A stretch of DNA of 64,000 bases from Nissabacter sp. SGAir0207 (GTDB taxonomy: Bacteria > Pseudomonadota > Gammaproteobacteria > Enterobacterales > Enterobacteriaceae). Made by a program: the position numbers and the translations under genes. Shown one piece after another: positions 1 through 64,000 of this stretch. The notes under the pieces are model-generated. The model ran no database searches and had not been told where the DNA came from. It worked only from the letters and a program-made list of their open reading frames with translations. Where the stretch lies: contig NZ_CP028041.1 of assembly GCF_005491205.1 (NCBI RefSeq), positions 1 through 64,000 of the forward strand. The letters are read 5' to 3'. Within the stretch, counting starts at the first letter, position 1, and each line of letters opens with the position of its first letter.

Positions 1-1258
1 CTGCGGTAGCCAGCGGGGCGTGGTATGTGGCTAACCGCGACAAGCGGGCGGCAGACGCAGAGAAAAAAACCGCGGAGCCGGCCCCGGATTTAACCGGCGT
101 GATAGACCGGTCGTTTGATAACAAGGCGCAGCAAAACGCCATTATCCAGGGCCAGATGTCCCAGAACGAGATGAAAAAGGATTTTGAGGAGCTGAAAAAA
201 GAACTCCAGATGCTCAACAAGAGCCGCATGGATGACCAGAAGCGCCTGGGCGATCTGGAGCGTGAAAATGCGCAGCTGCGGGAGAAACAGAATGCGCAGG
301 CAAATACGCCGGTGGCACCGCCGGCGGGCTGCCCCACGGGGGAGCCGCGCCCGAATACCGTGAACGTGCCGCCGCCGACCCAGTTCTATCCGGGCGGGCA
401 CGCCTGCGGCCACCCAGGTGAGCTACAACACGATGCCGGCGATGCAGGCGCAGAGCGGGATGGATACGACGACCTTCAGTTATGAAGCCCCGGTTAAAAA
501 TGCGTTCCCTTATATCCCGTCCGGCAGCTTTGCCAAGGCGATGGTGATCGAGGGGGCGGATGCCAACGCGGCTGTGACCGGCCCACAAAATACCGCGCCG
601 ATGCAATTTCGTCTGACCGGCCGTGTGCAGATGCCCAACGACAAGGTGTATGACCTTACCGGCTGCTTTGTGAATGCGGAAGCCTACGGGGATGTCTCCA
701 GCGAACGCGCCGAGGTGCGCACCCGCAGCATCAGCTGCAACATTGGCGATGACGTGATTGACCAGAAAATTGCCGGGCACGTGAGCTTTATGGGCAAAAA
801 CGGCATCAAGGGCCAGGTGGTAATGCGCAACGGAAAAATCCTGGGCTGGGCATTTGGTGCTGGCGTGCTGACGGTATCGGACAGGGAATGCAGAGCGTTG
901 GCTCAACTGCTGTAGGCATTGGCGCTACTGCCGATGTCAGCGGGGGAGATGTGGCCCGCTCCGGTCTGGGCGCGGAGCCAGCCAGGCGGCAAAGACGCTG
1001 AGCGAGTACTACATCAAGCGTGCAGAGCAGTATCACCCCATTATCCCGATTGGGCTGGCAACGAGGTGACCGTGGTGTTTCAGGACGGCTTTCAGCTGAT
1101 GACGTTGGCTGAACAGAGTGCCGCAAAGCGAAAAACCAAAAGCGCGGCGCAGGAAGCCAGCATGTCGGCTGCTGAAATTAAGCGCGAAGCAGTCAAGCAG
1201 GTAGACCAGCTTAACCTGGGATGTGGTGCCCACGATGCCGCCGATGGCGCAGAACTGA
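1..1258 (+). pseudogene. traB: TraB, 3' part, frame-broken duplicate of the copy at 62298-63632
   Basis: This is the end-overlap copy of traB, starting at about codon 23 of the intact gene. Several one- and two-base deletions split it into short frames, including 27-485 and 418-915. The intact copy at 62298-63632 reads straight through the same sequence, so the breaks are almost certainly errors at the contig end, not inactivation. TraB is the inner-membrane scaffold of the F-type secretion channel. Confidence 0.9.
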
Positions 1259-1623
1259 GGAGTCATGATGAAACTGATTGCGTTTGCCGTACTGGCCGGT
1301 GTCACGGCTGTGCTTACCGGGTGTGCCGGCGTTGACAGTGAGTTCGAGTGTAACGCCACCACGTCTGATCGCTGCATGACGATGGAGCAGGCCAATGAGA
1401 AAGCGCGTCTGGCCACCGAGGGCGCAGCGGGAAAGCCGGCTGCGACCGCGCTGCCTACCCTGGTTAACCCGCCGGGGCGGTGCGCCCGGTAAGCCGTCCG
1501 GTCGCCTATACCCGGCCGGTCTCGCCCGCAGCGCCTGTAGTACATCCGGCACCGGTATCGACGCCGGCCCGCGGCCGCTGACCCGCGTGAGTTCGGCCCA
1601 CTTCAGCGCACCGCCCTGCCGGC
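1..1623. repeat. Terminal redundancy, first (error-containing) copy
   Basis: These bases match 62365-64000 throughout, apart from 13 bases missing here. I see no substitutions. The missing bases fall in or next to short G/C runs at about 326-336 (three), 394 (two), 869, 971, 1052, 1222 (two), 1470, 1568 and 1588. A direct repeat of the two ends of a contig is the normal sign of a circular molecule with an untrimmed overlap. Deletions confined to one copy point to sequence error. Confidence 0.95.
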
Positions 1624-1805
1624 CCCCAGCTGCGCCCCCGCCGCTGCCATGATGCGGCGAAGTACGTCCGGTGCGCACCGCCGAGCGCACCGCCAATGTC
1701 TGGATAGCGCCGTATGTCGATACCCAGGATGTGTTTCACCAGCCCGGCCGGGTCTCGTTTGTCCTGACGGCACCCGCCTGGCATATGCCGGCCGTTATCG
1801 AGTAA
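1268..1805 (+). CDS. traV: TraV outer-membrane lipoprotein of the F-type T4SS (frames broken)
   Basis: The reading begins MKLIAFAVLAGVTAV and reaches a lipobox (LTGC), as expected for a lipoprotein that anchors the TraK/TraB core complex in the outer membrane. The frame is lost near 1470, where the second copy has one more base. The carboxyl end reappears in another frame (WIAPYVDTQDVFHQPGRVSF) and stops at 1805, giving a protein of the usual TraV length of about 170-180 residues. The start at 1268 sits 5 bases after GAGGAG; 1265 is an alternative. Only the 5' part can be checked against the second copy (63642-64000), where it is intact. Position between traB and traC matches the F order. Confidence 0.85.
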
Positions 1806-1814
1806 GGGAGCGTT

Positions 1815-4392
1815 ATGGAGCGTATTGTAGGCGCGATCAACCGACTGATTGCCGGTTTCCAGACCCCGGACGGGCCGTTCAGGCTAACCGCACACTGGGG
1901 CAGATGAACTACCCAAGCTCAGCAGCATGTTGCCGTACCGCTTTTACGACAGCACCACCGGGCTGTTTATCAATAAAACCACCGTGGGTTTATGCTGGAA
2001 GCCCAGCCGCTGATTGGCGCGAATGAGCATATTGTCAAAGTGCTTGATGATCTGGTGCGTACCAAACTGCCGCGTGGGACGCCGATTACGTTTCACCTGA
2101 TGTCGAGCAAAGCGGTAGGCCAGCAGATTGAGGACGGCTAAAAGACTTTCGCTGGGCGGGGAAACACGCCGAGCGTTTTAACCATATCACTCGCGCCTAT
2201 TATCTGCGGGCGGCCCAAAACCAGTTCAATAGCCCTACCGGTCTGCCGTTGACGCTGCGCCACTACCGGCTGTTTATCTCTTTTTGCACCAAGCAAAAAC
2301 GCCGTGATGATACGCAGAAGACGGAAGTGATGCACCTGATGAAGGTGCTCCGCGCCACGCTGGAGTCCGCCAAGATAAGCACCCAGGTGGTTGAACGGGA
2401 AGCGTTTGTCAGTGTGTTGTCTGAGATAACCAATCACAACCCGGACACGCTCACCCCGCCGGTCGTCAAAGTGAATGACTACGATGAACTTAACCGCCAG
2501 TGCGTCGATCGCACCCTGGATCTGATGGTGACACCGGACAACCTGTTGCTGGGGCTGTCGCCACCGGGCAAACCGGCGACTACCGCCCGCGTGATGAACT
2601 TTATGGTGGAGAGCAACCCGGACATCTTTATGCTCTGGCAGGGCGGCGACAACATCAGCAACCTGCTTAACCCGGATTTGACCATTGCCAGCCCTTTGTG
2701 ATGACTTTTACGCTGGAAGCGGAAGACCAGGTGAAACGCAGCGGGAAGCCACCGGGCGTTATCTGGATCTGGATAAAAAGGCCAACAGCACGTACGCCAA
2801 GCTGTTTCCGAGTGTGATCAATCAGGCTGCCGAATGGAAGGCGCTGCGTGAGCGTCTGAACGGCAACCAGTCCTGCGTGGTGCGCTACTACTTCAACATC
2901 ACCACGTTCTGTCAAAACAGCGATGAGGCGGCGCTGGTCTGTGAACAACAGGTTATCAATACCTTCCGTAAAAACGGCCTGACCCTGTATTCACCCAAAT
3001 ATATGCAGATGCGTAACTACCTGGCGATGTTCCCCTTTATGGCCGGGGAAGGGCTATGGGATGACATTAAGTCCAGCGGGCGACGTGCCGGGCAGAAAGC
3101 ACGCAGGTGGTGAACCTGCTGCCGGTTGTGGCGGACAACCGCCTGGGGCGCAGCGGCCTGCTGGCACCCTCTTACCGTAATCAGCTGGCGTTCCTGGATC
3201 TGTACAGCGAGGGCATGGGCAACACCAATTACAACATGGCAGTGACCGGCACCTCAGGCGCAGGGAAAACCGGGCTGGTGCAGCCCATTATCCGCAGCGT
3301 GCTCGACTCCGGCGGGATCTGCTGGGTGTTTGATATGGGCGACGGCTACAAGTCATTTTGTGAAAACGTGGGCGGCACTTACCTCGACGGGCGCACACTG
3401 AAATTCAACCCGTTTGCCAATATCACCACTATCAGCGAGTCGGGTGAGCGTATCCGCGACCAGCTGGCGGTGCTGGCCAGCCCCAACGGCACGCTCGATG
3501 AGGTGCATGAAGTGCTGCTGCTGGAAGCCGTGATGGCCGCCTGGCAAAGCAAGCAGAACAAAGCACGTATCGATGATGTTGTGGATTACCTGAAGGATGC
3601 ACGGCGAAACATAGCCGGTGACCAGTCTGAACGCATTGTGGGGCGCATGGATGAAATCATTAAGCTGCTGGGACATACTGCACCGACGGCATTTATGGGG
3701 ATTATTTCAACAGTGACGAACCCTCGCTGCGTGATGACGCGCGGTTTGTGGTGCTGGAGCTGGGTGGGTTGCAGGACAAGCCCGCGCTGCTGGCCGCGGT
3801 GATGTTCTCGCTGATTATCTATATCGAAGACAAGATGTACCGCTCCCCGCGCACGCAGAAAAAGTGCTGCGTCATTGATGAAGGCTGGAAGCTGCTCAAC
3901 TTCAAGACAGCCAAGGTGGGCGCATTCATCGAAACCGGCTACCGCACCGTGCGGCGCCACTTGGGGTCGTTTATCACCATCTCGCAAAACATCAAGGACT
4001 TTGCCGCAGACGATGCATCCAGTGCCGCCAAGGCGGCCTGGGGTAACTCCTCCTTTAAAGTCATCCTGAAGCAGGATGCAGCCGAATTCAAAGCCTATAA
4101 CCAGCGCGATCCTGACCAGTTCGGTGAAATAGAGCGGCGCATGATAGGGCAATTCGGCGATGCGAAAGACCAGTGGTTCAGTTCATTTATGCTGCGCATT
4201 AATGACATCACCTCCTATCACCGGCTGTTCGTTGATCCGCTGAGCCGGGCGATGTTCAGTTCCCAGGGCAAAGACTTTGAGTACATCCGGGCGCTGCGCG
4301 AAAAGGGCACCGATATCCAGGATGCAGTGTATGCGCTGGCAAAGCGTAACTTCCCTGATGAGATGGAGGAGCTGGAAGCATGGCAGATGTAA
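1815..4392 (+). CDS. traC: TraC, pilus-assembly/T4SS ATPase (VirB4 family), frames broken in this sequence
   Basis: TraC is the cytoplasmic ATPase that powers F-pilus assembly. Pieces in three frames align end to end with F TraC: an amino part from 1815, then about 1870-2690 with small breaks, 2685-3090, 3107-3680 and 3700-4392. The Walker A motif GTSGAGKT lies at about 3250-3273 and the Walker B region (VIDEGWKLL) at about 3870-3900. Together the pieces give about 860 residues, close to F TraC. Breaks are near 1870, 1915, 2140, 2695, 2735, 3090 and 3690. They are of the same kind as the deletions proved in the end overlap, so the natural gene is probably intact. The start ATG follows GGGAG, and the 3' end overlaps trbI by 13 bases. 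Confidence 0.9.
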
Positions 4393-4835
4393 CCCATACC
4401 CCGCAGACCGATATGCAGCTGCCGGAGACGGCAACCGCACCGGCATCACAGGCAGAGCCGGCTGCCGCCTCTCGGTCAAAACGTGCCCGTTATCTGAAAT
4501 GGGCCAGAGTAGGATTCTTAGTTACAGCATTCACAGCACTTAATGCCGGGATCTCGCTGTGGCTTGTGCAGGCACATTCGCCGACCGTGGTCGCGTTCAA
4601 TATGAAAGGCACGCTGGATGCGTTTATGGATCAGTCTGCCAAAGCCTCGCTGAGCGATGCCCAGGGTGCCGCGCTGGCGAGCCGCTTCAACACGGCCATG
4701 ACAGAAAGCCTGACCGCGTACCAGGCCGATCATCAGGCGCTGATCCTGGTGCAGCCGGCAGTCGTCGGCGGTGCACAGGACATCACGGCGGAAATCCAGC
4801 ACGACATCGCCCGGCGTATGCGGGGTGCCCAATGA
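4380..4835 (+). CDS. trbI: TrbI, inner-membrane protein of F-type conjugation
   Basis: This protein has 151 residues (F TrbI has 128). It has a polar amino-terminal tail, one membrane segment at about residues 40-60 and a periplasmic carboxyl part. In F, TrbI affects pilus retraction and length. The gene lies between traC and traW exactly as in F, overlapping traC by 13 bases and traW by 4 (ATGA). The frame is unbroken although it lies in the error-prone first 6.3 kb. Confidence 0.85.
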   Translation: MADVTHTPQTDMQLPETATAPASQAEPAAASRSKRARYLKWARVGFLVTAFTALNAGISLWLVQAHSPTVVAFNMKGTLDAFMDQSAKASLSDAQGAALASRFNTAMTESLTAYQADHQALILVQPAVVGGAQDITAEIQHDIARRMRGAQ

Positions 4836-5466
4836 AAATGTGGAGGGTTTTCCTATCAGGCATCCTGTTGGTTACCGCAACGGCGCAAGCCAAAGATCTG
4901 GGCACCTGGGGCGATTTGTACCCCATTACCGAGCCAGATTTACTGACCACTATCCACGACCGTCTTGAAGCGATGGAGGAGAGCGGGGAGCTGGCCAAAA
5001 AACAGGATGAGTTTAAACAGCGGGTCATCGAGCACACGTTACGGCCCACCCCGGTGAACGGGCTGGCGATTGCGCAGAAAGACCGCACCTGGTTTGTTGA
5101 CCCGACCTTTACCGTCTCCCGGGACATCAAGGATGCCCGCGGCGTGGTGTTTGCGCACCGCGGCCAGAAGGTGAACCCGCTGGAGAGCGTACCGTTTGTG
5201 CAGACGCTCTATTTTATCGATGCCGATGATGCGCGCCAGGTGGCCTGGATGCGGCACAGAAGCCTGCGACCGACATAGTGAAGGTGATCCTGGTGAAAGG
5301 GGACATTCGTGAGGCGACAAAGGCGCTGGACACGCGCATTTACTTTGATCAGGACGGGGTGCTGACGCAGAAATTCAACCTCAAAGCCGTGCCAGCCCGC
5401 GTGACCGCCGCCAAGGACGGGAAGCGCCTTCAGGTGGATGAGTTTGCCGTGGAGGGACAGCCATGA
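4832..5466 (+). CDS. traW: TraW, periplasmic pilus-assembly protein (one frameshift in this sequence)
   Basis: TraW is a periplasmic protein needed for F-pilus assembly, working with TraU and TrbC. A signal peptide (MKMWRVFLSGILLVTATAQA) precedes the conserved start of the mature protein (KDLGTWGDLYPITE). The frame runs to about 5250, then shifts. The rest (IVKVILVKGDIREATKALD, then the FNLKAVPARV region) continues in another frame to 5466. Total length is about 210 residues, the same as F. A single missing base near 5250-5275 restores the gene, matching the error pattern of the first 6.3 kb. It overlaps trbI and traU by 4 bases each. Confidence 0.9.
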
Positions 5467-6445
5467 AACGCCTGATGTTGTGCCTGGTGCTGATGTTTGG
5501 CATGAACTCGCTGGCACAGGCCGCTGACCCGGAATGCGAGGGGCGGTTTGTGAACCCCATTACGGATGTCTGCTGGTCGTGTATTTTTCCGTTGTCTATC
5601 GGCAGTGTGGCGGTGTCATCCGGGAGCGTGCCGGACACGGCCAACCCGTCCAGCCCCATCCAGATTTGCCCGGTAGGCATTTTATACCGTGTGGGGCTGG
5701 CGATTGGTTACTGGGAGCCGATGGCGCTTACGGACGTGACGCGGTCACCTTACTGCATGGTGAACCTGGGTGGTTTCAACCTGAACGTCGGGAAAATCGG
5801 CACCGGCACGGCCGGCCAGAGTGACAAACCCACGGCCGGCGCGTTCTATCACGTCCATTGGTACAAATACCCCGTGACCTACTGGCTCAACATCATTACC
5901 TCACTGGGTTGCCTGCAATCCGGGGACATGGATATCGGCTATCTGAGTGAACTTGATCCGATGTGGAATGACAGTTCGCTGTCGCTGATTATCAGCCCGG
6001 AGTCGATGCTGTTCGGCAACGTAATAGCACAGGGGGCGTGCGCGGCCGATGCGCTGGCCAGCGCCGTCAACAAGCCGCTGGATTACCTGTTCTGGTGCGC
6101 CGGCTCCCACGGCAGCATGTACCCCTTTACCGGCTACACCTCCAACGAATTCAGCCCGCTGCAATCCTCGGTGCTGCTCTCTGAGCGTATGGCGTTCAAG
6201 CTGCACCGCCAGGGGCTGATCATGAACTCCATCGGCAGGACACGGCGGTGTGTTACGAGTACCCCTCACCGATTATGCCCAAAGAGCGCTGGCGCTATCA
6301 GATGGTGAACATGTACCCGGATGTGGCCCAGTGCCACCCGGTAGGCCAGACCGTGATGCGTTGGGAAGCCGGTCATAACCCGCCAAACAGCCGCAAAAAC
6401 TTCGGGTATCTAATGTGGCGTAAACGTAACTGCGTCTTTTTATAG
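5463..6445 (+). CDS. traU: TraU, periplasmic DNA-transfer/pilus protein (one frameshift in this sequence)
   Basis: TraU is a cysteine-rich periplasmic protein required mainly for DNA transfer. A signal peptide of about 20 residues (ending LAQAA) is followed by the conserved CEGRFVNPITDVCWSCIFP segment. The frame is open to about 6236, then needs one added base (within the ggcagg at 6234-6239) to continue through DTAVCYEYPSPIMPKERW to the stop at 6445. The restored length of about 327 residues equals that of the family. This is the last visible break; all tra genes downstream are intact. The start overlaps the traW stop. Confidence 0.92.
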
Positions 6446-6454
6446 GAGGGAGAC

Positions 6455-7069
6455 ATGAAACACATTTTCGGTGTGATGGCAGCGGGCCTGGTAGTCAGCA
6501 GTGCATGGGCGGCTCCCTCTGAAACACAGGATTTTATCAACCAGCAGATCAGTGCCGGCGAGTCAGTGCGGGAACATGCGCCGGCCCTGAACTTCTCCCC
6601 GGCCCCGGCCACCCCGTTGAGCGGACAGGACGGTGCCTGGTTGAACAGCCTGAAACAGCGCCGGCAACAGATGCAGGCCGCGGGTGGCGAGGAGAAGCCG
6701 GTGCCCAAGGCGCTCTACTTTGTGTCGTTCTCTATTCCACCGGAAGGCGTGAAGACGCTGATTGAGGATGCGGCACGTTTTGGTGTCCCAGCCACCTTGC
6801 GCGGGCTGATTAACAACGATTTCCGCCAGACGGCGACCGCGATTTTTGATTTGGTGAAAGAGGATAAGCGCGGTGGGGTGCAGGTCGATCCCACGGCGTT
6901 TACCACTTACGGCATCAAAGCGGTGCCAGCCCTGGTGGTGATTTGCCCCGGCACCTATGACCGGGTGTCAGGGAATATCCGTCTGGCGCAGGCGCTGAAA
7001 AAGGTGGCGGAAGAGGGCGAGTGCGCAGATGTGGCAAAAGCGCTGTTAACGGCGGCAGGTGAAGAATGA
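6455..7069 (+). CDS. trbC: TrbC, pilus-assembly thioredoxin-like periplasmic protein
   Basis: This protein has 204 residues (F TrbC has 212), with a signal peptide cleaved after about residue 19 (VVSSAWA). Its carboxyl half has the thioredoxin-like fold of this family (YFVSFSIPPEGVKTLIEDAA, then GIKAVPALVVICPG) with no CXXC pair, so it is structural and not a redox enzyme. It acts in the periplasm with TraW. A strong AGGAGGGAG precedes the start, 10 bases after traU. The gene overlaps traN by 4 bases. Confidence 0.9.
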   Translation: MKHIFGVMAAGLVVSSAWAAPSETQDFINQQISAGESVREHAPALNFSPAPATPLSGQDGAWLNSLKQRRQQMQAAGGEEKPVPKALYFVSFSIPPEGVKTLIEDAARFGVPATLRGLINNDFRQTATAIFDLVKEDKRGGVQVDPTAFTTYGIKAVPALVVICPGTYDRVSGNIRLAQALKKVAEEGECADVAKALLTAAGEE

Positions 7070-8889
7070 GGACGGTGGCCGGGGTGATGATCATGCTAAT
7101 GCTTGCTGGCAGCAGCCGGGCCAACGGTGACTATGACGCGGGCAGCCAGTACGCGGGTAGCGTGCAGAACAAAGGCACCCAGGCGCTGAGCAATTTTAAG
7201 CCAGCCGACACTCTGCCGAACTATAACGCCAGACCCAGCGAGAGCGGCTACTACGGCGGCGTGACCACGCCCAGCACCAACCTCGATACGCAGGGTAACC
7301 AGGTGCTGACCAACAGCGAGGCGGGGAAGGCGGTGACCAGCTCGATGCTCAATAATCCGGCCGAGGCGATTTCGATGGACGCGCCATTTATTGCCGCCGG
7401 CACGGATGCGCAGAGCACAGCGGAGAGCGTTACCAACGGCACCTTTGATAACTGCACGGCGGCGTCCGTGAACAAATCGGTCTTCACCAACTATGTCTGT
7501 GAGCGCGATACCAATGTGTCCCAGACCTGTACGCGTACCGCATCCATCACCGGGCATTACGAAGATTCGACCGAACTGCGCACGCTCACTATTGACTCGT
7601 CCTCACTGCGTTTTGTCGTGACCAACGGGCAATTCATGGTGTCCTACCCGATGCTAGCTGGACAGGTGATGAGCGCCAGTATCAGCTATTCCTGGAAAAA
7701 CCTGGCATTTGGTAATTCGGCCTGGTTTATGACCGTCACGGCCCTGGGCCAGCGCGTGGCAATGAACAATGAGAGCGGCAGCGCGAGTCTGCCCATCGGC
7801 CAATCCTTTGCCGAAGGCGAGGGCATGCCGATTGTCGTGCTTAACCGGGCCGGGGATGTCGCCAGCACCGCCACTATCTGGCAAAACAAAAACATGAAGT
7901 ACCACTTTGTGCTGACTCTGATGGTACGCGTCGCCACAAAAGCCTGGGTGCCCACGGTGGCCTGGTCTGAAAACTGCCCATTCGATAAAGCACAGGGCGC
8001 GCTGACCAGCACGGAATGCACGGTTGCCGGCGGCGATCGCAGCGTGGTGGTCGATGGGAAAACGTACACGGTACACAGCGACTGCTGGGGCTATACGGAT
8101 ACCTACCGTACCCAGACTGCGGATGAAGGTAGCTGCGCGCCTTATGTCAATAACGCCGCCTGCACACTGGCTACCCGCCAATGTGCGTACTCACTTGACG
8201 GCTTTTGCCTGCATGAGAACGCCACCTACTCGTGTGAAACCAAGGTCTCCGGCAGCGGCATGCTATGCGGCGGGCAGTTTTTCTGCACGGACGGCTCCTG
8301 TGCGCAGGTTGCCTCCGGCAATACCAATGACTTCAAAACCGCCATTTCCCAGCTGGCCGCCGTGGCCGCCGCCGGCAAGGATGTGGCTGAGCTGAACGGT
8401 ATCAACGTGCGCGCTTTTACCGGCAACGGACAGTCCTGTCGCAAAGCGTCAGCCGGTTTTAACAACTGCTGCAAAGGCGGGGGCTGGGGCAGTGATGTCG
8501 GGCTTGCCCACTGCAACAGCGAAGAAAAGGCTCTGGGGCAGGCCCGTGAACGGTTACTGACAGTAGATGTGGGTGAATATTGCAGCACCAAGGTGCTGGG
8601 CGTATGCGTTCAGAAAAAGCGCGCCTATTGCGTGTTTGAATCCAAGCTGGCGCAAATCGTCCAGCAGCAGGGCCGGCAGTGGCAGCTGGGCATCGGGTTC
8701 GGTGACCCGGAGTCACCTGACTGCAACGGCATCACGGTTGAGCAGTTACAGGCCATCAATTTTGAGAAACTCGATTTCTCGAATTTCTACGCTGATCTGG
8801 AAAACGGCTCGGCTATTCCTGAAGACAATGCGCTGATTGAGCGGGTGAAATCGCAGATTGCCGCGAAAGTGGAGGCCGGGACGCAATGA
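7066..8889 (+). CDS. traN: TraN, outer-membrane mating-pair stabilisation protein
   Basis: TraN is the donor outer-membrane protein that recognises a recipient surface protein and stabilises mating pairs. It has 607 residues (F: 602), a signal peptide, and many cysteines concentrated after residue 125, including CEXDTNVSQTC and the HSDCWGYTDTYRTQ and GGWGSDVGLAHC segments typical of the family. The central part, roughly residues 170-320, has few cysteines and is where TraN variants differ in receptor choice; I cannot assign a receptor. It overlaps trbC and traF by 4 bases each. Confidence 0.93.
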   Translation: MRTVAGVMIMLMLAGSSRANGDYDAGSQYAGSVQNKGTQALSNFKPADTLPNYNARPSESGYYGGVTTPSTNLDTQGNQVLTNSEAGKAVTSSMLNNPAEAISMDAPFIAAGTDAQSTAESVTNGTFDNCTAASVNKSVFTNYVCERDTNVSQTCTRTASITGHYEDSTELRTLTIDSSSLRFVVTNGQFMVSYPMLAGQVMSASISYSWKNLAFGNSAWFMTVTALGQRVAMNNESGSASLPIGQSFAEGEGMPIVVLNRAGDVASTATIWQNKNMKYHFVLTLMVRVATKAWVPTVAWSENCPFDKAQGALTSTECTVAGGDRSVVVDGKTYTVHSDCWGYTDTYRTQTADEGSCAPYVNNAACTLATRQCAYSLDGFCLHENATYSCETKVSGSGMLCGGQFFCTDGSCAQVASGNTNDFKTAISQLAAVAAAGKDVAELNGINVRAFTGNGQSCRKASAGFNNCCKGGGWGSDVGLAHCNSEEKALGQARERLLTVDVGEYCSTKVLGVCVQKKRAYCVFESKLAQIVQQQGRQWQLGIGFGDPESPDCNGITVEQLQAINFEKLDFSNFYADLENGSAIPEDNALIERVKSQIAAKVEAGTQ

Positions 8890-9644
8890 AAAAGACGCTG
8901 TTAATGCTGCTGGCGTTGTCTCTGCCCGCCCACGCGCAAGATGCCCCAGACACGACGCTCACCGACCCGCAGGGCTGGCACTGGTACAACGAGCCGCAGG
9001 AGGAAGAGGAGCCGGAGGCAACCGCCCCCTCACCGGCACCGGCGATGTCTGCGATGGAGCAAATGGCTGACCTTCAGAAGAAAACCAAAGAGTCGCTGGC
9101 GATAGCCATTATGGAGCCGACCGTGGAGAACTTCGCACGCTTTAAGCGCTATCAGGATTTCTGGACGGAGCAGGCCGGCAAATTCAGCATGGTGGCCCAA
9201 CAGTCGATGCTGGCGCACCCGGAGCTGGACTACAACCTCAAATACAGTCACTACAACGGCACGGCGAAAACCCAGCTGGCCGCCGATCGGGCACAGGAAA
9301 AGACGGCCATTGCACAGATCGCCTCCCGGTACGGGGTGTTTTTCTTCTACCGCGGCAAAGAGCCGATGGATAACCAGTTGGCGCAGGTAGTGAAAAGCTT
9401 CAGTGAGAGCAACGGCATCGCGCTTATCCCGGTGTCGGTTGACGGCATGCTGAGTTCGTCTTTGCCCAATAGCCGGTATGACAGCGGGCAGGCGCAGCGG
9501 CTGGGCGTGTCGTTTTTCCCGGCCATGTTCCTGGTTGATCCCAAAGGAGAGCGCATCCAGCCGCTGGCCTATGGCTTTATTTCACAAGATGACCTGGCCC
9601 GGCGTTTTTTAAACGTCGCCACCGGTTTCAAACCTAACTTCTGA
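8886..9644 (+). CDS. traF: TraF, periplasmic pilus-assembly protein
   Basis: This protein has 252 residues (F TraF has 247), a signal peptide ending AHAQ, and the signature QGWHWYNEP just after it. The carboxyl half is thioredoxin-like (YGVFFFYRG, then LGVSFFPAMFLVDPKGERIQ) but has no CXXC, as in F TraF. It works in the periplasm in pilus assembly alongside TraH. It overlaps traN by 4 bases and is followed 8 bases later by trbB. Confidence 0.93.
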   Translation: MKKTLLMLLALSLPAHAQDAPDTTLTDPQGWHWYNEPQEEEEPEATAPSPAPAMSAMEQMADLQKKTKESLAIAIMEPTVENFARFKRYQDFWTEQAGKFSMVAQQSMLAHPELDYNLKYSHYNGTAKTQLAADRAQEKTAIAQIASRYGVFFFYRGKEPMDNQLAQVVKSFSESNGIALIPVSVDGMLSSSLPNSRYDSGQAQRLGVSFFPAMFLVDPKGERIQPLAYGFISQDDLARRFLNVATGFKPNF

Positions 9645-9651
9645 GGCGCGG

Positions 9652-10185
9652 ATGATGAAAAAAAGCCTGTTAGCCCTGTTGTTGCTGTCTTCACTGGCCC
9701 ATGCCTCTACCTGGGAGGAGATCGCCGCGCTGGACGCGGAAAAAAGCGCTGTTTCAGCACAGCCGGCCGCGCCCGCCTCAGTCTCTACCACCGCAGCCCG
9801 ACCGGCCCGCTGGCTGCCGCTGTCCAATGGTCAGCGGGTAAACTTGGCTAACTGGAAAGTCGTGGTGTTTATCCAGTCCAGCTGCCCCTACTGCCATAAA
9901 TTCGACCCGGTGTTAAAGGCCACGGCTGAGCAGCATGGCTTTGAGGTGATGGCCTTTTCACTCGATGGCCAGGGGGACCCGACGTACCCGTCTCCGCTGA
10001 TGGCCACGCCGGAGGTCATGAAAGAGTTCTTTGCCGGGCTACCGGTCGCGACCCCGACGACATTTCTGGTCAACGTGAACACGATGGCCACCTTCCCGCT
10101 GTTGCAGGGCGCGGTTGAGCAGCCGATGTTTTTAAGCCGGCTTGATGAGGTGTTTCTGTTTGCCCTGCAAGGAGGCCAGCAATGA
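9652..10185 (+). CDS. trbB: TrbB, periplasmic disulfide isomerase (DsbC-like)
   Basis: This is a thioredoxin-fold protein of 177 residues with a signal peptide and the active-site pair C78-P-Y-C81 (SSCPYCHKFDP), followed by the cis-proline loop (TPTTFLVN). F TrbB assists disulfide formation in the cysteine-rich proteins TraH, TraN and TraU. The gene lies between traF and traH as in F. Starts at 9652 or 9655 are both possible. It overlaps traH by 4 bases. Confidence 0.92.
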   Translation: MMKKSLLALLLLSSLAHASTWEEIAALDAEKSAVSAQPAAPASVSTTAARPARWLPLSNGQRVNLANWKVVVFIQSSCPYCHKFDPVLKATAEQHGFEVMAFSLDGQGDPTYPSPLMATPEVMKEFFAGLPVATPTTFLVNVNTMATFPLLQGAVEQPMFLSRLDEVFLFALQGGQQ

Positions 10186-11537
10186 AAACGTGGAAAGGCA
10201 TGGTACTGGGGGCGCTGCTGGTCACGCCGGCGGCGATGGCCGATGTGAACAGCGACATGAATACCTTTTTTGGCAAGCTGGGCTTTGAGAGCAACACCTC
10301 CTCGCCACAGGTCTGGCAGGGGCAGGCCGCCGGCTACGCCAGCGGCGGCTCGCTGTATGCGCGCAGTTCGGTCAAACAGGTGCAGCTTATCTCGATGGCG
10401 CTGCCGGATGTGAACGCCGGGTGCGGCGGCATCGATGCCTACCTGGGGTCGTTCTCATTTATTAACGGCGAGCAGTTCCAGCGTTACGTGAAGCAGATCA
10501 TGAGCAATGCCGCCGGCTATTTCTTCGATCTGGCCTTGCAGACCACGGTGCCGGAGATGAAACAGGCCAAAGATTTCCTGCAAAAGATGGCCTCGGACAT
10601 CAACAGCAGCAATATGTCTTCGTGTCAGGCGGCGCAGGGTATTGTCGGCGGGCTGTGGCCGCGTACCCAAGTCGCCCAAACCAAGGTCTGCCAGGACATC
10701 GCCGGCGAATCCAACCTGTTCTCTGACTGGGCGGCGTCACGCCAGGGCTGCACGGTGGGCGGGGAATATAACAGCGTCACGGATAAGGCCGGTGCGGCAG
10801 AGAAAGATCAGGTGCTGAAAAACAAAAACCTGATCTGGGATTCCCTGGAGAGTAACCGGGTGTTTGACGGCAACCGCGAGCTGAAAGAGTTTGCCATGAG
10901 CCTGACCGGGACGCTGATTTTCAACAGTGAAGGCGGCATTACCCCGCTCTCCCCGCTGACCACCAACCAGGACATTCTGACGGCGATGATGAACGGCGGC
11001 AGCGCCAAAATCTATGCCTGTGATACCAGTGATCTTTGCCTGAACCCCACGCTGAGCACGGTCACCATCAGTGCCGCCAATGCGCTCAACGGCCAGGTGC
11101 GCGCCATGCTCACCAGTATCCAGAGCAAAGCCATCACGGATGAGGCGCTGACGGAGAAAGAGAAGGGCTTTATCTCGTCAACCAAGGTGCCGGTGCTGAA
11201 GTATCTGGTAGACCCGCAGTCACTGGGGGTGGCGAACACCCTGCTTTACCAGCTGGCCGACTACATTAGCTATGACATCCTGATGCAGTATATGACGGAG
11301 ATGATCCAGCAGGCGCGGGTGATGCTGGCTGGCAAAAACTATCCGCAGCCGGCGATGGATGTGCTTCAGGCAAGCCTGACTGAAGCGGGCCAGAATATTG
11401 CGCAGATGCAGACCCGCGTGCAGGTGCAGCAGGACGCGCTGATGGTGGTTGACCGCCAGATGAACTACATGCGCCAGCAGGTTTCCAGCAACCTGCTTAC
11501 CCAGTATCAGGACAACTACCGCTTCGGGGGCTACTAA
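10182..11537 (+). CDS. traH: TraH, periplasmic pilus-assembly protein
   Basis: This protein has 451 residues (F TraH has 458) and a signal peptide ending AMA. Its mature start (DVNSDMNTFFGKLGFESN) is diagnostic of TraH. The carboxyl third is rich in glutamine and leucine (AQMQTRVQVQQDAL) and is likely a coiled coil. TraH acts in the periplasm with TraF and TraU in pilus assembly. The stop overlaps the traG start by one base (TAATG). Confidence 0.94.
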   Translation: MKTWKGMVLGALLVTPAAMADVNSDMNTFFGKLGFESNTSSPQVWQGQAAGYASGGSLYARSSVKQVQLISMALPDVNAGCGGIDAYLGSFSFINGEQFQRYVKQIMSNAAGYFFDLALQTTVPEMKQAKDFLQKMASDINSSNMSSCQAAQGIVGGLWPRTQVAQTKVCQDIAGESNLFSDWAASRQGCTVGGEYNSVTDKAGAAEKDQVLKNKNLIWDSLESNRVFDGNRELKEFAMSLTGTLIFNSEGGITPLSPLTTNQDILTAMMNGGSAKIYACDTSDLCLNPTLSTVTISAANALNGQVRAMLTSIQSKAITDEALTEKEKGFISSTKVPVLKYLVDPQSLGVANTLLYQLADYISYDILMQYMTEMIQQARVMLAGKNYPQPAMDVLQASLTEAGQNIAQMQTRVQVQQDALMVVDRQMNYMRQQVSSNLLTQYQDNYRFGGY

Positions 11538-14380
11538 TGGATACCATCTACACTATTTCCGGCGGCGCATGGTATCGCGACTCGCTCAATGCGGTCGCCA
11601 CGTTTATGCAGAGCAGCGGATGGGAAACCATTGCCTCGATTGCCGGGACGCTTTCTGTGGTGGCGACCGCTATCGCGTACATCAAAGGGCGTGACCTGAT
11701 GCTGTATATGAAGTGGATGGGAGCACTGGTGCTGGTCACCAGCGTGCTTATCAACGTCAAGCGCCCGGTGCAGATTATCGATTTGTCCGCGCCCACCGAG
11801 GTGTATCAGGTGGATAATGTGCCGGTCGGTATAAGCGGGCCATTCAGCCTTATCACCTCTATCGGGCATAACCTGGTTGAAGCGTATGAGTTGGTCTTTC
11901 ACCAGCCGGATGCACTGAGCTACAGCAAAACCGGGATGCTGTTCGGCGCGGATTTGATGGGTAAGAGCACGGATTTCCTCTCCACCAATCCGCAGATCAC
12001 CGCGCTGTTTTCCAGTTACGTCCAGAACTGCGTGGTGGGTGACATAATGCTCAATCACAAATACACCCTGTATGAGCTGATGAACACCACCGACCCCTAT
12101 TCACTGATTTTCTCCCGGCCCAGTCCGCTGCGCGGCGTGTTTGATACCACCGGCACGTTCCAGACCTGCGAGTGGGCTGCCGCCCAGCTGCAACAGGTCA
12201 TGGGGCTGGATACGCAGGCCGGCGGGGAAACCTACAGCTACTACGTGCGCCGTCTGATGGGCGGCCGCCCGGATGCGACCCCGCTGTTTGCGGAGCTGAT
12301 GGGCGACAGTTACAGCTACTTCTACGGGGCGAGCCAGACCGCCAGCGATATCATGAAGCAGAACGTCACCATGAGCGCCCTGCGTAAAGGTATTTCCAGC
12401 GTGGCCTCCCGCAGCGGCGATACGGCAAGCCTGGTTAATCTCTCAACAGAAACCTCGTATTCCAAATTGCGCATGAGTCAGGCGACGGCAGCCGACATTG
12501 CCACCCGCCAATTACCTATCATGCAGACGGTGCTGATGGGCATATTGATTGGGATGTTCCCAATAGTGATCGCACTGGCGCTGATTAACGTGCTGACGCT
12601 GAATGTGCTGATGGGCTACGTCTACAGCATCGTGTATCTGCAAAGCTGGCCGTTGCTGTTTGCTATTCTCAACAATGCCATGAACTTCTATTTGCAGTCC
12701 GATACCGCGCAGATGGCCGTAACGCTCTCCAACCTGTCCCGGCTTCAGCAAGTCTATTCTGACATCGGCACCACGGCAGGCTGGCTGGCGCTGTCTATCC
12801 CGTTTTTGGCGGCTGGTATTGTCTTTGGGATGCACAAGGCGGTGTCGCAGGCGGGCAGCTACCTGGGGTCAGCGATGCAGGGAGCCTCGACCCAGTCGGC
12901 CTCGCAGGCGGTGGACGGCACCTGGGCGTTTAATAATATGCAGACCGATAACGTCAATGGCTTTAAATGGGACACCAACTCGTCGTTTGCTAATGGGCAG
13001 ATGACGTCACAGACCGGCAGCGGGGCGATGAAGACCATTACCAATGACGGCAACTCGGTCTATAACGCGGCTCCGGCCATGTCGAAACTGGCAACTGACA
13101 TCAACTTCGGACATACGGCGAGTGCAACGGCCCAAAGGCTAGCCAGGGAGAGCCAGGTGGAAGCGGAAAGTTCACTGTCTGGCTTTAACCATACCAGCAA
13201 TACGGCTTATAACCAGGCGAAACAGTTCTCCAGCCAAGCCGGCAACAGCTCTACGGTAACCAGCGGTGCAGACAGTTCACAAGGAACATCAGAGACTCAG
13301 GGCGTAAACCAGATGCTTTCCGCAGCGCAAAGCTATGCCGAACGTAACCATATCAGTGAGTCCCAAGCCTGGAATGAGCTTATGGATAAAACAAGTCGTG
13401 GTCAAATTGGTGCGGGCATACAGGGAAGTGTCAATTTTAACTCTGATCGACATATTCTTGGAAAGATTGGAGGGTTAGCGACTGGTGTTGCTGGACAAGC
13501 TGATGTTCATGCAAAAGCAGATTTAACAAAAAGCAGTGGTTCTTCTGATAACACAAGCAACTCTGCAAATCGTGCAAATGATAATTCAGCCGATCACTCC
13601 ACCCAAGAGGCTAAAGACTTTAAGCAAGGAATGGATGCCGTGCAGAGTTATCGTACTAACCAATCAGGTAGCCATGCTAATAACCAGGCTAATTCCTTGC
13701 TCGAACAATTGGGTACAAGTTTTAGTGTAGCTGATAGTCAGTACCAGCAGTACACAACCAGTCTAAACCGTAGCCATGAATACAGTCAGATGGCATCAGC
13801 ATCTGATACAACTAGTGCTTCTGTTCAAGGAAATTATGCACAAGAGTTTGTGCATTATGTACAGGAAAAACGACCAGAACAGGCAGATCAGATTCTGACA
13901 AACACTGAAAATGAAAGTATACGTAGTGAACGCGAACAACTTGCTGGTCAGTTTATGGAGGAAAAAATGCGAGGTCGAGTTGAAGGGCAATATAACTCAG
14001 ATCGTAATAATTTGAATGATGGGTTGGCATCAGTAGAACAACCTAGTATGAATAATATCTCCAGCGCTTACCAAAAAGGTGAAGACGAAATCAATGAGCG
14101 GGCTAGCTCTTCTAATATTCGAAGTGATAGTGCTACTCAGGTAGATGCATTAGTAGATAAAAGTAATGAGAAGATTGCTAACTCTAATTCATATATCGAT
14201 GAGAGCAAGCATGATATACAGGCTGAAAAATCCGGTTTGAGTGCAGCACATGCTATGGCTGAAGGGGGGTTTAATAAAAGCTATGGGAAAGCGATGGCAG
14301 ACCAGGGTGAGGAAGATCCACAACTGAAAAAAGCAAAAGATCAGATTATCACTCAGTCTGAAAAACTTAATAATGAATGA
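11537..14380 (+). CDS. traG: TraG, inner-membrane pilus assembly, mating-pair stabilisation and exclusion protein
   Basis: This protein has 947 residues (F TraG has 938). The amino half has membrane segments at about residues 30-75 and 325-425 and is needed for pilus assembly. The carboxyl half is soluble, rich in Ser, Asn and Gln, and predicted helical. It acts in mating-pair stabilisation and, in F, recognises TraS of the partner cell to exclude it. Base composition changes sharply at about 13,390 (near residue 620): GC-rich before, AT-rich after, continuing through the next gene. This suggests the exclusion-specificity part was exchanged as a module. The start overlaps traH and the end abuts the traS-like gene. 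Confidence 0.94.
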   Translation: MDTIYTISGGAWYRDSLNAVATFMQSSGWETIASIAGTLSVVATAIAYIKGRDLMLYMKWMGALVLVTSVLINVKRPVQIIDLSAPTEVYQVDNVPVGISGPFSLITSIGHNLVEAYELVFHQPDALSYSKTGMLFGADLMGKSTDFLSTNPQITALFSSYVQNCVVGDIMLNHKYTLYELMNTTDPYSLIFSRPSPLRGVFDTTGTFQTCEWAAAQLQQVMGLDTQAGGETYSYYVRRLMGGRPDATPLFAELMGDSYSYFYGASQTASDIMKQNVTMSALRKGISSVASRSGDTASLVNLSTETSYSKLRMSQATAADIATRQLPIMQTVLMGILIGMFPIVIALALINVLTLNVLMGYVYSIVYLQSWPLLFAILNNAMNFYLQSDTAQMAVTLSNLSRLQQVYSDIGTTAGWLALSIPFLAAGIVFGMHKAVSQAGSYLGSAMQGASTQSASQAVDGTWAFNNMQTDNVNGFKWDTNSSFANGQMTSQTGSGAMKTITNDGNSVYNAAPAMSKLATDINFGHTASATAQRLARESQVEAESSLSGFNHTSNTAYNQAKQFSSQAGNSSTVTSGADSSQGTSETQGVNQMLSAAQSYAERNHISESQAWNELMDKTSRGQIGAGIQGSVNFNSDRHILGKIGGLATGVAGQADVHAKADLTKSSGSSDNTSNSANRANDNSADHSTQEAKDFKQGMDAVQSYRTNQSGSHANNQANSLLEQLGTSFSVADSQYQQYTTSLNRSHEYSQMASASDTTSASVQGNYAQEFVHYVQEKRPEQADQILTNTENESIRSEREQLAGQFMEEKMRGRVEGQYNSDRNNLNDGLASVEQPSMNNISSAYQKGEDEINERASSSNIRSDSATQVDALVDKSNEKIANSNSYIDESKHDIQAEKSGLSAAHAMAEGGFNKSYGKAMADQGEEDPQLKKAKDQIITQSEKLNNE

Positions 14381-14391
14381 AAGGGGGTGCT

Positions 14392-14940
14392 ATGAAAATA
14401 ACTAATGAAATTATTGAGAATGACATCAAAGAAATAATCATTTCTCTTTCGAAAGAGAAGGTTGAAGTTCCTGCTTTTTTAGAATGCATTAAGTTTGGTG
14501 GCGGAGTAATGGTGGGTATGACAGTTTGGCAGTTTTTTGTTGCTTATCCGCATATGAGCGGTGGCAAGATGGATAGGTTATTTGCATGTGCAAGCATAGG
14601 GTTCACCCTAGTGCTAGGACTCATTGTTTTCTTGTCGTCTTTTTCATTATCCGCGAAGTATCTGTCTATCCCTAAAAAAATTAGAGATCAAAGTGTAATT
14701 ATTAAAATGTTAAAAAACAAAGTTTTAATTTTTTCACTGGCGTGGGCGTTGGTCAATGTCATTGTGGGGGTTTCATCAATAAGCCTTCACTTAGATCCTA
14801 TGTTTGGCTCTAGTGTAATTCAGTTGATCACATTGCTTTTATTCTATTTTTTATTTTTGTTAGATATCAGTAGGTATGATATCTCCATTCTTAGCGCTCT
14901 GATAAAGAGATGGAGGGGTGGGGAATCTTTAAAGAGCTGA
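14392..14940 (+). CDS. Probable entry-exclusion protein in the traS position
   Basis: This is a hydrophobic protein of 182 residues with about four membrane segments (near residues 33-55, 70-90, 115-135 and 142-162, counted from 14392), encoded in AT-rich DNA. I do not recognise the sequence itself. Its place between traG and traD, its size and its topology are those of TraS, the inner-membrane exclusion protein that blocks entry from cells carrying the same TraG. AAAGGGGG at 14379-14386 suits the ATG at 14392 better than the in-frame ATG at 14377. TraS proteins are very divergent, so the call rests on context. Confidence 0.65.
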   Translation: MKITNEIIENDIKEIIISLSKEKVEVPAFLECIKFGGGVMVGMTVWQFFVAYPHMSGGKMDRLFACASIGFTLVLGLIVFLSSFSLSAKYLSIPKKIRDQSVIIKMLKNKVLIFSLAWALVNVIVGVSSISLHLDPMFGSSVIQLITLLLFYFLFLLDISRYDISILSALIKRWRGGESLKS

Positions 14941-14971
14941 CGCCAAAATAACCTAAATTTTCCATAAGATT

Positions 14972-14999
14972 GGGTTTGTGCATAAATCTGCACAAGCCC
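14972..14999 (+). other. Hairpin between the traS-like gene and traD
   Basis: An 11-bp stem (one G-T pair) with a 6-base loop: GGGTTTGTGCA at 14972-14982 and TGCACAAGCCC at 14989-14999. It lies in the only sizeable gap of the distal tra operon. No T run follows, so it is more likely an attenuating or RNA-protecting structure than a full terminator. Confidence 0.5.
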
Positions 15000-15023
15000 T
15001 CCCTTTGCCTAAGGAATGTAAAT

Positions 15024-17369
15024 ATGAGTCTTAAAGCCCGTGATGTGACTCAGGGCGGCCAGGTCACATTTATGCGTATGCGCATGTTTTTAGAAATAAA
15101 TAACATTATTTCCTATTGGGCCATTATTCTTCTGGCGCTGTTGACGGTAGGCTCGTTGTTAATGCGCATGAGTATGCAGAATATAAAAAATGGCGCTATG
15201 TACTGGTGGGTAAAAAGCCTGCACCCTATGATGCGGCATATGACCCATGAGCCAACTTACCAGCTCGATTATTACGGTAAAACCCTCAACTATACCGGCA
15301 CGCAAATACTCAGTGATGCGTACACCACCTATTGTGGAACGATGTTGATCCAAGAATTGGTGATCAGCGCATTGATTGGATTTGCCATTATTACCGCGGG
15401 CGGGATGCTTTTTTACTGGTATTTAGGCCATACCGGCAAAAAGCAGAGCCAGGATGAAATCCTGGGCGGCCGGGTGTTGAGTGAAGATCCCAAGGCCGTT
15501 GCCAGCATGATGAAAAAGCAGGGCAAAGCATCTGATATCAAAGTCGATGCACTGCCGATCGTTAAAGACAGTGAAATCCAAAACTTTGCCATGCACGGCA
15601 CCGTGGGTTCGGGTAAATCACAGCTTATCCGCAAGTTCTTGGAACAGTGCCGGGAGCGCGGCGATTTGGTCATTATCTATGACAAAGGCTGCACCTTTGT
15701 GCGCGAGTTTTATGATGAAAAGACCGACATCATCCTGAACCCCTATGACACCCGTTGTGCCAACTGGGATATGTGGGCCGAGTGCCCGACGCTCTCTGAT
15801 TTAGAGACCGTTGCTAATACCCTTATCCCAATGGGTGCGTCTGAAGACCCGTTCTGGCAGGGATCAGCGCGCACCATCTTTGCAGAAGGCACCCATCGCC
15901 TGCGCAATGACAAAGATCGCTCCTACAACAAGTTGCTGCGTACCCTGCTGGCGATCAACCTCGACCAGCTGCGCCAGTTCCTAGCCGGCACACCCGCTTC
16001 AACCCTGGTAGACGGTAAAATTGAAAAAACCGCTATCTCTATCCGCAGCGTACTCACCAACTACGTCAAGGCGATGCGCTACCTCCAGGGCATCGAAAAA
16101 TCCGGCAAGCCGGCCTTCACCATCCGTGAATGGATGAAGGGCGTTAAAGACGGTGAGAAGAATGGCTGGCTGTTTATCACCTCCAATCAACGCCATCATG
16201 AGTCCCTGAAGCCGGTGATCTCCATGTGGCTCTCGATTGCGGCCAACAGCCTAATGTCGATGGGCGAGAACCGCCACCGCCGCGTCTGGTTCTGGTATGA
16301 CGAGCTGAAATCCCTGCATAAGTTGCCGGGTCTGCCGGAAATCATGGCTGAGGCCCGTAAGTTCGGCGGCTGTTTTGGCCTGGGGTTCCAGTCTTACCCT
16401 CAGCTTGAAGAGGTGTATGGCCGCCAGGCGGCTGAAGGTATGTTTGACCTGCTGAACACCAAATTTTTCTTCCGTTCACCCAGTGCCGGCGTGGCGCAGT
16501 TCGTGGAGAAAGAGCTGGGCGAGACCGTGCGGCTGAAATTCAGCGAGCAGACCAGCTTTGGTAACGACAAAGTGCGTGACGGTTTAAGTTCCGGCAAAGA
16601 CGAAGAGCGCGTACCGGTTGTCTCGTACAGCGATGTGCAAAACCTCCCTGACCTTGCCTGCTTCATTACTCTGCCGGGGGCTTACCCGGTGGTGAAAATG
16701 CAGCTGAAGTACGTGAGCCGCCCGGACGTGGCGGAAGAGTTTATTGAGCGTAAGGTGCAGGACAGCCTGGATGAGATCATCGAAAAAGAGCTGGAAGTGC
16801 GTGACAGCGACAGTGCGCTGTTCAACGGGCTGTTTACGGCACCAGCTGCGGCAACCGAGCCGGCTGAGGCAGCGCAGTCTGCGGCTCAGCAACCGGCAAT
16901 ACCTGCCGTAACCTCCACGGCCGCTCCGACCGTTGAGGAACCGCAAAAAGTATCCGTTTCCCAAGGCGCACTCTCTTCCCCCGCTATTGAAGAAAAGGTG
17001 AAAAAGCCTACCCGTCAAAAAACTGTCCCTGCAAAAACAAAGAAAAACTCTGCAACAGCAGCAACAGCAGCAACAGCAGCAACAGCAGCAACGGCAGCAG
17101 CCACTGCGGCTACAGGGAGCACGGGAGGAAGGGAGAATGAAATGTCCATGAGCCGCCCGGATGGGGTCACGGAGGATGGCGAGATCGTAGATGAAAATGC
17201 CTACGCCTCCTACCTGGAAATGATGGACGGGGAAGAAGAACAGGGGGGGACGACGACCACACGCAATGCGCGTACACAGGAAGCCGTGCGCCGGGAAGAG
17301 GTCAACATTAACCACAGTCGCCATGAGCGTGAATCGCATTCCATTGACATGGAGGATTACCTGCCATGA
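15024..17369 (+). CDS. traD: TraD, type IV coupling protein
   Basis: TraD is the inner-membrane hexameric ATPase that links the relaxosome to the secretion channel. From the ATG at 15024 (after AAGGA) the protein has 781 residues and begins MSLKARDVTQGGQVTFMRMR, the F TraD start. It has two membrane segments (about residues 25-50 and 105-130) and Walker A HGTVGSGKS at about 190-198. Walker B lies near residue 420 (VWFWYDELKSL). The tail carries an Ala/Thr repeat (17050-17115) and ends in acidic residues (EREXHSIDMEDYLP type) expected to touch TraM. It overlaps traI by 4 bases. An in-frame ATG at 14970 lies inside the intergenic hairpin region and is unlikely. Confidence 0.95.
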   Translation: MSLKARDVTQGGQVTFMRMRMFLEINNIISYWAIILLALLTVGSLLMRMSMQNIKNGAMYWWVKSLHPMMRHMTHEPTYQLDYYGKTLNYTGTQILSDAYTTYCGTMLIQELVISALIGFAIITAGGMLFYWYLGHTGKKQSQDEILGGRVLSEDPKAVASMMKKQGKASDIKVDALPIVKDSEIQNFAMHGTVGSGKSQLIRKFLEQCRERGDLVIIYDKGCTFVREFYDEKTDIILNPYDTRCANWDMWAECPTLSDLETVANTLIPMGASEDPFWQGSARTIFAEGTHRLRNDKDRSYNKLLRTLLAINLDQLRQFLAGTPASTLVDGKIEKTAISIRSVLTNYVKAMRYLQGIEKSGKPAFTIREWMKGVKDGEKNGWLFITSNQRHHESLKPVISMWLSIAANSLMSMGENRHRRVWFWYDELKSLHKLPGLPEIMAEARKFGGCFGLGFQSYPQLEEVYGRQAAEGMFDLLNTKFFFRSPSAGVAQFVEKELGETVRLKFSEQTSFGNDKVRDGLSSGKDEERVPVVSYSDVQNLPDLACFITLPGAYPVVKMQLKYVSRPDVAEEFIERKVQDSLDEIIEKELEVRDSDSALFNGLFTAPAAATEPAEAAQSAAQQPAIPAVTSTAAPTVEEPQKVSVSQGALSSPAIEEKVKKPTRQKTVPAKTKKNSATAATAATAATAATAAATAATGSTGGRENEMSMSRPDGVTEDGEIVDENAYASYLEMMDGEEEQGGTTTTRNARTQEAVRREEVNINHSRHERESHSIDMEDYLP
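17050..17115 (+). repeat. Ala-Thr-Ala microsatellite inside traD
   Basis: A run of GCA/ACA codons repeats a 9-base unit (GCAACAGCA) about five times, then degenerates. It encodes an Ala-Thr-Ala tract in the flexible tail of TraD. F TraD has a proline-glutamine repeat at the equivalent place. Length is likely to vary by slippage, always in frame. Confidence 0.9.
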
Positions 17370-20300
17370 TGAGCTTCAGCACCATTAAATCTGCCGGCGG
17401 TGCCGCCGGCTATTACAGCGACAAAGATAACTACTACGTGCTAGGCAGCCTGGAGTCCCGTTGGGTAGGCGAAGGGGCAAAAGCGCTGGGGCTGGAAGGC
17501 CGGGTAGAGAACCTCGATTTAACCAAGGTACTGTATGGCCGCCTGCCGGACGGCAATTCGCTATCACGCATGGTAGACGGCAAAGAGACGCACCGGGCAG
17601 GGTATGATCTGACGTTCAGCGCCCCGAAAAGCGTCTCCATGATGGCATTGATTGCCGGTGATGAACGCTTTGTCGCGGCGCATAACCGGGCCGTTGAGAT
17701 TGCAATGAAAGAAGTGGAAGGGCTAGCCAGTGCCCGGATCACCGATAACAAAGTGATGAGCACGGAACTCACCGGCAATATCGTGGCGGCGCTCTTTAAC
17801 CATGATACCTCCCGTGATCTTGACCCCCAGCTGCATACCCATGCTTTGGTGGTCAATGCCACCTTTGCCGAAGGCAAATGGCGGGCGCTGGCCAGCGATA
17901 CCAAAGGCAAAAGTGGTTTTTCGGAAACGGTACTGGGCAACCAGGTAGCCCTGGGGAATATCTACCGCCATGCCCTGCGGGAACGCGTAGAGGAAATGGG
18001 TTTTAAAACGCATGACAGCGGCAGGAACGGTCTGTGGGAAATGGATGGGGTGCCGGTAGAGCCGTTCTCTCAGCGCAGTCAAAGTATCCGCGAGGCAGCC
18101 GGTGAAGAGGCATCGCTTAAGTCCCGTGATGTGGCGACGATGGACACGCGTAAAGCGAAAGTCGCCGCCGACCCGACATTGCTAAAAGCGGAATGGGAAG
18201 AAAAACTGAATGCCACCGGGTTTGATCTCCGTGCCTATCAGGCGCAGGCCAAAGACCGTGAGCAGGCAGCACCGCAAGCGGCAGCCCCATCCGCTCATGC
18301 GCTGTCTGGGACGCCCGGCAGCCAGCCGGTGCCCGTACCCGTACCCGGTACGGCCAATCCGGCCAAATCGGTTGATATGCAGACGGCGGTGAGCAATGCC
18401 ATTTCATTACTCAGTGATAACAAGGTGCAGTTTACTTACTCAGACGTGCTGGCAAAAACCGTGGGGCAGTTGCCGGCTGAGCCGGGCGTGTTTGTAGCCG
18501 CCCGTGCCGGCATCGACCGGGCGATTGAGCAACAGGCCCTTATCCCGCTGGACAAAGAGAAGGGCATTTTTACCTCCAATATTCACCTCCTGAATGAGCT
18601 GAGCATCCACACACTGGCCAAAGAAATTAAAACCAACCATAAGGTGCTGACATTCCCAGAGCGGGCCACCGAACGAACCGCGCCCTATTCCGATGCGGTC
18701 TCGGTGCTGGCGCAGGACAAATCGCCGATTGCTGTGCTGTCCGGGATCGGGGGAGCCTCTGTGCAACGAGACCGGCTGGCCGAGACGGTAGGCATGGCGA
18801 AAGAGCAGGGGCGTCACGTCTCGGTATTAAGCGCCGATAACCGCAGCCAAACATTTCTGGCGCAGGATACGCGGCTGGCCGAGCACCTGTTACCGCGTTC
18901 AGCCCTCAGTGCGGAGATGAGCCTGCCGGTACAGAGCACGCTTATCGTTGACCAGGCTGAAAAGCTGTCGCTTAAAGATACCCTGCTGTTGCTGGAGCAC
19001 GCGCAGAACCAGTCGGTCCAGCTGCTGTTTATGGACACGGAAAAACGCAAAGGCACCGGGAATGCCCTGTCAGTGCTGAATGAGGCCGGTGTAAACCGCT
19101 ATCGCTACTACGGCAGCACCCAGGCCACGGCACAGGTTATCAGCGAACCCGATAAACGGGTGCGCTATCAGGCCCTGGCGCAGGAGTATGCCGCGCTGAA
19201 AACAACCGGCGAGCCGGTACTGGCGCAGGTCAACGGCGTGCGAGAGCAACAGACGCTGACCGCCTCTATCCGGGATGCGCTGCGGGAGAAAGGCGCGCTG
19301 ACCGGCGAAGATAAGGCCGTGAATGTGCTTCAGCCGGTGTGGTTAGACAGCAAGACCCGCCATCAGCGCGACAGTTACCGGCCGGGCATGGTAATGGAGC
19401 GTTGGGACAGCGAGGCTAAATCCATGACGCGCTACACCATTGACCGGGTCACCGAGATGTCCAATACCCTGACGCTTAAGGACGCCCAAGGCCAAAGCCG
19501 GGTAGAGAAAATCAGCAAACTAGACAGCCACTGGAGCCTCTATAAAGCCCAGACGCTCAGCGTGGCCGAAGGTGACACCTTGCAGGTGTTGGGGCGTGAG
19601 GAGAAAGGGGCGTTGAAAGCGCGTGACCAGGTACAGGTCACCGGCGTGTCAGACACTGGGTTAACGGTAAAGCACAACGGCACTACGCTGACGCTGGATA
19701 CGTCGCGGGCGCTGAAACTCTCGCACGGCTATGTAGAAAGCCTGGGGGCCACGGTGGGCGACACGCACAAGGTACTGGCGGCGACCGCCGCGAAAGACCT
19801 GAGTGAAGCCGGCCTGAACGGGCTGGCACGCAGCGGTGAGTCCGTGAGCCTCTATACCGCCCTGCCGCAGGAGAAAGCGGAGGCACGCCTTGCCGGCAAC
19901 CCGCTGTTTAAGATTGCCAGTGAGCAGGTGAAAACCCTGGCCGGCCGCGACGATTTAGACAGCGCCATGCAATTCCAGCGTGACAGCCTCTATACGCCGG
20001 TTGAGCAGTCAGTGCGCCTGGGCACCGGGCGGGCCATGCAGGAAGACATCGTGTTCAGCCGGTTGGATTTAGTCGGCGGCTCCCTGGGCTGGACGCCGGG
20101 GATCACGCTTGAGGCGGTAAAAGCTGAGGTCACCCGACAGGAGAAAGTCGGCGACCTGATTGTGGTCAGTAACAAGGCGCTGAAAGGTGACGGGCAGGTG
20201 AAGTATGTGACGCGGGAAAGCTATGAGATGGAAAAGGCTATCCTGCGTACCATTGCCGAAGGCAAAGACAGCGTGGAGCCATTGATGGCCGCGATCCCGG

Positions 20301-22648
20301 CCAACACGCTTGATGGGCTGACGTCCGGCCAGCAAGCCGCCACCACCCTCATCTTAAACAGCCCCGACCGATTCCTGGCCATTCAGGGGTATGCAGGTGT
20401 GGGGAAAACCACGCAGTTCAAGGCGGTGCTGGGTGCGCTGGAGACCCTGCCTGAAACAGATCGCCCGGAGGTGATCGGTCTCGCGCCCACCCACCGGGCC
20501 GTGCATGAGATGCAGGATGCGGGCGTCAAAGCACAGACCCTGGCCTCGTTTTTGTATGAAACCCGCCAGAAAGCGCAGGGAGGCGAAACCGTGCGTTTTG
20601 ACAACACGGTGTTCCTGATTGATGAAAGCTCCATGATCGGCAACCGGGATATGGCGGACGCGTACAAGCTGATTGCGCAGGGCAACGGGCGGGCGATTGC
20701 CAGTGGGGATAAAGCCCAGCTTCAGGCCATCGACAGCGGTGCGCCGTTCACGCTGCAACAGCAGCGCAGCGTGGCGGATGTCGCCATCATGAAAGACATC
20801 GTGCGCCAGACGCCGGCGTTGCGCCCGGCGATTTACAGCATGATAGAAGGCCAACACGGTCGGGCCATCGGGGAGATACGCGCCGTTACGCCGGCGCAGG
20901 TGCCGCGTGAGGCCGACGCCTGGGTGCCGGATGCATCGGTCATGGAATTTAAGACGCAACAGCGGGCGGATAAAGAAGACCGCCTGCTAGGAACTCTCGG
21001 GCCGGCATCGGATGAAAAAAAAGAGGCGGAGGCTGCCGTGTCCGGGCGGCCAACGGATGTCATTGAGGCCATTACACAGGACTACACCGGCCGCACGAAG
21101 GCCGCCCGCGAGAACACGCTGATTGTGGCGCACCTCAATGCTGACCGGCATGAGATCAATAGCCGGGTGCATGAGGCGCTGTTTGAAAAAGGGGCGCTGG
21201 GCAGCCTGGAAAAACAGGTCGATATTTTAGACCCCGTTTCTGTGCGCACCAACGAACTGCGTTCGGCAGCCGGCTGGGCCGGGCACCAGGACAAAAGCGT
21301 GTTGTTGGATAACACCTACTACAGCGTTGGTAACACCGACCTGAAAGCGGGCACGGTTATGCTGCATGACCAGGAGGGGAACACGCGCCTGTTGTCGAAC
21401 TTTGAAAACAGCACCCAGGATATCTCACTCTTTGAGAACTATGCGCTGAAGGTCAGTGTCGGGGACAAAGTGCGCTTTACCCGGTCGGACAAAGAGCGGG
21501 GGCACACTGCCAATACCCTCTGGGAAGTCAAGGCGCTGGACGAGAAGCAGATCACGCTCACCAATGGCACGCTGGAGAAGACGCTGATGCCGCAAACCGA
21601 GACGGCAGACCGGCATATTGACCTGGCCTACGCCATTACCGCCCACGGCGCACAGGGTGCCAGCCAGCCGTTTGTGATCGCCCTGGAAGGCACCGAGGGC
21701 GGCCGCCGGCAGCTGGCGACCCAGCAAGGGGCTTATGTGGCGCTGTCGCGTGCCAAAGAACACGTTCAGGTATACACGGACGGGCTGGATAAGTGGCTCA
21801 AACAGGTTAACGACTCGCCGTCACGCCGTTCGGCGCACGATGTCCTGCATGAAAAAGAGGACTACTCGCGGGGCGTCGTGGACAAGCTCCTGGCCACCGC
21901 CAAGCCGTTATCTGATACCGGCCTGGGGCGCAACCTGCTGAAAACCAGCGGCCTGGAGGGCGACTCTCAGGCCCGGTTTATTGCGCCCGGCCGTAAATAC
22001 CCGGCCCCGCACCTCGCGTTACCGGTGTTTGACCGCAACGGGCGGCAGGCCGGGGCCTATCTCGATGAAATCACACAGAGTGAAGGCGGCCTTGCAATGG
22101 CGGGCAAGCCCCGGCTTATCGGCAGTAACGAGGCGCAATTTGCCGCGTTGCAGCACAGCCGGGGCGGAGAAGTGCGCATTGCCGGCAGCATGGAGGAGGC
22201 GCTGACCCTGGCCCGGCAATACCCGGACAGCGGCATTCTGGTGCGCCTTTCCGGCGAAGGCGAACCCGTTAATCTCAAGCGCATCCTTGGCGGCAACACC
22301 GTGATTGACCCGCACGCGCTGGATAAGGCCGGCAAACCCCAGGAAGACCCCCTGCCGTTTATCCCGACCGAGGAAGTCCGTAAAGCCGAGGAAGAGGCGA
22401 AGAAAGCCGAGGCGGCAGTGAAACAGCAGGCCTCCCAGAAACCTGATGACCCGTTTGCCGCCATCAAAGCGGCCGCCGGCAAACCGGCGCAGGAGAACGA
22501 TGAGAAGCCGTTCCCGGAGATGCTGCGTCATCCAACGCACGATCCCATGCGGGATGCTGTGCGGGAAGTCGCCAAAGCACACACCATGACCGAGCGTTTG
22601 CATCAGGTAGAGCGGGAAATCGTAAAAGAAAAAACGTTGGGCGAGTGA
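17366..22648 (+). CDS. traI: TraI, MOB-F relaxase/helicase
   Basis: TraI nicks oriT, stays bound to the 5' end and unwinds the transferred strand. It has 1760 residues (F: 1756). The relaxase domain shows tyrosines Y16, Y17, Y23 and Y24 and the metal-binding triad H146, H157 and H159 (the last two in DPQLHTH), at the same residue numbers as F. Helicase motif I (GYAGVGKTT) is at about residue 1008, a DEAD-like motif II (FLIDESSM) at about 1085, and a late helicase motif (AITAHGAQGAS) at about 1425. The carboxyl end is charged and helical. The frame is intact. traX does not follow, unlike F. Confidence 0.97.
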   Translation: MMSFSTIKSAGGAAGYYSDKDNYYVLGSLESRWVGEGAKALGLEGRVENLDLTKVLYGRLPDGNSLSRMVDGKETHRAGYDLTFSAPKSVSMMALIAGDERFVAAHNRAVEIAMKEVEGLASARITDNKVMSTELTGNIVAALFNHDTSRDLDPQLHTHALVVNATFAEGKWRALASDTKGKSGFSETVLGNQVALGNIYRHALRERVEEMGFKTHDSGRNGLWEMDGVPVEPFSQRSQSIREAAGEEASLKSRDVATMDTRKAKVAADPTLLKAEWEEKLNATGFDLRAYQAQAKDREQAAPQAAAPSAHALSGTPGSQPVPVPVPGTANPAKSVDMQTAVSNAISLLSDNKVQFTYSDVLAKTVGQLPAEPGVFVAARAGIDRAIEQQALIPLDKEKGIFTSNIHLLNELSIHTLAKEIKTNHKVLTFPERATERTAPYSDAVSVLAQDKSPIAVLSGIGGASVQRDRLAETVGMAKEQGRHVSVLSADNRSQTFLAQDTRLAEHLLPRSALSAEMSLPVQSTLIVDQAEKLSLKDTLLLLEHAQNQSVQLLFMDTEKRKGTGNALSVLNEAGVNRYRYYGSTQATAQVISEPDKRVRYQALAQEYAALKTTGEPVLAQVNGVREQQTLTASIRDALREKGALTGEDKAVNVLQPVWLDSKTRHQRDSYRPGMVMERWDSEAKSMTRYTIDRVTEMSNTLTLKDAQGQSRVEKISKLDSHWSLYKAQTLSVAEGDTLQVLGREEKGALKARDQVQVTGVSDTGLTVKHNGTTLTLDTSRALKLSHGYVESLGATVGDTHKVLAATAAKDLSEAGLNGLARSGESVSLYTALPQEKAEARLAGNPLFKIASEQVKTLAGRDDLDSAMQFQRDSLYTPVEQSVRLGTGRAMQEDIVFSRLDLVGGSLGWTPGITLEAVKAEVTRQEKVGDLIVVSNKALKGDGQVKYVTRESYEMEKAILRTIAEGKDSVEPLMAAIPANTLDGLTSGQQAATTLILNSPDRFLAIQGYAGVGKTTQFKAVLGALETLPETDRPEVIGLAPTHRAVHEMQDAGVKAQTLASFLYETRQKAQGGETVRFDNTVFLIDESSMIGNRDMADAYKLIAQGNGRAIASGDKAQLQAIDSGAPFTLQQQRSVADVAIMKDIVRQTPALRPAIYSMIEGQHGRAIGEIRAVTPAQVPREADAWVPDASVMEFKTQQRADKEDRLLGTLGPASDEKKEAEAAVSGRPTDVIEAITQDYTGRTKAARENTLIVAHLNADRHEINSRVHEALFEKGALGSLEKQVDILDPVSVRTNELRSAAGWAGHQDKSVLLDNTYYSVGNTDLKAGTVMLHDQEGNTRLLSNFENSTQDISLFENYALKVSVGDKVRFTRSDKERGHTANTLWEVKALDEKQITLTNGTLEKTLMPQTETADRHIDLAYAITAHGAQGASQPFVIALEGTEGGRRQLATQQGAYVALSRAKEHVQVYTDGLDKWLKQVNDSPSRRSAHDVLHEKEDYSRGVVDKLLATAKPLSDTGLGRNLLKTSGLEGDSQARFIAPGRKYPAPHLALPVFDRNGRQAGAYLDEITQSEGGLAMAGKPRLIGSNEAQFAALQHSRGGEVRIAGSMEEALTLARQYPDSGILVRLSGEGEPVNLKRILGGNTVIDPHALDKAGKPQEDPLPFIPTEEVRKAEEEAKKAEAAVKQQASQKPDDPFAAIKAAAGKPAQENDEKPFPEMLRHPTHDPMRDAVREVAKAHTMTERLHQVEREIVKEKTLGE

Positions 22649-22654
22649 TTCACA

Positions 22655-22679
22655 TCAGGCGGGGCCGCCACCCGCCTGA
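22655..22679 (+). terminator. Strong hairpin after traI
   Basis: A perfect 9-bp stem (TCAGGCGGG / CCCGCCTGA) with a 7-base loop starts 7 bases after the traI stop. No T run follows, so it may act as an mRNA 3'-end structure or a weak terminator of the long tra transcript. Confidence 0.55.
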
Positions 22680-22867
22680 AAATAACAAACGCAGCATTAA
22701 CAACGATGTAAACCGGTAACCAAATATTGCTGTGCAGGGCCGGAATATGACGTAGCTCAAAAACACGTCAAAAAATGCAGGGAAGATCAGGAAATTATAC
22801 GCAGTAGGCGGGTAACGGACAGCGTTTTTGAACTTGGCAGAACAGAGACGACTGAGTATTATCTATT

Positions 22868-22950
22868 GCAGAAATAGGAAAGCCCCCCGGCACACTGGTC
22901 TGTATCTTGGCGGAACGTACCAGGGCGACGGAGGGCTTAGGCATAAACCT
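22868..22950 (-). ncRNA. Antisense copy-number RNA of repA (Inc/RNAI type)
   Basis: On the - strand a perfect -10 (TATAAT, + coordinates 22957-22962) and a -35 (TTGTTT, 22979-22984) are 16 bases apart. They would start an RNA near 22950. This RNA would contain one large hairpin, arms about 22880-22899 and 22919-22938, ending in a T-rich stretch near 22868. The sense strand of the hairpin carries TTGGCG in its loop. This is the U-turn motif seen in the antisense/target hairpins of IncI, IncB and IncL/M plasmids. The RNA would pair with the repA leader mRNA and limit RepA synthesis. I inferred size and ends from the promoter and hairpin. Confidence 0.75.
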
Positions 22951-22966
22951 TGAAGGATTATAGCGC

Positions 22967-23020
22967 ATGAAAGCTCTAAAACAACACCATTCTGCCATAA
23001 GTGCAGGATGGGGTGATTGA
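22967..23020 (+). CDS. repA leader peptide (17 aa), translational coupler
   Basis: A short frame (MKALKQHHSAISAGWGD) has AAGGA at 22953-22957 and stops at 23020, inside the start of repA. In IncFII, IncI and IncL/M replicons such a leader must be translated to open the repA start. CTGCCA (22992-22997) can pair, with one G-U, with TGGCGG in the upstream hairpin loop, as the pseudoknot model of IncI/L/M control requires. The peptide itself is unlikely to have a function. Confidence 0.6.
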   Translation: MKALKQHHSAISAGWGD

Positions 23021-24065
23021 ACAGACTCAATCTTTAGCCTTTTCAGACCGTCCTGAGACGCACCCTGACCGCAAAACGCGGCGAGGGATAGCCAATGCGC
23101 TGCGTCGGGGCCTGCCTAAAATCCACCGCCGGCACACGCCTGAATTTACCGGCACCGTGCCGCGCGGTGCCGCCGCCAAAATGGTGGCTCGTCTCAAAAA
23201 CCATGACTGGACGCGGAATCATGATTTGATCACGCTGCGCCAGCGCGGCTATATCCCCTATACCCGGCGAAACGATCCGACGTTTGTGCCCAAGCCGATG
23301 CGTATCACCGCCCGCCGTGAAAGCCGGGAAGCGTTGACCGCGCTGAGCCTGGCGTTGGCGGCCAACTGTGATTACAACCCGGAAAGCGATTACGCCTTTG
23401 AGGTGATGTGCTCGTTTGAGGATATTGCCAGGGCGATGGGCGTGCTGCATGTCTACGAAAACGGGCGCAAAGCCTATGACGTGGCGCTGAACGCGCTGTC
23501 GGTGCTGGAGCAAATGGGCACGCGGGATAACCCCTATATCGTGGTGAAGCACGATCAGGACAGTGACACCGGCCAGAACAAGGCAATGCGCATGTGGCTG
23601 GGGCCGCGTTTCTTCACCTCGCGGGGCATAGCACTGGAAGACGTCCGCCATACCCTGCATCAGTACCGCCAGTGGGCGATTAAAAACGGGCTGTCTGAGA
23701 CACTCAAGCAACGGTATCAGCGCCACCTGATGAATATGGCGCGGCACGGCATCGATATCGTGCGCAACCACGCCCTGAAAAAGCTGCTGATCAAACTGCG
23801 CCGGCAGGTGGTCAGCCCGGAACTGCTGCATGTGAAGGAAAGTACCGTGGTTGACCTGGAGCGCGAGCTGGCAGTACGCCAGGGGCAACGTAAGCCGCGT
23901 AAAGCCCGGCCGTTCTGGGATGCGTTTGTGCGCTGGGAGCGCACGGTGGCCCCGATCGAGAGTAACCGTCTGCAAGCGGCGCTGGCCGCAGAGCATCCGG
24001 GCCTGAAGCAAAAAGATGCCGAGAGCTTCTACCGGCTGTTGCTGGAAAAAGCCGGGATACGATAA
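23001..24065 (+). CDS. repA: RepA replication initiator (RNA-controlled IncFII/IncL/M-like family)
   Basis: This protein of up to 354 residues binds the origin downstream and starts plasmid replication. The block HTPEFTGTVPRGAAAKMVAR followed by a basic LKNHDWTRNHDLI segment is the signature I associate with RepA of the IncL/M-IncFII group. I cannot assign an incompatibility type. The start is GTG, at 23001 or at 23013. The second lies 4 bases after AGGA and overlaps the leader stop; no ATG is available upstream of the conserved block. Control by antisense RNA and coupling to the leader peptide is inferred from the upstream structure. Confidence 0.88.
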   Translation: MQDGVIEQTQSLAFSDRPETHPDRKTRRGIANALRRGLPKIHRRHTPEFTGTVPRGAAAKMVARLKNHDWTRNHDLITLRQRGYIPYTRRNDPTFVPKPMRITARRESREALTALSLALAANCDYNPESDYAFEVMCSFEDIARAMGVLHVYENGRKAYDVALNALSVLEQMGTRDNPYIVVKHDQDSDTGQNKAMRMWLGPRFFTSRGIALEDVRHTLHQYRQWAIKNGLSETLKQRYQRHLMNMARHGIDIVRNHALKKLLIKLRRQVVSPELLHVKESTVVDLERELAVRQGQRKPRKARPFWDAFVRWERTVAPIESNRLQAALAAEHPGLKQKDAESFYRLLLEKAGIR

Positions 24066-24093
24066 CGCCCTCTGATACCCGCCTCGATAACCT

Positions 24094-24115
24094 CCCGCGC
24101 CTGCCGCGGGTTTTG
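24094..24115 (+). terminator. Rho-independent terminator of repA
   Basis: CCCGCG (24094-24099), a 5-base loop, CGCGGG (24105-24110) and then TTTT begin 28 bases after the repA stop. Confidence 0.8.
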
Positions 24116-24739
24116 TGCTGCCTGATGGGCAAAAAAGGCTGCGTTTTAAGCGTTTTATTGTCCTCCTGCTTTCACAGAATTACCGCAAAAACGGAACTTC
24201 AGACAACGGCCTTATCCAATGTCGTCCTGTTGATGATAAAGCAGCCAGTTAATTTCGAAAGCTTGTTGTAACTAAGGTTAGTTTCGAACGTTGCTCCATA
24301 ACAAAACATGTCCTTTAAAAAGGAGGTAGGACGGCGTTGCCCTGTCCTGCCGTCCAGGGCTGCTAAAGTTCCTCCCGACGCGTTGCGCCGGGCAACACCA
24401 GGTGTGACAAACTACCCTCAGGTAAGATGAATGCCTCGCGGAAATTCAATGCCACTGCGCCCGTAAGTGCCGGCACGCCGTCACTAACGTGCCGTAAAAG
24501 ATTTCCCGCACTCCGTGCGACAAATCAACGGCACAAGGCCGCAGAAAAGCTCCTGTGCTGCTGACAGGCCGCTAGGCTTAGCAGGGCAGGGGGGTGAAGG
24601 GGGATCTGTACAATTGCAGCCGCCTGCGGCGGGCCTCCGCCGGCATGAAACCTCTGCGTTATCTCTTACCGGGGTTGCCGGCTTCCTTTGTTCGGTGCCA
24701 CACTGGGACTCCTCACTGTTATCAGAAAAGGATGCACCC
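24116..24739. other. Non-coding region after repA, likely oriV
   Basis: No convincing gene. In RNA-controlled replicons of this type the origin lies a few hundred bases downstream of repA, so oriV is expected here. A weak DnaA-box-like TTATCCAAT is at 24212-24220 (7 of 9 positions). An inverted repeat GGACGGC/GCCGTCC is at 24329-24355. The origin call is positional and not proved by any single motif. Confidence 0.5.
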
Positions 24740-25099
24740 ATGACAGACACGTTTGAGCAGGCCGAACAGAAGACCCTGAAATTCTGGTTGAGTGCCCAAA
24801 AATCAGCCGGGAAAAAGAATATTCAACCCAAAGGATTTGTTATCCGGTTCCCGAACGGCGAGCGAGATCTCTTTTATAGCGCACAGGGTGAGTGGCTCGC
24901 CGATCTTACCCAGGCAAAGAGTTTTGAGCGGCTGGAAGAGGCTGGGGCGTTGTGTGACCAGCTTCAGGAAGACCCGGACCAACTCCCGCAAGGCGAGATC
25001 AATCCGATAATGGCCGATTTCGGTATCCTGCCGCACCTGGACGTGATGTTCTGGGGAATGGCGAGTGAGCGCGCCAACTACCTTCGGGTTCTCTGGTAA
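24740..25099 (+). CDS. Hypothetical protein, 119 aa
   Basis: I do not recognise this protein. It is acidic and soluble, with no membrane segment or clear motif. Its first half (FVIRFPNGERDLFYSAQGEWLADLTQA) looks like a small beta-rich fold. The start at 24740 has AAGGA 7 bases upstream; longer in-frame starts lie in DNA without coding character. It sits alone on the + strand between the likely origin and the DUF2971 gene. Confidence 0.6.
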   Translation: MTDTFEQAEQKTLKFWLSAQKSAGKKNIQPKGFVIRFPNGERDLFYSAQGEWLADLTQAKSFERLEEAGALCDQLQEDPDQLPQGEINPIMADFGILPHLDVMFWGMASERANYLRVLW

Positions 25100-25375
25100 A
25101 AAGCAAAGGCCGGCATCGCAGAACGGGCGTCCGGCTGTGCAATCAGCCGGCCTGGGCTTATTTTTCGGGCGATGACCAATAACGGCGCGACATCACCAAA
25201 CAACCGCCGGCAGTAAGCGTAGCCCTGCTCCGGCGACTTACCACATGGGTAGCTTTAAAGGAGGCTTGGCGTATAGAAATGCCTTTGCTATTAGTTTAGA
25301 TTTTAATTGATATTAATGTTATCTGCCAGGCTTGATACAGGTGATAATGGCGGAAATAAATCAAGAGGGAAAGTG

Positions 25376-26317
25376 ATGACGATAAATATCCCAAAAACTT
25401 TGTATAAATACAAAAGTTTTAGTGTTGATAGTCTTGATCTTCTTGTAAGTGATAATCTGTATTTTTCTGACCCAACGAAATTCAATGATCCATTAGATTG
25501 CAATCCCTCATTACGAGATGATATCAATAATGTATCTAAGCTGAATAGAATACTTCATACTTTAGTTAAAGACAACCATGAAAAAGAACTTGGAAAGGCC
25601 GCTGCAAAAATAAAATACAAAGGCCCTAAGACCCTAGAAAAAATAGAAAAACTAAGTGAAATTGAAGCTAAAAATTTAATTAACGAAATATCCGTTGATG
25701 TCAGTTTATTCGGTGATGACCATTGCGAAAGCATAACTTACCTTATTAAAGAATATCTCATGAGTAATTATGCCGTTGGCGTTCTTTCATTGTCGGAGAA
25801 TTATAACTGCCCGTTAATGTGGTCGCATTATGCTGATCAACACAAAGGATTTTGCATCGGATATGAAATCTTGGAAGATAGGTCTGCTGTGATTCATCCA
25901 GTAGATTACAGCGGAAACCGTTTTATTACAACAAGTCAGGTCTATGACATGCTGTTCGGTATTAGCAATAGCATCAAAAAAACCGCTAAGGAAGAAATTA
26001 AAAAAGTAATCCTGCTGAATAAAGCCCGGCCTTGGGAATATGAAAAAGAATACAGGGTTATTGGTGAACAAGGCTTGCAGCCATCTTCATTCCGATTAAA
26101 AGATGTCACATTTGGTCTGCGTTTTAACGAATCAGCTATGTTTTCTGTTATGAGGGCGCTAGAGCAAAGAACAGGAGATGTTAACTTTTACAAGGTTTCC
26201 ATTAGTGAAAAATCTTTTGATTTGGAACGTAAGATTATTAGTTTAGGCAATGAGGAGTTTGTGCTATACCCGAGAGATAATCAAGGGTTTCAATGTCAAG
26301 ATGAAGATTTAGAATAA
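25376..26317 (+). CDS. DUF2971-family protein
   Basis: This is a soluble protein of 313 residues. It begins IPKTLYKYKSFSVDSLDLL, continues with LYFSDPTKFNDPLDCN, and has the central PLMWSHYADQHKGFCIGYE motif, all of which mark the DUF2971 family. The biochemical function of that family is not established; members recur in mobile elements and near defence genes. The DNA is clearly more AT-rich than repA or finO, so it was probably acquired separately. The ATG at 25376 follows GAGGGA; an upstream in-frame ATG at 25307 has no ribosome site. Confidence 0.75.
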   Translation: MTINIPKTLYKYKSFSVDSLDLLVSDNLYFSDPTKFNDPLDCNPSLRDDINNVSKLNRILHTLVKDNHEKELGKAAAKIKYKGPKTLEKIEKLSEIEAKNLINEISVDVSLFGDDHCESITYLIKEYLMSNYAVGVLSLSENYNCPLMWSHYADQHKGFCIGYEILEDRSAVIHPVDYSGNRFITTSQVYDMLFGISNSIKKTAKEEIKKVILLNKARPWEYEKEYRVIGEQGLQPSSFRLKDVTFGLRFNESAMFSVMRALEQRTGDVNFYKVSISEKSFDLERKIISLGNEEFVLYPRDNQGFQCQDEDLE

Positions 26318-26553
26318 TTTCCTGTTCATGAAAATAGCCATAGTATTAAATATCAAAACAAATTTTTGCATATAATATCTGTGACCAATCGCCGACTAAG
26401 AAAAAGTATATTTTGGATTATAGATAGCTAACGAGTTTTTGGGAATGTGCTCTAATAGGCTTACGACTGCTTCTTGTTCATAGTAAACAATGGGATATAC
26501 AGTTTCCTAAGGCTTTGATAGCCTATTGCCGCCTATGTAGCGGAGTTCCCGAT

Positions 26554-27087
26554 ATGACTGAAAAACGCCCTATCCTGACCCTGAAACGCAAAAAACCGCC
26601 TGCGGCTGACGCGGCCACGCCAGCGGCTGCATCTGTCACAGTGAAACACCGCAAAACCCTGCCGCCGCTTGAGAAGAAAATGCGCGTTCAGGAGCCGGCC
26701 CCCACGCCCGCTCAGAAGAAAAAGAACAAGCCTAAAGTTCTGCGCCTTCTTGACCATGATGAAGCCCTGTCTACGCTCTGCGCTTACTGGCCTGCCCTGT
26801 TCTCTAAAGACGAGGTCAAACTGCTGGCCCTGCATATCTTTGGTGATCTGCACCAGGCGCAGATTGACCGAAATTTACCACTCTCCGGCAAGCAGCTGCG
26901 CCGCTGCATCAAAACCTACGTCCTGTCACCGGCCTACCTGCACGCCACCCAGGCAGGGGCAACACGGTATGGTATCGACGGACGGCCAGCGGGTCAGGTC
27001 ACCGAAAAAGAACAGGCGTGGGCCGAGAAGCAGCTGGCAAAAAGCGCGGCCCAGGCTAACGCTGCGGTAACAGAAGGGCAGGCTTAA
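26554..27087 (+). CDS. finO: FinO, RNA chaperone for fertility inhibition (ProQ/FinO family)
   Basis: FinO protects FinP antisense RNA and promotes its pairing with traJ mRNA, repressing transfer. The 177-residue protein begins MTEKRPILTLKRKKP, near-identical to F-type FinO. It has a basic, disordered amino part (about 1-65) and a FinO/ProQ domain at about 66-165 (LSTLCAYWPALFS, then NLPLSGKQLRRCIKTYVLS). The gene is about 3.9 kb from traI with the repA block between them, whereas F has it beside traI-traX. It converges on the next gene with a 4-base overlap. Confidence 0.93.
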   Translation: MTEKRPILTLKRKKPPAADAATPAAASVTVKHRKTLPPLEKKMRVQEPAPTPAQKKKNKPKVLRLLDHDEALSTLCAYWPALFSKDEVKLLALHIFGDLHQAQIDRNLPLSGKQLRRCIKTYVLSPAYLHATQAGATRYGIDGRPAGQVTEKEQAWAEKQLAKSAAQANAAVTEGQA

Positions 27088-27506
27088 TCAGCAAAAAAGC
27101 CCAACACTGGGGTGATCTCTTGGTTAACGCGTCCGGTCAGCTCCAGAAAGCGCCGCCACAGGCCGTAGGGGATAGGCTGATCGCCGTTCCTGAAGGCCCG
27201 GATACGCCTGTCTCCGTTTTTGGAATGCAGGCCCAAAAGGTGCGCAATTTTTTCATCACTGCGGTATTCAGGAAACGTCAGTTTAAATTGCTCAAACCAT
27301 GTATTGATAAGATCGGCATGGGGCGGCTCCCAGCCATTTTCCTGGGTCGCGAGGTGTGCAGTACCATAAGGGGCTGCATCAAAGCCCGGCAGGGCGTCAT
27401 AGTGCGGCGCAGAGAGGTTTTTGCGCAGCAAGGCGCAGCTTTCCTCAACACGTTGCTGATAGACGTACATTCGCTGCTCCGGGAGTCCCGGCAGATCAAT
27501 TTCCAT
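27084..27506 (-). CDS. Hypothetical protein with a possible DNA-binding carboxyl half, 140 aa
   Basis: I do not recognise the family. Residues about 75-125 (EYRSDEKIAHLLGLHSKNGD, then RRIRAFRNGDQPIPYGLWRRFL) look like a helix-turn-helix of the kind found in phage and plasmid regulators, with an RIRAFRNG recognition-helix-like stretch. The start is preceded on its strand by AGGTGAAG. It heads leftward into finO and belongs to a row of three short - strand genes up to 28078. Confidence 0.6.
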   Translation of the reverse strand: MEIDLPGLPEQRMYVYQQRVEESCALLRKNLSAPHYDALPGFDAAPYGTAHLATQENGWEPPHADLINTWFEQFKLTFPEYRSDEKIAHLLGLHSKNGDRRIRAFRNGDQPIPYGLWRRFLELTGRVNQEITPVLGFFAD

Positions 27507-27558
27507 AACTTCACCTCAAAAAGAACCCTGCCTATCCAGAGACAGGCAGGGCGATGTT

Positions 27559-27705
27559 TTACTGACGATACCCGTGCCGGCGCTCCAGTGTTCTGAGTAA
27601 CAGATCAAGCTGGATACCAGTCAGGGCAGGAATACGCACCGGCCGGCGTTTGGTGTTTCGCTTTACCAGATGCTTGCTGGATGCAATAATTTCATTCTGC
27701 GTCAT
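27559..27705 (-). CDS. Small basic hypothetical protein, 48 aa
   Basis: A short frame begins MTQNEIIASSKHLVKRNTKR and ends ERRHGYRQ. It has an excellent ribosome site on its strand (AAGGAA, 6 bases before ATG) and lies in line with its neighbours, which is the main support. About a quarter of the residues are Arg or Lys, so nucleic-acid binding is possible but unproved. Confidence 0.55.
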   Translation of the reverse strand: MTQNEIIASSKHLVKRNTKRRPVRIPALTGIQLDLLLRTLERRHGYRQ

Positions 27706-27790
27706 GGAGATTCCTTCGTAATTGGCGCGCACTCAATACAACGTTGCCGCGTTGTACTGGGCGTGAGGGAGGGGGGCTGGCCCCCTCTCC

Positions 27791-28078
27791 TTAGCGCTGG
27801 TTCAGACCGATAGCTTTCACGTCTGAAACCCGGATGTTTACCAGACTCAATGTCCCGGTCGCCAGTGGTTCCCACCTGCCCCGTTCGTGAAGATGCATCA
27901 AGCAATACCTCAGGTAATCTGCCAGCACGATATCTGTCCGCATCACCTTAATGCCGATGTGTTCACGGTTGAACTCGCAAGACACACTGCCCACCGTTTT
28001 TAAAGAGCCTCGCCGCACTAACCAGAAATCTGCCTCAGGAAAGTCCGTGCGAATGGTAGCCACATCTGAAAGTTTCAT
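27791..28078 (-). CDS. Small HsdS-like (type I specificity-subunit-like) protein, 95 aa
   Basis: The sequence MKLSDVATIRTDFPEADFWL followed later by VLADYLRYCLMHLHERGRWE and LATGTLSLVNIRVSDVKAI resembles half of a target-recognition domain of a type I restriction specificity subunit. Full HsdS has two such domains and about 400 residues. No hsdM or hsdR lies nearby. It may be a decoy or anti-restriction relative or a repurposed DNA-binding module; the function is not known. The start at 28078 has AAGGGA just upstream. Confidence 0.6.
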   Translation of the reverse strand: MKLSDVATIRTDFPEADFWLVRRGSLKTVGSVSCEFNREHIGIKVMRTDIVLADYLRYCLMHLHERGRWEPLATGTLSLVNIRVSDVKAIGLNQR

Positions 28079-28147
28079 TCGATCCCTTATCGGGGGCATA
28101 GCCCTCTCAGGAACGAGCGGCTTTCAGCGCCACCGTGAGATATATAA

Positions 28148-28164
28148 TAGGATAAAATATCCTA
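28148..28164. promoter_or_regulatory. Inverted repeat upstream of the HsdS-like gene
   Basis: TAGGAT and ATCCTA are separated by AAAAT. The perfect 6-bp dyad lies about 70 bases upstream of the start of the - strand gene at 28078, in AT-rich DNA with a TATAAT on the + strand just before it (28142-28147). It is a plausible operator. Confidence 0.5.
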
Positions 28165-28231
28165 ATTTGCTACATTTTTAGTCGTATTTTGAGTGTTTTT
28201 TAAGGCTGAAATGCGCATTGGAGGTGGGTGC

Positions 28232-28350
28232 GTTGTCCACAAATCCACATGAGAAATAGCCAGTGAAGCCAGCGGCCAGCAAGCCGGCTGGCGAACGAGA
28301 GTGCCCAGGCTGCGTATGCAGCCTGGGTTCGATTGTGGAGTTGTGGGCAA
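28232..28350. other. Nested inverted-repeat structure
   Basis: Outer arms (about 28233-28249, TTGTCCACAAATCCACA, and about 28334-28350, TGTGGAGTTGTGGGCAA) pair at 15 of 17 positions. Inside them are a GCCAGC/GCTGGC-type hairpin (about 28260-28292) and a perfect 10-bp hairpin (28304-28313 with 28318-28327). The whole could fold as a multi-branched cruciform in single-stranded DNA or RNA. There is no gene in it. It sits just beyond the 3' end of the KAP gene. Confidence 0.6.
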
Positions 28351-28375
28351 TGTTAGCGAGATATTAATGACGGTT

Positions 28376-29962
28376 TTACTCAAAAAAGGTAGCTAATTCG
28401 CAAATCTCAAAATATGAAATCTTATTCAATCCATTATCTAAATTAAACTTACGCATAAGAGTAAAAGTTGTAGAATAACACTCATCAGCCTGACTTGGCC
28501 CTGGTATTACTTCTGACATCTTGCTCGGTTCGTTATTCCTAATGAAATGCTTTATGTCTGCAAATATATAATCTCTGCACTTATCTAATCTGTAACCAGG
28601 GAAGGTTCTGATAGAAGTGTGTTTCAAAACAACTGAAATATAATGAGCAAGATCAATTTCGCTTGTCCACTGTCCTTCATATATTCTTTGATTATGATAG
28701 CCATCAAATTCTTCTAGTATCTCATTTAAGCTATCATATTGCGAGTAAGACCATTTTAATTTAATATTCTTACTTTTAAAATCTACAATGGCATTTCCAT
28801 CTAGAAAAGCAAAGATATTTTCTCCTCTAGCCAGTCGATTGTATTGATAACTAGAAGTAGAATAAAGACCCATTAAAAACAAAAGTGTAATAAGGTCAAC
28901 TGGTCTCGTTTGATGTAAAAGGACTGATTCTACTCTATCATACCAAAGCGTGACAGTTCTAAGATTCATTTTAAATCCATCACTGATGATTGTCATAAAT
29001 TCAATAATGTCATCAATTCTAGAGTTATTGTTCTTTAAGTATATGAAGTTAGCGTCATCTAGGGAAAATTCCACAAATACATTTGAATTGTAAATTTTCT
29101 CTTTGATGAATTCCTCCCTACTTATTTCTTTCAAACTTACTGTTCTTTGAAAGAACCTGTCTAAGTAAAGCTGAGAGTTAAACCCCTCACCATAAATGGC
29201 CTTAATTGAATGCTGTAATTGCTCTTTATCCGTAGCAACTACAAAAACAACACCTTTAATATCAAACACATGCTTAATGGTCTCTAGCATCTCTATAGCA
29301 TAGGTAGGCCGGCATCTATCTAACTCATCTATAAAAACAAAAAGTGGAAAGTGATAACTATTTGTTGAAGTTTCGATAACACTATTTAACCATTCAGAAA
29401 TTGATTTTTTAAACTCCTCAATACTTTGATTTGCCTCTTTATGAGTATCAATGGCTTTCTCCACTATTTTCGAGCTTATTTCGGAGAAAGCATCGCCGTC
29501 TATAACAGTATCAAGATCGTCAATGTCAACAGCCAGATGTTTTTTTATTAATGCTTTAGTAATGTCAGGTGCTAATGACTTTACTAGGTGCCATGATTTA
29601 CTCATTAGCGGTTTTTTAAAGAAATTCTTATCTGTTTTTGATATTAATGAAGATTGAATTTCTGATATAACATCTAGAAAAGGATCTTTCGAATGGTCGT
29701 TTTTCCAAGCGTCAATATAAACCGTGGGGAATTTGTTCTCAATTTCTGATTTCCAATTTCTTAGAAACCATGTTTTACCTCCACCCCATCCAGTGTTTAT
29801 ATTTAAAACGTAATTACTTTCTTTTCCTTTGTTTACCAAGAACTTTGTTAGAAACTTAGCGTGCTGGCTCCTTTGAAGCTTGTCTACTCCCAGCCCCGCA
29901 GTGGGTGATGTATCCCATTTGAATGGGAGTTGTTCGACTATTTCTATGGCGTTGTTTTCCAT
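28376..29962 (-). CDS. KAP-family P-loop NTPase
   Basis: This protein has 528 residues with Walker A GWGGGKTW at 58-65 and Walker B FPLFVFIDELDRCRP at about 205-219. The KAP pattern continues with YAIEMLETIKHVFD. KAP NTPases are often membrane-associated; one member, PifA of F, excludes phage T7. No obvious membrane segment interrupts the NTPase here. The DNA is strongly AT-rich compared with the backbone, so it was probably acquired horizontally. It may be transcribed with the resolvase upstream on the same strand (33-base gap). A role in phage exclusion is a reasonable guess, not shown. Confidence 0.82.
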   Translation of the reverse strand: MENNAIEIVEQLPFKWDTSPTAGLGVDKLQRSQHAKFLTKFLVNKGKESNYVLNINTGWGGGKTWFLRNWKSEIENKFPTVYIDAWKNDHSKDPFLDVISEIQSSLISKTDKNFFKKPLMSKSWHLVKSLAPDITKALIKKHLAVDIDDLDTVIDGDAFSEISSKIVEKAIDTHKEANQSIEEFKKSISEWLNSVIETSTNSYHFPLFVFIDELDRCRPTYAIEMLETIKHVFDIKGVVFVVATDKEQLQHSIKAIYGEGFNSQLYLDRFFQRTVSLKEISREEFIKEKIYNSNVFVEFSLDDANFIYLKNNNSRIDDIIEFMTIISDGFKMNLRTVTLWYDRVESVLLHQTRPVDLITLLFLMGLYSTSSYQYNRLARGENIFAFLDGNAIVDFKSKNIKLKWSYSQYDSLNEILEEFDGYHNQRIYEGQWTSEIDLAHYISVVLKHTSIRTFPGYRLDKCRDYIFADIKHFIRNNEPSKMSEVIPGPSQADECYSTTFTLMRKFNLDNGLNKISYFEICELATFFE

Positions 29963-29995
29963 TATTATATCCCATGCTCAGAAGATGATTAGATA

Positions 29996-30613
29996 TCAAA
30001 TTATTTTGCTTTTCGATATTCTTGTGACTGTACTTACGGAAACTCCAGCTAGCCTGGCGGTGTCAGCAATGCTATGGCCACTCTTTCTTAATGTCCTCAC
30101 TAATTGATGTTTATCATCGTTTGCAGGCCGGCCCTTATATTTTCCACTCTCTTTAGCCTTAAGGATGCCTTCTGCCTGGCGTCTCCGTCTGTCCTGGTAA
30201 TCCTTACGAGCAATCGCTGCCAACATGTCCAGCAACATACTGTTTACTGCCTTCAACATAGCGTCTGTAAAATCATCAGCTGTATGTTCGGATAATGCCA
30301 TATGGCTTGTAGGTAAATCGAGGCTAATGATCGATAGACGTTTTTCACTGATAAGGGCTTTCAGAAGTTGCCAGTTTTCTTCAGATAGTCGTGAAAGCCG
30401 ATCTACTTGTTCTATCAAAATGGCATCGCCCTGGTTTGCATCCTCAAGTAAACGTAGTAGCTCGGGACGCTGGAGTGAGGCACCAGATACATTTTCTACA
30501 TACCATCCGGCAACTCGCTGCCCTTTACTCTCTACGAATTCTTTCATGCGCTTCTGAGCACGATGTGCGTCCTGCTCTTGAGTTGATGCTCGCAGATATC
30601 CGAAAATGTACAT
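29996..30613 (-). CDS. Serine recombinase (resolvase/invertase family), paralogue of 39906-40556
   Basis: This protein has 205 residues. The catalytic serine is S10 (YLRASTQEQD), the core motif EQVDRLSRLSEENW follows at about 68-82, and a carboxyl helix-turn-helix (HSIADTARLAGVSVSTVTRI) covers about 180-199. Size and layout match small Tn3-type resolvases. It is much closer to the protein at 39906-40556 than to the TnpR next door. It would act on the repeats just upstream of its start (30632-30690). Confidence 0.9.
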   Translation of the reverse strand: MYIFGYLRASTQEQDAHRAQKRMKEFVESKGQRVAGWYVENVSGASLQRPELLRLLEDANQGDAILIEQVDRLSRLSEENWQLLKALISEKRLSIISLDLPTSHMALSEHTADDFTDAMLKAVNSMLLDMLAAIARKDYQDRRRRQAEGILKAKESGKYKGRPANDDKHQLVRTLRKSGHSIADTARLAGVSVSTVTRISKSKII

Positions 30614-30631
30614 AATTTAGCCGCCATATCT

Positions 30632-30690
30632 TTTTTAAGTTATTTCATAAATTTTATATCATTTAAGTTATCTCATATCTAACTTTATAC
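30632..30690. repeat. Probable res subsites of the - strand resolvase
   Basis: TTTAAGTTATTTCATA at about 30634-30649 and TTTAAGTTATCTCATA at about 30663-30678 are near-identical direct repeats just upstream of the resolvase start, in AT-rich DNA. Resolvases usually bind such subsites beside their own promoter. Confidence 0.6.
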
Positions 30691-30835
30691 CTTGTTTTTA
30701 CTATGTTCATTTAGGTATACCCTAATTGCACATGGCTTGTATCCTTACTACTTTAATGGTTTTACTTGATAAGTATTAGCTTGCTAATAGTATTAACCTT
30801 TTCATGATTGATTTTGTTTGCCTGTACTAAATCGA

Positions 30836-30935
30836 CCGGTTTCGTACATGTAGTATAGAGCCTGTCCGAAAGTTAGTGTTTTTAATTTCGGACATGCATT
30901 ATAATAAGTACCCCTATTTCGTACATAAAGTAACT
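30836..30935. other. Probable res site and promoter of tnpR
   Basis: An inverted repeat TGTCCGAAA (30863-30871) / TTTCGGACA (30886-30894) spans 32 bases. It is flanked by two copies of TTTCGTACAT (about 30839 and 30917). Both patterns resemble the TGTCCGAAAT-type subsites of Tn3-family res sites. The cluster ends at the tnpR start. Confidence 0.7.
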
Positions 30936-30937
30936 AC

Positions 30938-31534
30938 ATGTCACGAGTTTTTGCCTACTGCAGGGTATCAACCCTCGAACAGAACACTGAAAACCAGCGT
31001 CGTGAAATCGAAGCGGCCGGCTTTGCCATCAGACCCCAGCGACTGATTGAAGAGTACATAAGTGGTTCAGTCGCGGCTGCTGAACGCCCAGGATTTGTGC
31101 GTCTCCTTGATCGAATGGAAAACAGTGACGTTTTAATCGTAACGAAGTTGGATCGCCTCGGACGCAACGCCATGGATATCCGAAAAACCGTTGAGCTGCT
31201 TGCTGCGTCAGAAATTCGAGTTCACTGCCTGGCGTTGGGGGGGGTAGACCTAACAAGTCCGGCCGGAAAAATGACCATGCAGGTAATTTCTGCAGTCGCT
31301 GAATTTGAACGTGATCTGCTGCTTGAGCGTACGCATGCTGGTATTGCGCGGGCTAAGGCATCCGGAAAACGTTTCGGCCGCCCGCCGGCTCTGGATGACG
31401 AACAAAAGAAAGTGGTGTTTCTGCGTCTTAGTGAAGGGAAGAGTATCAGCGCGATTGCCCGCGAATTTGACACCACACGGCAGACCATTCTTAGAGTGAA
31501 AGCGATAATGGAAAACGCTGATGCTCGTTCATAA
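30938..31534 (+). CDS. TnpR-type resolvase
   Basis: This serine recombinase has 198 residues and catalytic S10 ([10 protein letters not shown]). It has the [13 protein letters not shown] motif, the long helix region ending [17 protein letters not shown], and a carboxyl helix-turn-helix ([19 protein letters not shown]). It matches Tn3-family TnpR. No matching transposase is present, so it is a transposon remnant or works in multimer resolution. It diverges from the AT-rich resolvase across a 324-base region with candidate res sites. Confidence 0.92.
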
Positions 31535-31628
31535 GTTGCTTTTCTGTGTAGGTCCGCTTTATGCCAGAAGCGGACGTTAAAAATTCATAATGGTTCATTA
31601 AATGACAGGGAAGAATGTAGAACAAAGC

Positions 31629-32363
31629 TTACATATGCCCTGTTCTGAGCGCATTCAGCCAGTCGGGACGACTATTGCTGAGCGCAACTAAAGCTGCTGA
31701 TTCCCAGTCATACTCAACCGCTCTGAACTCTGCTTTCCATAACCCGTTATGTTGCTCCACAATTGCATAGCGGGCATGGGGAGAACCACTTTCCATTACA
31801 TGCGCAAAGGGGGTGTCATCATCATAAGCCTGCAATCCTACGCTGCCGGGGTTGACAATGAATCTGCCGTCAGACAGCCGCAGTTTTCGGGGGATATGCG
31901 TATGGCCGCACAGGATCAACGATTCGCTTCTGCTTTCAATAAGCGCTAAAACGCGCGCCTCCGACGAGGGCTGCACGCCTGAAGCAGTGACCTCTTCAAG
32001 AAGATAAATGAGGTCGTCACCCGGTACACCGTGCACCATCAGAATGTCTTCATTAAATGTTAACTGCGCCGGCAGGTTTTTTAGCCACTCCCAATGCGCA
32101 GCGTGAAGGCTTTTAAAAGCATGGCTGTCAGATAAGCTCATATCTGACAACTCCTGTTCGAGGAGTTGTCGTTCGTGATTACCTCTTATAGTTGGAATGT
32201 TAAGAGACATCAGCCTGTCAGCGGTTTCCGCAGGGAATAGCCCTCCCGAAACAATATCGCCCAAATTCAGAATTTGATCGACCCTCTGAGGTTGAATGTC
32301 CGTTAGCACAGCATCCAGCGCCGGAAGATTCCCATGAATATCTGATATCACTGCCAGTTTCAT
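31629..32363 (-). CDS. Calcineurin-like metallophosphoesterase
   Basis: This protein has 244 residues and all the metal-binding motifs of the family: SDIHGN (7-12), LGDIVSGG (about 34-41), GNHE (about 60-63) and GHTHIPRKL (about 154-162). It is of the YfcE/YmdB-like small-phosphoesterase type; the substrate cannot be told. It is a chromosomal-type gene in the cargo block and appears monocistronic. Confidence 0.88.
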   Translation of the reverse strand: MKLAVISDIHGNLPALDAVLTDIQPQRVDQILNLGDIVSGGLFPAETADRLMSLNIPTIRGNHERQLLEQELSDMSLSDSHAFKSLHAAHWEWLKNLPAQLTFNEDILMVHGVPGDDLIYLLEEVTASGVQPSSEARVLALIESRSESLILCGHTHIPRKLRLSDGRFIVNPGSVGLQAYDDDTPFAHVMESGSPHARYAIVEQHNGLWKAEFRAVEYDWESAALVALSNSRPDWLNALRTGHM

Positions 32364-32612
32364 ACTGCTTTCCCTTTAAGTTAATCTCACAGATTCATTC
32401 ACCTGAGCGGCCTGCAAACCGGATAAAGACACTGTCTGCAACCAATCTTTCTCGGAAAATAACGCGGCGTCTGTCCTGATGCATTGCTCAGGCAGCTGAG
32501 TAGTTAGCTGAAAGGTTGCCAAGGAAATTCTGCGCTGTCTGGGATGTGGATGCCGGTATCATGGCTGTTCGTCGCTGAGCTGCTTTTCAAACCTGTTTGT
32601 CGTTACGCTGTC

Positions 32613-32638
32613 AGAGCGCCATCATGGCGCTCTTTATT
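32613..32638 (+). terminator. Rho-independent terminator
   Basis: AGAGCGCC (32613-32620), loop ATCAT, GGCGCTCT (32626-32633), then TTATTT. It points along the + strand although both neighbouring genes are on the - strand. It is probably left from a lost + strand gene, or acts as a two-way hairpin ahead of the phosphoesterase. I see nothing else in 32364-32660. Confidence 0.55.
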
Positions 32639-32660
32639 TGAGATAAAGCAGGTGCCGGAG

Positions 32661-33605
32661 CTACTGTGCTCCGATGAGACTGAGATAAAAAGACAGTGTG
32701 AACAGGGAAAGTATGGTCGAAATCAGCACGCATCTTGACGTGGTGACGGCCTCACGACGGTAAAATTCTGCCAGCATAAAAGGACCGGTGCCGGTGGGTA
32801 GTGCGGCAAGCAGAACAGCAGTCTGCGTCAGCAGCGGGGACAGATGAAACACGCTGGAAGCAAGCCACCAGGTCAGTAACGGCTGAACCAGCAATTTCAG
32901 TACAACCAGCATGGTCACCGTAAAGGTTTCCTTTTCTGCCTTACGTGATGGCTTTCCAGCCAGAAACAGCCCGAGCGCAATTAGAGCACAGGGTGAGGCT
33001 GCCCCTCCCAGCAATTTCAGAAAGACATTAACTGAGCCAGGGACGCTCAGGCCCAGCGCCGGGAAGATGACAGCGATAGCAGGTGAAACAAGAAGAGGAT
33101 TGCGAAGAAGTGATTTTGCCACCCGGGCAAAAATAATACGCTGTCTGACCTCTCCCTGCAGCCCCGTTTCGATAATGATAATGCCTATCCCGAACAGCAC
33201 AGAGACGGTCAGGATCGTCGCAATAAGCGTAGGCGCGAGCGAACCATGGCCTAAAAATACCGTCACAAGCGGGAAGCCGATAAACCCCGTATTTGCATAA
33301 CCTGCATTCAGGGCATCTATAGCCGCGTCCGCAAGATGACGGGTACGGCGCAGCTGTATCACGATGGTGAGGAAAAAGACGGCCATCATCCCAATGGAAA
33401 ACGCCACGATGAACGCGGGCTGCGCCAGGTCGGCCCACTTTGCACTGGCAATTATGTCGAACAACAGCGCAGGTAACGCCAGATAAACGACAAAACGGTT
33501 TAGTTCTGTAAGGGCATTTTCTCCCAAGATCTTCAGTTTCCGCGCAAGCCAGCCGGCCAGTATCAGTGCAAATATCGGCAGTACTACATTAAGTGTGGAG
33601 AGCAT
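32661..33605 (-). CDS. AEC-family (auxin efflux carrier) permease
   Basis: This membrane protein has 314 residues and about ten hydrophobic segments in two repeats of five. It begins LNVVLPIFALILAGWLARKL, which is typical of AEC/malate-type carriers, with NAGYANTGFIGFPL at about 103-116. Such carriers export or exchange small organic acids; the substrate is unknown. It is divergent from the LysR gene, a common arrangement in which the regulator controls the transporter. Confidence 0.88.
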   Translation of the reverse strand: MLSTLNVVLPIFALILAGWLARKLKILGENALTELNRFVVYLALPALLFDIIASAKWADLAQPAFIVAFSIGMMAVFFLTIVIQLRRTRHLADAAIDALNAGYANTGFIGFPLVTVFLGHGSLAPTLIATILTVSVLFGIGIIIIETGLQGEVRQRIIFARVAKSLLRNPLLVSPAIAVIFPALGLSVPGSVNVFLKLLGGAASPCALIALGLFLAGKPSRKAEKETFTVTMLVVLKLLVQPLLTWWLASSVFHLSPLLTQTAVLLAALPTGTGPFMLAEFYRREAVTTSRCVLISTILSLFTLSFYLSLIGAQ

Positions 33606-33705
33606 ATGAGTGATTCGTTCGTAAAAGCCCTACTTTAGGTTGCACTGCCTATATAATCTAATGCCTTTTAAACGCGTTATTCATACCTTAAAGGCATCGG
33701 TTGCA

Positions 33706-34611
33706 ATGACAGATTTACGCCAGCTGCGGTATTTCCTTACGCTCAGCGAAACGCTCAATTACGGCAGGGCAGCGGAGCGATTAAATATCACCCAACCCCC
33801 TCTGAGCCGGCAGATTGCCGGGCTTGAGAAGATGCTGGGCGTTAAGCTGTTTAATCGCCATCACCATGGCGTTTCTCTCACAGCGGCGGGTGAAGCCTTT
33901 CAACAGGAGGCGAAAACGGTAATGGCTGCCTATGGTCAGGCCTGTCGCAATGCCAGGCTGGCAGAATGTGGTGAAAAAGGCAGTCTGTCGGTGGGCTTCA
34001 TGATGCATGCTGCTTACTCAACGCTTCCTGACCTGACGCGACGTATGGTTACAGCCTTTCCTGACGTAAAGTTACTCTTGCATGAAGTGACGCCCGGTAC
34101 GCTCGTGAAAGACGTTCTCGACGGCATATATGATACTGGCGTGGTATTTCATCCCGGTTCGGTTCACGGCCTCGAACACCTGACCATGAGGCATGAGAGA
34201 CTGTGCCTGGCCGTTAACTCACAGCACCCGCTCGCCAGGAAAAGAGTTATCGGAGCCGCTGACTTTCAGAACGAACCGCTCATTGTCACCCCTCATGCTG
34301 CAGCACCAGTGCTCAGGGATATGATTGACTTATTCTTACGTCATCAGGGTATTGAGCCCTATTACCGTTTAGAAACCCAGCTGCAGCAGACGATAGTCAG
34401 CCTTGTGGCAGAAGGCCTGGGCATGGCGCTTGTGCCCGAATCGGTAAAAAAACTCAGCTACGCTGGCGTGAAGTATAAAGAAGTAGCCATGAGTCCAGGC
34501 ATTGAACAGGTTCTGATATGGCGCAAAGGTAACACTAATCCGGCTCTGGCATTATTCGTAAAGCTTGCCCGGCATATTTTTGAAAATGAGATACCGGCAG
34601 AAAAAAAATGA
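33706..34611 (+). CDS. LysR-family transcriptional regulator
   Basis: This protein has 301 residues. The amino winged helix-turn-helix (MTDLRQLRYFLTLSETLNYG followed by RAAERLNITQPPLSRQIAGL) covers about 1-62, and a substrate-binding-like effector domain covers about 90-295. The start at 33706 gives the normal LysR length; ATGs at 33640 and 33661 would add an atypical leader. It is transcribed away from the AEC carrier across a 100-base gap, so it probably regulates that carrier and itself. Confidence 0.9.
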   Translation: MTDLRQLRYFLTLSETLNYGRAAERLNITQPPLSRQIAGLEKMLGVKLFNRHHHGVSLTAAGEAFQQEAKTVMAAYGQACRNARLAECGEKGSLSVGFMMHAAYSTLPDLTRRMVTAFPDVKLLLHEVTPGTLVKDVLDGIYDTGVVFHPGSVHGLEHLTMRHERLCLAVNSQHPLARKRVIGAADFQNEPLIVTPHAAAPVLRDMIDLFLRHQGIEPYYRLETQLQQTIVSLVAEGLGMALVPESVKKLSYAGVKYKEVAMSPGIEQVLIWRKGNTNPALALFVKLARHIFENEIPAEKK

Positions 34612-34792
34612 CAGCTTTAGCATTCCTTTCCCGGTGTTCAGGCGATCTTTCCGCAGTGACCGGAAAGTGCGAAGGCTCACCAAAGTCCCGGATTACGCAA
34701 TACAGATCACATTTCTGAGCTGTCATCCGGCGTAACAGCGGCCTGACATTGACCCTCCGTGAAGGTGAGTGATAGTTTTGTGGCAAGGCATT

Positions 34793-34880
34793 AAGCTTGT
34801 TACCGTTCGGCGGGCAAAACGTAAATGCAGCAACAGGATTAACCTCCTGGCTGTTTTTATGTTTTGCCCGTTTTTGTTTT
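34793..34880 (+). promoter_or_regulatory. RAT antiterminator site and terminator ahead of the antiterminator gene
   Basis: The stretch 34793-34821 (TTGTTACC... GGGCAAAAC) matches the ribonucleic antiterminator sites bound by BglG/LicT proteins. It overlaps the 5' arm of a terminator: CGGGCAAAAC at 34811-34820 pairs perfectly with GTTTTGCCCG at 34861-34870, followed by TTTTTGTTTT. The two folds exclude each other, which is the classic bgl switch. Active antiterminator should let transcription into its own gene at 34894. Confidence 0.88.
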
Positions 34881-34893
34881 CCTGGAGTTGGCG

Positions 34894-35739
34894 ATGCTCA
34901 TTAGACAAATCCTTAATAACAACGTCGTCAGCGTTACCGACACTAAGGGTACAGAGTTCATCCTGACCGGTAAGGGGCTTGGTTTTAATGCGCAGGCCGG
35001 CCAGGACGTGGACATTGCGAAAGTGGAAAAGACGTTCCGGCTTCATGATGACCGGGTGTCGGATCGTTTTAAGGTATTACTTAATGAAATACCGGTAGAG
35101 GTTATTCAGCTGACGGATGACATCATTTCTCTGGCAAGGAATGCGCTTGGGGCGAGGCTCAGTGAAAGCCTGTATGTTTCTCTGGCCGACCACCTGTACT
35201 ACGCGCTTGAGCGCCACAGGGAAGGTCAGGACATTCGCAATCCGCTGGAATGGGAAGTTCGCAACTTTTACCGGAAAGAATATCTGGTCAGCCGACAGGC
35301 GCTGGCGCTCATAGCGTCACGTACCGGTCAGCTTTTACCTGACGCCGAGGCCTGCAGCATCGCGCTGCACATCGTGAACGCCTCAATGAATACGCCAGAC
35401 GGGCAGGTAATGGAGATCACGAAGCTGATTTTTCAAATCCAGAATATCGTCAAGTACTGGTTTGGCATCACGGCCGATGAGCAGAGCATCAATTATCAGC
35501 GCTTTGTCACGCACCTGAAGTTTTTTGCCCAGCGCGTGATGAACGGAGAGGTGCTGGATAATGATGATGAGGAGTTATTCTCACAGATGCCTGAAAAGTA
35601 TGAAAAAACGCTTGGGTGTGTTAAGGCAATAAGCGATTTCATACTGAAAAATTACAGCCACACTATGAGCAGTTCTGAAAAGCTTTATCTGACGGTGCAC
35701 ATCGGTAACGTCGTTAACCGTCACAAACATTCCATTTAG
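34894..35739 (+). CDS. BglG/LicT-family transcription antiterminator
   Basis: This protein has 281 residues: an RNA-binding CAT domain (MLIRQILNNNVVSVTDTKGT, about 1-56), then two PTS-regulation domains (about 65-165 and 170-281). The PRD histidines are visible in SLADHLYYALERH, in CSIALHIVNA and in YLTVHIGNV. It binds RAT RNA and prevents termination. Phosphorylation by the PTS turns it off without substrate. The start at 34894 follows GGAG. It controls itself through the upstream site and the PTS genes through the downstream one. Confidence 0.92.
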   Translation: MLIRQILNNNVVSVTDTKGTEFILTGKGLGFNAQAGQDVDIAKVEKTFRLHDDRVSDRFKVLLNEIPVEVIQLTDDIISLARNALGARLSESLYVSLADHLYYALERHREGQDIRNPLEWEVRNFYRKEYLVSRQALALIASRTGQLLPDAEACSIALHIVNASMNTPDGQVMEITKLIFQIQNIVKYWFGITADEQSINYQRFVTHLKFFAQRVMNGEVLDNDDEELFSQMPEKYEKTLGCVKAISDFILKNYSHTMSSSEKLYLTVHIGNVVNRHKHSI

Positions 35740-35822
35740 GCTTGTTACTGTTAAATCAGGCAAACCCCAGAGGAAGCAAGGTGCCCGGCCCCGTTGCCCG
35801 GCAGTTGTTTACGGGCATTTTT
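35737..35822 (+). promoter_or_regulatory. Second RAT site and terminator ahead of the PTS gene
   Basis: GGCTTGTTACTG followed by AATCAGGCAAACC (35739-35766) is a near-consensus RAT site, beginning at the stop codon of the antiterminator gene. A terminator follows: TGCCCG (35795-35800), loop, CGGGCA (35812-35817), TTTTT. The direct overlap of RAT with this stem is not as clear as at the first site. Confidence 0.75.
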
Positions 35823-35847
35823 CGCCCTGAATCTGGAGAATCAATCA

Positions 35848-39257
<3,410 letters not shown>

Positions 39258-39266
39258 CACTACAAA

Positions 39267-39293
39267 GCCCTGGCGGGACTGTGCTGTCAGGGC
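39267..39293 (+). terminator. Hairpin after the glucosidase gene
   Basis: GCCCTG (39267-39272) and CAGGGC (39288-39293) form a stem shortly after the stop. There is no strong T run, so it is a weak candidate for the end of the bgl-type operon. Confidence 0.35.
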
Positions 39294-39335
39294 GTCTCAT
39301 AATTCCGCCCGGATGCCACCCGGCCCTACTGTGCA

Positions 39336-39593
39336 TTATTTCCGGGTACGGTCTTTCACCCGACGGCGATATAATGCTGGATTCATGTCGGCCATCCGGC
39401 TGAAGACCCTCCTTAAACTGCCCTCATGCGCGTAACCTGAATCAGCTGCGATCTGCTTAATAGTTTTAGCGGATGTTTCAAGCGCCAGACTAGCCCTTTA
39501 ACACCTGATTCTGTCGATAAACTGTTTCGGTGACTCACCAAAAAAATATTCGCTATCGTACCTGCTCAGCCGGGAGAAGAGCCACACGTTCAT
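39336..39593 (-). pseudogene. AraC-family regulator remnant
   Basis: Read on the - strand, one frame of 86 codons gives MNVWLFSRLSRYDSEYFFGE then SPKQFIDRIRC, a TAA at codon 32, and then RASLALETSAKTIKQIAADS, GYAHEGSLRRVFSRMADMNP and ALYRRRVKDR. This is the paired helix-turn-helix of an AraC-family regulator (GlxA-like), without its amino domain and with an internal stop. It is a dead fragment at the edge of the cargo block. Confidence 0.75.
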
Positions 39594-39839
39594 CCTGCTG
39601 TTTTGATTACGGCAAAAGGTATTCAATTCTGTACGTTATGAGTTCAACTCACCTCTCATAGCGCACACATGAAAACATGTAAATTTTACATTTGCGCTTC
39701 ACGCCCTGAGACATTCAGCATTTTCATCAAATGATTGCACTACGTGAATTCTTATGAAAATCCCATGTGATTCCCACAAAGCCTAAAAATTTGGCCAGGT
39801 ATACCCCAAAGTCACGGCCAAAACTTACCCTTTTTCGCT

Positions 39840-39900
39840 TGAATGTCATGACCTATATGTCATACTACTACATGTCATAACTTTTAAGTCATGTGTGATT
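39840..39900. repeat. Probable res subsites of the resolvase at 39906
   Basis: ATGTCAT recurs at about 39843, 39857 and 39872, and GTCATGTG is near 39888, just upstream of the resolvase start. Repeats of this kind beside a serine recombinase gene are usual binding subsites. Confidence 0.55.
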
Positions 39901-39905
39901 AACAA

Positions 39906-40556
39906 ATGTACATTTTTGCATACTTACGAGCATCGACTCAGGAACAGGATGCTGAACGGGCAAAAAAACGCCTTCAGGAGTTCGCAACGGAACGTGGCCA
40001 TCGTATCGCTAGTTGGTTCGTAGAAAATGTCTCTGGTGCGTCTCTTCAACGGCCTGAGCTAATGCGGCTTCTTGAAAACGCATCACCAGGTGATGCATTG
40101 CTTATCGAACAGGTAGATCGGCTTTCACGCCTTGATGAAGCTGGCTGGCAAAAGTTGAAAGAGCTTATAGGCAATAAAAATTTGTCAATAATTAGCCTTG
40201 ATCTTCCAACAAGCCATGTAGCGCTCGAAAGTCATAAAAGTGATGATTTCACAGCAGTAATGCTGCGGGCTATCAACGCGATGATGCTCGATATGCTTGC
40301 GGCCATTGCTCGTAAGGACTACCAAGACAGGCGGCGCCGACAAATTGAAGGGATTTCTAAGGCTAAACAACAAGGCAAATATAAAGGCAAGCAACCCAAC
40401 ATACAGCTGCATGAGAACGTAATCAAACTGCGGCTTCAAAAAGGAATGAGTATACGAGAGACTGCATCAATTTGTGGTATTTCAGAGCGTCAGGTCATTA
40501 GGATAACCAATTATCATCGTGATAAGAAACACTTCTATTTGGATGAGGAGTTATGA
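39906..40556 (+). CDS. Serine recombinase (resolvase family), paralogue of 29996-30613
   Basis: This protein has 216 residues, catalytic S10 (YLRASTQEQD), EQVDRLSRLDEAGW, and a carboxyl helix-turn-helix (MSIRETASICGISERQVIRI). Long stretches (SGASLQRPEL, then DMLAAIARKDYQDRRRRQ) are identical to the - strand copy at 29996-30613. Codons and binding repeats differ, so this is an old relationship and not a recent duplication. The two paralogues point outward and bound the 30.6-39.9 kb cargo. Confidence 0.9.
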   Translation: MYIFAYLRASTQEQDAERAKKRLQEFATERGHRIASWFVENVSGASLQRPELMRLLENASPGDALLIEQVDRLSRLDEAGWQKLKELIGNKNLSIISLDLPTSHVALESHKSDDFTAVMLRAINAMMLDMLAAIARKDYQDRRRRQIEGISKAKQQGKYKGKQPNIQLHENVIKLRLQKGMSIRETASICGISERQVIRITNYHRDKKHFYLDEEL

Positions 40557-40801
40557 GCATGGGTCTTATTATTTTATTTTAGAATCTACTTATCTGCTTA
40601 GCTAGCATGCATCTTGGTTTTGTTATCGCAATCGGAATTAATAAGAGCAAAATTGCAAAACGAACTGGTATAGTCTTAGGGCTGATAATTGGCATTAGTA
40701 TTGTTTATTGGTCGCATAATCAGATGATAGAAGATTGCACTAATATCGAATCGCTTAGCACAGGGCTTATGTGTGCGGGTTATTCTGGTGCGAACAGTTA
40801 A
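40553..40801 (+). pseudogene. Small membrane protein frame with an amber codon
   Basis: From an ATG overlapping the resolvase stop (ATGA), the frame reads MSMGLIILF, then TAG at codon 10, then NLLICLASMHLGFVIAIGIN and a second hydrophobic stretch (GIVLGLIIGISIVYW), stopping at 40801. The restored protein would have about 82 residues and two membrane segments. Without readthrough, only the 64-residue frame from 40607 remains, and it has no ribosome site. It could be a decayed partner of the resolvase gene. Confidence 0.4.
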
Positions 40802-41129
40802 AAATTTAGCTTGAAAATGTGGCTATTTACCATAAATAAAAACAGATGCGCTCTTATTACTATGTGCGCAATTGACGCTTGGTTTTAAAGCATTAAATTC
40901 AATGGGTTAGCTGCAATTTTGCTTCGTGGTGTTATAACCTGATGTGCTTTTTAATAGGCTCACAGCCAGTTACTGCTTGGCTCAATAGCTTAAAAATCAT
41001 TTAATACGCTAATGCGGAAATTATTTTCATTAAATAATTACGATATGGAAGCAGGCATATACTTTTCACAGTCTTATAAGTAGATAATTAAACCGACCAT
41101 ATTGCCTGCTATTGTCATATCAAAATATA
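40802..41129. other. AT-rich non-coding stretch
   Basis: I see no gene, strong hairpin or repeat family here. It separates the resolvase-bounded cargo from the HNH gene, whose 3' end faces it. Confidence 0.5.
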
Positions 41130-41900
41130 TTACCAAAGCATGAGGCCAATGCCACAATTTTCCATGTAAAGAGATTTGCCTACAATTTCGTTTTTGTAAC
41201 CAGTTGCCCTTAACTCTTTTTCATTACCACTAAGGGTTACTGTTGCAGATGTGCCACGACATGTTTTGCCGGAAATCTGCATGTTGAATTTTTCGATAAT
41301 GAATCTTTTATTTTCCTCTATCTTTATAGTTAGAGTTGGTAAGCCCTTCCCTTCTCGGATTGTTATTGTGTTTCCAACAGTTGTGAGATCCCAAACGCTA
41401 TCGTGATCACATTGCCATTCGTTTTTAACTATTTTCAAAGTTTGTCTGCCTTGGCTATCCCATATTTGAGCATTTAACAAAAAATGGTTGTCTTCTTTCT
41501 CTATTGAAATTATATCGTGTCCTAATACACTAACTGGAACATCACATTCCACAAAAGTTGAACCCCCTAAGATGACTGTTGGATGTTCATCACAAAAATA
41601 CAAAAGATCTTTAACAATACCCTCGGATTTTGCTTTTGGGGTCAACATTTGTTTTTTTACCATATTTTTACTTATTTGACCGCCTGTGACCTTTTGATGA
41701 CAAGTTGGACATAGGAGAGTTATTCCCTCTACTGTATGAGATCTAGCTTCGACATAAACAGGATCTACATGCTCATATTGTATAATTGGTAAAGCGCAAA
41801 ATATGCAGCCAAAACCGTCTCTTTGTCTAACTTCCCTTCTAACATCTTCAGGTATATACCTTGGTAAATTGAATTTATTAACTCTAGTGGTTTCTGACAT
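41130..41900 (-). CDS. HNH-endonuclease-domain protein with a beta-rich carboxyl domain
   Basis: This protein has 256 residues. The amino part is an HNH fold with a zinc knuckle: C32xxC35, E43-H44 as the catalytic region, and C64xxC67-H68. Residues about 100-256 form an unrecognised, strand-rich domain with alternating hydrophobic residues. HNH proteins of this size include orphan nucleases and restriction or toxin effectors. No methylase or immunity gene is evident. The DNA is AT-rich. The start at 41900 is the first methionine of the conserved part, and repeats of the partition type lie just upstream. Confidence 0.75.
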   Translation of the reverse strand: MSETTRVNKFNLPRYIPEDVRREVRQRDGFGCIFCALPIIQYEHVDPVYVEARSHTVEGITLLCPTCHQKVTGGQISKNMVKKQMLTPKAKSEGIVKDLLYFCDEHPTVILGGSTFVECDVPVSVLGHDIISIEKEDNHFLLNAQIWDSQGRQTLKIVKNEWQCDHDSVWDLTTVGNTITIREGKGLPTLTIKIEENKRFIIEKFNMQISGKTCRGTSATVTLSGNEKELRATGYKNEIVGKSLYMENCGIGLMLW

Positions 41901-41944
41901 AATCTACCTCATAATTTGATATTTTATATTAGATCAACATAAAA

Positions 41945-42025
41945 GAAACTCTATAGGTTTCTTATGTATTCCTTAATGAGTCATTAAGGGTTTCTATTGG
42001 AAATCCTATGGATTTCCCATTTCAT
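41945..42025. repeat. 11-bp-phased repeat array 1 (partition-type)
   Basis: Units of 11 bases follow each other, such as ATTGGAAATCC and TATGGATTTCC (41996-42017), preceded by weaker copies (TATAGGTTTCT, TATGTATTCCT, TAAGGGTTTCT). The pattern TTGGAAATCC/GGATTTCC is shared with three other arrays around the parA locus. One unit per helical turn suggests binding of a protein along one face of the DNA. Confidence 0.7.
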
Positions 42026-42161
42026 CGGGCATTCATACCATTGTAGGAGGGTATGTACTACAAAATCAAAAGAATCATATTGTGCGGGGGTAAGCTTTCC
42101 GCTAGTTAATGGCACTTCTCTCTGGCTCAGCTAAGTTGTGTTTCTGCCCCGTTGGCAGATG

Positions 42162-42605
42162 TCACTTACCGATTTTCAGGTGCGAATGTTCAAATAGCGC
42201 CACGCTGGCCCGATACATTCTTGACTCTGTTATAAGAATAAATCCGTTATCAACCATCCAATCTCGCATTTCCTTCAACTCTTTCTCAAGCGTTAGCAGA
42301 TCCTCGAATTTAAAGGTACTTACCCTTCCTGCAACACCTGCCGCGGAACTATGAGGAATATTGTCATTCTCTGCTGCATCTTTATATAGTTTGTAAGCAT
42401 CGCCACTAAATTGAGGCTTACCACGCTCATCCTGGGAAATTTGCATGTCTAGACCATACTCTCGCTGGAGATACAAATTAAGGATATTAAGCGCCGTAAA
42501 TTCTTCACTAAATTGTGCAGGTGCCATTTCGATAGCCAATACGCGGATCATTCTGTACATGACAGGCAAAGGAAAAATAGGCGCTGGCTTAAGAGTAAAC
42601 GTCAT
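42162..42605 (-). CDS. Hypothetical protein downstream of the partition genes, 147 aa
   Basis: I do not recognise it. It is soluble and mostly helical, with a charged stretch (FEDLLTLEKELKEMRDWMVD) that may be a coiled coil. It is on the same strand as parA and the ribbon-helix-helix gene, with a 300-base gap holding repeat array 2. It may be part of the partition locus or separate. The ATG at 42605 has AGGAGAA upstream on its strand; an internal ATG lies 15 codons later. Confidence 0.55.
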   Translation of the reverse strand: MTFTLKPAPIFPLPVMYRMIRVLAIEMAPAQFSEEFTALNILNLYLQREYGLDMQISQDERGKPQFSGDAYKLYKDAAENDNIPHSSAAGVAGRVSTFKFEDLLTLEKELKEMRDWMVDNGFILITESRMYRASVALFEHSHLKIGK

Positions 42606-42734
42606 ACATTCTCCTGATATGAAAGGTGTTTACTATTCAGCTAATTGAGTAACCGTTTGGGGTGTAGCCATTACTATACACCGCCATAGAGAGACACTAA
42701 AGGACTGCGCCAATAACTCTTGCCACTATTACTA

Positions 42735-42815
42735 AAGATGTTCTTTGGATTTCCATTGGGAATCTATTGGGAATCCTTTGGGAATTAAAAAGGTTCCCAA
42801 TAGAAACCTAATGAG
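42735..42815. repeat. 11-bp-phased repeat array 2
   Basis: Three perfect-period units (CATTGGGAATC, TATTGGGAATC, CTTTGGGAATT) run from about 42752 to 42786. Inverted copies follow after a short spacer (GGTTCCCAATAGAAACC, about 42790-42806). The array lies between the ribbon-helix-helix gene and the 147-aa gene and may be a centromere or an operator. Confidence 0.75.
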
Positions 42816-42906
42816 AACCTTAAGGGCTTTTTGGCTTTTAAGACAGCAATCGTACTATTTAAAAATCCACTAATTTTAACTAAGCACATTGCTCCCCTTG
42901 CCGTTC

Positions 42907-43182
42907 TTACAAGGCACCGTCCCTTTCTAGCTTTTCGCGCAGCGCTTCTAGAATATAGTTGGAAAAATCTAAGCCAGTCTTATTGTTATCTCTCAATTTT
43001 TGATGAGCATCGAAATAGGATGTGGGTATCGCTTTAAGCGTTTTAGTTCTTACTTCACGTTTTGCAGGCGTCGGCTCATCAGTTTTTGAGTGTACAGGAT
43101 TAACCTGTAATTTCGCCTCGCCAACACCATCTGCTAATGCAGTTTGGTATAAAGAAACTTTATCTTTTTTCACAGCATTCAC
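42907..43182 (-). CDS. Probable partition DNA-binding protein (ribbon-helix-helix, ParG-like)
   Basis: This protein has 91 residues. It has a basic, flexible amino half and a carboxyl half (KAIPTSYFDAHQKLRDNN, then DFSNYILEALREKLERDG) with the strand-helix-helix pattern of ribbon-helix-helix proteins. It lies 82 bases downstream of parA on the same strand. ParA with a small protein of this fold is the layout of type Ib partition (ParF/ParG). It should bind the 11-bp repeat arrays and regulate the locus. Confidence 0.7.
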   Translation of the reverse strand: MNAVKKDKVSLYQTALADGVGEAKLQVNPVHSKTDEPTPAKREVRTKTLKAIPTSYFDAHQKLRDNNKTGLDFSNYILEALREKLERDGAL

Positions 43183-43195
43183 CTAAATATTCTTT

Positions 43196-43262
43196 AGTGG
43201 TTCCGATGGATTTCTATTGGAAATCTATTGGACTTCCATGGGGTATCCAATGCATTTCCTTT
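43196..43262. repeat. 11-bp-phased repeat array 3
   Basis: Five consecutive 11-base units fill the gap between parA and the ribbon-helix-helix gene: GATGGATTTCT, ATTGGAAATCT, ATTGGACTTCC, ATGGGGTATCC and AATGCATTTCC (about 43206-43260). Confidence 0.8.
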
Positions 43263-43264
43263 GA

Positions 43265-43918
43265 CTATTCTTCTACTTCTAGTAAGGCTCTGATTTCACC
43301 AACTAAGCCTTTAACCTCTCGACCGGCTGGAGACGCTCTCCCATGTTTTATTTCTGTGATCCCCATACCGCTGCGTAAGCTCTCCTGGAAACCATATCGA
43401 CCAGTACGATAAGGCAGTCTGTTCTCTAGACGCTTCAGGTGCCGGCACTCTGAAAGTAATTCATCCATCTCTGGGAAATGTTTTTTGGTGGGAGGCGTTT
43501 TGCACATCAATACATGGGCTTGAATATTAATACCCATTTTAGTCCCGACCTCGTCAAGTAACTGGTCGAATGTCGCCAAGCCAATCAACTCTGTAGGTGA
43601 GTCATTTGCAGGCACGATGACCAGGTCAGCGACAGCGACTGCGGTACGCGTCAGATCAGAGTCAAAACCACCACAGTCAATATAGACAAGGCGCCCAGCC
43701 TCGTCCTGAGTTCGGATATAGTGAAGCAACGACTTTGTTTCATTGAAGGTTTGTACTTCGCGCTTCTTCTCATCTGGCCGGAAGCGGTTCAGGATGCTGA
43801 TCCCTTTATGAATGTCTAAATCAATAACATCATCGGCAGCGATCTCGCCCAAAATGTGTACTGAAGATGTTGTCTTACCCGAACCACCTTTCTGATGTGC
43901 AATAACTAAAACTGGCAT
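43265..43918 (-). CDS. parA: ParA-family partition ATPase
   Basis: This protein has 217 residues from the ATG at 43918, which has GAGGAG upstream. The deviant Walker A KGGSGKTT is at 10-17, the Walker B-like VYIDCGGFDSD at about 78-88, and DLVIVPANDSPTELIGL at about 99-115. There is no amino helix-turn-helix, so it is a short type Ib (ParF-like) ATPase. It would move plasmid copies apart by ATP-dependent patterning on the nucleoid. Repeat arrays flank it on both sides, and the small DNA-binding partner follows. Confidence 0.9.
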   Translation of the reverse strand: MPVLVIAHQKGGSGKTTSSVHILGEIAADDVIDLDIHKGISILNRFRPDEKKREVQTFNETKSLLHYIRTQDEAGRLVYIDCGGFDSDLTRTAVAVADLVIVPANDSPTELIGLATFDQLLDEVGTKMGINIQAHVLMCKTPPTKKHFPEMDELLSECRHLKRLENRLPYRTGRYGFQESLRSGMGITEIKHGRASPAGREVKGLVGEIRALLEVEE

Positions 43919-43924
43919 GTTATT

Positions 43925-44005
43925 CTCCTCTTGGATTCCTAACATGCATCCTACATGGTTCCTATAAATTCACAATGGAAATCTTAGAGAAATCCCTAGG
44001 GTTTA
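43925..44005. repeat. 11/12-bp repeat array 4 upstream of parA
   Basis: Units such as CTTGGATTCCT, ACATGGTTCCT and ACAATGGAAATC recur at 11-12 base intervals upstream of the parA start, so they probably include its promoter and operator. They are more degenerate than arrays 2 and 3. Confidence 0.6.
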
Positions 44006-44079
44006 CTTTAGGTACATATGAATGTGATTATATTTCATTCCATTTCTTTTAGAAGGGGCGTGATTATTGCCCCTATTTG

Positions 44080-44670
44080 TTATCGGGATATCGAATCCAG
44101 ATAGCGTTTCACTTCCCTAATTTCATCATCACTGTACTGCGCTGGGATCTCAAAAAAACGGATATCCGCTTTGTTGCAGGCTTCACGTTTGACTGCATCC
44201 CGCTTTTCAGCATTGCCTTGGTAATGGCCTGTGCCCTGATACTCCACCACGGCACAGGGGTCGCCCCAGGGATTGATAATGGCAAAATCCACGCGCTTGC
44301 TGTTGATGCTCTGATAAGCACTGTCGTCCTTTGAGCTGAGGAGTTCTCCCAAGGAGACCTGAGGAAACACACGGTAGGCTCGGTGATTGTTAGACAGCAT
44401 CCTTTCCAATTTGCAGAACAGTGCATACTCACTTTTGTTCATAATGCGACGTTTCTGAAAGGCGTTGTTGGTAACGAAATAGAGCTGATCTTCATGGTTA
44501 GAGACACTCCTTATCCTTTCGGTAGATACACTCCTTGTCCTTTCGACACTCTTTGTGCTTTCGGCAGGTTGGCGCTGGCCAGACCGAGGAGTTGGTTTAG
44601 GTTTCTTTGCCCTGACCAGGATAAAGATAAACGCAGCAACGATCAGAAACAGCCAGTATTTCACTTCCAT
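44080..44670 (-). CDS. DUF2726-domain protein with an amino-terminal membrane anchor
   Basis: This protein has 196 residues from the ATG at 44670. A membrane segment at about 4-18 (YWLFLIVAAFIFILV) is followed by a linker with a repeated SVERTRSVSTERIRSVS pattern. Then comes a DUF2726 domain (about 75-190) with VDFAIINPWGDPCAVVEYQG, a layout like PD-(D/E)XK nucleases (D, then E-Y-Q). The family function is unproved, although the fold suggests nucleic-acid cleavage or binding at the membrane. Confidence 0.75.
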   Translation of the reverse strand: MEVKYWLFLIVAAFIFILVRAKKPKPTPRSGQRQPAESTKSVERTRSVSTERIRSVSNHEDQLYFVTNNAFQKRRIMNKSEYALFCKLERMLSNNHRAYRVFPQVSLGELLSSKDDSAYQSINSKRVDFAIINPWGDPCAVVEYQGTGHYQGNAEKRDAVKREACNKADIRFFEIPAQYSDDEIREVKRYLDSISR

Positions 44671-44878
44671 GATCAATAATCTTCTGAATAAAAGACCTGT
44701 CTATCATCCACGTATCTGCCTGTTTTTCAATCATAGCGCTGGGTTTAAAGATGAAACATCCCGCAATTATCGGTAAAATAGGCACTTATCTGAGCAACTG
44801 TTAACCAGCTTACGGCATATATCGCAGCCCGCCCAGGGTGTGAGACACTTATGCAATATCACCTACGAGGTTTTTAAT

Positions 44879-45475
44879 GTGTCTCAACAAGAAATTAAGC
44901 GTGAAAAGGGGGAGTTAGGCCATTTCGCCTGGTGCCTTCTGGTGGCGTTAAAATTAGCGCAGCAGTCAGGAAAAGTTACTAACAAAACCAGTGAGCACCT
45001 GTTTGTTATGGGGTGGCTGGCTAACGCGCAAAAGTACAAATTATTTTCGCGGGCTGTGGCCTCGGATATTCTGTGGCTGCAAAGTGAAGGCAAGAAAAAG
45101 GGTGCCAAGGCCAATCTCATTGGCAATGCAGATTATTGGTGGAAAATTCACTCAGGGCAGGTGGCGAATCAGGATGACCTGTTCCGCCTGACCTACTTTA
45201 TTGAACGGGCACAACAGGCTGGCTGGCAGAGCGAATTGGTCGATGACAAAGACTGGATGGATGAGAGTTACTCTTACCCCAAAAAACAGACGGTTTACAT
45301 GCGTAAAATGGATCTCATCCATGCCTATGATGACAATATGAAGCGCCTGCAACCCGTCGAGATGCGGTTTACAGGCAACGTAGTGGCTCTTTTACCGGCA
45401 TTAGCCCAGGCATATCTCCACTATACGCAACCTGTTGAAGTCGGTCACTACATGCAAATTGAGATTGTGGACTGA
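44879..45475 (+). CDS. Hypothetical protein, about 198 aa
   Basis: I do not recognise the family. It is a soluble protein with several tryptophans (GHFAWCLLVALKLAQQSGKV, then NADYWWKIHSGQVANQDDL). The frame is open from an ATG at 44840, but the GTG at 44879 has GAGG about 9 bases upstream and starts the conserved-looking part (MSQQEIKREKGELGHF). It is divergent from the DUF2726 gene and has backbone-like GC content. Confidence 0.6.
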   Translation: MSQQEIKREKGELGHFAWCLLVALKLAQQSGKVTNKTSEHLFVMGWLANAQKYKLFSRAVASDILWLQSEGKKKGAKANLIGNADYWWKIHSGQVANQDDLFRLTYFIERAQQAGWQSELVDDKDWMDESYSYPKKQTVYMRKMDLIHAYDDNMKRLQPVEMRFTGNVVALLPALAQAYLHYTQPVEVGHYMQIEIVD

Positions 45476-45531
45476 ACCTTGTAGGTCTGACAGGGCACCG
45501 GCTGCCATATAGGGCGCCCTGGCTCCCCCTA

Positions 45532-45663
45532 TCAGGGACTATATGGAATAGATTCGGGAACGAGGTAGAGCACCTCTGCCGCTGAATGCCTGAGCCATGA
45601 GTAACCACTCACCACCAATGCTACGACTAACATTGTAGCTATCACCACATACTTCCTTAACAT
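45532..45663 (-). CDS. Candidate small membrane peptide downstream of umuC, 43 aa
   Basis: A frame reads MLRKYVVIATMLVVALVVSG, then YSWLRHSAAEVLYLVPESIP and a short end. It has a short basic amino end, one membrane segment (about 5-20) and a polar tail, the build of type I toxins and other tiny inner-membrane proteins. The start is 73 bases after the umuC stop on the same strand, so it may belong to the SOS transcript. The ribosome site (GGGG) is modest, and there is no match I can name. Confidence 0.4.
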   Translation of the reverse strand: MLRKYVVIATMLVVALVVSGYSWLRHSAAEVLYLVPESIPYSP

Positions 45664-45736
45664 CTGACCCCAAAATTAAGCTTAAAATTCATAGAAATAA
45701 TTAAAGACACCGATCATAACAGGCTAAAACCGCACT

Positions 45737-47008
45737 TTAAAATCTGACTTTTGGCAGATCTGTCCAGCGGGTAGTGTAGGCAGGTGACAGCATTTCACGT
45801 TTCATCTGCCAGCTGGGTTCAATGCCCTGTCCCGCAAACCAGACCCGTCCAAGACCCGTATGGTTGATTTTATCGACCACGTGCATCAGGGCTTCGCTAT
45901 TTGGCCGAGGAGCATGGGCATCGAACAGGTGCAGCTGAGCCACGCCGCTGGGCGAGAAGTCGTTGAGCATCACGCCGGCTTTGGCATAGTGAAAACCAGG
46001 GCGCCACAGACGATCCAGAATACGCTGGGCGGCCGCCACAATATCGCGCGTATCCTGGGTAGCCGTCAGTAATTTTTCGGTGCCGGCATTGCCATATTGC
46101 GGCTCATCGGCATAGGGGGAAGTACGGACAAACACGGTAATGTGCCGGCAGAACTGTTTCTCCTCACGCAGCTTCTCTGCGGCGCGCTCGGCATAGCGGC
46201 AGATAGCCTGCCGCATGTCATGCTCCTGTGTGATGCGCCGGCCAAAAGAACGCGAACAGACAATTTGCTGCTTGGCAGGGGCATTGTCTTCCAGGGCAAT
46301 ACAGGATTCGCCACGCAGCTCCCGCACGGTACGCTCCATGACGACACCGAAATGCCGGCGAGCAAATCCTGTATCCAGGTTGGCTAATTGCAGGGCCGAG
46401 TGAACCCCCATGCTTTTTAGCGTCCTGGAGAGCCTGCGGCCTATTCCCCAGACATCTTCCACATCAAGCAGGGACAAAAGCTTGCGGATGCGCAATGGAT
46501 CAGTCAGTGCCACAACACCTCGCGTCGCCGGCCAAGTCTTAGCAGCATGGTTGCAGGCTTTAGCAAGGGTTTTGCTGGGTGCGCAGCCCACGCCCACGGT
46601 CAGGCCGGTATGGGCATACACCTGCTCGCGTACCAGGCGGCCAAATGCCTCATAGGGGAGGCTGGCCTCTATCCCCGTGACATCCATCCAGGCTTCATCG
46701 ATTGAATACACCTCCACTTTCGGCGCCAGCGACTCCAACACTGACATGACGCGTGCGCTTAAGTCCGCATACAGTGCGTAATTGCTTGAAAAAACCACTA
46801 CGTTGTGTTGCCTGATCAAATGCTTGATCTGGAAAAGTGGGGTGCCCATTTTGATGCCGGGGATGCACCTGGCGGCCGCATTTCTGGCAATAATGCAGCC
46901 ATCATTATTACTTGCGGTCACGACGGGACGCCCTTTCAGATCGGGCCGGAATACGGTCTCACAGCTGGCATAAAACGCATTGACGTCTGCGAGCGCAAAC
47001 ATGGTCAT
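45737..47008 (-). CDS. umuC: UmuC-type DNA polymerase V catalytic subunit
   Basis: This Y-family translesion polymerase has 423 residues (UmuC: 422). It begins [20 protein letters not shown] with the metal-binding Asp8, has [10 protein letters not shown] (about 101-110) with the second acidic pair, and the [14 protein letters not shown] helix-hairpin-helix at about 192-205. Plasmid relatives are MucB, ImpB and SamB. It overlaps umuD by 4 bases and is under the LexA box upstream of umuD. Confidence 0.95.
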
Positions 47009-47436
47009 CGTCCCACACTGTGGATGATATGCATCACCTTGCCGAAAATCTCCAGTGTGTCCGGGTCAACATACAAGGGAGGGAAGGCCGGGTTCATGGG
47101 GAACAGCCCAAGGCGGGGACGTAGCATCAGCCGCTTGACGGTAAACTCACCGTCTACGGCCGCAATCACAATATCACCGTGGCCGGGTTTTTCAGAGCGA
47201 TCAACAATCAGCAAATCTCCACTGGAAATGCCTCCCTGTGACATGGAGTCGCCCTCTGCACGGACAAAGTATGTTGCACTGGGATGGCGGATGCAGTACT
47301 CATTCAGATCCAGGGTGCGCTCCACGTAATCAGCCGCGGGCGACGGGAAACCTGCCTGGCAACGCTCCAAAAACAACGGGATAGCAAGAGCAGGCATTTC
47401 TTCGCCTGGCTGATAAAACGGGCTGCTGATTGTCAT
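47005..47436 (-). CDS. umuD: UmuD-type SOS mutagenesis protein (LexA-like autoprotease)
   Basis: This protein has 143 residues. The cleavage site is A28-G29 (CQAGFPSPA), the catalytic serine S64 (EGDSMSQGG) and the lysine K101 ([10 protein letters not shown]). RecA-stimulated self-cleavage makes UmuD', which joins UmuC as polymerase V. The start follows AGGAGG on its strand, and a LexA box lies 20 bases upstream. Plasmid relatives are MucA, ImpA and SamA. Confidence 0.95.
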
Positions 47437-47455
47437 ATTGAACCTCCTCTATTAA

Positions 47456-47471
47456 CTGTATATTTATCCAG
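47456..47471 (-). promoter_or_regulatory. LexA (SOS) box of umuDC
   Basis: CTG, ten bases (TATATTTATC), CAG: the CTG-N10-CAG core with an AT-rich centre, 20 bases upstream of the umuD start. It is expected to keep umuDC repressed until DNA damage. Confidence 0.85.
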
Positions 47472-47556
47472 TATATGAGAAAGTTACTGATTGAAAAGAC
47501 ACAGGGCCGCTGAGTGCGGTTAAAATCACCGTATTCTCCACTTTCGGAGCACGACA

Positions 47557-47796
47557 ATGAGTTTTAATTTGGCGGCAAAGCCTGATGCTGAACGAGAAAA
47601 GGTCAATGTGGATCTGGCGGCCAGTGGGGTTGCCTATAAAGAGCGGTACAACATGCCGGTGGTGCCAGAGCTGGTCGAACGTGAACAGCCTGAACATCTG
47701 CGGGCCTACTTTCGCGAGCGTGTGCAACATTACCGCCAGATCTCGGGACAATTTGAAACCCTGCCCTATGAGCCGCCAGCGCCTAAACGCTTTTAG
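47557..47796 (+). CDS. holE: DNA polymerase III theta-subunit homologue (HolE/Hot family)
   Basis: This 79-residue protein matches E. coli theta and phage P1 Hot along its length. The stretch [20 protein letters not shown] and then [16 protein letters not shown] are signatures of theta, and it ends [11 protein letters not shown]. Theta binds the epsilon proofreading subunit of DNA polymerase III. GGAG lies upstream of the ATG. It is divergent from umuD, so a shared control region links a translesion polymerase and a replicative-polymerase accessory. Confidence 0.92.
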
Positions 47797-48008
47797 AGCA
47801 GAGCAGCCCAGGGTAACTCCTGCTTTACAGCATGCCCCTCATCGCCGCGTTACTTTTCGCAGGCGTAGACTAGATGACCAATGACCATCCAAAATCCTGA
47901 AGGACAGAGGCCATTGGCGCTGGTATAGCACCGTTATGCGTGGCTGGCACCGCCGCACGCTTGATGATGCCATGACCTTGATGCACGCAGCATGTCAGCC
48001 ATGAAAAG

Positions 48009-48032
48009 GGCCACCGAAAGGTGGTTTTTTTT
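48009..48032 (+). terminator. Rho-independent terminator
   Basis: CCACC (48011-48015), tetraloop GAAA, GGTGG (48020-48024), then eight T. It lies in the 397-base gap after holE. The remainder of 47797-48008 holds no gene with a proper start, although one tryptophan-rich frame near 47903-48004 looks like a decayed coding end. Confidence 0.85.
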
Positions 48033-48061
48033 CGCCTTCGTAAACTAATGACAAATTCATG

Positions 48062-48101
48062 TTGTCATGTATTGACAAAGGGGGCGTGCAAAATCTATCC
48101 T
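48062..48101 (+). promoter_or_regulatory. Promoter with overlapping operator
   Basis: A -35 TTGACA (48072-48077) and a -10 TATCCT (48096-48101) are 18 bases apart. The -35 lies in an inverted repeat TTGTCA-TGTAT-TGACAA (48062-48078), a likely operator. It should drive the two genes starting at 48194. Confidence 0.6.
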
Positions 48102-48193
48102 GTTTATGAGGCGGCAAGATGCTGGTCTATTAGGCAGCTTAGAAAGTGCTCCTCAGAAATTTACCCTTATTTTCAGTGATACAGGAGAAGGTT

Positions 48194-48457
48194 ATGCACG
48201 CGTGGATCATCACCAAAGATGTGAAAAAAGGCATTCCCATGAACACCCTGGGGCCACAAAAAACCTGCTGTAAGCTCGAGGACGTTGCAAGCTTAGGTAT
48301 CCCTTTCCGCTTGCTGGATGAAGGCTTCTGTACCTGCTACGAGGGGGTGTTTCTGGGGCAATACACTGACCGGGCTGCTCCGCTGCTGGAATTTCCAGTG
48401 CAGGCCGAAAAAGTGGTTCAAATCCAATATCGGCAGGAGTCTGGCGAATGGATGTAA
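48194..48457 (+). CDS. Hypothetical protein, 87 aa
   Basis: I do not recognise it. It is a small soluble protein (MHAWIITKDVKKGIPMNTLG, three cysteines near the middle, then EGVFLGQYTDRAAPLLEFP). The ATG at 48194 has AGGAGAAGG upstream. The gene overlaps the next by 10 bases, so the two are probably translated together. A promoter with an operator-like dyad lies 93 bases upstream. Confidence 0.6.
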   Translation: MHAWIITKDVKKGIPMNTLGPQKTCCKLEDVASLGIPFRLLDEGFCTCYEGVFLGQYTDRAAPLLEFPVQAEKVVQIQYRQESGEWM

Positions 48458-48762
48458 AAAAACTGACGAATAGTGCCAGGCAATACCTGCATTTTGTGCC
48501 GTGGGTGATGCTGGTATGCACAGAGAATGCAGAGGCAAAATCCGCTGAACAGGGCATTGCCCTGTATTACCTGGGGCCTTTGCTATGGCTGATAGCCATC
48601 TTTCTGCTGATCTCTCTGATTGTCACCTTCTTACTCTGGATGAAGGAGGAGGTTCGAAAGGAACGGGAGGAATGTGCTCGACGGGCTATGCAAACCAAGG
48701 CGCATAAGCGGCATCTGAGGCGTCATGGGCATGACACTGGCAAAAGCAATTCAGCAACATAA
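48448..48762 (+). CDS. Hypothetical single-span membrane protein, 104 aa
   Basis: The strongest membrane segment is at about 40-63 (YYLGPLLWLIAIFLLISLIV), and a weaker hydrophobic stretch at about 14-24 may be a signal. The carboxyl tail is strongly basic (VRKEREECARRAMQTKAHKR) and probably cytoplasmic. There is no family I can name. It overlaps the 87-aa gene by 10 bases. Confidence 0.6.
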   Translation: MDVKKLTNSARQYLHFVPWVMLVCTENAEAKSAEQGIALYYLGPLLWLIAIFLLISLIVTFLLWMKEEVRKEREECARRAMQTKAHKRHLRRHGHDTGKSNSAT

Positions 48763-48866
48763 AGGGCAGCCTGTGAGTTCGACCGCCCTGTTTAGAAGCT
48801 TGGAAGGCTATGTGATTACCGTATACTGAGCAAAATCGTTGAGCCGGATACACATAGCGAGGAAGC

Positions 48867-49166
48867 ATGACAAACCAAGAGAAAACGATCACGCAAGAGG
48901 AGTGGGACAAGCTGTCGCCAGCACTGTACAAGCTGAGTCGCCAGACCGCAGATATTGTCAGGGCCGTATTGGTAGAAGGGCGTCAGGGCATTGATGTAGC
49001 AAAGGAGCACAACGTATCACGCCAGGCAGTTTATGCGGCGGTAGCCCGTGTCAGAAAGATTATGGAAGCAAAAGACCTTTCTGTTTTGGAGCCTGTATTG
49101 GTGTGGTTACCACCAGACAAGGCTAAAGAAGTCAGAGCCATGGCTAAGCAGTACGAGAAGAAGTGA
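48867..49166 (+). CDS. TrfB/KorA-like transcriptional regulator
   Basis: This protein has 99 residues. The helix-turn-helix (QGIDVAKEHNVSRQAVYAAV, then ARVRKIMEAK) at about 40-70, and the following hydrophobic VLVWLPPDKAKEVRAM dimerisation-like end, resemble KorA/TrfB of IncP plasmids and TrfB-related proteins. KorA is a global repressor of plasmid genes. Here it stands immediately before the repeated promoter-like modules of the leading region. GAGGA lies upstream of the ATG. Confidence 0.8.
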   Translation: MTNQEKTITQEEWDKLSPALYKLSRQTADIVRAVLVEGRQGIDVAKEHNVSRQAVYAAVARVRKIMEAKDLSVLEPVLVWLPPDKAKEVRAMAKQYEKK

Positions 49167-49250
49167 TTAGTTGGTCTTGTTACAAGAAAAGTAAAAATAT
49201 TTGCCAGATTGAAACGTATTCCAACCTCTCTTAAGCACAAGATTTACCTC

Positions 49251-49713
49251 CTGGCCCCCTTCGGCTCCTGACCGGCAGGCCGGTCAGTCGTCAAGCCCCA
49301 CTGCGCTAACCGGCAAGCCGGTAAGCTCCGCCGAACCCCTGCGGGTTTCGGGCCTGCCGGCTAGGGTCTGATGGCAACCCCCAGGTCAACCCCGTGCAGC
49401 TGGCTTGCGCCAGCGCGTTCACTGGCCATGCAGGCATGGCCGCTAAGGCCCGGCCCGGCGTTGCCGTTCCGGGGTGTCTGCACGTTGTGTGTCCGGTGGA
49501 CTCCGTCTCACTGTGGCCCCTCGCCCCGCTGAAATCTGCCCCAACCGCGGCCCGCGTCAACCGTCCCGTCTGCACCCGTTCGCACTCGCGTTGCTCGCTT
49601 GCGCTGCGGCTTTGCCGTGCCCGTTGACCCGTGCCTTATCCGGCCGGGGCTGTTTTCGCGGTTGCGGCGAGGTTCCAAGTGAGACATCCATCCACCTACA
49701 GGAGAACACCAAC
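49251..49713 (+). repeat. Leading-region hairpin/leader module 1 (candidate single-strand promoter)
   Basis: This is the reference copy of a sequence found five times between 49 and 56 kb. Hairpins: TGACCGGC/GCCGGTCA (49269-49286, 2-base loop), ACCGGC/GCCGGT (49309-49322) and AACCC/GGGTT (49334-49347). GGCCTGCCGG (49351-49360) can instead pair with CCGGCAGGCC (49272-49281), so alternative folds exist. About 350 bases of conserved GC-rich DNA follow, up to the ATG at 49714. Similar structured repeats (Frpo of F, ssi of ColIb-P9) act as promoters on the incoming single strand. Here that role is inferred. Confidence 0.75.
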
Positions 49714-50046
49714 ATGCAGACACACAACGTCAACGTCAACACCGCGACGAAGGAATCCAGTGAGACGGGGTTAACCCCCACGGGCTTTCCCATGCAGCGT
49801 ATGCAGGACATCTACTACGTGATCCCCACTGGGGAGATGAGTGTGGAGCACTTTCTGGCGCTCTATACCACCGTGGTGAAAAACGGTCAGGACACGCAAT
49901 CCATCGAGGCGCTGGACGTGCCGGGGTGTCAGCGTCTGACGCTCATGAGCGATCACTGCCCGGACACGTACCAGCTGATGCTGAAAGAGGGTCGCCCCAT
50001 CGCTGCCTGCGATGAGCTGGCCATGACAACCTGGCGCATCGGCTGA
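49714..50046 (+). CDS. Leading-region hypothetical protein with the shared leader peptide, 110 aa
   Basis: It begins with the shared peptide MQTHNVNVNTATKESSETG, whose coding DNA is part of the repeated module. A unique domain follows (FPMQRMQDIYYVIPTGEMSV, then EHFLALYTTVVKNGQDTQSI). I do not recognise that domain. It is acidic, which is common among anti-restriction and other DNA-mimic proteins, but this is only suggestive. AGGAG precedes the ATG. It is first of four tightly packed genes. Confidence 0.7.
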   Translation: MQTHNVNVNTATKESSETGLTPTGFPMQRMQDIYYVIPTGEMSVEHFLALYTTVVKNGQDTQSIEALDVPGCQRLTLMSDHCPDTYQLMLKEGRPIAACDELAMTTWRIG

Positions 50047-50056
50047 GGACACCATC

Positions 50057-50482
50057 ATGAAAACCTACCATCTGACATCGTTGTTTGATCGCCTGTGCCA
50101 CCAGCTTCACCAGCCTGGCCTGGCGCCAGAGCAGGGCGAGGCCCTGTATCGCAAAATCCTGCGGTGGCAGGAGATCCGCGCCTGCTATCAGGAGGACGTG
50201 GGAACCGACAGGCTCAACCCCCAGGCGCGCCTGATGAAGTACCTGCTGATCGCCCGGAGCTGTGAGAACCGGCTGGAGTGGTGCCGGCTGGATGATGCCG
50301 TCATTGAGGCGCTGGTTGAGATCAACGAGAACACTTACTACGTCGTGCGGTTCCATTGGGGCAGTGGGGGCGTGACGGCCTGCCGGTATTGTTTCAACGG
50401 CACGGGCTTTGTGTGCGGCAAACGGATAGAGGGACTGGCAACGGTGCTACGCCGCGTGAAATGGGAGGTGCGGCCATGCTGA
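50057..50482 (+). CDS. Leading-region hypothetical protein, 141 aa
   Basis: I do not recognise it. It is soluble, with a helical amino half (HLTSLFDRLCHQLHQPGLAP) and a strand-rich carboxyl half (TYYVVRFHWGSGGVTACRYC). It starts 10 bases after the previous gene and overlaps the next by 7 bases, so the four genes form one operon under module 1. Confidence 0.65.
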   Translation: MKTYHLTSLFDRLCHQLHQPGLAPEQGEALYRKILRWQEIRACYQEDVGTDRLNPQARLMKYLLIARSCENRLEWCRLDDAVIEALVEINENTYYVVRFHWGSGGVTACRYCFNGTGFVCGKRIEGLATVLRRVKWEVRPC

Positions 50483-50796
50483 GCACAATTCCTCTGGCTT
50501 CACACGAGGACATCGCGGAAATAGGCCAGACCCTGACGCTTCTGGCAGGGCAACCCACCAGCAATGCCCAACGCCGGGCACTGGCTGCACAGGCACTGCG
50601 GGCATTTGTGCACGCTGCGGACACACATGATGAGCCGGTTGAGAGCAACATCCAGGATCTGATGATTGACCTGCTGCATTTGGTAAACCACCTGGGCCTG
50701 CGTCTGGATGACCCCACCCGCGCTGAACGGCTGCTGAGCGCGTCAGGGCTGCTTTTTGAGCTGGAAGTCAACGATGAGGAGAAAAAACATGGATAA
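50476..50796 (+). CDS. Leading-region hypothetical protein, 106 aa
   Basis: A small, helical, acidic protein (ASHEDIAEIGQTLTLLAGQP, then LMIDLLHLVNHLGLRL, ending ELEVNDEEKKHG). No family recognised. The ATG at 50476 has GGGAGG upstream and overlaps both neighbours by 7-8 bases. A longer in-frame start at 50356 would lie wholly inside the previous gene. Confidence 0.65.
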   Translation: MLSTIPLASHEDIAEIGQTLTLLAGQPTSNAQRRALAAQALRAFVHAADTHDEPVESNIQDLMIDLLHLVNHLGLRLDDPTRAERLLSASGLLFELEVNDEEKKHG

Positions 50797-51274
50797 AGCG
50801 ACGTTTAAGCAGAGCCTGGTACTGATCACGCTCGATAACGATGAACAGGGGTTGTTCCTGAACGGGACATTCATCACCTGCACAGAAGAAATGCAACTGC
50901 CTGATCTTGGTATGGTGGCCGAGCAGATAAGCAAAGCCCTCACCAAGCCATGTGTGAACCTTCACGCCCCGCGGCCAGACAATGAGGAGTGGGGCTGGCA
51001 CGATGTGGAGGACATGTTGACCAGCGGCCGGGCAGTGGTCACCATTATCGTCGCCCGGCAACGAGACAGGCTGGCCATCCATTTCTGTTCACACCGCCGG
51101 CTATGCGGGGCGGACAATGACCTGTGGTTCCCGTTGAGTGAGGCGCAGCCGTTATTTGAGCAGGTCGAACACATCCTGTGCCTGCATGGGGTGGCACATA
51201 ACGTGATACGGGTGGAGCCGCTGGGACAGGGGGAGGAAAATACGGATTACAGGGTGGTGTATAACCTGCGGTAA
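50789..51274 (+). CDS. Leading-region hypothetical protein, 161 aa
   Basis: Last gene of the module 1 operon. It is acidic and soluble (SLVLITLDNDEQGLFLNGTF, then RPDNEEWGWHDVEDMLTSGR), with a mixed strand/helix pattern. No family recognised. AGGAG precedes the ATG, which overlaps the previous stop by 8 bases. A perfect hairpin follows the gene. Confidence 0.65.
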   Translation: MDKATFKQSLVLITLDNDEQGLFLNGTFITCTEEMQLPDLGMVAEQISKALTKPCVNLHAPRPDNEEWGWHDVEDMLTSGRAVVTIIVARQRDRLAIHFCSHRRLCGADNDLWFPLSEAQPLFEQVEHILCLHGVAHNVIRVEPLGQGEENTDYRVVYNLR

Positions 51275-51280
51275 GAGAAA

Positions 51281-51302
51281 ACCGGCAAGCAGGCTTGCCG
51301 GT
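51281..51302 (+). terminator. Perfect hairpin after the four-gene operon
   Basis: ACCGGCAAGC, loop AG, GCTTGCCGGT: a 10-bp stem 7 bases after the stop at 51274. No T run follows. The stem is related in sequence to the ACCGGC hairpins of the modules. Confidence 0.55.
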
Positions 51303-51482
51303 GCTCCCGCCCCTGCACTGTGCGACGAGTCGGGGCAACAGAGACACACACTGACCGGAGTCAACGATGCCCCGTTATCATGCCACCCGTGGCGTGGCAG
51401 GTAAAGGGGCCATGTGTCCGGGGAGGGCCTCCTGGTCGATAAAGCATAGGGGGTGATACCTGAGGGCAGATTGACCCACCAG

Positions 51483-51977
51483 CCGCCAGGGGCGGCCAGC
51501 CGTGCCTGCGGCACGACTGCGCTAGCGGCATGCGTCTGGGGCCACGGTGATGACGCCCATTGGGCCTATCCTGCCCGTCTGAGCCTATCTGCCGGCCTCG
51601 CCTTTCGTCGCCATGACCTGGGCAGTTTACCGCCCCATACGTCCCGGCCGCCGGGGGCGGTCAGCCGCGCCTGCGGCACGACTGCGCTAGCGGCACGCGT
51701 CTGCGGCCACGGTGATGACGCTTATTGGGCCTATCCTGCCCGTCTGAGCCTATCTGCCTGCCTCGCCTTTCGTCGCCATGACCTGGGCAATTTACCGCTC
51801 CATGCGTCCCGTCCGCCGGGGGCGGTCAGCCGCGCCTGCGGCACGACTGCGCTAGCGGCACGCGTCTGCGGCCACGGTGATGACGCCCATTGGGCATACC
51901 CTGCCCGTCTGAGCCTATCTGCCTGCATCGCCTTTCGTGCCCATGACCTGGCCTGCTTACCGCCCCATACGCCCGTT
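51483..51977. repeat. 165-bp tandem repeat, three copies
   Basis: Units start at 51483, 51648 and 51813, each with CCGCC, GGGGCGGTCAGCCG and GACTGCGCTAGCGGC-type blocks. The period is exactly 165 bases. It leaves an open frame across all three, but the region lacks a ribosome site and normal protein composition. The rest of the gap 51303-52069 has no gene. The block ACTGCGCTA is shared with the modules. Confidence 0.85.
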
Positions 51978-52069
51978 GCAGGGCCTGTGTTGCCCACCGT
52001 GGCGGGATGCTGTCATTGGGTCTGGCTGGGCAGGGGGTGCTCCTCGGCGGCTGTTGGGGTGACCATCTC

Positions 52070-52557
52070 AGGTCAACGGCCCACCCCCAAAAGGCATGGC
52101 CCCCTTCGGCGCCTGACCGGCAGGCCGGCCAGTCGTCAGCCCCACTGCGCTAACCGGCTGTGCCGGTAAGCTCCGCCGAACCCCTGCGGGTTTCGGGCCT
52201 GCCGGCTAGGGTCTGATGGCAAACGGCAAGGCTCAACCCCGTGCAGCTGGCTTGCGCCAGCGCGTTCACTGGCCATGCAGGCATGGCCGCTGATGACCGG
52301 AACGGCGTTGCCGTTCCGGGGTGCCTGCATGTTGTGCCCTCAGGGGGTGTCTGTCCCTCCGGTGCCTCGCCCCGCTGAAATCTGCCCCAACCGCGGCCCG
52401 CATCAACCGTCCCGTCTGCACCCGTTCGCACTCGCGTTGCTCGCTTGCGCTGCGGCTTTGCCGTGCCGGTTGACCCGTGCCTTATCCGGTCGGGGCATAT
52501 TCGCGGTTGCGGCGAGGAACTCGGAGAGACAGACATCAACCCACGGAGGATACCAAC
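52070..52557 (+). repeat. Leading-region hairpin/leader module 2
   Basis: It has the same hairpin cassette (about 52097-52225) with variants: GCCGGCCAGT after the first stem and a GGCTGTGCC loop in the second. The leader of about 330 bases runs to the ATG at 52558. It diverges from module 1 in the stretch around 52335-52370 and just before the ATG. The upstream edge (AGGTCAACGGCCCACCCCCA) is shared with modules 3 and 4. Confidence 0.75.
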
Positions 52558-53115
52558 ATGCAGGCACAGAACGTCAACGTCAAAACCGCAGCGAAAAATC
52601 TAAAGAGACAGGGGGAAACCCCCACGTCAACACCCGCTTTCGCCCGTCATATTGGAGGCAGTATGCAAGACATGATCCCCAGCTATCACAATGCCAAAGA
52701 GCGCATCACGTGCTACACCGAGTTGGTGAAAATCACCGCCATTGAAGGCCCGGAGATTTTTCCGGGCACGAAGGCGCTGGCCCATAAGGTGACGGGCGAG
52801 CGGCTGACGCGTGACGGTGAGCCAACAGGGCACCTCCTGACGTTCCTCGCCCCGCTGGGCAGGGGGGTGGAAGGGGGGCGATTTCTTAGCCCGTGCCGCT
52901 ATTACGATCATGAGCCGACCGACGTGTTCATCAACGATGTGCTGGAAGTCATCCTCGACGAGGTGACCAATGACGCCACCGGCTGCACCGAGTTCGATCT
53001 GGTTGGCTCTTGTTTTGCCATGAAGTATTTCTCCGATCCCGAGATACGCAATGATCGCCTCTGGCCTGAGTGCTACTTGAACCCGCCCTCACAGGAGGAG
53101 GACGCCTTCTTCTGA
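52558..53115 (+). CDS. Leading-region hypothetical protein with a variant leader peptide, 185 aa
   Basis: The amino end MQAQNVNVKTAAKNLKRQG is a diverged form of the shared leader. The main domain (MIPSYHNAKERITCYTELVK, then HEPTDVFINDVLEVILDEVT) is unrecognised and ends in an acidic tail (SQEEDAFF). CGGAGG precedes the ATG. It stands alone between modules 2 and 3. Confidence 0.7.
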   Translation: MQAQNVNVKTAAKNLKRQGETPTSTPAFARHIGGSMQDMIPSYHNAKERITCYTELVKITAIEGPEIFPGTKALAHKVTGERLTRDGEPTGHLLTFLAPLGRGVEGGRFLSPCRYYDHEPTDVFINDVLEVILDEVTNDATGCTEFDLVGSCFAMKYFSDPEIRNDRLWPECYLNPPSQEEDAFF

Positions 53116-53331
53116 CTAACGCGGCGGCAGGCTTCCCCTGCCGCTGTTAACCGGTGCGCGGCCGGCGGCCGGGTGCGCGCTGCCAGCCCCTCACGGCAGG
53201 GCCACCCGGCAAAAGAAAGGGAGCGGCTACGCCGCTCTCTTTCGCCTGCCCCGTGTGCCTTTTTACCGTAGCGGAAGGCGATGCGGCGCTCTGGAGCGGT
53301 GGCCGGGGGAGGGGGTTCTCTGTCAGGTCAA
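53116..53331. other. Hairpin-rich spacer
   Basis: No gene seen. GCGGCAG/CTGCCGC (53122-53143) may end the upstream transcript. GAAAGGGAGCGGC with GCCGCTCTCTTTC (about 53216-53244) forms a long near-perfect stem with a 3-base loop. Confidence 0.5.
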
Positions 53332-53513
53332 GGTCTGGCAGGTCAACGGCCCACCCCCAAAGGGCATGGCCCCCTTCGGCGCCTGACCGGCAGGCCGGCC
53401 AGTCGTCAGCCCCACTGCGCTAACCGGCTGTGCCGGTAAGCTCCGCCGAACCCCTGCGGGTTTCGGGCCTGCCGGCTAGGGTCTGATGGCGAACGGCAAG
53501 GCTCAACCGCCAC
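53332..53513 (+). repeat. Leading-region hairpin module 3 (short form)
   Basis: The hairpin cassette alone, ending at GCAAGGCTCAACC. It lacks the roughly 370-base leader and the leader-peptide start found in the other copies. A membrane-protein gene follows at 53590. Confidence 0.75.
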
Positions 53514-53589
53514 GCGCGACTTCCTGGCTTCGCCAGGCGCGCAAAGGCCGGGGACGCTACACTTAGCTCAGCCATTAACAGGAGGTGTG

Positions 53590-53847
53590 ATGAACGTTAA
53601 GACGCTCTATGCCAACAACAGGATCGCCTTTCCAGTGGGGATTGTGCTGGCCGTGCTGGGCCACCTGTTTCTGTATACCACCCATGCCATGGCACTGATG
53701 TATGTGCCGTGGGTCTGCTGCCTGATTGCCATGCTGTTCCACTACGGTGATCCCAAGCCGCTGATGGTGAAAAGCGGCCTGCGGGCCATGGTCACCGCCC
53801 TGCTGGCTCTGGTCGTGTATATCACTTACGTGCTTGCTACAAGGTAA
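53590..53847 (+). CDS. Leading-region membrane protein, 85 aa
   Basis: A hydrophobic protein with about three membrane segments (near 12-30, 34-50 and 62-82). No family recognised. AGGAGG lies just upstream of the ATG at 53590; a GTG one codon earlier is also possible. It is preceded by the short module 3 and does not carry the shared leader peptide. Confidence 0.65.
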   Translation: MNVKTLYANNRIAFPVGIVLAVLGHLFLYTTHAMALMYVPWVCCLIAMLFHYGDPKPLMVKSGLRAMVTALLALVVYITYVLATR

Positions 53848-53982
53848 GCATGCCCATGGCCCTGACAGGCGTGCCCGGCGCGCCTGCTGTTTCCTGCCCA
53901 TTGATTGCCCATGCTGTGTTGCGTGCCCCGTGTGATCCCTGTCCGGGCTGATGCCTGCTTGCCGGGTCGTCGTCGTGTCTGC

Positions 53983-54481
53983 TCAGGTCAACCGCCTGAA
54001 CGGCCACCCCCAAAGGGCATGGCCCCCTTCGGCGCCTGACCGGCAGGCCGGCCAGTCGTCAGCCCCACTGCGCTAACCGGCAAGCCGGTAAGCTCCGCCG
54101 AACCCCTGCGGGTTTCGGGCCTGTCGGCTAGGGTCTGATGGCGAACGGCAAGGCTCAACCCCGTGCAGCTGGCTTGCGCCAGCGCGTTCACTGGCCATGC
54201 AGGCATGGCCGCTAAGGCCCGGCCCGGCGTTGCCGTTCCGGGGTGTCTGCACGTTGTGTGTCCGGTGGACTCCGTCTCACTGTGGCCCCTCGCCCCGCTG
54301 AAATCTGCCCCAACCGCGGCCCGCGTCAACCGTCCCGTCTGCACCCGTTCGCACTCGCGTTGCTCGCTTGCGCTGCGGCTTTGCCGTGCCGGTTGACCCG
54401 TGCCTTAACCGGTCGGGGCATATTCGCGGTTGCGGCGAGGTTCCAAGTGAGACATCCATCCACCTACAGGAGAACACCAAC
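53983..54481 (+). repeat. Leading-region hairpin/leader module 4
   Basis: A full copy, nearly identical to module 1 in both the hairpin cassette (about 54025-54140) and the leader. It ends at the ATG at 54482. High identity over about 500 bases makes it a site for recombination with modules 1 and 5. Confidence 0.78.
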
Positions 54482-54571
54482 ATGCAGACACACAACGTCA
54501 ACGTCAACACCGCGACGAAGGAATCCAGTGAGACGGGGGGCAAACCCAGTGGCGCTGGCCGCCAAGGCTGA
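54482..54571 (+). CDS. Orphan leader peptide frame, 29 aa
   Basis: MQTHNVNVNTATKESSETG and ten more residues, then a stop. The shared leader start is present, with the same AGGAG site, but no protein domain is attached. It is either a truncated gene or a true leader peptide controlling the membrane-protein gene 120 bases downstream. Confidence 0.5.
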   Translation: MQTHNVNVNTATKESSETGGKPSGAGRQG

Positions 54572-54692
54572 TTGCACGCGCCATGCGCATTGTTTGAAAT
54601 TCATCCGGCGGCATAGTGTAAAGCAGGCCGCCGGGATATACTGATAGCAGGGATACAGACAGGCTGTGTCCCTGCCCGAAAAGGGTAAACCA

Positions 54693-54920
54693 ATGTCGGT
54701 CACTGACATGAATGAACTGAACATCGCCAAAATCAACGCGGAAATTGCCAAGCAGATGGCAGAAACCAGCAAGCTGATGGCAGAAACGAAAAAGCTCCAT
54801 GCCGAGGCCGTTAAATATAACCGTGAAACTTTCTGGTATCCGCTGGCAATTTCCAGTGGCATCATCGGTGCGGTTGTGACGGTAACTACGCTGATCTTTA
54901 AACTCTTGGGCGTCTTATGA
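54693..54920 (+). CDS. Leading-region small membrane-anchored coiled-coil protein, 75 aa
   Basis: A helical, heptad-like amino part (ELNIAKINAEIAKQMAETSK, then LMAETKKLHAEAVKYN) precedes one membrane segment (PLAISSGIIGAVVTVTTLIF). AAGGG lies 7 bases before the ATG at 54693. No family recognised; the layout is like small phage or plasmid membrane effectors. Confidence 0.6.
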   Translation: MSVTDMNELNIAKINAEIAKQMAETSKLMAETKKLHAEAVKYNRETFWYPLAISSGIIGAVVTVTTLIFKLLGVL

Positions 54921-54926
54921 TGCCGG

Positions 54927-54946
54927 GGGAGGGGGCGCCCCCTCCC
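54927..54946. terminator. Perfect GC palindrome
   Basis: GGGAGGGGGC followed directly by GCCCCCTCCC and then TTAT, 6 bases after the stop at 54920. It is probably a terminator. The next 260 bases (54947-55207) hold no gene I can support. Confidence 0.6.
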
Positions 54947-55207
54947 TTATCACCGCACATCTGACCACCCTGTGCGCCGCCGCCCTCCGGTCTGTGCATG
55001 GCTGTAAGCCCGCCTAAAACACGGGCAGCCCTGCGGGCCGGGAAAAGCCGGTGCTGACGCACCGGCCTTCTCCCTTCGCCTGCGCTGATCTCCTCCTGGC
55101 TTCCTGTGCCTGCTGCTTCTCCTCCTGAGGGAATGCCCCTGACTGTGATGGTGCATCTGCCGGCGTGTTCTCCTGCGGCGGGATCGCCACTGTTCTCTTT
55201 ACGGCAA

Positions 55208-55686
55208 CAGCAACAGCCACCCCCTGGCCCCCTTCGGCTCCTGACCGGCAGGCCGGCCAGTCGTCAAGCCCCACTCCGCTAACCGGCAAGCCGGTAAGCT
55301 CCGCCGAACCCCTGCGGGTTTCGGGCCTGCCGGCTAGGGTCTGATGGCAACTGCCAGGTCAACCCCGTGCAGCTGGCTTGCGCCAGCGCGTTCACTGGCC
55401 ATGCAGGCATGGCCGCTGAGGCCCGGCCCGGCGTTGCCGTTCCGGAGTGTCTGCATGTTGTGTGTCCGGTGGACTCCGTCTCACTGTGGCCCCTCGCCCC
55501 GCTGAAATCTGCCCCAGCCGCGGCCCGCATCAACCGTCCCGTCTGCACCCGTTCGCACTCGCGTTGCTCGCTTACGCTGCGGCTTTGCCGTGCCGGTTGA
55601 CCCGTGCCTTATCCGGCCGGGGCTGTTTTCGCGGTTGCGGCGAGGTTCCAAGTGAGACATCCATCCACCTACAGGAGAACACCAAC
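55208..55686 (+). repeat. Leading-region hairpin/leader module 5
   Basis: A full copy, closest to module 1 (it shares the variant CTTCGGCTCCTGACC and the TCGTCAAGCC spacing). Differences include GGCCGGCCAGT in the first stem and ACTCCGC for ACTGCGC. It ends at the ATG at 55687. Confidence 0.78.
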
Positions 55687-56310
55687 ATGCAGACACACAA
55701 CGTCAACGTCAAAACCGCGACGAAGGAATCCAGTGAGACAGGGGGCAAACCCCGTTTTTATCCTTCTGCTTATGAGCCGGGAGTTTCGCTGCGTGAAGAT
55801 GTCTATCAGACGCAATTTTACCTTGAGGTAGAGGGGCAATATACCTTACCGGAAGATGATTCCGAGCCGGGTTCAGGCAAACGGTACTGCTATGGCGAAT
55901 GGGAGTTTGGTGCGTTTACCAGCCTGCGCGACGCCGTGCGCAAGATTGAAGCGATCTATGCCCAATGGAAAATCAGCGGGTACAAAACCGATCTGTGCCA
56001 GCTGGTTTACGGTGTTCCAGATGGTCACTCTGGACGCTTTGCGCCTGAATTCGTGCGCATCCTTGACCGCCATAACGATCTGGCGCTGGGCGCGGTGATT
56101 GATCAGGAGGTGCAATGGGTTACCCCAGTGGCGACGCTGCGCGATTTTGTCGAGGTGATGAATAAAGTCGACTCTTTAAATTACGGCTGGCCTGAAACAC
56201 GTCAGGAAAAAATACTTGGGCTTTCTCTAATCCATTCGCGTTACTGGAAACATGAAGAAGTCAACGCCCTTATTAACCGCACGGCATCACCCGCCTCTAA
56301 CGTTTTCTAA
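55687..56310 (+). CDS. Leading-region hypothetical protein with the shared leader peptide, 207 aa
   Basis: The leader MQTHNVNVKTATKESSETG is fused to an unrecognised domain of about 185 residues (VSLREDVYQTQFYLEVEGQY, then GEWEFGAFTSLRDAVRKIEA). The protein is soluble and acidic. Base composition drops just after the leader, so the body was probably joined to a repeated start. It is followed 16 bases later by the DUF932 gene in the same operon. Confidence 0.7.
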   Translation: MQTHNVNVKTATKESSETGGKPRFYPSAYEPGVSLREDVYQTQFYLEVEGQYTLPEDDSEPGSGKRYCYGEWEFGAFTSLRDAVRKIEAIYAQWKISGYKTDLCQLVYGVPDGHSGRFAPEFVRILDRHNDLALGAVIDQEVQWVTPVATLRDFVEVMNKVDSLNYGWPETRQEKILGLSLIHSRYWKHEEVNALINRTASPASNVF

Positions 56311-56326
56311 CTCAGGAGAAAGTATC

Positions 56327-57115
56327 ATGGCAACTTTAGCTTCCCGTTTTGGTTATGTTAATCAGATCCGTAAAGACCGTCCGTTAACGGATGATGAATT
56401 GCGCTATGCCGTGCCAAGTATTTTTTCAGAAGAAAAACATGATTCACGCAGTGAACGCTATACCTATATTCCTACCATCACCTTGTTGGACAATTTGCGA
56501 AAAGAAGGTTTCCAACCTTTTTATGCCTGCCAGACCCGCGTGCGGGATGCTGAGAAACGCGGGCACACAAAACATATGCTGCGTCTGCGTCGGGAGAACA
56601 ATATCGTGGGTACTGAGGTGCCGGAAATTATTCTGCTCAACAGCCATGACGGGTCGAGCAGCTACCAGATGATCCCAGGCATGTTTCGTTTTGTCTGCTG
56701 TAACGGCATGGTATGCGGTACGACATTGGGCGAAGTTCGCATGCCCCATAAAGGTGATATTGTCAGCCAGGTTATTGAAGGTGCCTATGAGGTGCTGGGT
56801 ATTTTCGATAAGGTCGAAGCCGGCGCCGAACAGATGAAATCCATTAGCCTGAATAAGTATGAGCAGGAAGCTTTTGCCGGTGCCGCATTAGAATATCGTT
56901 ATGAAGGCAGTGAGGTTATTCCGGTCACTGAAACCGATGTGTTAAGGCCGCGTCGCTGGCAGGATGATAAAAATGATTTGTGGACGACTTACCAGCGTGT
57001 GCAGGAAAACATGATAAAGGGTGGAATAAATGGGCGCAATGCGAAAGGCAAGCGAACCCGAACGCGAGCGATTAACGGCATCGATGGCGATATTAAACTT
57101 AACCGTGCCCTGTAG
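56327..57115 (+). CDS. DUF932-family leading-region protein
   Basis: This protein has 262 residues. The central part (FQPFYACQTRVRDAEKRGHT, then MIPGMFRFVCCNGMVCGTTL) marks DUF932, a family commonly carried in the leading regions of F-like and other conjugative plasmids (an ORF273-like gene of F). Its function is not established. AGGAG lies upstream of the ATG. It shares the module 5 operon, and a good terminator follows. Confidence 0.8.
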   Translation: MATLASRFGYVNQIRKDRPLTDDELRYAVPSIFSEEKHDSRSERYTYIPTITLLDNLRKEGFQPFYACQTRVRDAEKRGHTKHMLRLRRENNIVGTEVPEIILLNSHDGSSSYQMIPGMFRFVCCNGMVCGTTLGEVRMPHKGDIVSQVIEGAYEVLGIFDKVEAGAEQMKSISLNKYEQEAFAGAALEYRYEGSEVIPVTETDVLRPRRWQDDKNDLWTTYQRVQENMIKGGINGRNAKGKRTRTRAINGIDGDIKLNRAL

Positions 57116-57172
57116 TCACTGGCTGAGAAAATGCAGACGCTGAAAAGCTGAAAACCCCTGCAATCAGGAAAG

Positions 57173-57197
57173 GCCGGATATAGTCCGGCTTTTTTTG
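57173..57197 (+). terminator. Rho-independent terminator
   Basis: GCCGGA (57173-57178) and TCCGGC (57184-57189) followed by a run of T, 58 bases after the DUF932 stop. It ends the + strand leading-region transcripts. Confidence 0.85.
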
Positions 57198-57363
57198 TTG
57201 TTGCGGTGTGCTTGCGTCTTTGACCCGATACTGTGACAGGGTGAAATACCGCGCCTGTTAAAGCCAGCCCCCATTGAGGGGGCCGACTTTAATTCCCCTG
57301 CCCGCCCCAACGAAAATAAATTTCCGTTGTACCGCTGTCCCCAAAGGGGACGCCCTGGTTAGA

Positions 57364-57498
57364 AAAAACTTACCCCCATATTCACAATCGACGTTTTTTT
57401 CGCTTGCTCCGCGAAAAAAACCGCTCCCGTTCGCTTTACCCCTTGGTGGGGGTAAAACTCACTGGCTTTATCTCATGTGAATATGGGGATAAGTTTTT
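57364..57498. other. Three-stem cruciform sequence near oriT
   Basis: Outer arms 57364-57386 and 57476-57498 pair at 22 of 23 positions. Inside are two perfect hairpins: TTTTTTTCGC/GCGAAAAAAA (57394-57420, 10 bp) and TTTACCCC/GGGGTAAA (57435-57456, 8 bp). There is no gene. As single-stranded DNA, which is how it would enter a recipient, the whole would fold into a three-way junction. It could be a single-strand promoter or a priming site. Confidence 0.75.
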
Positions 57499-57507
57499 CG
57501 AACTCTG

Positions 57508-57966
57508 TCAGCGAGGCGTTTGTCTTTGTGCCTTGAGCGATATATATGTGTTATAAATTTTCCTCGCATAACTGTTGCGACGTTCTACCTGTCGCGGTGC
57601 AGGGTCGAACCCGGCATTGTATGCCCCCACGGCATTCCAGTTCATCCCCCAGCGTTTAAAGGCCAGCGCCAGGTAGTACGCCCCCGTGTAGATGTTCATG
57701 CAGGCGTCTGATTTTAACTGCTGTGGCGTAATACCGAATTGCGCCAGGTGTGGGAAGTTCTGCGAGTCTATTTGCATCAGCCCCGCCCCATATCCGGTGA
57801 CCGGGTTCTTACCAATGGCGTCAGTCTTGAACCGTGATTCGTTCCATGATATTGCGCGGAGTAAATCGGGATCGATTTTATAATCGCGCCCCGCCATATC
57901 AAAACAATCATTGGCTTGGGTGCCGAACGAGAGCACGAGCACCGAGAATAACATAACCTTTCGCAT
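57508..57966 (-). CDS. Lytic transglycosylase of the transfer region (gene 19/VirB1-like)
   Basis: This protein has 152 residues, with a signal peptide (about 1-18) and a goose-lysozyme-like SLT domain. The catalytic glutamate is in ISWNESRF (about residue 43), with [11 protein letters not shown] at about 61-71 and YNAGFD near 115. It locally opens peptidoglycan for the transfer apparatus, like ORF169 of F and P19 of R1. The start at 57966 has GAAGG 8 bases upstream. In F this gene likewise lies across oriT from traM. Confidence 0.92.
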
Positions 57967-58084
57967 AGTCATTACCTTCAGGGGGCCGGGAATAAACCCC
58001 ACTATGCCATTTTGGTGGAAAAAAGGAACCCCACGGATATGTGCAAGCCTTAAAAACCGCTATCAAATCGATCATCCTTCTCTT

Positions 58085-58125
58085 TGGTACGTCATGGGCA
58101 CACCCCACGCAAGACAGTGTCTTGC
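58085..58125 (-). other. oriT nic region
   Basis: The - strand reads GCGTGGGGTGTG (+ coordinates 58099-58110), identical to the core of the F nic site recognised by TraI. Next to it is a perfect inverted repeat GCAAGACA-G-TGTCTTGC (58109-58125), in the place of the F repeat GCAAAAAC/GTTTTTGC. The nicked strand is the - strand, so DNA to the left (57.5 kb and below) should enter the recipient first and the tra genes last. Confidence 0.88.
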
Positions 58126-58189
58126 AAGATTTTACTTTAAAATCAGTTTGTTAATGTTCTTGCATTGTTTCTTTTTGAGTTTTGGTTAA

Positions 58190-58355
58190 AAAACTATACT
58201 CGCTATGTACTCTACATATACTCTTTTACGAGTATAGCTATACTCTTCTTATACTTACAATTTTAAATCAATTACATATGTAGAGTATACTCTAGAGTGT
58301 ACTCTATTTTTTGATTATTTTTTGTTTAGAGTGTACTCTAGAGTGTACTCGTGCT
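58190..58355. promoter_or_regulatory. TraM-binding-type repeats of oriT
   Basis: AT-rich DNA with palindromic copies GAGTATACTC (58283-58292) and GAGTGTACTC (58295-58304, 58329-58338 and 58341-58350), in two pairs with 12-base spacing. Weaker copies lie at 58210-58250. Their place between nic and traM matches the sbm sites where TraM binds and represses its own promoter. Confidence 0.78.
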
Positions 58356-58404
58356 ATACCTATTCTAAATAATACAATGTCTACCCTATAAATAAGAGGA
58401 AACA

Positions 58405-58803
58405 ATGCCAAGAGTACAAGCTTTTCTAAACAATGATGTTATCGAAGAAGTTAATTCAATTGTTGAAAGCCGCCGTGCTGAAGGTGCTTCTAACCAAGAT
58501 GCAAGCTTCTCTAATACAGTATCTATGTTGGTAGAGCTTGGGTTGAGGGTCTATCGTCTTCAAAGGGAAAATAGAACCGATCCCTTTAATCAAACTGAGT
58601 TCAATAAGCTTCTCCTCGATAACGCTGTTCGTGCAAGGATAACAAGTCAAAAGCTATTGGGGGTCTTGTCTTTGCTTCCAGAGCTTACAAATAACGAAAG
58701 TTTTTCTTTGGCTCGGGTAATTGAAAAAATCAACGATGAGGCTGATGAGATCAACAGTAAAATGTTTCCGGCACTTGATGACGAAGAGGATAGCAATGAA
58801 TAG
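58405..58803 (+). CDS. traM: TraM, relaxosome accessory and autoregulator
   Basis: TraM binds oriT and contacts the TraD tail, signalling for transfer. It has 132 residues (F: 127). The amino ribbon-helix-helix (MPRVQAFLNNDVIEEVNSIV) is followed by the highly conserved SMLVELGLRVYRLQ and FNQTEFNKLLLDNAV, and an acidic end (DDEEDSNE). AGAGG precedes the ATG. The repeats just upstream suggest self-repression. Confidence 0.94.
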   Translation: MPRVQAFLNNDVIEEVNSIVESRRAEGASNQDASFSNTVSMLVELGLRVYRLQRENRTDPFNQTEFNKLLLDNAVRARITSQKLLGVLSLLPELTNNESFSLARVIEKINDEADEINSKMFPALDDEEDSNE

Positions 58804-59059
58804 CATATACATTTGTATATCTAATATATATTTAGAATTGGCCTAGTTTAAGTTTACAAGGTTTATTATTTGGCTACTACTCTTTACGATATCCTGCTAA
58901 GGGAAATCTTAAAATTAAAGTTATATAAATTTGTAAACCGGTTACTAAATATTTTTACCTTGAGTCTTTGTCGGATTTCTATAAAGTAATTGTAAGTTTA
59001 TAGAACTGTGATGAATTATCTGAAGTGAAATTTAGAAGGGCAAGAAATCTATATGAACT

Positions 59060-59146
59060 GAAATTATTAATCGCCAGCATAAGTCGGATTGCGCCCGACT
59101 TAGCTGGCTAACCACATCAACCTGACTAGGAGGCTGTTATGGCTGC
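59060..59146 (-). ncRNA. finP: FinP antisense RNA to the traJ leader
   Basis: On the - strand a promoter (-35 TTGAGA, 17-base spacer, -10 TAGCAT; the -10 is at + 59152-59157) would start an RNA near 59146, just inside traJ. It crosses the traJ ribosome site, then forms a strong stem-loop: GCCAGC and AAGTCGG arms (59073-59087) pair with CCGACTT and GCTGGC (59095-59108). This matches stem-loop II of F FinP, which FinO binds and which also ends the RNA. Length about 85 bases (F: 79). A first stem-loop over the traJ start is plausible but imperfect. Confidence 0.8.
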
Positions 59147-59861
59147 CCGTGATGCTACGATCTCCTCTGGTAGATCTCAAGTACATTCTTTACTGTCTGA
59201 TAGTTTTGTGTACTCTTTCTTTGATAGTTCTCCGGATGCCTGGTGTATTCGTGACTCAGTAGGCAGGTTTGTCTACATGAATCCTATCTTTGCGCACTGC
59301 CTGGGCGCAAAAAACGCTTCTTTTCTTATCGGTAGAAAGTTAGAGGAGATGACAACTAATTTAGATGGACTTAAAGCCAAGCTATTTAGCTTGGAAAATG
59401 ATGCTATTCTTTTTTCTTCTAAAAAAACATGCATCGTACCCATGTTATCGCCAAAAGACTCAAGAAGAGTTTTGTCCTCTGCAATTTTTGTTCCTATCAA
59501 AAATCCATCTGGCATCTACATAGGCACATGTTGGCAATTGTGCGAGTGTAATATATTCCCATTTAATTCCGTCAAGATTAAAAATATAAAACTAAACGAG
59601 CATGACAGGGCGCTTGTCACACCCTATTCTGTTTTTTCGAGGAAGCAATGGGAGATAGCCTGGCCTCTTGTAATGGGGTGGTCAAAGCTGGATATATCTA
59701 TAAGTTTAGGAATATCAGCCGATCATGTACGTAAAACGACGGTGCTACTTTATTCAAAAATAGGCGTGAATACTTTTGAAGAATTCCAAGCAAAGGTAAT
59801 AGCCCTGGAGTGGTTAAAAGAAGTACCGGAAAGAACGCCGTATATAACCAATGGTTATTAG
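59139..59861 (+). CDS. traJ: TraJ, activator of the tra operon
   Basis: TraJ relieves silencing of the traY promoter. This protein has 240 residues (F: 229): a PAS domain at about 25-130 (SPDAWCIRDSVGRFVYMNPI) and a LuxR/FixJ-like helix-turn-helix at about 165-215 (LDISISLGISADHVRKTTVL). AGGAGG precedes the ATG. The leader mRNA is covered by the FinP antisense RNA, so translation is controlled by FinOP. The gene is more AT-rich than the tra operon, as usual for TraJ. Confidence 0.9.
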   Translation: MAARDATISSGRSQVHSLLSDSFVYSFFDSSPDAWCIRDSVGRFVYMNPIFAHCLGAKNASFLIGRKLEEMTTNLDGLKAKLFSLENDAILFSSKKTCIVPMLSPKDSRRVLSSAIFVPIKNPSGIYIGTCWQLCECNIFPFNSVKIKNIKLNEHDRALVTPYSVFSRKQWEIAWPLVMGWSKLDISISLGISADHVRKTTVLLYSKIGVNTFEEFQAKVIALEWLKEVPERTPYITNGY

Positions 59862-59971
59862 GGGTTTTTCCGTTATTACTATTTTCTCGAAAAATGCCCC
59901 AGATTTGGGGGGCGACTCTCTAAAAATTTTACTTAATAATGAATTCCACGCCAACCAAGGAGGCTTCGTGA

Positions 59972-60214
59972 GTGAAAGACTCGTCATCTCAACCCGAGCA
60001 TGGTGAAACTCTGGTAACAGTGGTGCTCAGCGCAGAAAGTAATGGATTTTTAATTGAGGCGGCCAAAGTGTCCGGCCGCTCAAAAAAGATTGAGGCTCAA
60101 ATTAGATTAGCCGATCATCTAAAACGCTTTGAGCATTATCTGACCCCTGATGTATTACAGCAGCGGATGGAGGATAAACGACACATTAGTGAGTATTGCC
60201 CTAAAGACAAATAA
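59972..60214 (+). CDS. traY: TraY, relaxosome protein (ribbon-helix-helix)
   Basis: This protein of 80 residues from GTG 59972 has AAGGAGG 8 bases upstream. It has a ribbon-helix-helix pattern (TLVTVVLSAESNGFLIEAAK, then VSGRSKKIEAQIRLADHLKR). TraY binds near nic to help TraI and activates the tra promoter. It is short and single-domain like R100 TraY, not the duplicated F form. A GTG at 59968 opens only a 12-codon frame. Confidence 0.88.
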   Translation: MKDSSSQPEHGETLVTVVLSAESNGFLIEAAKVSGRSKKIEAQIRLADHLKRFEHYLTPDVLQQRMEDKRHISEYCPKDK

Positions 60215-60340
60215 TGAAGCCCCTGATAACAACAGTTATAGCGCCTGGATTTGCCTCTGAATGTATTCACGGCGCTATACCGGTGGGTTATTTGCACCGG
60301 CTGGCAGACATTATTTTTTACCTCTTATAGGAAATAAACC

Positions 60341-60700
60341 ATGAAATTAGCCATTAATGGTAAGGGTACTCGTATGTCCAATGCTGTGAAACGCCTCTCT
60401 GAAAAAGGTCTGGCCTTTATGAATAAACACAACGCAGTTCGCCTGGCAAAATTATCACTGGTGCCGGCTTTGGCGATGCTGATGTTTACCGGCGTAGTGC
60501 GGGCAGAGGATTTGGCCGCAGGTGGCCAGCAGACCGTCAGTGATACTTTCGGCGGGGATTCTTCCCTGGCTGGCTGGATTATTTTCGGTGAGATCTTCGT
60601 TGGTATCGTCACCTATATCAAAACCCGGAATATCTTCGCCCTGGGCGGTGTAGCCATCGTGATGGTATTCCTGAACGTTGCTTTCGGCCTCGTGGGCTAA
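60341..60700 (+). CDS. traA: TraA, F-type pilin precursor
   Basis: This precursor has 119 residues, a long leader with a signal-peptidase site after VVRA (residue 55) and a mature pilin of about 64 residues starting EDLAAGGQQ. The mature part has two hydrophobic helices separated by a short basic loop (TYIKTRN), as in F pilin. A 64-residue subunit is the length known for the pED208 pilin. There is no traQ or traX in the window, so maturation partners are not obvious. Confidence 0.93.
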   Translation: MKLAINGKGTRMSNAVKRLSEKGLAFMNKHNAVRLAKLSLVPALAMLMFTGVVRAEDLAAGGQQTVSDTFGGDSSLAGWIIFGEIFVGIVTYIKTRNIFALGGVAIVMVFLNVAFGLVG

Positions 60701-60711
60701 TAGGAGGCGCG

Positions 60712-61020
60712 GTGAGTTCGGGTGACGATTTAGCTCAATTCCGTTTCCCGAAAACGCTGTCAGAGCAGAGTCGCTTTCTGGGTCTCCCGCTGGATGAAGC
60801 AGTGCCAACACTCCCCCTGATCATCGGGGGACTGTTGACACACAAACAGCTGTGGGGGCTGGGGGCGGCAGTGATGGTATGGCTTCTGATACGCACGGCT
60901 AAACGGGGAAAAAGCAGTATGTGGATGTACAACTTCCTCTACTGGTATTTCCCCACCCTTCTTTTCAGAACCGTATTCAAAACTATCCCTGACTCCAGTT
61001 TTCGGCAGTGGATCAAATAA
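60712..61020 (+). CDS. traL: TraL, inner-membrane pilus-assembly protein
   Basis: This protein has 102 residues (F: 91) and starts at GTG 60712 after AGGAGG. It begins with the typical FRFPKTLSEQSRFLGLPLDE motif, followed by a membrane hairpin (LPLIIGGLLTHKQLWGLGAA) and WWYFPT-type aromatic end. It is the VirB3-like component that works with TraC. Confidence 0.93.
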   Translation: MSSGDDLAQFRFPKTLSEQSRFLGLPLDEAVPTLPLIIGGLLTHKQLWGLGAAVMVWLLIRTAKRGKSSMWMYNFLYWYFPTLLFRTVFKTIPDSSFRQWIK

Positions 61021-61029
61021 GGCGCTGGT

Positions 61030-61596
61030 ATGGAATATTCCGCTTACAACTCGTCAAACAAGGTTCTCGCGATTGGCTTTGCGGCGATGTTTGTGATCCT
61101 GGTGCTGAGCCTGGCCGCGACACTGTTTCTGGTTATCCAGAACCGGACGCTGGCGCATGAACAGCGCACGATCGTGACCCCGATGGGCTACAACGCCCCG
61201 TTTGCGGTAACGCAAAATCGGGCCGGCGTGGCCTATCTGGAAATGATGGCGGGGTCTTTTATCGCCCTGCGCCTGAATGTTTCCCCTGAGACAGTGGATG
61301 CTCAGCATCTGTTCCTGCTCTCGTTTTTTAAACCCGGCGCACAGCCGGCTATCAAGGTGATGCTGGCCGAGGAGGCCGCACGCATCAAATCCAATGAGGT
61401 GAACTCCGCGTTTTACCAGACCAGCATCAAGGTCTATCCGCAGGCCAACATGGTCGATATCCGCGGCATGTTGAAGACCTGGATCGGCAGCGGAAAGCCC
61501 TTTAGTGAACTCAAACATTACGTCCTGAAACTCGATTACCAGGACGGAATGACCCGCATTGAACAGTTCAAGGAGGTCGATGATGCCGCGCAATAA
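61030..61596 (+). CDS. traE: TraE, inner-membrane T4SS component (VirB5/VirB8-like position)
   Basis: This protein has 188 residues (F: 188). One amino membrane anchor (VLAIGFAAMFVILVLSLAAT) is followed by a periplasmic domain with a VirB8-like fold in this family. It overlaps traK by 14 bases, and the order traA-L-E-K-B is conserved. Confidence 0.93.
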   Translation: MEYSAYNSSNKVLAIGFAAMFVILVLSLAATLFLVIQNRTLAHEQRTIVTPMGYNAPFAVTQNRAGVAYLEMMAGSFIALRLNVSPETVDAQHLFLLSFFKPGAQPAIKVMLAEEAARIKSNEVNSAFYQTSIKVYPQANMVDIRGMLKTWIGSGKPFSELKHYVLKLDYQDGMTRIEQFKEVDDAAQ

Positions 61597-62308
61597 ATGG
61601 CTTGCCGCGCTGCTGGCCTGCGTGCCCTGCGTGAGCTGGGCGGTCACCGCGCCGGTGTCGCTCTCCTTTCCCCCCAACGGTCAGTTCGACCTGCCGGTCA
61701 GCAATACCAACCCTAACCTGATTGTGGTGCCGGGTGACCGGATTGTGGCTGTTAACAGCGCCGTGGGGACACTGACCGACAAACGCAACACCAAAGAAGG
61801 GGCCGCGCTGCTGTCCACTCTTCAGGAGAAGCCCTTTACGTTTTACCTCGAAACCGAACATGGCCAGGTCTTTTCCATCAATGCGCGGCCGGCGAAAGGG
61901 GCAGGGCGGAGTTATCGCCTGAGCGGGCAGACGGCAGTCCACCGTGAAGAGGCGCGCAAGTGGGAGACGGCGCAGCCGTATGAGACCACGCTGATTGCCC
62001 TGAACAAAGCACTCCGACAGGGACGGATGCCGGCGGGGTATGCCGGTGTGCCGGCAGACCGCGACACGCTGAAAGCCCCGCTGGGGCTGCAAGTCACGGC
62101 AGAGACGGCCTGGTCAGGGGATGCACTGCGCGTAGTTCGTGCTCGGATCACCAATCTGGGCACCTTGCCGGCGGTGCTGCGTGAGCAGGATTTCTGGCAG
62201 CCGGGGGTGCGGGCGGTGATGTTTGACACGCTGGGCACTGAGCTTCCCGGCGGGGCCACGGCGGCGGTGTATGTGACCCTCGATCAGGAGGCCGGCGATG
62301 AACATTAA
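61583..62308 (+). CDS. traK: TraK, periplasmic secretin-like T4SS core protein (VirB9-like)
   Basis: This protein has 241 residues (F: 242), a signal peptide ending CVSWA, and a mature start (VTAPVSLSFPPNGQFDLPVS) typical of TraK. TraK forms the outer-membrane core complex with TraV and TraB. AAGGAGG lies 6 bases before ATG 61583, which is preferred over the adjacent ATG at 61580. The 3' end overlaps traB by 11 bases. Confidence 0.93.
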   Translation: MPRNKWLAALLACVPCVSWAVTAPVSLSFPPNGQFDLPVSNTNPNLIVVPGDRIVAVNSAVGTLTDKRNTKEGAALLSTLQEKPFTFYLETEHGQVFSINARPAKGAGRSYRLSGQTAVHREEARKWETAQPYETTLIALNKALRQGRMPAGYAGVPADRDTLKAPLGLQVTAETAWSGDALRVVRARITNLGTLPAVLREQDFWQPGVRAVMFDTLGTELPGGATAAVYVTLDQEAGDEH

Positions 62309-63632
62309 TACCCAGGTCAAACGCAAACAGATTGCCCTGTTCATCGCCTGTGTGCTGGGCATTTCTGCGGTAGCCAGCGGGGCGTGGTATGTGGCTAACC
62401 GCGACAAGCGGGCGGCAGACGCAGAGAAAAAAACCGCGGAGCCGGCCCCGGATTTAACCGGCGTGATAGACCGGTCGTTTGATAACAAGGCGCAGCAAAA
62501 CGCCATTATCCAGGGCCAGATGTCCCAGAACGAGATGAAAAAGGATTTTGAGGAGCTGAAAAAAGAACTCCAGATGCTCAACAAGAGCCGCATGGATGAC
62601 CAGAAGCGCCTGGGCGATCTGGAGCGTGAAAATGCGCAGCTGCGGGAGAAACAGAATGCGCAGGCAAATACGCCGGTGGCACCGCCGGCCGGGGCTGCCC
62701 CCACGGGGGAGCCGCGCCCGAATACCGTGAACGTGCCGCCGCCGACCCAGTTCTATCCGGGCGCGGGCACGCCTGCGGCCACCCAGGTGAGCTACAACAC
62801 GATGCCGGCGATGCAGGCGCAGAGCGGGATGGATACGACGACCTTCAGTTATGAAGCCCCGGTTAAAAATGCGTTCCCTTATATCCCGTCCGGCAGCTTT
62901 GCCAAGGCGATGGTGATCGAGGGGGCGGATGCCAACGCGGCTGTGACCGGCCCACAAAATACCGCGCCGATGCAATTTCGTCTGACCGGCCGTGTGCAGA
63001 TGCCCAACGACAAGGTGTATGACCTTACCGGCTGCTTTGTGAATGCGGAAGCCTACGGGGATGTCTCCAGCGAACGCGCCGAGGTGCGCACCCGCAGCAT
63101 CAGCTGCAACATTGGCGATGACGTGATTGACCAGAAAATTGCCGGGCACGTGAGCTTTATGGGCAAAAACGGCATCAAGGGCCAGGTGGTAATGCGCAAC
63201 GGAAAAATCCTGGGCTGGGCATTTGGTGCTGGCGTGCTGGACGGTATCGGACAGGGAATGCAGAGCGTTGGCTCAACTGCTGTAGGCATTGGCGCTACTG
63301 CCGATGTCAGCGGGGGAGATGTGGCCCGCTCCGGTCTGGGCGGCGGAGCCAGCCAGGCGGCAAAGACGCTGAGCGAGTACTACATCAAGCGTGCAGAGCA
63401 GTATCACCCCATTATCCCGATTGGGGCTGGCAACGAGGTGACCGTGGTGTTTCAGGACGGCTTTCAGCTGATGACGTTGGCTGAACAGAGTGCCGCAAAG
63501 CGAAAAACCAAAAGCGCGGCGCAGGAAGCCAGCATGTCGGCTGCTGAAATTAAGCGCGAAGCAGTCAAGCAGGTAGACCAGCTTAACCTGGGCGATGTGG
63601 TGCCCACGATGCCGCCGATGGCGCAGAACTGA
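62298..63632 (+). CDS. traB: TraB, T4SS scaffold (VirB10-like), intact copy
   Basis: This protein has 444 residues (F: 475). One amino membrane segment (about 12-32) is followed by a long coiled coil (NEMKKDFEELKKELQMLNKS, about 75-120), a proline-rich stretch (about 125-160) and the beta-barrel TrbI/VirB10 domain (about 185-430). It spans the periplasm and joins the inner membrane to the TraK-TraV core. From 62365 onward it is duplicated, with errors, at the beginning of the window. Confidence 0.95.
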   Translation: MNINTQVKRKQIALFIACVLGISAVASGAWYVANRDKRAADAEKKTAEPAPDLTGVIDRSFDNKAQQNAIIQGQMSQNEMKKDFEELKKELQMLNKSRMDDQKRLGDLERENAQLREKQNAQANTPVAPPAGAAPTGEPRPNTVNVPPPTQFYPGAGTPAATQVSYNTMPAMQAQSGMDTTTFSYEAPVKNAFPYIPSGSFAKAMVIEGADANAAVTGPQNTAPMQFRLTGRVQMPNDKVYDLTGCFVNAEAYGDVSSERAEVRTRSISCNIGDDVIDQKIAGHVSFMGKNGIKGQVVMRNGKILGWAFGAGVLDGIGQGMQSVGSTAVGIGATADVSGGDVARSGLGGGASQAAKTLSEYYIKRAEQYHPIIPIGAGNEVTVVFQDGFQLMTLAEQSAAKRKTKSAAQEASMSAAEIKREAVKQVDQLNLGDVVPTMPPMAQN

Positions 63633-64000
63633 GGAGTCATGATGAAACTGATTGCGTTTGCCGTACTGGCCGGTGTCACGGCTGTGCTTACCGGGTGTGC
63701 CGGCGTTGACAGTGAGTTCGAGTGTAACGCCACCACGTCTGATCGCTGCATGACGATGGAGCAGGCCAATGAGAAAGCGCGTCTGGCCACCGAGGGCGCA
63801 GCGGGAAAGCCGGCTGCGACCGCGCTGCCTACCCTGGTTAACCCGCCGGTGGCGGTGCGCCCGGTAAGCCGTCCGGTCGCCTATACCCGGCCGGTCTCGC
63901 CCGCAGCGCCTGTAGTACATCCGGCACCGGTATCGACGCCGGCCCCGCGGCCGCTGACCCGCGTGAGTTCGGCCCCACTTCAGCGCACCGCCCTGCCGGC
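62365..64000. repeat. Terminal redundancy, second (intact) copy
   Basis: Same sequence as 1-1623 with 13 more bases. It holds most of traB and the first part of traV in unbroken frames. Joining 64000 to 1624 closes the plasmid. Confidence 0.95.
63642..64000 (+). CDS. traV: TraV, 5' part, runs off the window
   Basis: The intact first two thirds of traV, about 119 codons. The signal sequence and lipobox (LTGC) are followed by VDSEFECNATTSDRCMTMEQ, typical of TraV lipoproteins. The gene continues at about 1624-1805 after circular closure. GAGGAG lies 5 bases before ATG 63642; ATG 63639 is an alternative. Confidence 0.9.
   Translation, partial: MKLIAFAVLAGVTAVLTGCAGVDSEFECNATTSDRCMTMEQANEKARLATEGAAGKPAATALPTLVNPPVAVRPVSRPVAYTRPVSPAAPVVHPAPVSTPAPRPLTRVSSAPLQRTALP

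Follow-up and report, generated by a model that had tools for sequence, protein, structure and literature searches.

Repeat units in the leading region

The genes of the leading region are those that a plasmid can express earliest on arrival in a new host, and they often act against host defences. The window, a 64,000-nt stretch of Nissabacter sp. SGAir0207 (contig NZ_CP028041.1, positions 1-64,000, forward strand; assembly GCF_005491205.1), carries a nic-region 14-mer on the - strand at 58099-58112 that is identical to F over 14 bases, which assigns a series of repeat units at 49.2-55.8 kb, upstream of leading genes, to the leading region. A nic consensus pattern gave six matches, not above chance. 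The genes downstream of the units lie on the + strand and the nic motif on the - strand, as in F; if the moving strand is the one that moves in F, the transferred (-) strand would be the template for the downstream + genes. An earlier, sequence-only reading of this DNA had proposed the same orientation of nic and the incoming strand as template, and our results agree with it on both points.

Each unit begins with module A, a structured element of about 140 nt present in five copies, all on the + strand, that is in the sense of the leading genes: 49251-49377, 52096-52231, 53366-53501, 54019-54153 and 55225-55356 (copies 1-5; boundaries are those of the profile). All five are supported by sequence match and profile, copies 1, 2 and 4 also by covariation, and copy 5 has a blastn match to a ColIb-P9 unit. 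The copies are 92-100% identical to copy 1, with no other matches in the 5.03-Mb genome, in line with the five cassettes of one orientation reported previously; the starts given there as 53350 and 54025 are off by 16 and 6 bases, respectively. It had also been noted that four copies keep a further 350 bases or so, and four of the five, all except that at 53366, indeed continue, extending to 49798, 52637, 54558 and 55768. The continuation comprises module B, an imperfect palindrome of about 290 nt that ends within the first codons of the next gene. Palindrome and covariation define its copies, as hairpins of the transferred (-) strand, at 49456-49744 (ribosome-binding site (RBS) and ATG in the right arm), 52306-52579 (helices exchanged relative to copies 1, 4 and 5), 54228-54503 and 55432-55708, the last in the place of F Frpo1.

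The first gene of unit 1 (49714-50046, +) begins MQTHNVNVNTA, with its start codon within the stem, and matched no Pfam family above cut-off. That of unit 2 (52558-53115, +) begins MQAQNVNVKTA and found no plasmid relative by tblastn, the open reading frame of unit 4 (54482-54571, +; 29 codons) reaches barely beyond the common N-terminal peptide, and the first gene of unit 5 (55687-56310, +), beginning MQTHNVNVKTA, has distant relatives in three Serratia plasmid records. It is followed by a DUF932 gene (56327-57115, +; Pfam E 2.8e-51), second in its unit as behind F Frpo1 and 71.5% identical to F DNA over 488 columns. Otherwise unrelated leading proteins have one N-terminal peptide in common, which the position of the start codon inside the stem would explain.

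Between 48.8 and 57.3 kb, a scan for ordinary promoters returned four sites against 2.7 +/- 1.4 expected, none within any unit, and 11 terminator-like sites were found against 8.3 +/- 3.0 expected. A defence-family search with ten proteins gave a single weak match (E 0.058). Scanning 47.5-58.5 kb against Rfam yielded no family above cut-off and no match of any kind in the units; the sole match, to a microRNA family, fell outside them at 58280-58353 and did not reach its cut-off (E 0.25).

Folding of the transferred strand

A blind palindrome scan of the 64-kb window returned eight palindromes scoring at least 45, and the top four were the B modules (77.6-91.6; next, 57.0). The transferred strand of modules A and B of copy 1 together folded with z -6.7 and the B part of the four copies with z -5.9 to -10.1, whereas module A alone reached z -1.5 to -2.3 against shuffles in its five copies. 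Across the family, the transferred-strand fold beat all 50 shuffles each in 27 of 27 members. Folding the - strand of each copy had been suggested beforehand as a check; the outcome is strong in module B and mild in the cassette itself. Copy 3 of module A (53366-53501) is followed by no palindrome scoring at least 45, the promoter hairpin is absent, and the 92 nt downstream of it fold with z -1.6.

Covariation among homologous modules, another check named in advance, was present in both parts. Module A showed 185 double-change cells compared to 66.3 +/- 6.9 after shuffling (46 copies, those of 53 distinct A copies that alignment A3 took) and module B 76 compared to 31.6 +/- 4.0, dropping to 12 or fewer when slid; the number of pair types was not above shuffles in either module. 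With the invariant pair excluded, the pair table of module A holds 16 G.U cells on the + strand versus 18 A.C cells. Module A is a separate multi-branch element, conserved in sequence and structure, and the strong fold and single-strand-promoter signature reside in module B, not A. The sequence-only reading had cast the cassette, that is module A, as the promoter-like part. This we reject, because its own fold is weak and some units lack it: L035, L084, L085, L087 and L088 gave no hit with the A profile at E 1. One guess is that module A serves as an insulator or a loading platform.

The mismatches between the palindrome arms bear on the question of which strand folds. Among 76 palindromes scoring at least 55, 67 matched the family and were kept, and eight of these were then removed (duplicate places or identical cores, two neighbours of real units). 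In the resulting 59 copies, mismatches favoured G.T on the transferred strand by 359 to 135, with a background of 2546 to 2483, and 32 representatives showed the same bias (203:75); before cleaning, the ratios were 415:160 in 67 and 207:83 in 32. Part of this reflects the purine bias of the arms, as same-base mismatches alone predict about 1.56:1 where 2.66:1 was observed. The G.T excess suggests that selection for folding has acted on the transferred strand.

Hairpin tip, candidate promoter and related systems

The apical motif of module B (copy 1, 49568-49626, +, by motif comparison) recurs at hairpin centres of Xanthomonas, Pseudomonas, Aeromonas, Yersinia and Variovorax plasmids, and a motif search found it absent from the ColIb stretch. 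In a class-wide sample of 369 genomes, the exact tip pattern occurred in two, including that of the window itself; a literature search for its letters found nothing, and a Variovorax unit had no match among phages. Beside the tip, the transferred-strand arm of copy 1 holds a candidate -35/-10 pair (TTGACG, 16, CAGATT; 49533-49560, -; p 0.01 versus shuffled arms). Of 13 units that have the apical motif, 11 showed their best sigma-70 match 29-38 nt from the tip with a spacer of 16-17; of 17 units lacking the motif, two did. Window arms gave p 0.01-0.10 and 30 arms combined p 0.011 in the promoter-match test, in which the known members from F and ColIb were not conspicuous.

Kinship with the F Frpo and ColIb-P9 units, as proposed in the sequence-only reading, is supported. 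A profile built from the window copies matched F Frpo1 over the length of module B at a modest E of 6.5e-4, and blastn of module B against the F and ColIb units detected no similarity. Like Frpo1 and Frpo2 of F, the units lie in the leading region, have the transferred strand as template and form a large transferred-strand hairpin, with a profile match over the B length and a mismatch bias of equal sign; unit 5 at 55.2 kb shares its neighbours with Frpo1. In contrast, the F tip is A+T rich, the arms have diverged beyond a blastn match, module A has no counterpart in F at E 1, and the start codon lies behind the stem in F and inside it here; IncFII(K) units also start outside the stem, as in F. 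Module B thus looks, from its sequence, to be of the kind known from plasmid F, but with a different tip and the start codon inside the hairpin. ColIb-P9 carries three repeated units (ssi) and resembles the window in having several units before leading genes, hairpins of comparable size and a module A common to one unit by blastn and two by profile; it differs in the missing apical motif and in B being unmatched by blastn. Several units on one plasmid are not unusual: among the palindromes kept, F has two, ColIb-P9 three and a Serratia plasmid five.

A further parallel is EGeRS1 of the Bacillus plasmid pLS20, where five structured repeats are reported directly 5' of the ribosome sites of different establishment operons, which in native orientation block read-through expression (PMC8708921). 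Module B does not share the strand arrangement of EGeRS1: the transferred strand is the template here and, per those authors, the non-template strand in pLS20.

Proposed single-strand promoters and their implications

We consider it likely that the window carries four promoters of the Frpo/ssi kind, formed by hairpins of the transferred strand; each follows a separate element A, and they would serve different leading-region genes. The previously proposed network of five promoters is thereby reduced to the four copies with a B hairpin; since the copy at 53.37 kb has module A only, it is not a candidate. As the - strand enters the recipient, module B would fold into a hairpin of about 290 nt, as covariation and strand-biased mismatches suggest, and RNA polymerase would find in its stem a double-stranded -35 close to the tip and a -10 at an internal loop. 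RNA would start in the stem and continue into the gene, which has its start codon within the stem. By analogy with F, second-strand synthesis would then restore an ordinary duplex site and end the activity of the hairpin. In read-through RNA made afterwards, the ribosome site would be folded into the stem, an effect that in the calculations went beyond shuffled controls in two of the four window copies.

The same RNA may also prime second-strand synthesis, as F Frpo is reported to do in vitro (PMC7690428). That the hairpins are mainly priming sites (ssi) for an RNA polymerase primer, with gene expression a by-product, nevertheless appears unlikely: folding of the transferred strand is predicted by either role, but one unit per gene or operon and a start codon within the stem suit expression better, and more than one priming site per plasmid would presumably be superfluous.

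It is very unlikely that the palindrome acts purely at the RNA level, hiding the ribosome site in read-through transcripts with no single-strand promoter involved. For 16 units, the computed cost of opening the RBS was 9.4-29.9 kcal/mol in read-through RNA versus 2.0-5.5 in RNA initiated in the right arm, and the pLS20 block on read-through mentioned above fits. However, copies 1 and 4 fell inside the shuffled range, the mismatch bias favours the transferred strand rather than the RNA, F and IncFII(K) units start outside the stem, and the promoter would be left unaccounted for, given a promoter scan at background. A role of the copies as mere passive repeats, or as recombination sites that shuffle leading-region genes, is highly improbable. 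The same unit before unrelated genes and the proposal in PMC3817090 that Frpo repeats mediated a 9.7-kb leading-region exchange speak for it, but compensatory change, present in both modules, is not expected of passive repeats.

Building on the reading as hairpin promoters, we tentatively suggest a second, broad branch of transferred-strand promoters that includes module B, is marked by a conserved tip and lies beyond blastn reach of F Frpo. In beta- and gammaproteobacteria it would extend across plasmids of the MPF_F, MPF_T and MPF_I types. The stem-enclosed start codon could then form a two-key switch, in which hairpin-started RNA is translated and read-through RNA is not, and the genes would therefore be active solely during the single-stranded phase of the plasmid; the common N-terminal peptide would be a by-product of DNA folding.

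The mismatch strand bias, the tip motif and the start codon within the stem are the new points here. The first provides a way to ask, from sequence alone, on which of the two strands selection for palindrome folding acts, and the covariation-supported fold combined with the tip motif would find such promoters where similarity to F fails. The start codon within the stem, in turn, offers a testable reason why these genes would fall silent once the plasmid is double-stranded.

Repeat units and their predicted structure

Module A, an element of about 140 nt, occurs five times in the window, from 49.25 to 55.36 kb and in a single orientation, matching the five cassettes of the sequence-only reading; a search of the whole genome returned only these five matches, all inside the window. 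In four copies, it is continued by module B, an imperfect palindrome of about 290 nt (copy 1, 49456..49744; copy 2, 52306..52579; copy 4, 54228..54503; copy 5, 55432..55708), which extends into the opening codons of the following gene. When palindromes were scanned blind across all 64 kb of the window, these modules took the first four places (91.6, 90.6, 79.6 and 77.6; fifth, 57.0). At 53366-53501, neither the profile nor the blind palindrome scan of the window found a module B behind module A, and B without A was also found. A 165-bp repeat in three tandem copies (90-93% alike to the first) lies between units 1 and 2 (51479-51973). Immediately upstream of unit 1 is a KorA/TrfB-like repressor gene (48867-49163; Pfam E 5.6e-13), and a TrfB-related gene likewise immediately precedes a B unit in the comparison stretch L088.

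Across 46 aligned copies of module A, 17 of 29 predicted pairs carried double changes, amounting to 185 double-change cells versus 66.3 +/- 6.9 in shuffles and at most 23 with slid partners; pair types were not above shuffles (29 versus 27.2; 113/500). The predicted layout comprises one hairpin adjoining a short helix around three more hairpins, with fixed linkers. For module B, seven units (four from the window, three from Serratia) were aligned in transferred-strand sense, and 28 of 87 predicted pairs had changed on both sides. Double-change cells numbered 76, a level reached by 0 of 500 shuffles (31.6 +/- 4.0), and sliding the partners gave no more than 12; the count is favoured because the structure was predicted from the same alignment. 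The number of pair types was not above shuffles (45 versus 43.8; 209/500). Folded as DNA, the transferred strand went beyond all 50 of its shuffles in each of 27 family members (z -4.5 to -11.3).

We aligned the palindrome of each family copy strand-neutrally and scored arm transitions as G.T on either strand. Among 59 cleaned copies, 359 transition mismatches were G.T on the transferred strand and 135 on the other, with 52 copies leaning one way, four the opposite way and three tied; 32 representatives gave 203 versus 75, and background counts were 2546 versus 2483 (704 windows, 17 stretches). P-values for this bias overstate it, because the copies are related. The remaining arm mismatches lean likewise (C.T 566 versus A.G 192, read on the + strand), and on the transferred strand these remaining mismatches are therefore mostly purine-purine. 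Purine-purine mismatches are the more stable ones in DNA. The purine lean may, however, reflect a neutral arm bias, which would count against selection on strand folding. Same-base mismatches set a baseline of 1.56 to 1 versus the observed 2.66 to 1 in the cleaned copies, and of 1.44 versus 2.71 in the representatives; base composition of palindromes and flanks predicts 0.9 to 1.15 to 1.

Kinship with Frpo and position beside nic

According to published work, Frpo is a 328-bp element with priming in vitro (PMC7690428), early recipient expression of downstream genes requires F Frpo1 and Frpo2 (PMC9849209), Frpo homologues number 13,089 over 6,006 elements (PMC11541004), BLAST finds Frpo on 74% of PsiB plasmids (PMC12826799) and IncI leading regions contain Frpo repeats (PMC3817090).

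A profile built from the four full window copies, searched against the window and ten other stretches, matched F Frpo1 at columns 235-549 (E 6.5e-4) and a ColIb-P9 unit in the A part (E 9e-6), with all matches outside the window on the + strand. Hit loci were oriented by the fetching match, the sense of which is set by construction, unlike that of further matches and the genes behind. Module A of copy 5 matched a ColIb unit by blastn (E 3.8e-7, the window alone as subject); module B showed no blastn similarity in the same F/ColIb comparison. Copy 1, taken as a full unit, matched 4900 of 72,556 plasmid records at E 1e-5, starting in module A in 58/60 among the matches listed, and the B part alone matched 368.

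A nic-region 14-mer lies on the - strand at 58099-58112, and F and four further fetched plasmids carry it unchanged, likewise on the - strand; the exact 14-mer was absent from the other 84 of 89 loci, some F-type plasmids included. By analogy with F, the - strand, which is the template of the window's + genes, would be the transferred one. The surroundings of F Frpo1 recur at unit 5, where the hairpin is accompanied by a first gene, a gene of the DUF932 family (Pfam E 2.8e-51), a transglycosylase gene on the - strand (71.9% identical to F DNA across 313 columns), the nic 14-mer and, at the position of traM, an ORF. The fifth-best window palindrome (58114-58476) is an A+T-rich repeat set flanked by the 14-mer on one side and this ORF on the other.

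Tip motif, candidate promoter and embedded start codon

Searching with a profile of the apical motif of the B hairpin (E up to 1) produced 29 hits spread over 17 stretches, seven of these stretches having been chosen for fetching by a match to the tip block itself. All hits were on the + strand and 27 lay at most 11.5 nt from a palindrome centre, as did 65 of 555 random 380-nt control segments; the remaining pair together form a single motif that is split in the fetched stretch L037. Centred tips came from the window and from Serratia, Enterobacter, Citrobacter, Variovorax, Pseudomonas, Aeromonas, Yersinia and Xanthomonas plasmids (typed MPF_F, MPF_T or MPF_I, or untyped), and the profile had no hit in the stretches from F, IncFII(K) and ColIb. 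A 281-nt Variovorax unit matched 357 plasmid records (119 named Xanthomonas, 71 Pseudomonas), with at least 80% coverage in 48. On a Pseudomonas aeruginosa plasmid (L084, 2638-16336), three tip-motif units and three genes annotated as anti-CRISPR share one region. Longer tip hairpins with paired changes (TTCACGG/CCGTGAA, TTTACGG/CCGTAAA) occur in tip-motif units of L034 (1410, 5363, 7097), L030 (12159, 14429) and L032 (6048, 7790), some preceding genes with a DNA methylase or antirestriction annotation.

The best sigma-70 match in the transferred-strand arm of the window copies, TTGACG or TTGATG, spacer 16 and CAGATT, starts 31-34 nt from the tip (p 0.01, 0.10, 0.02, 0.10) and represents a candidate promoter, the predicted -10 of which overlaps an internal loop within the stem. 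Over 30 arms, the best match fell at 29-38 nt with a spacer of 16-17 in 11/13 tip-motif units versus 2/17 without the motif; the combined p was 0.011, versus 0.995 for the opposite arm, and the known F and ColIb cases were unremarkable. Terminator-like sites lie in the right arm of B in copies 1 (49633-49650) and 5 (55606-55623), the whole scan being near background.

The palindrome contains the start codon in 16 units examined (window; Serratia, Enterobacter, Citrobacter and Kosakonia plasmids), and the encoded proteins have a common N-terminus (for example, MQTHNVNVNTA or MHTRNVNVKTA, versus MSTRNIHVNTA in F YgeA). Predicted opening of the ribosome site in these units costs 9.4-29.9 kcal/mol in read-through RNA versus 2.0-5.5 in RNA from the right arm, and 7.0-17.2 versus 2.6-4.9 kcal/mol in four further start-inside units. 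No gap was seen in the four units of F and IncFII(K), in which the start lies outside (4.4-6.8 versus 4.5-6.1); one Aeromonas unit, with its start 24 nt outside, did (14.8 versus 5.0). With the left arm shuffled, the cost averaged about 6 to 7 in window copies. A lock on the ribosome site in read-through RNA is thus plausible yet not uniform, because copies 2 and 5 exceed every one of 40 left-arm shuffles and copies 1 and 4 do not.

Among the literature matches listed, neither this tip motif nor a start codon inside the hairpin was recognized. The element is of a known kind, and the present variant differs in its tip, in the divergence of its arms, in having the start codon embedded and in its companion element; it occurs four times in full and once as module A alone.
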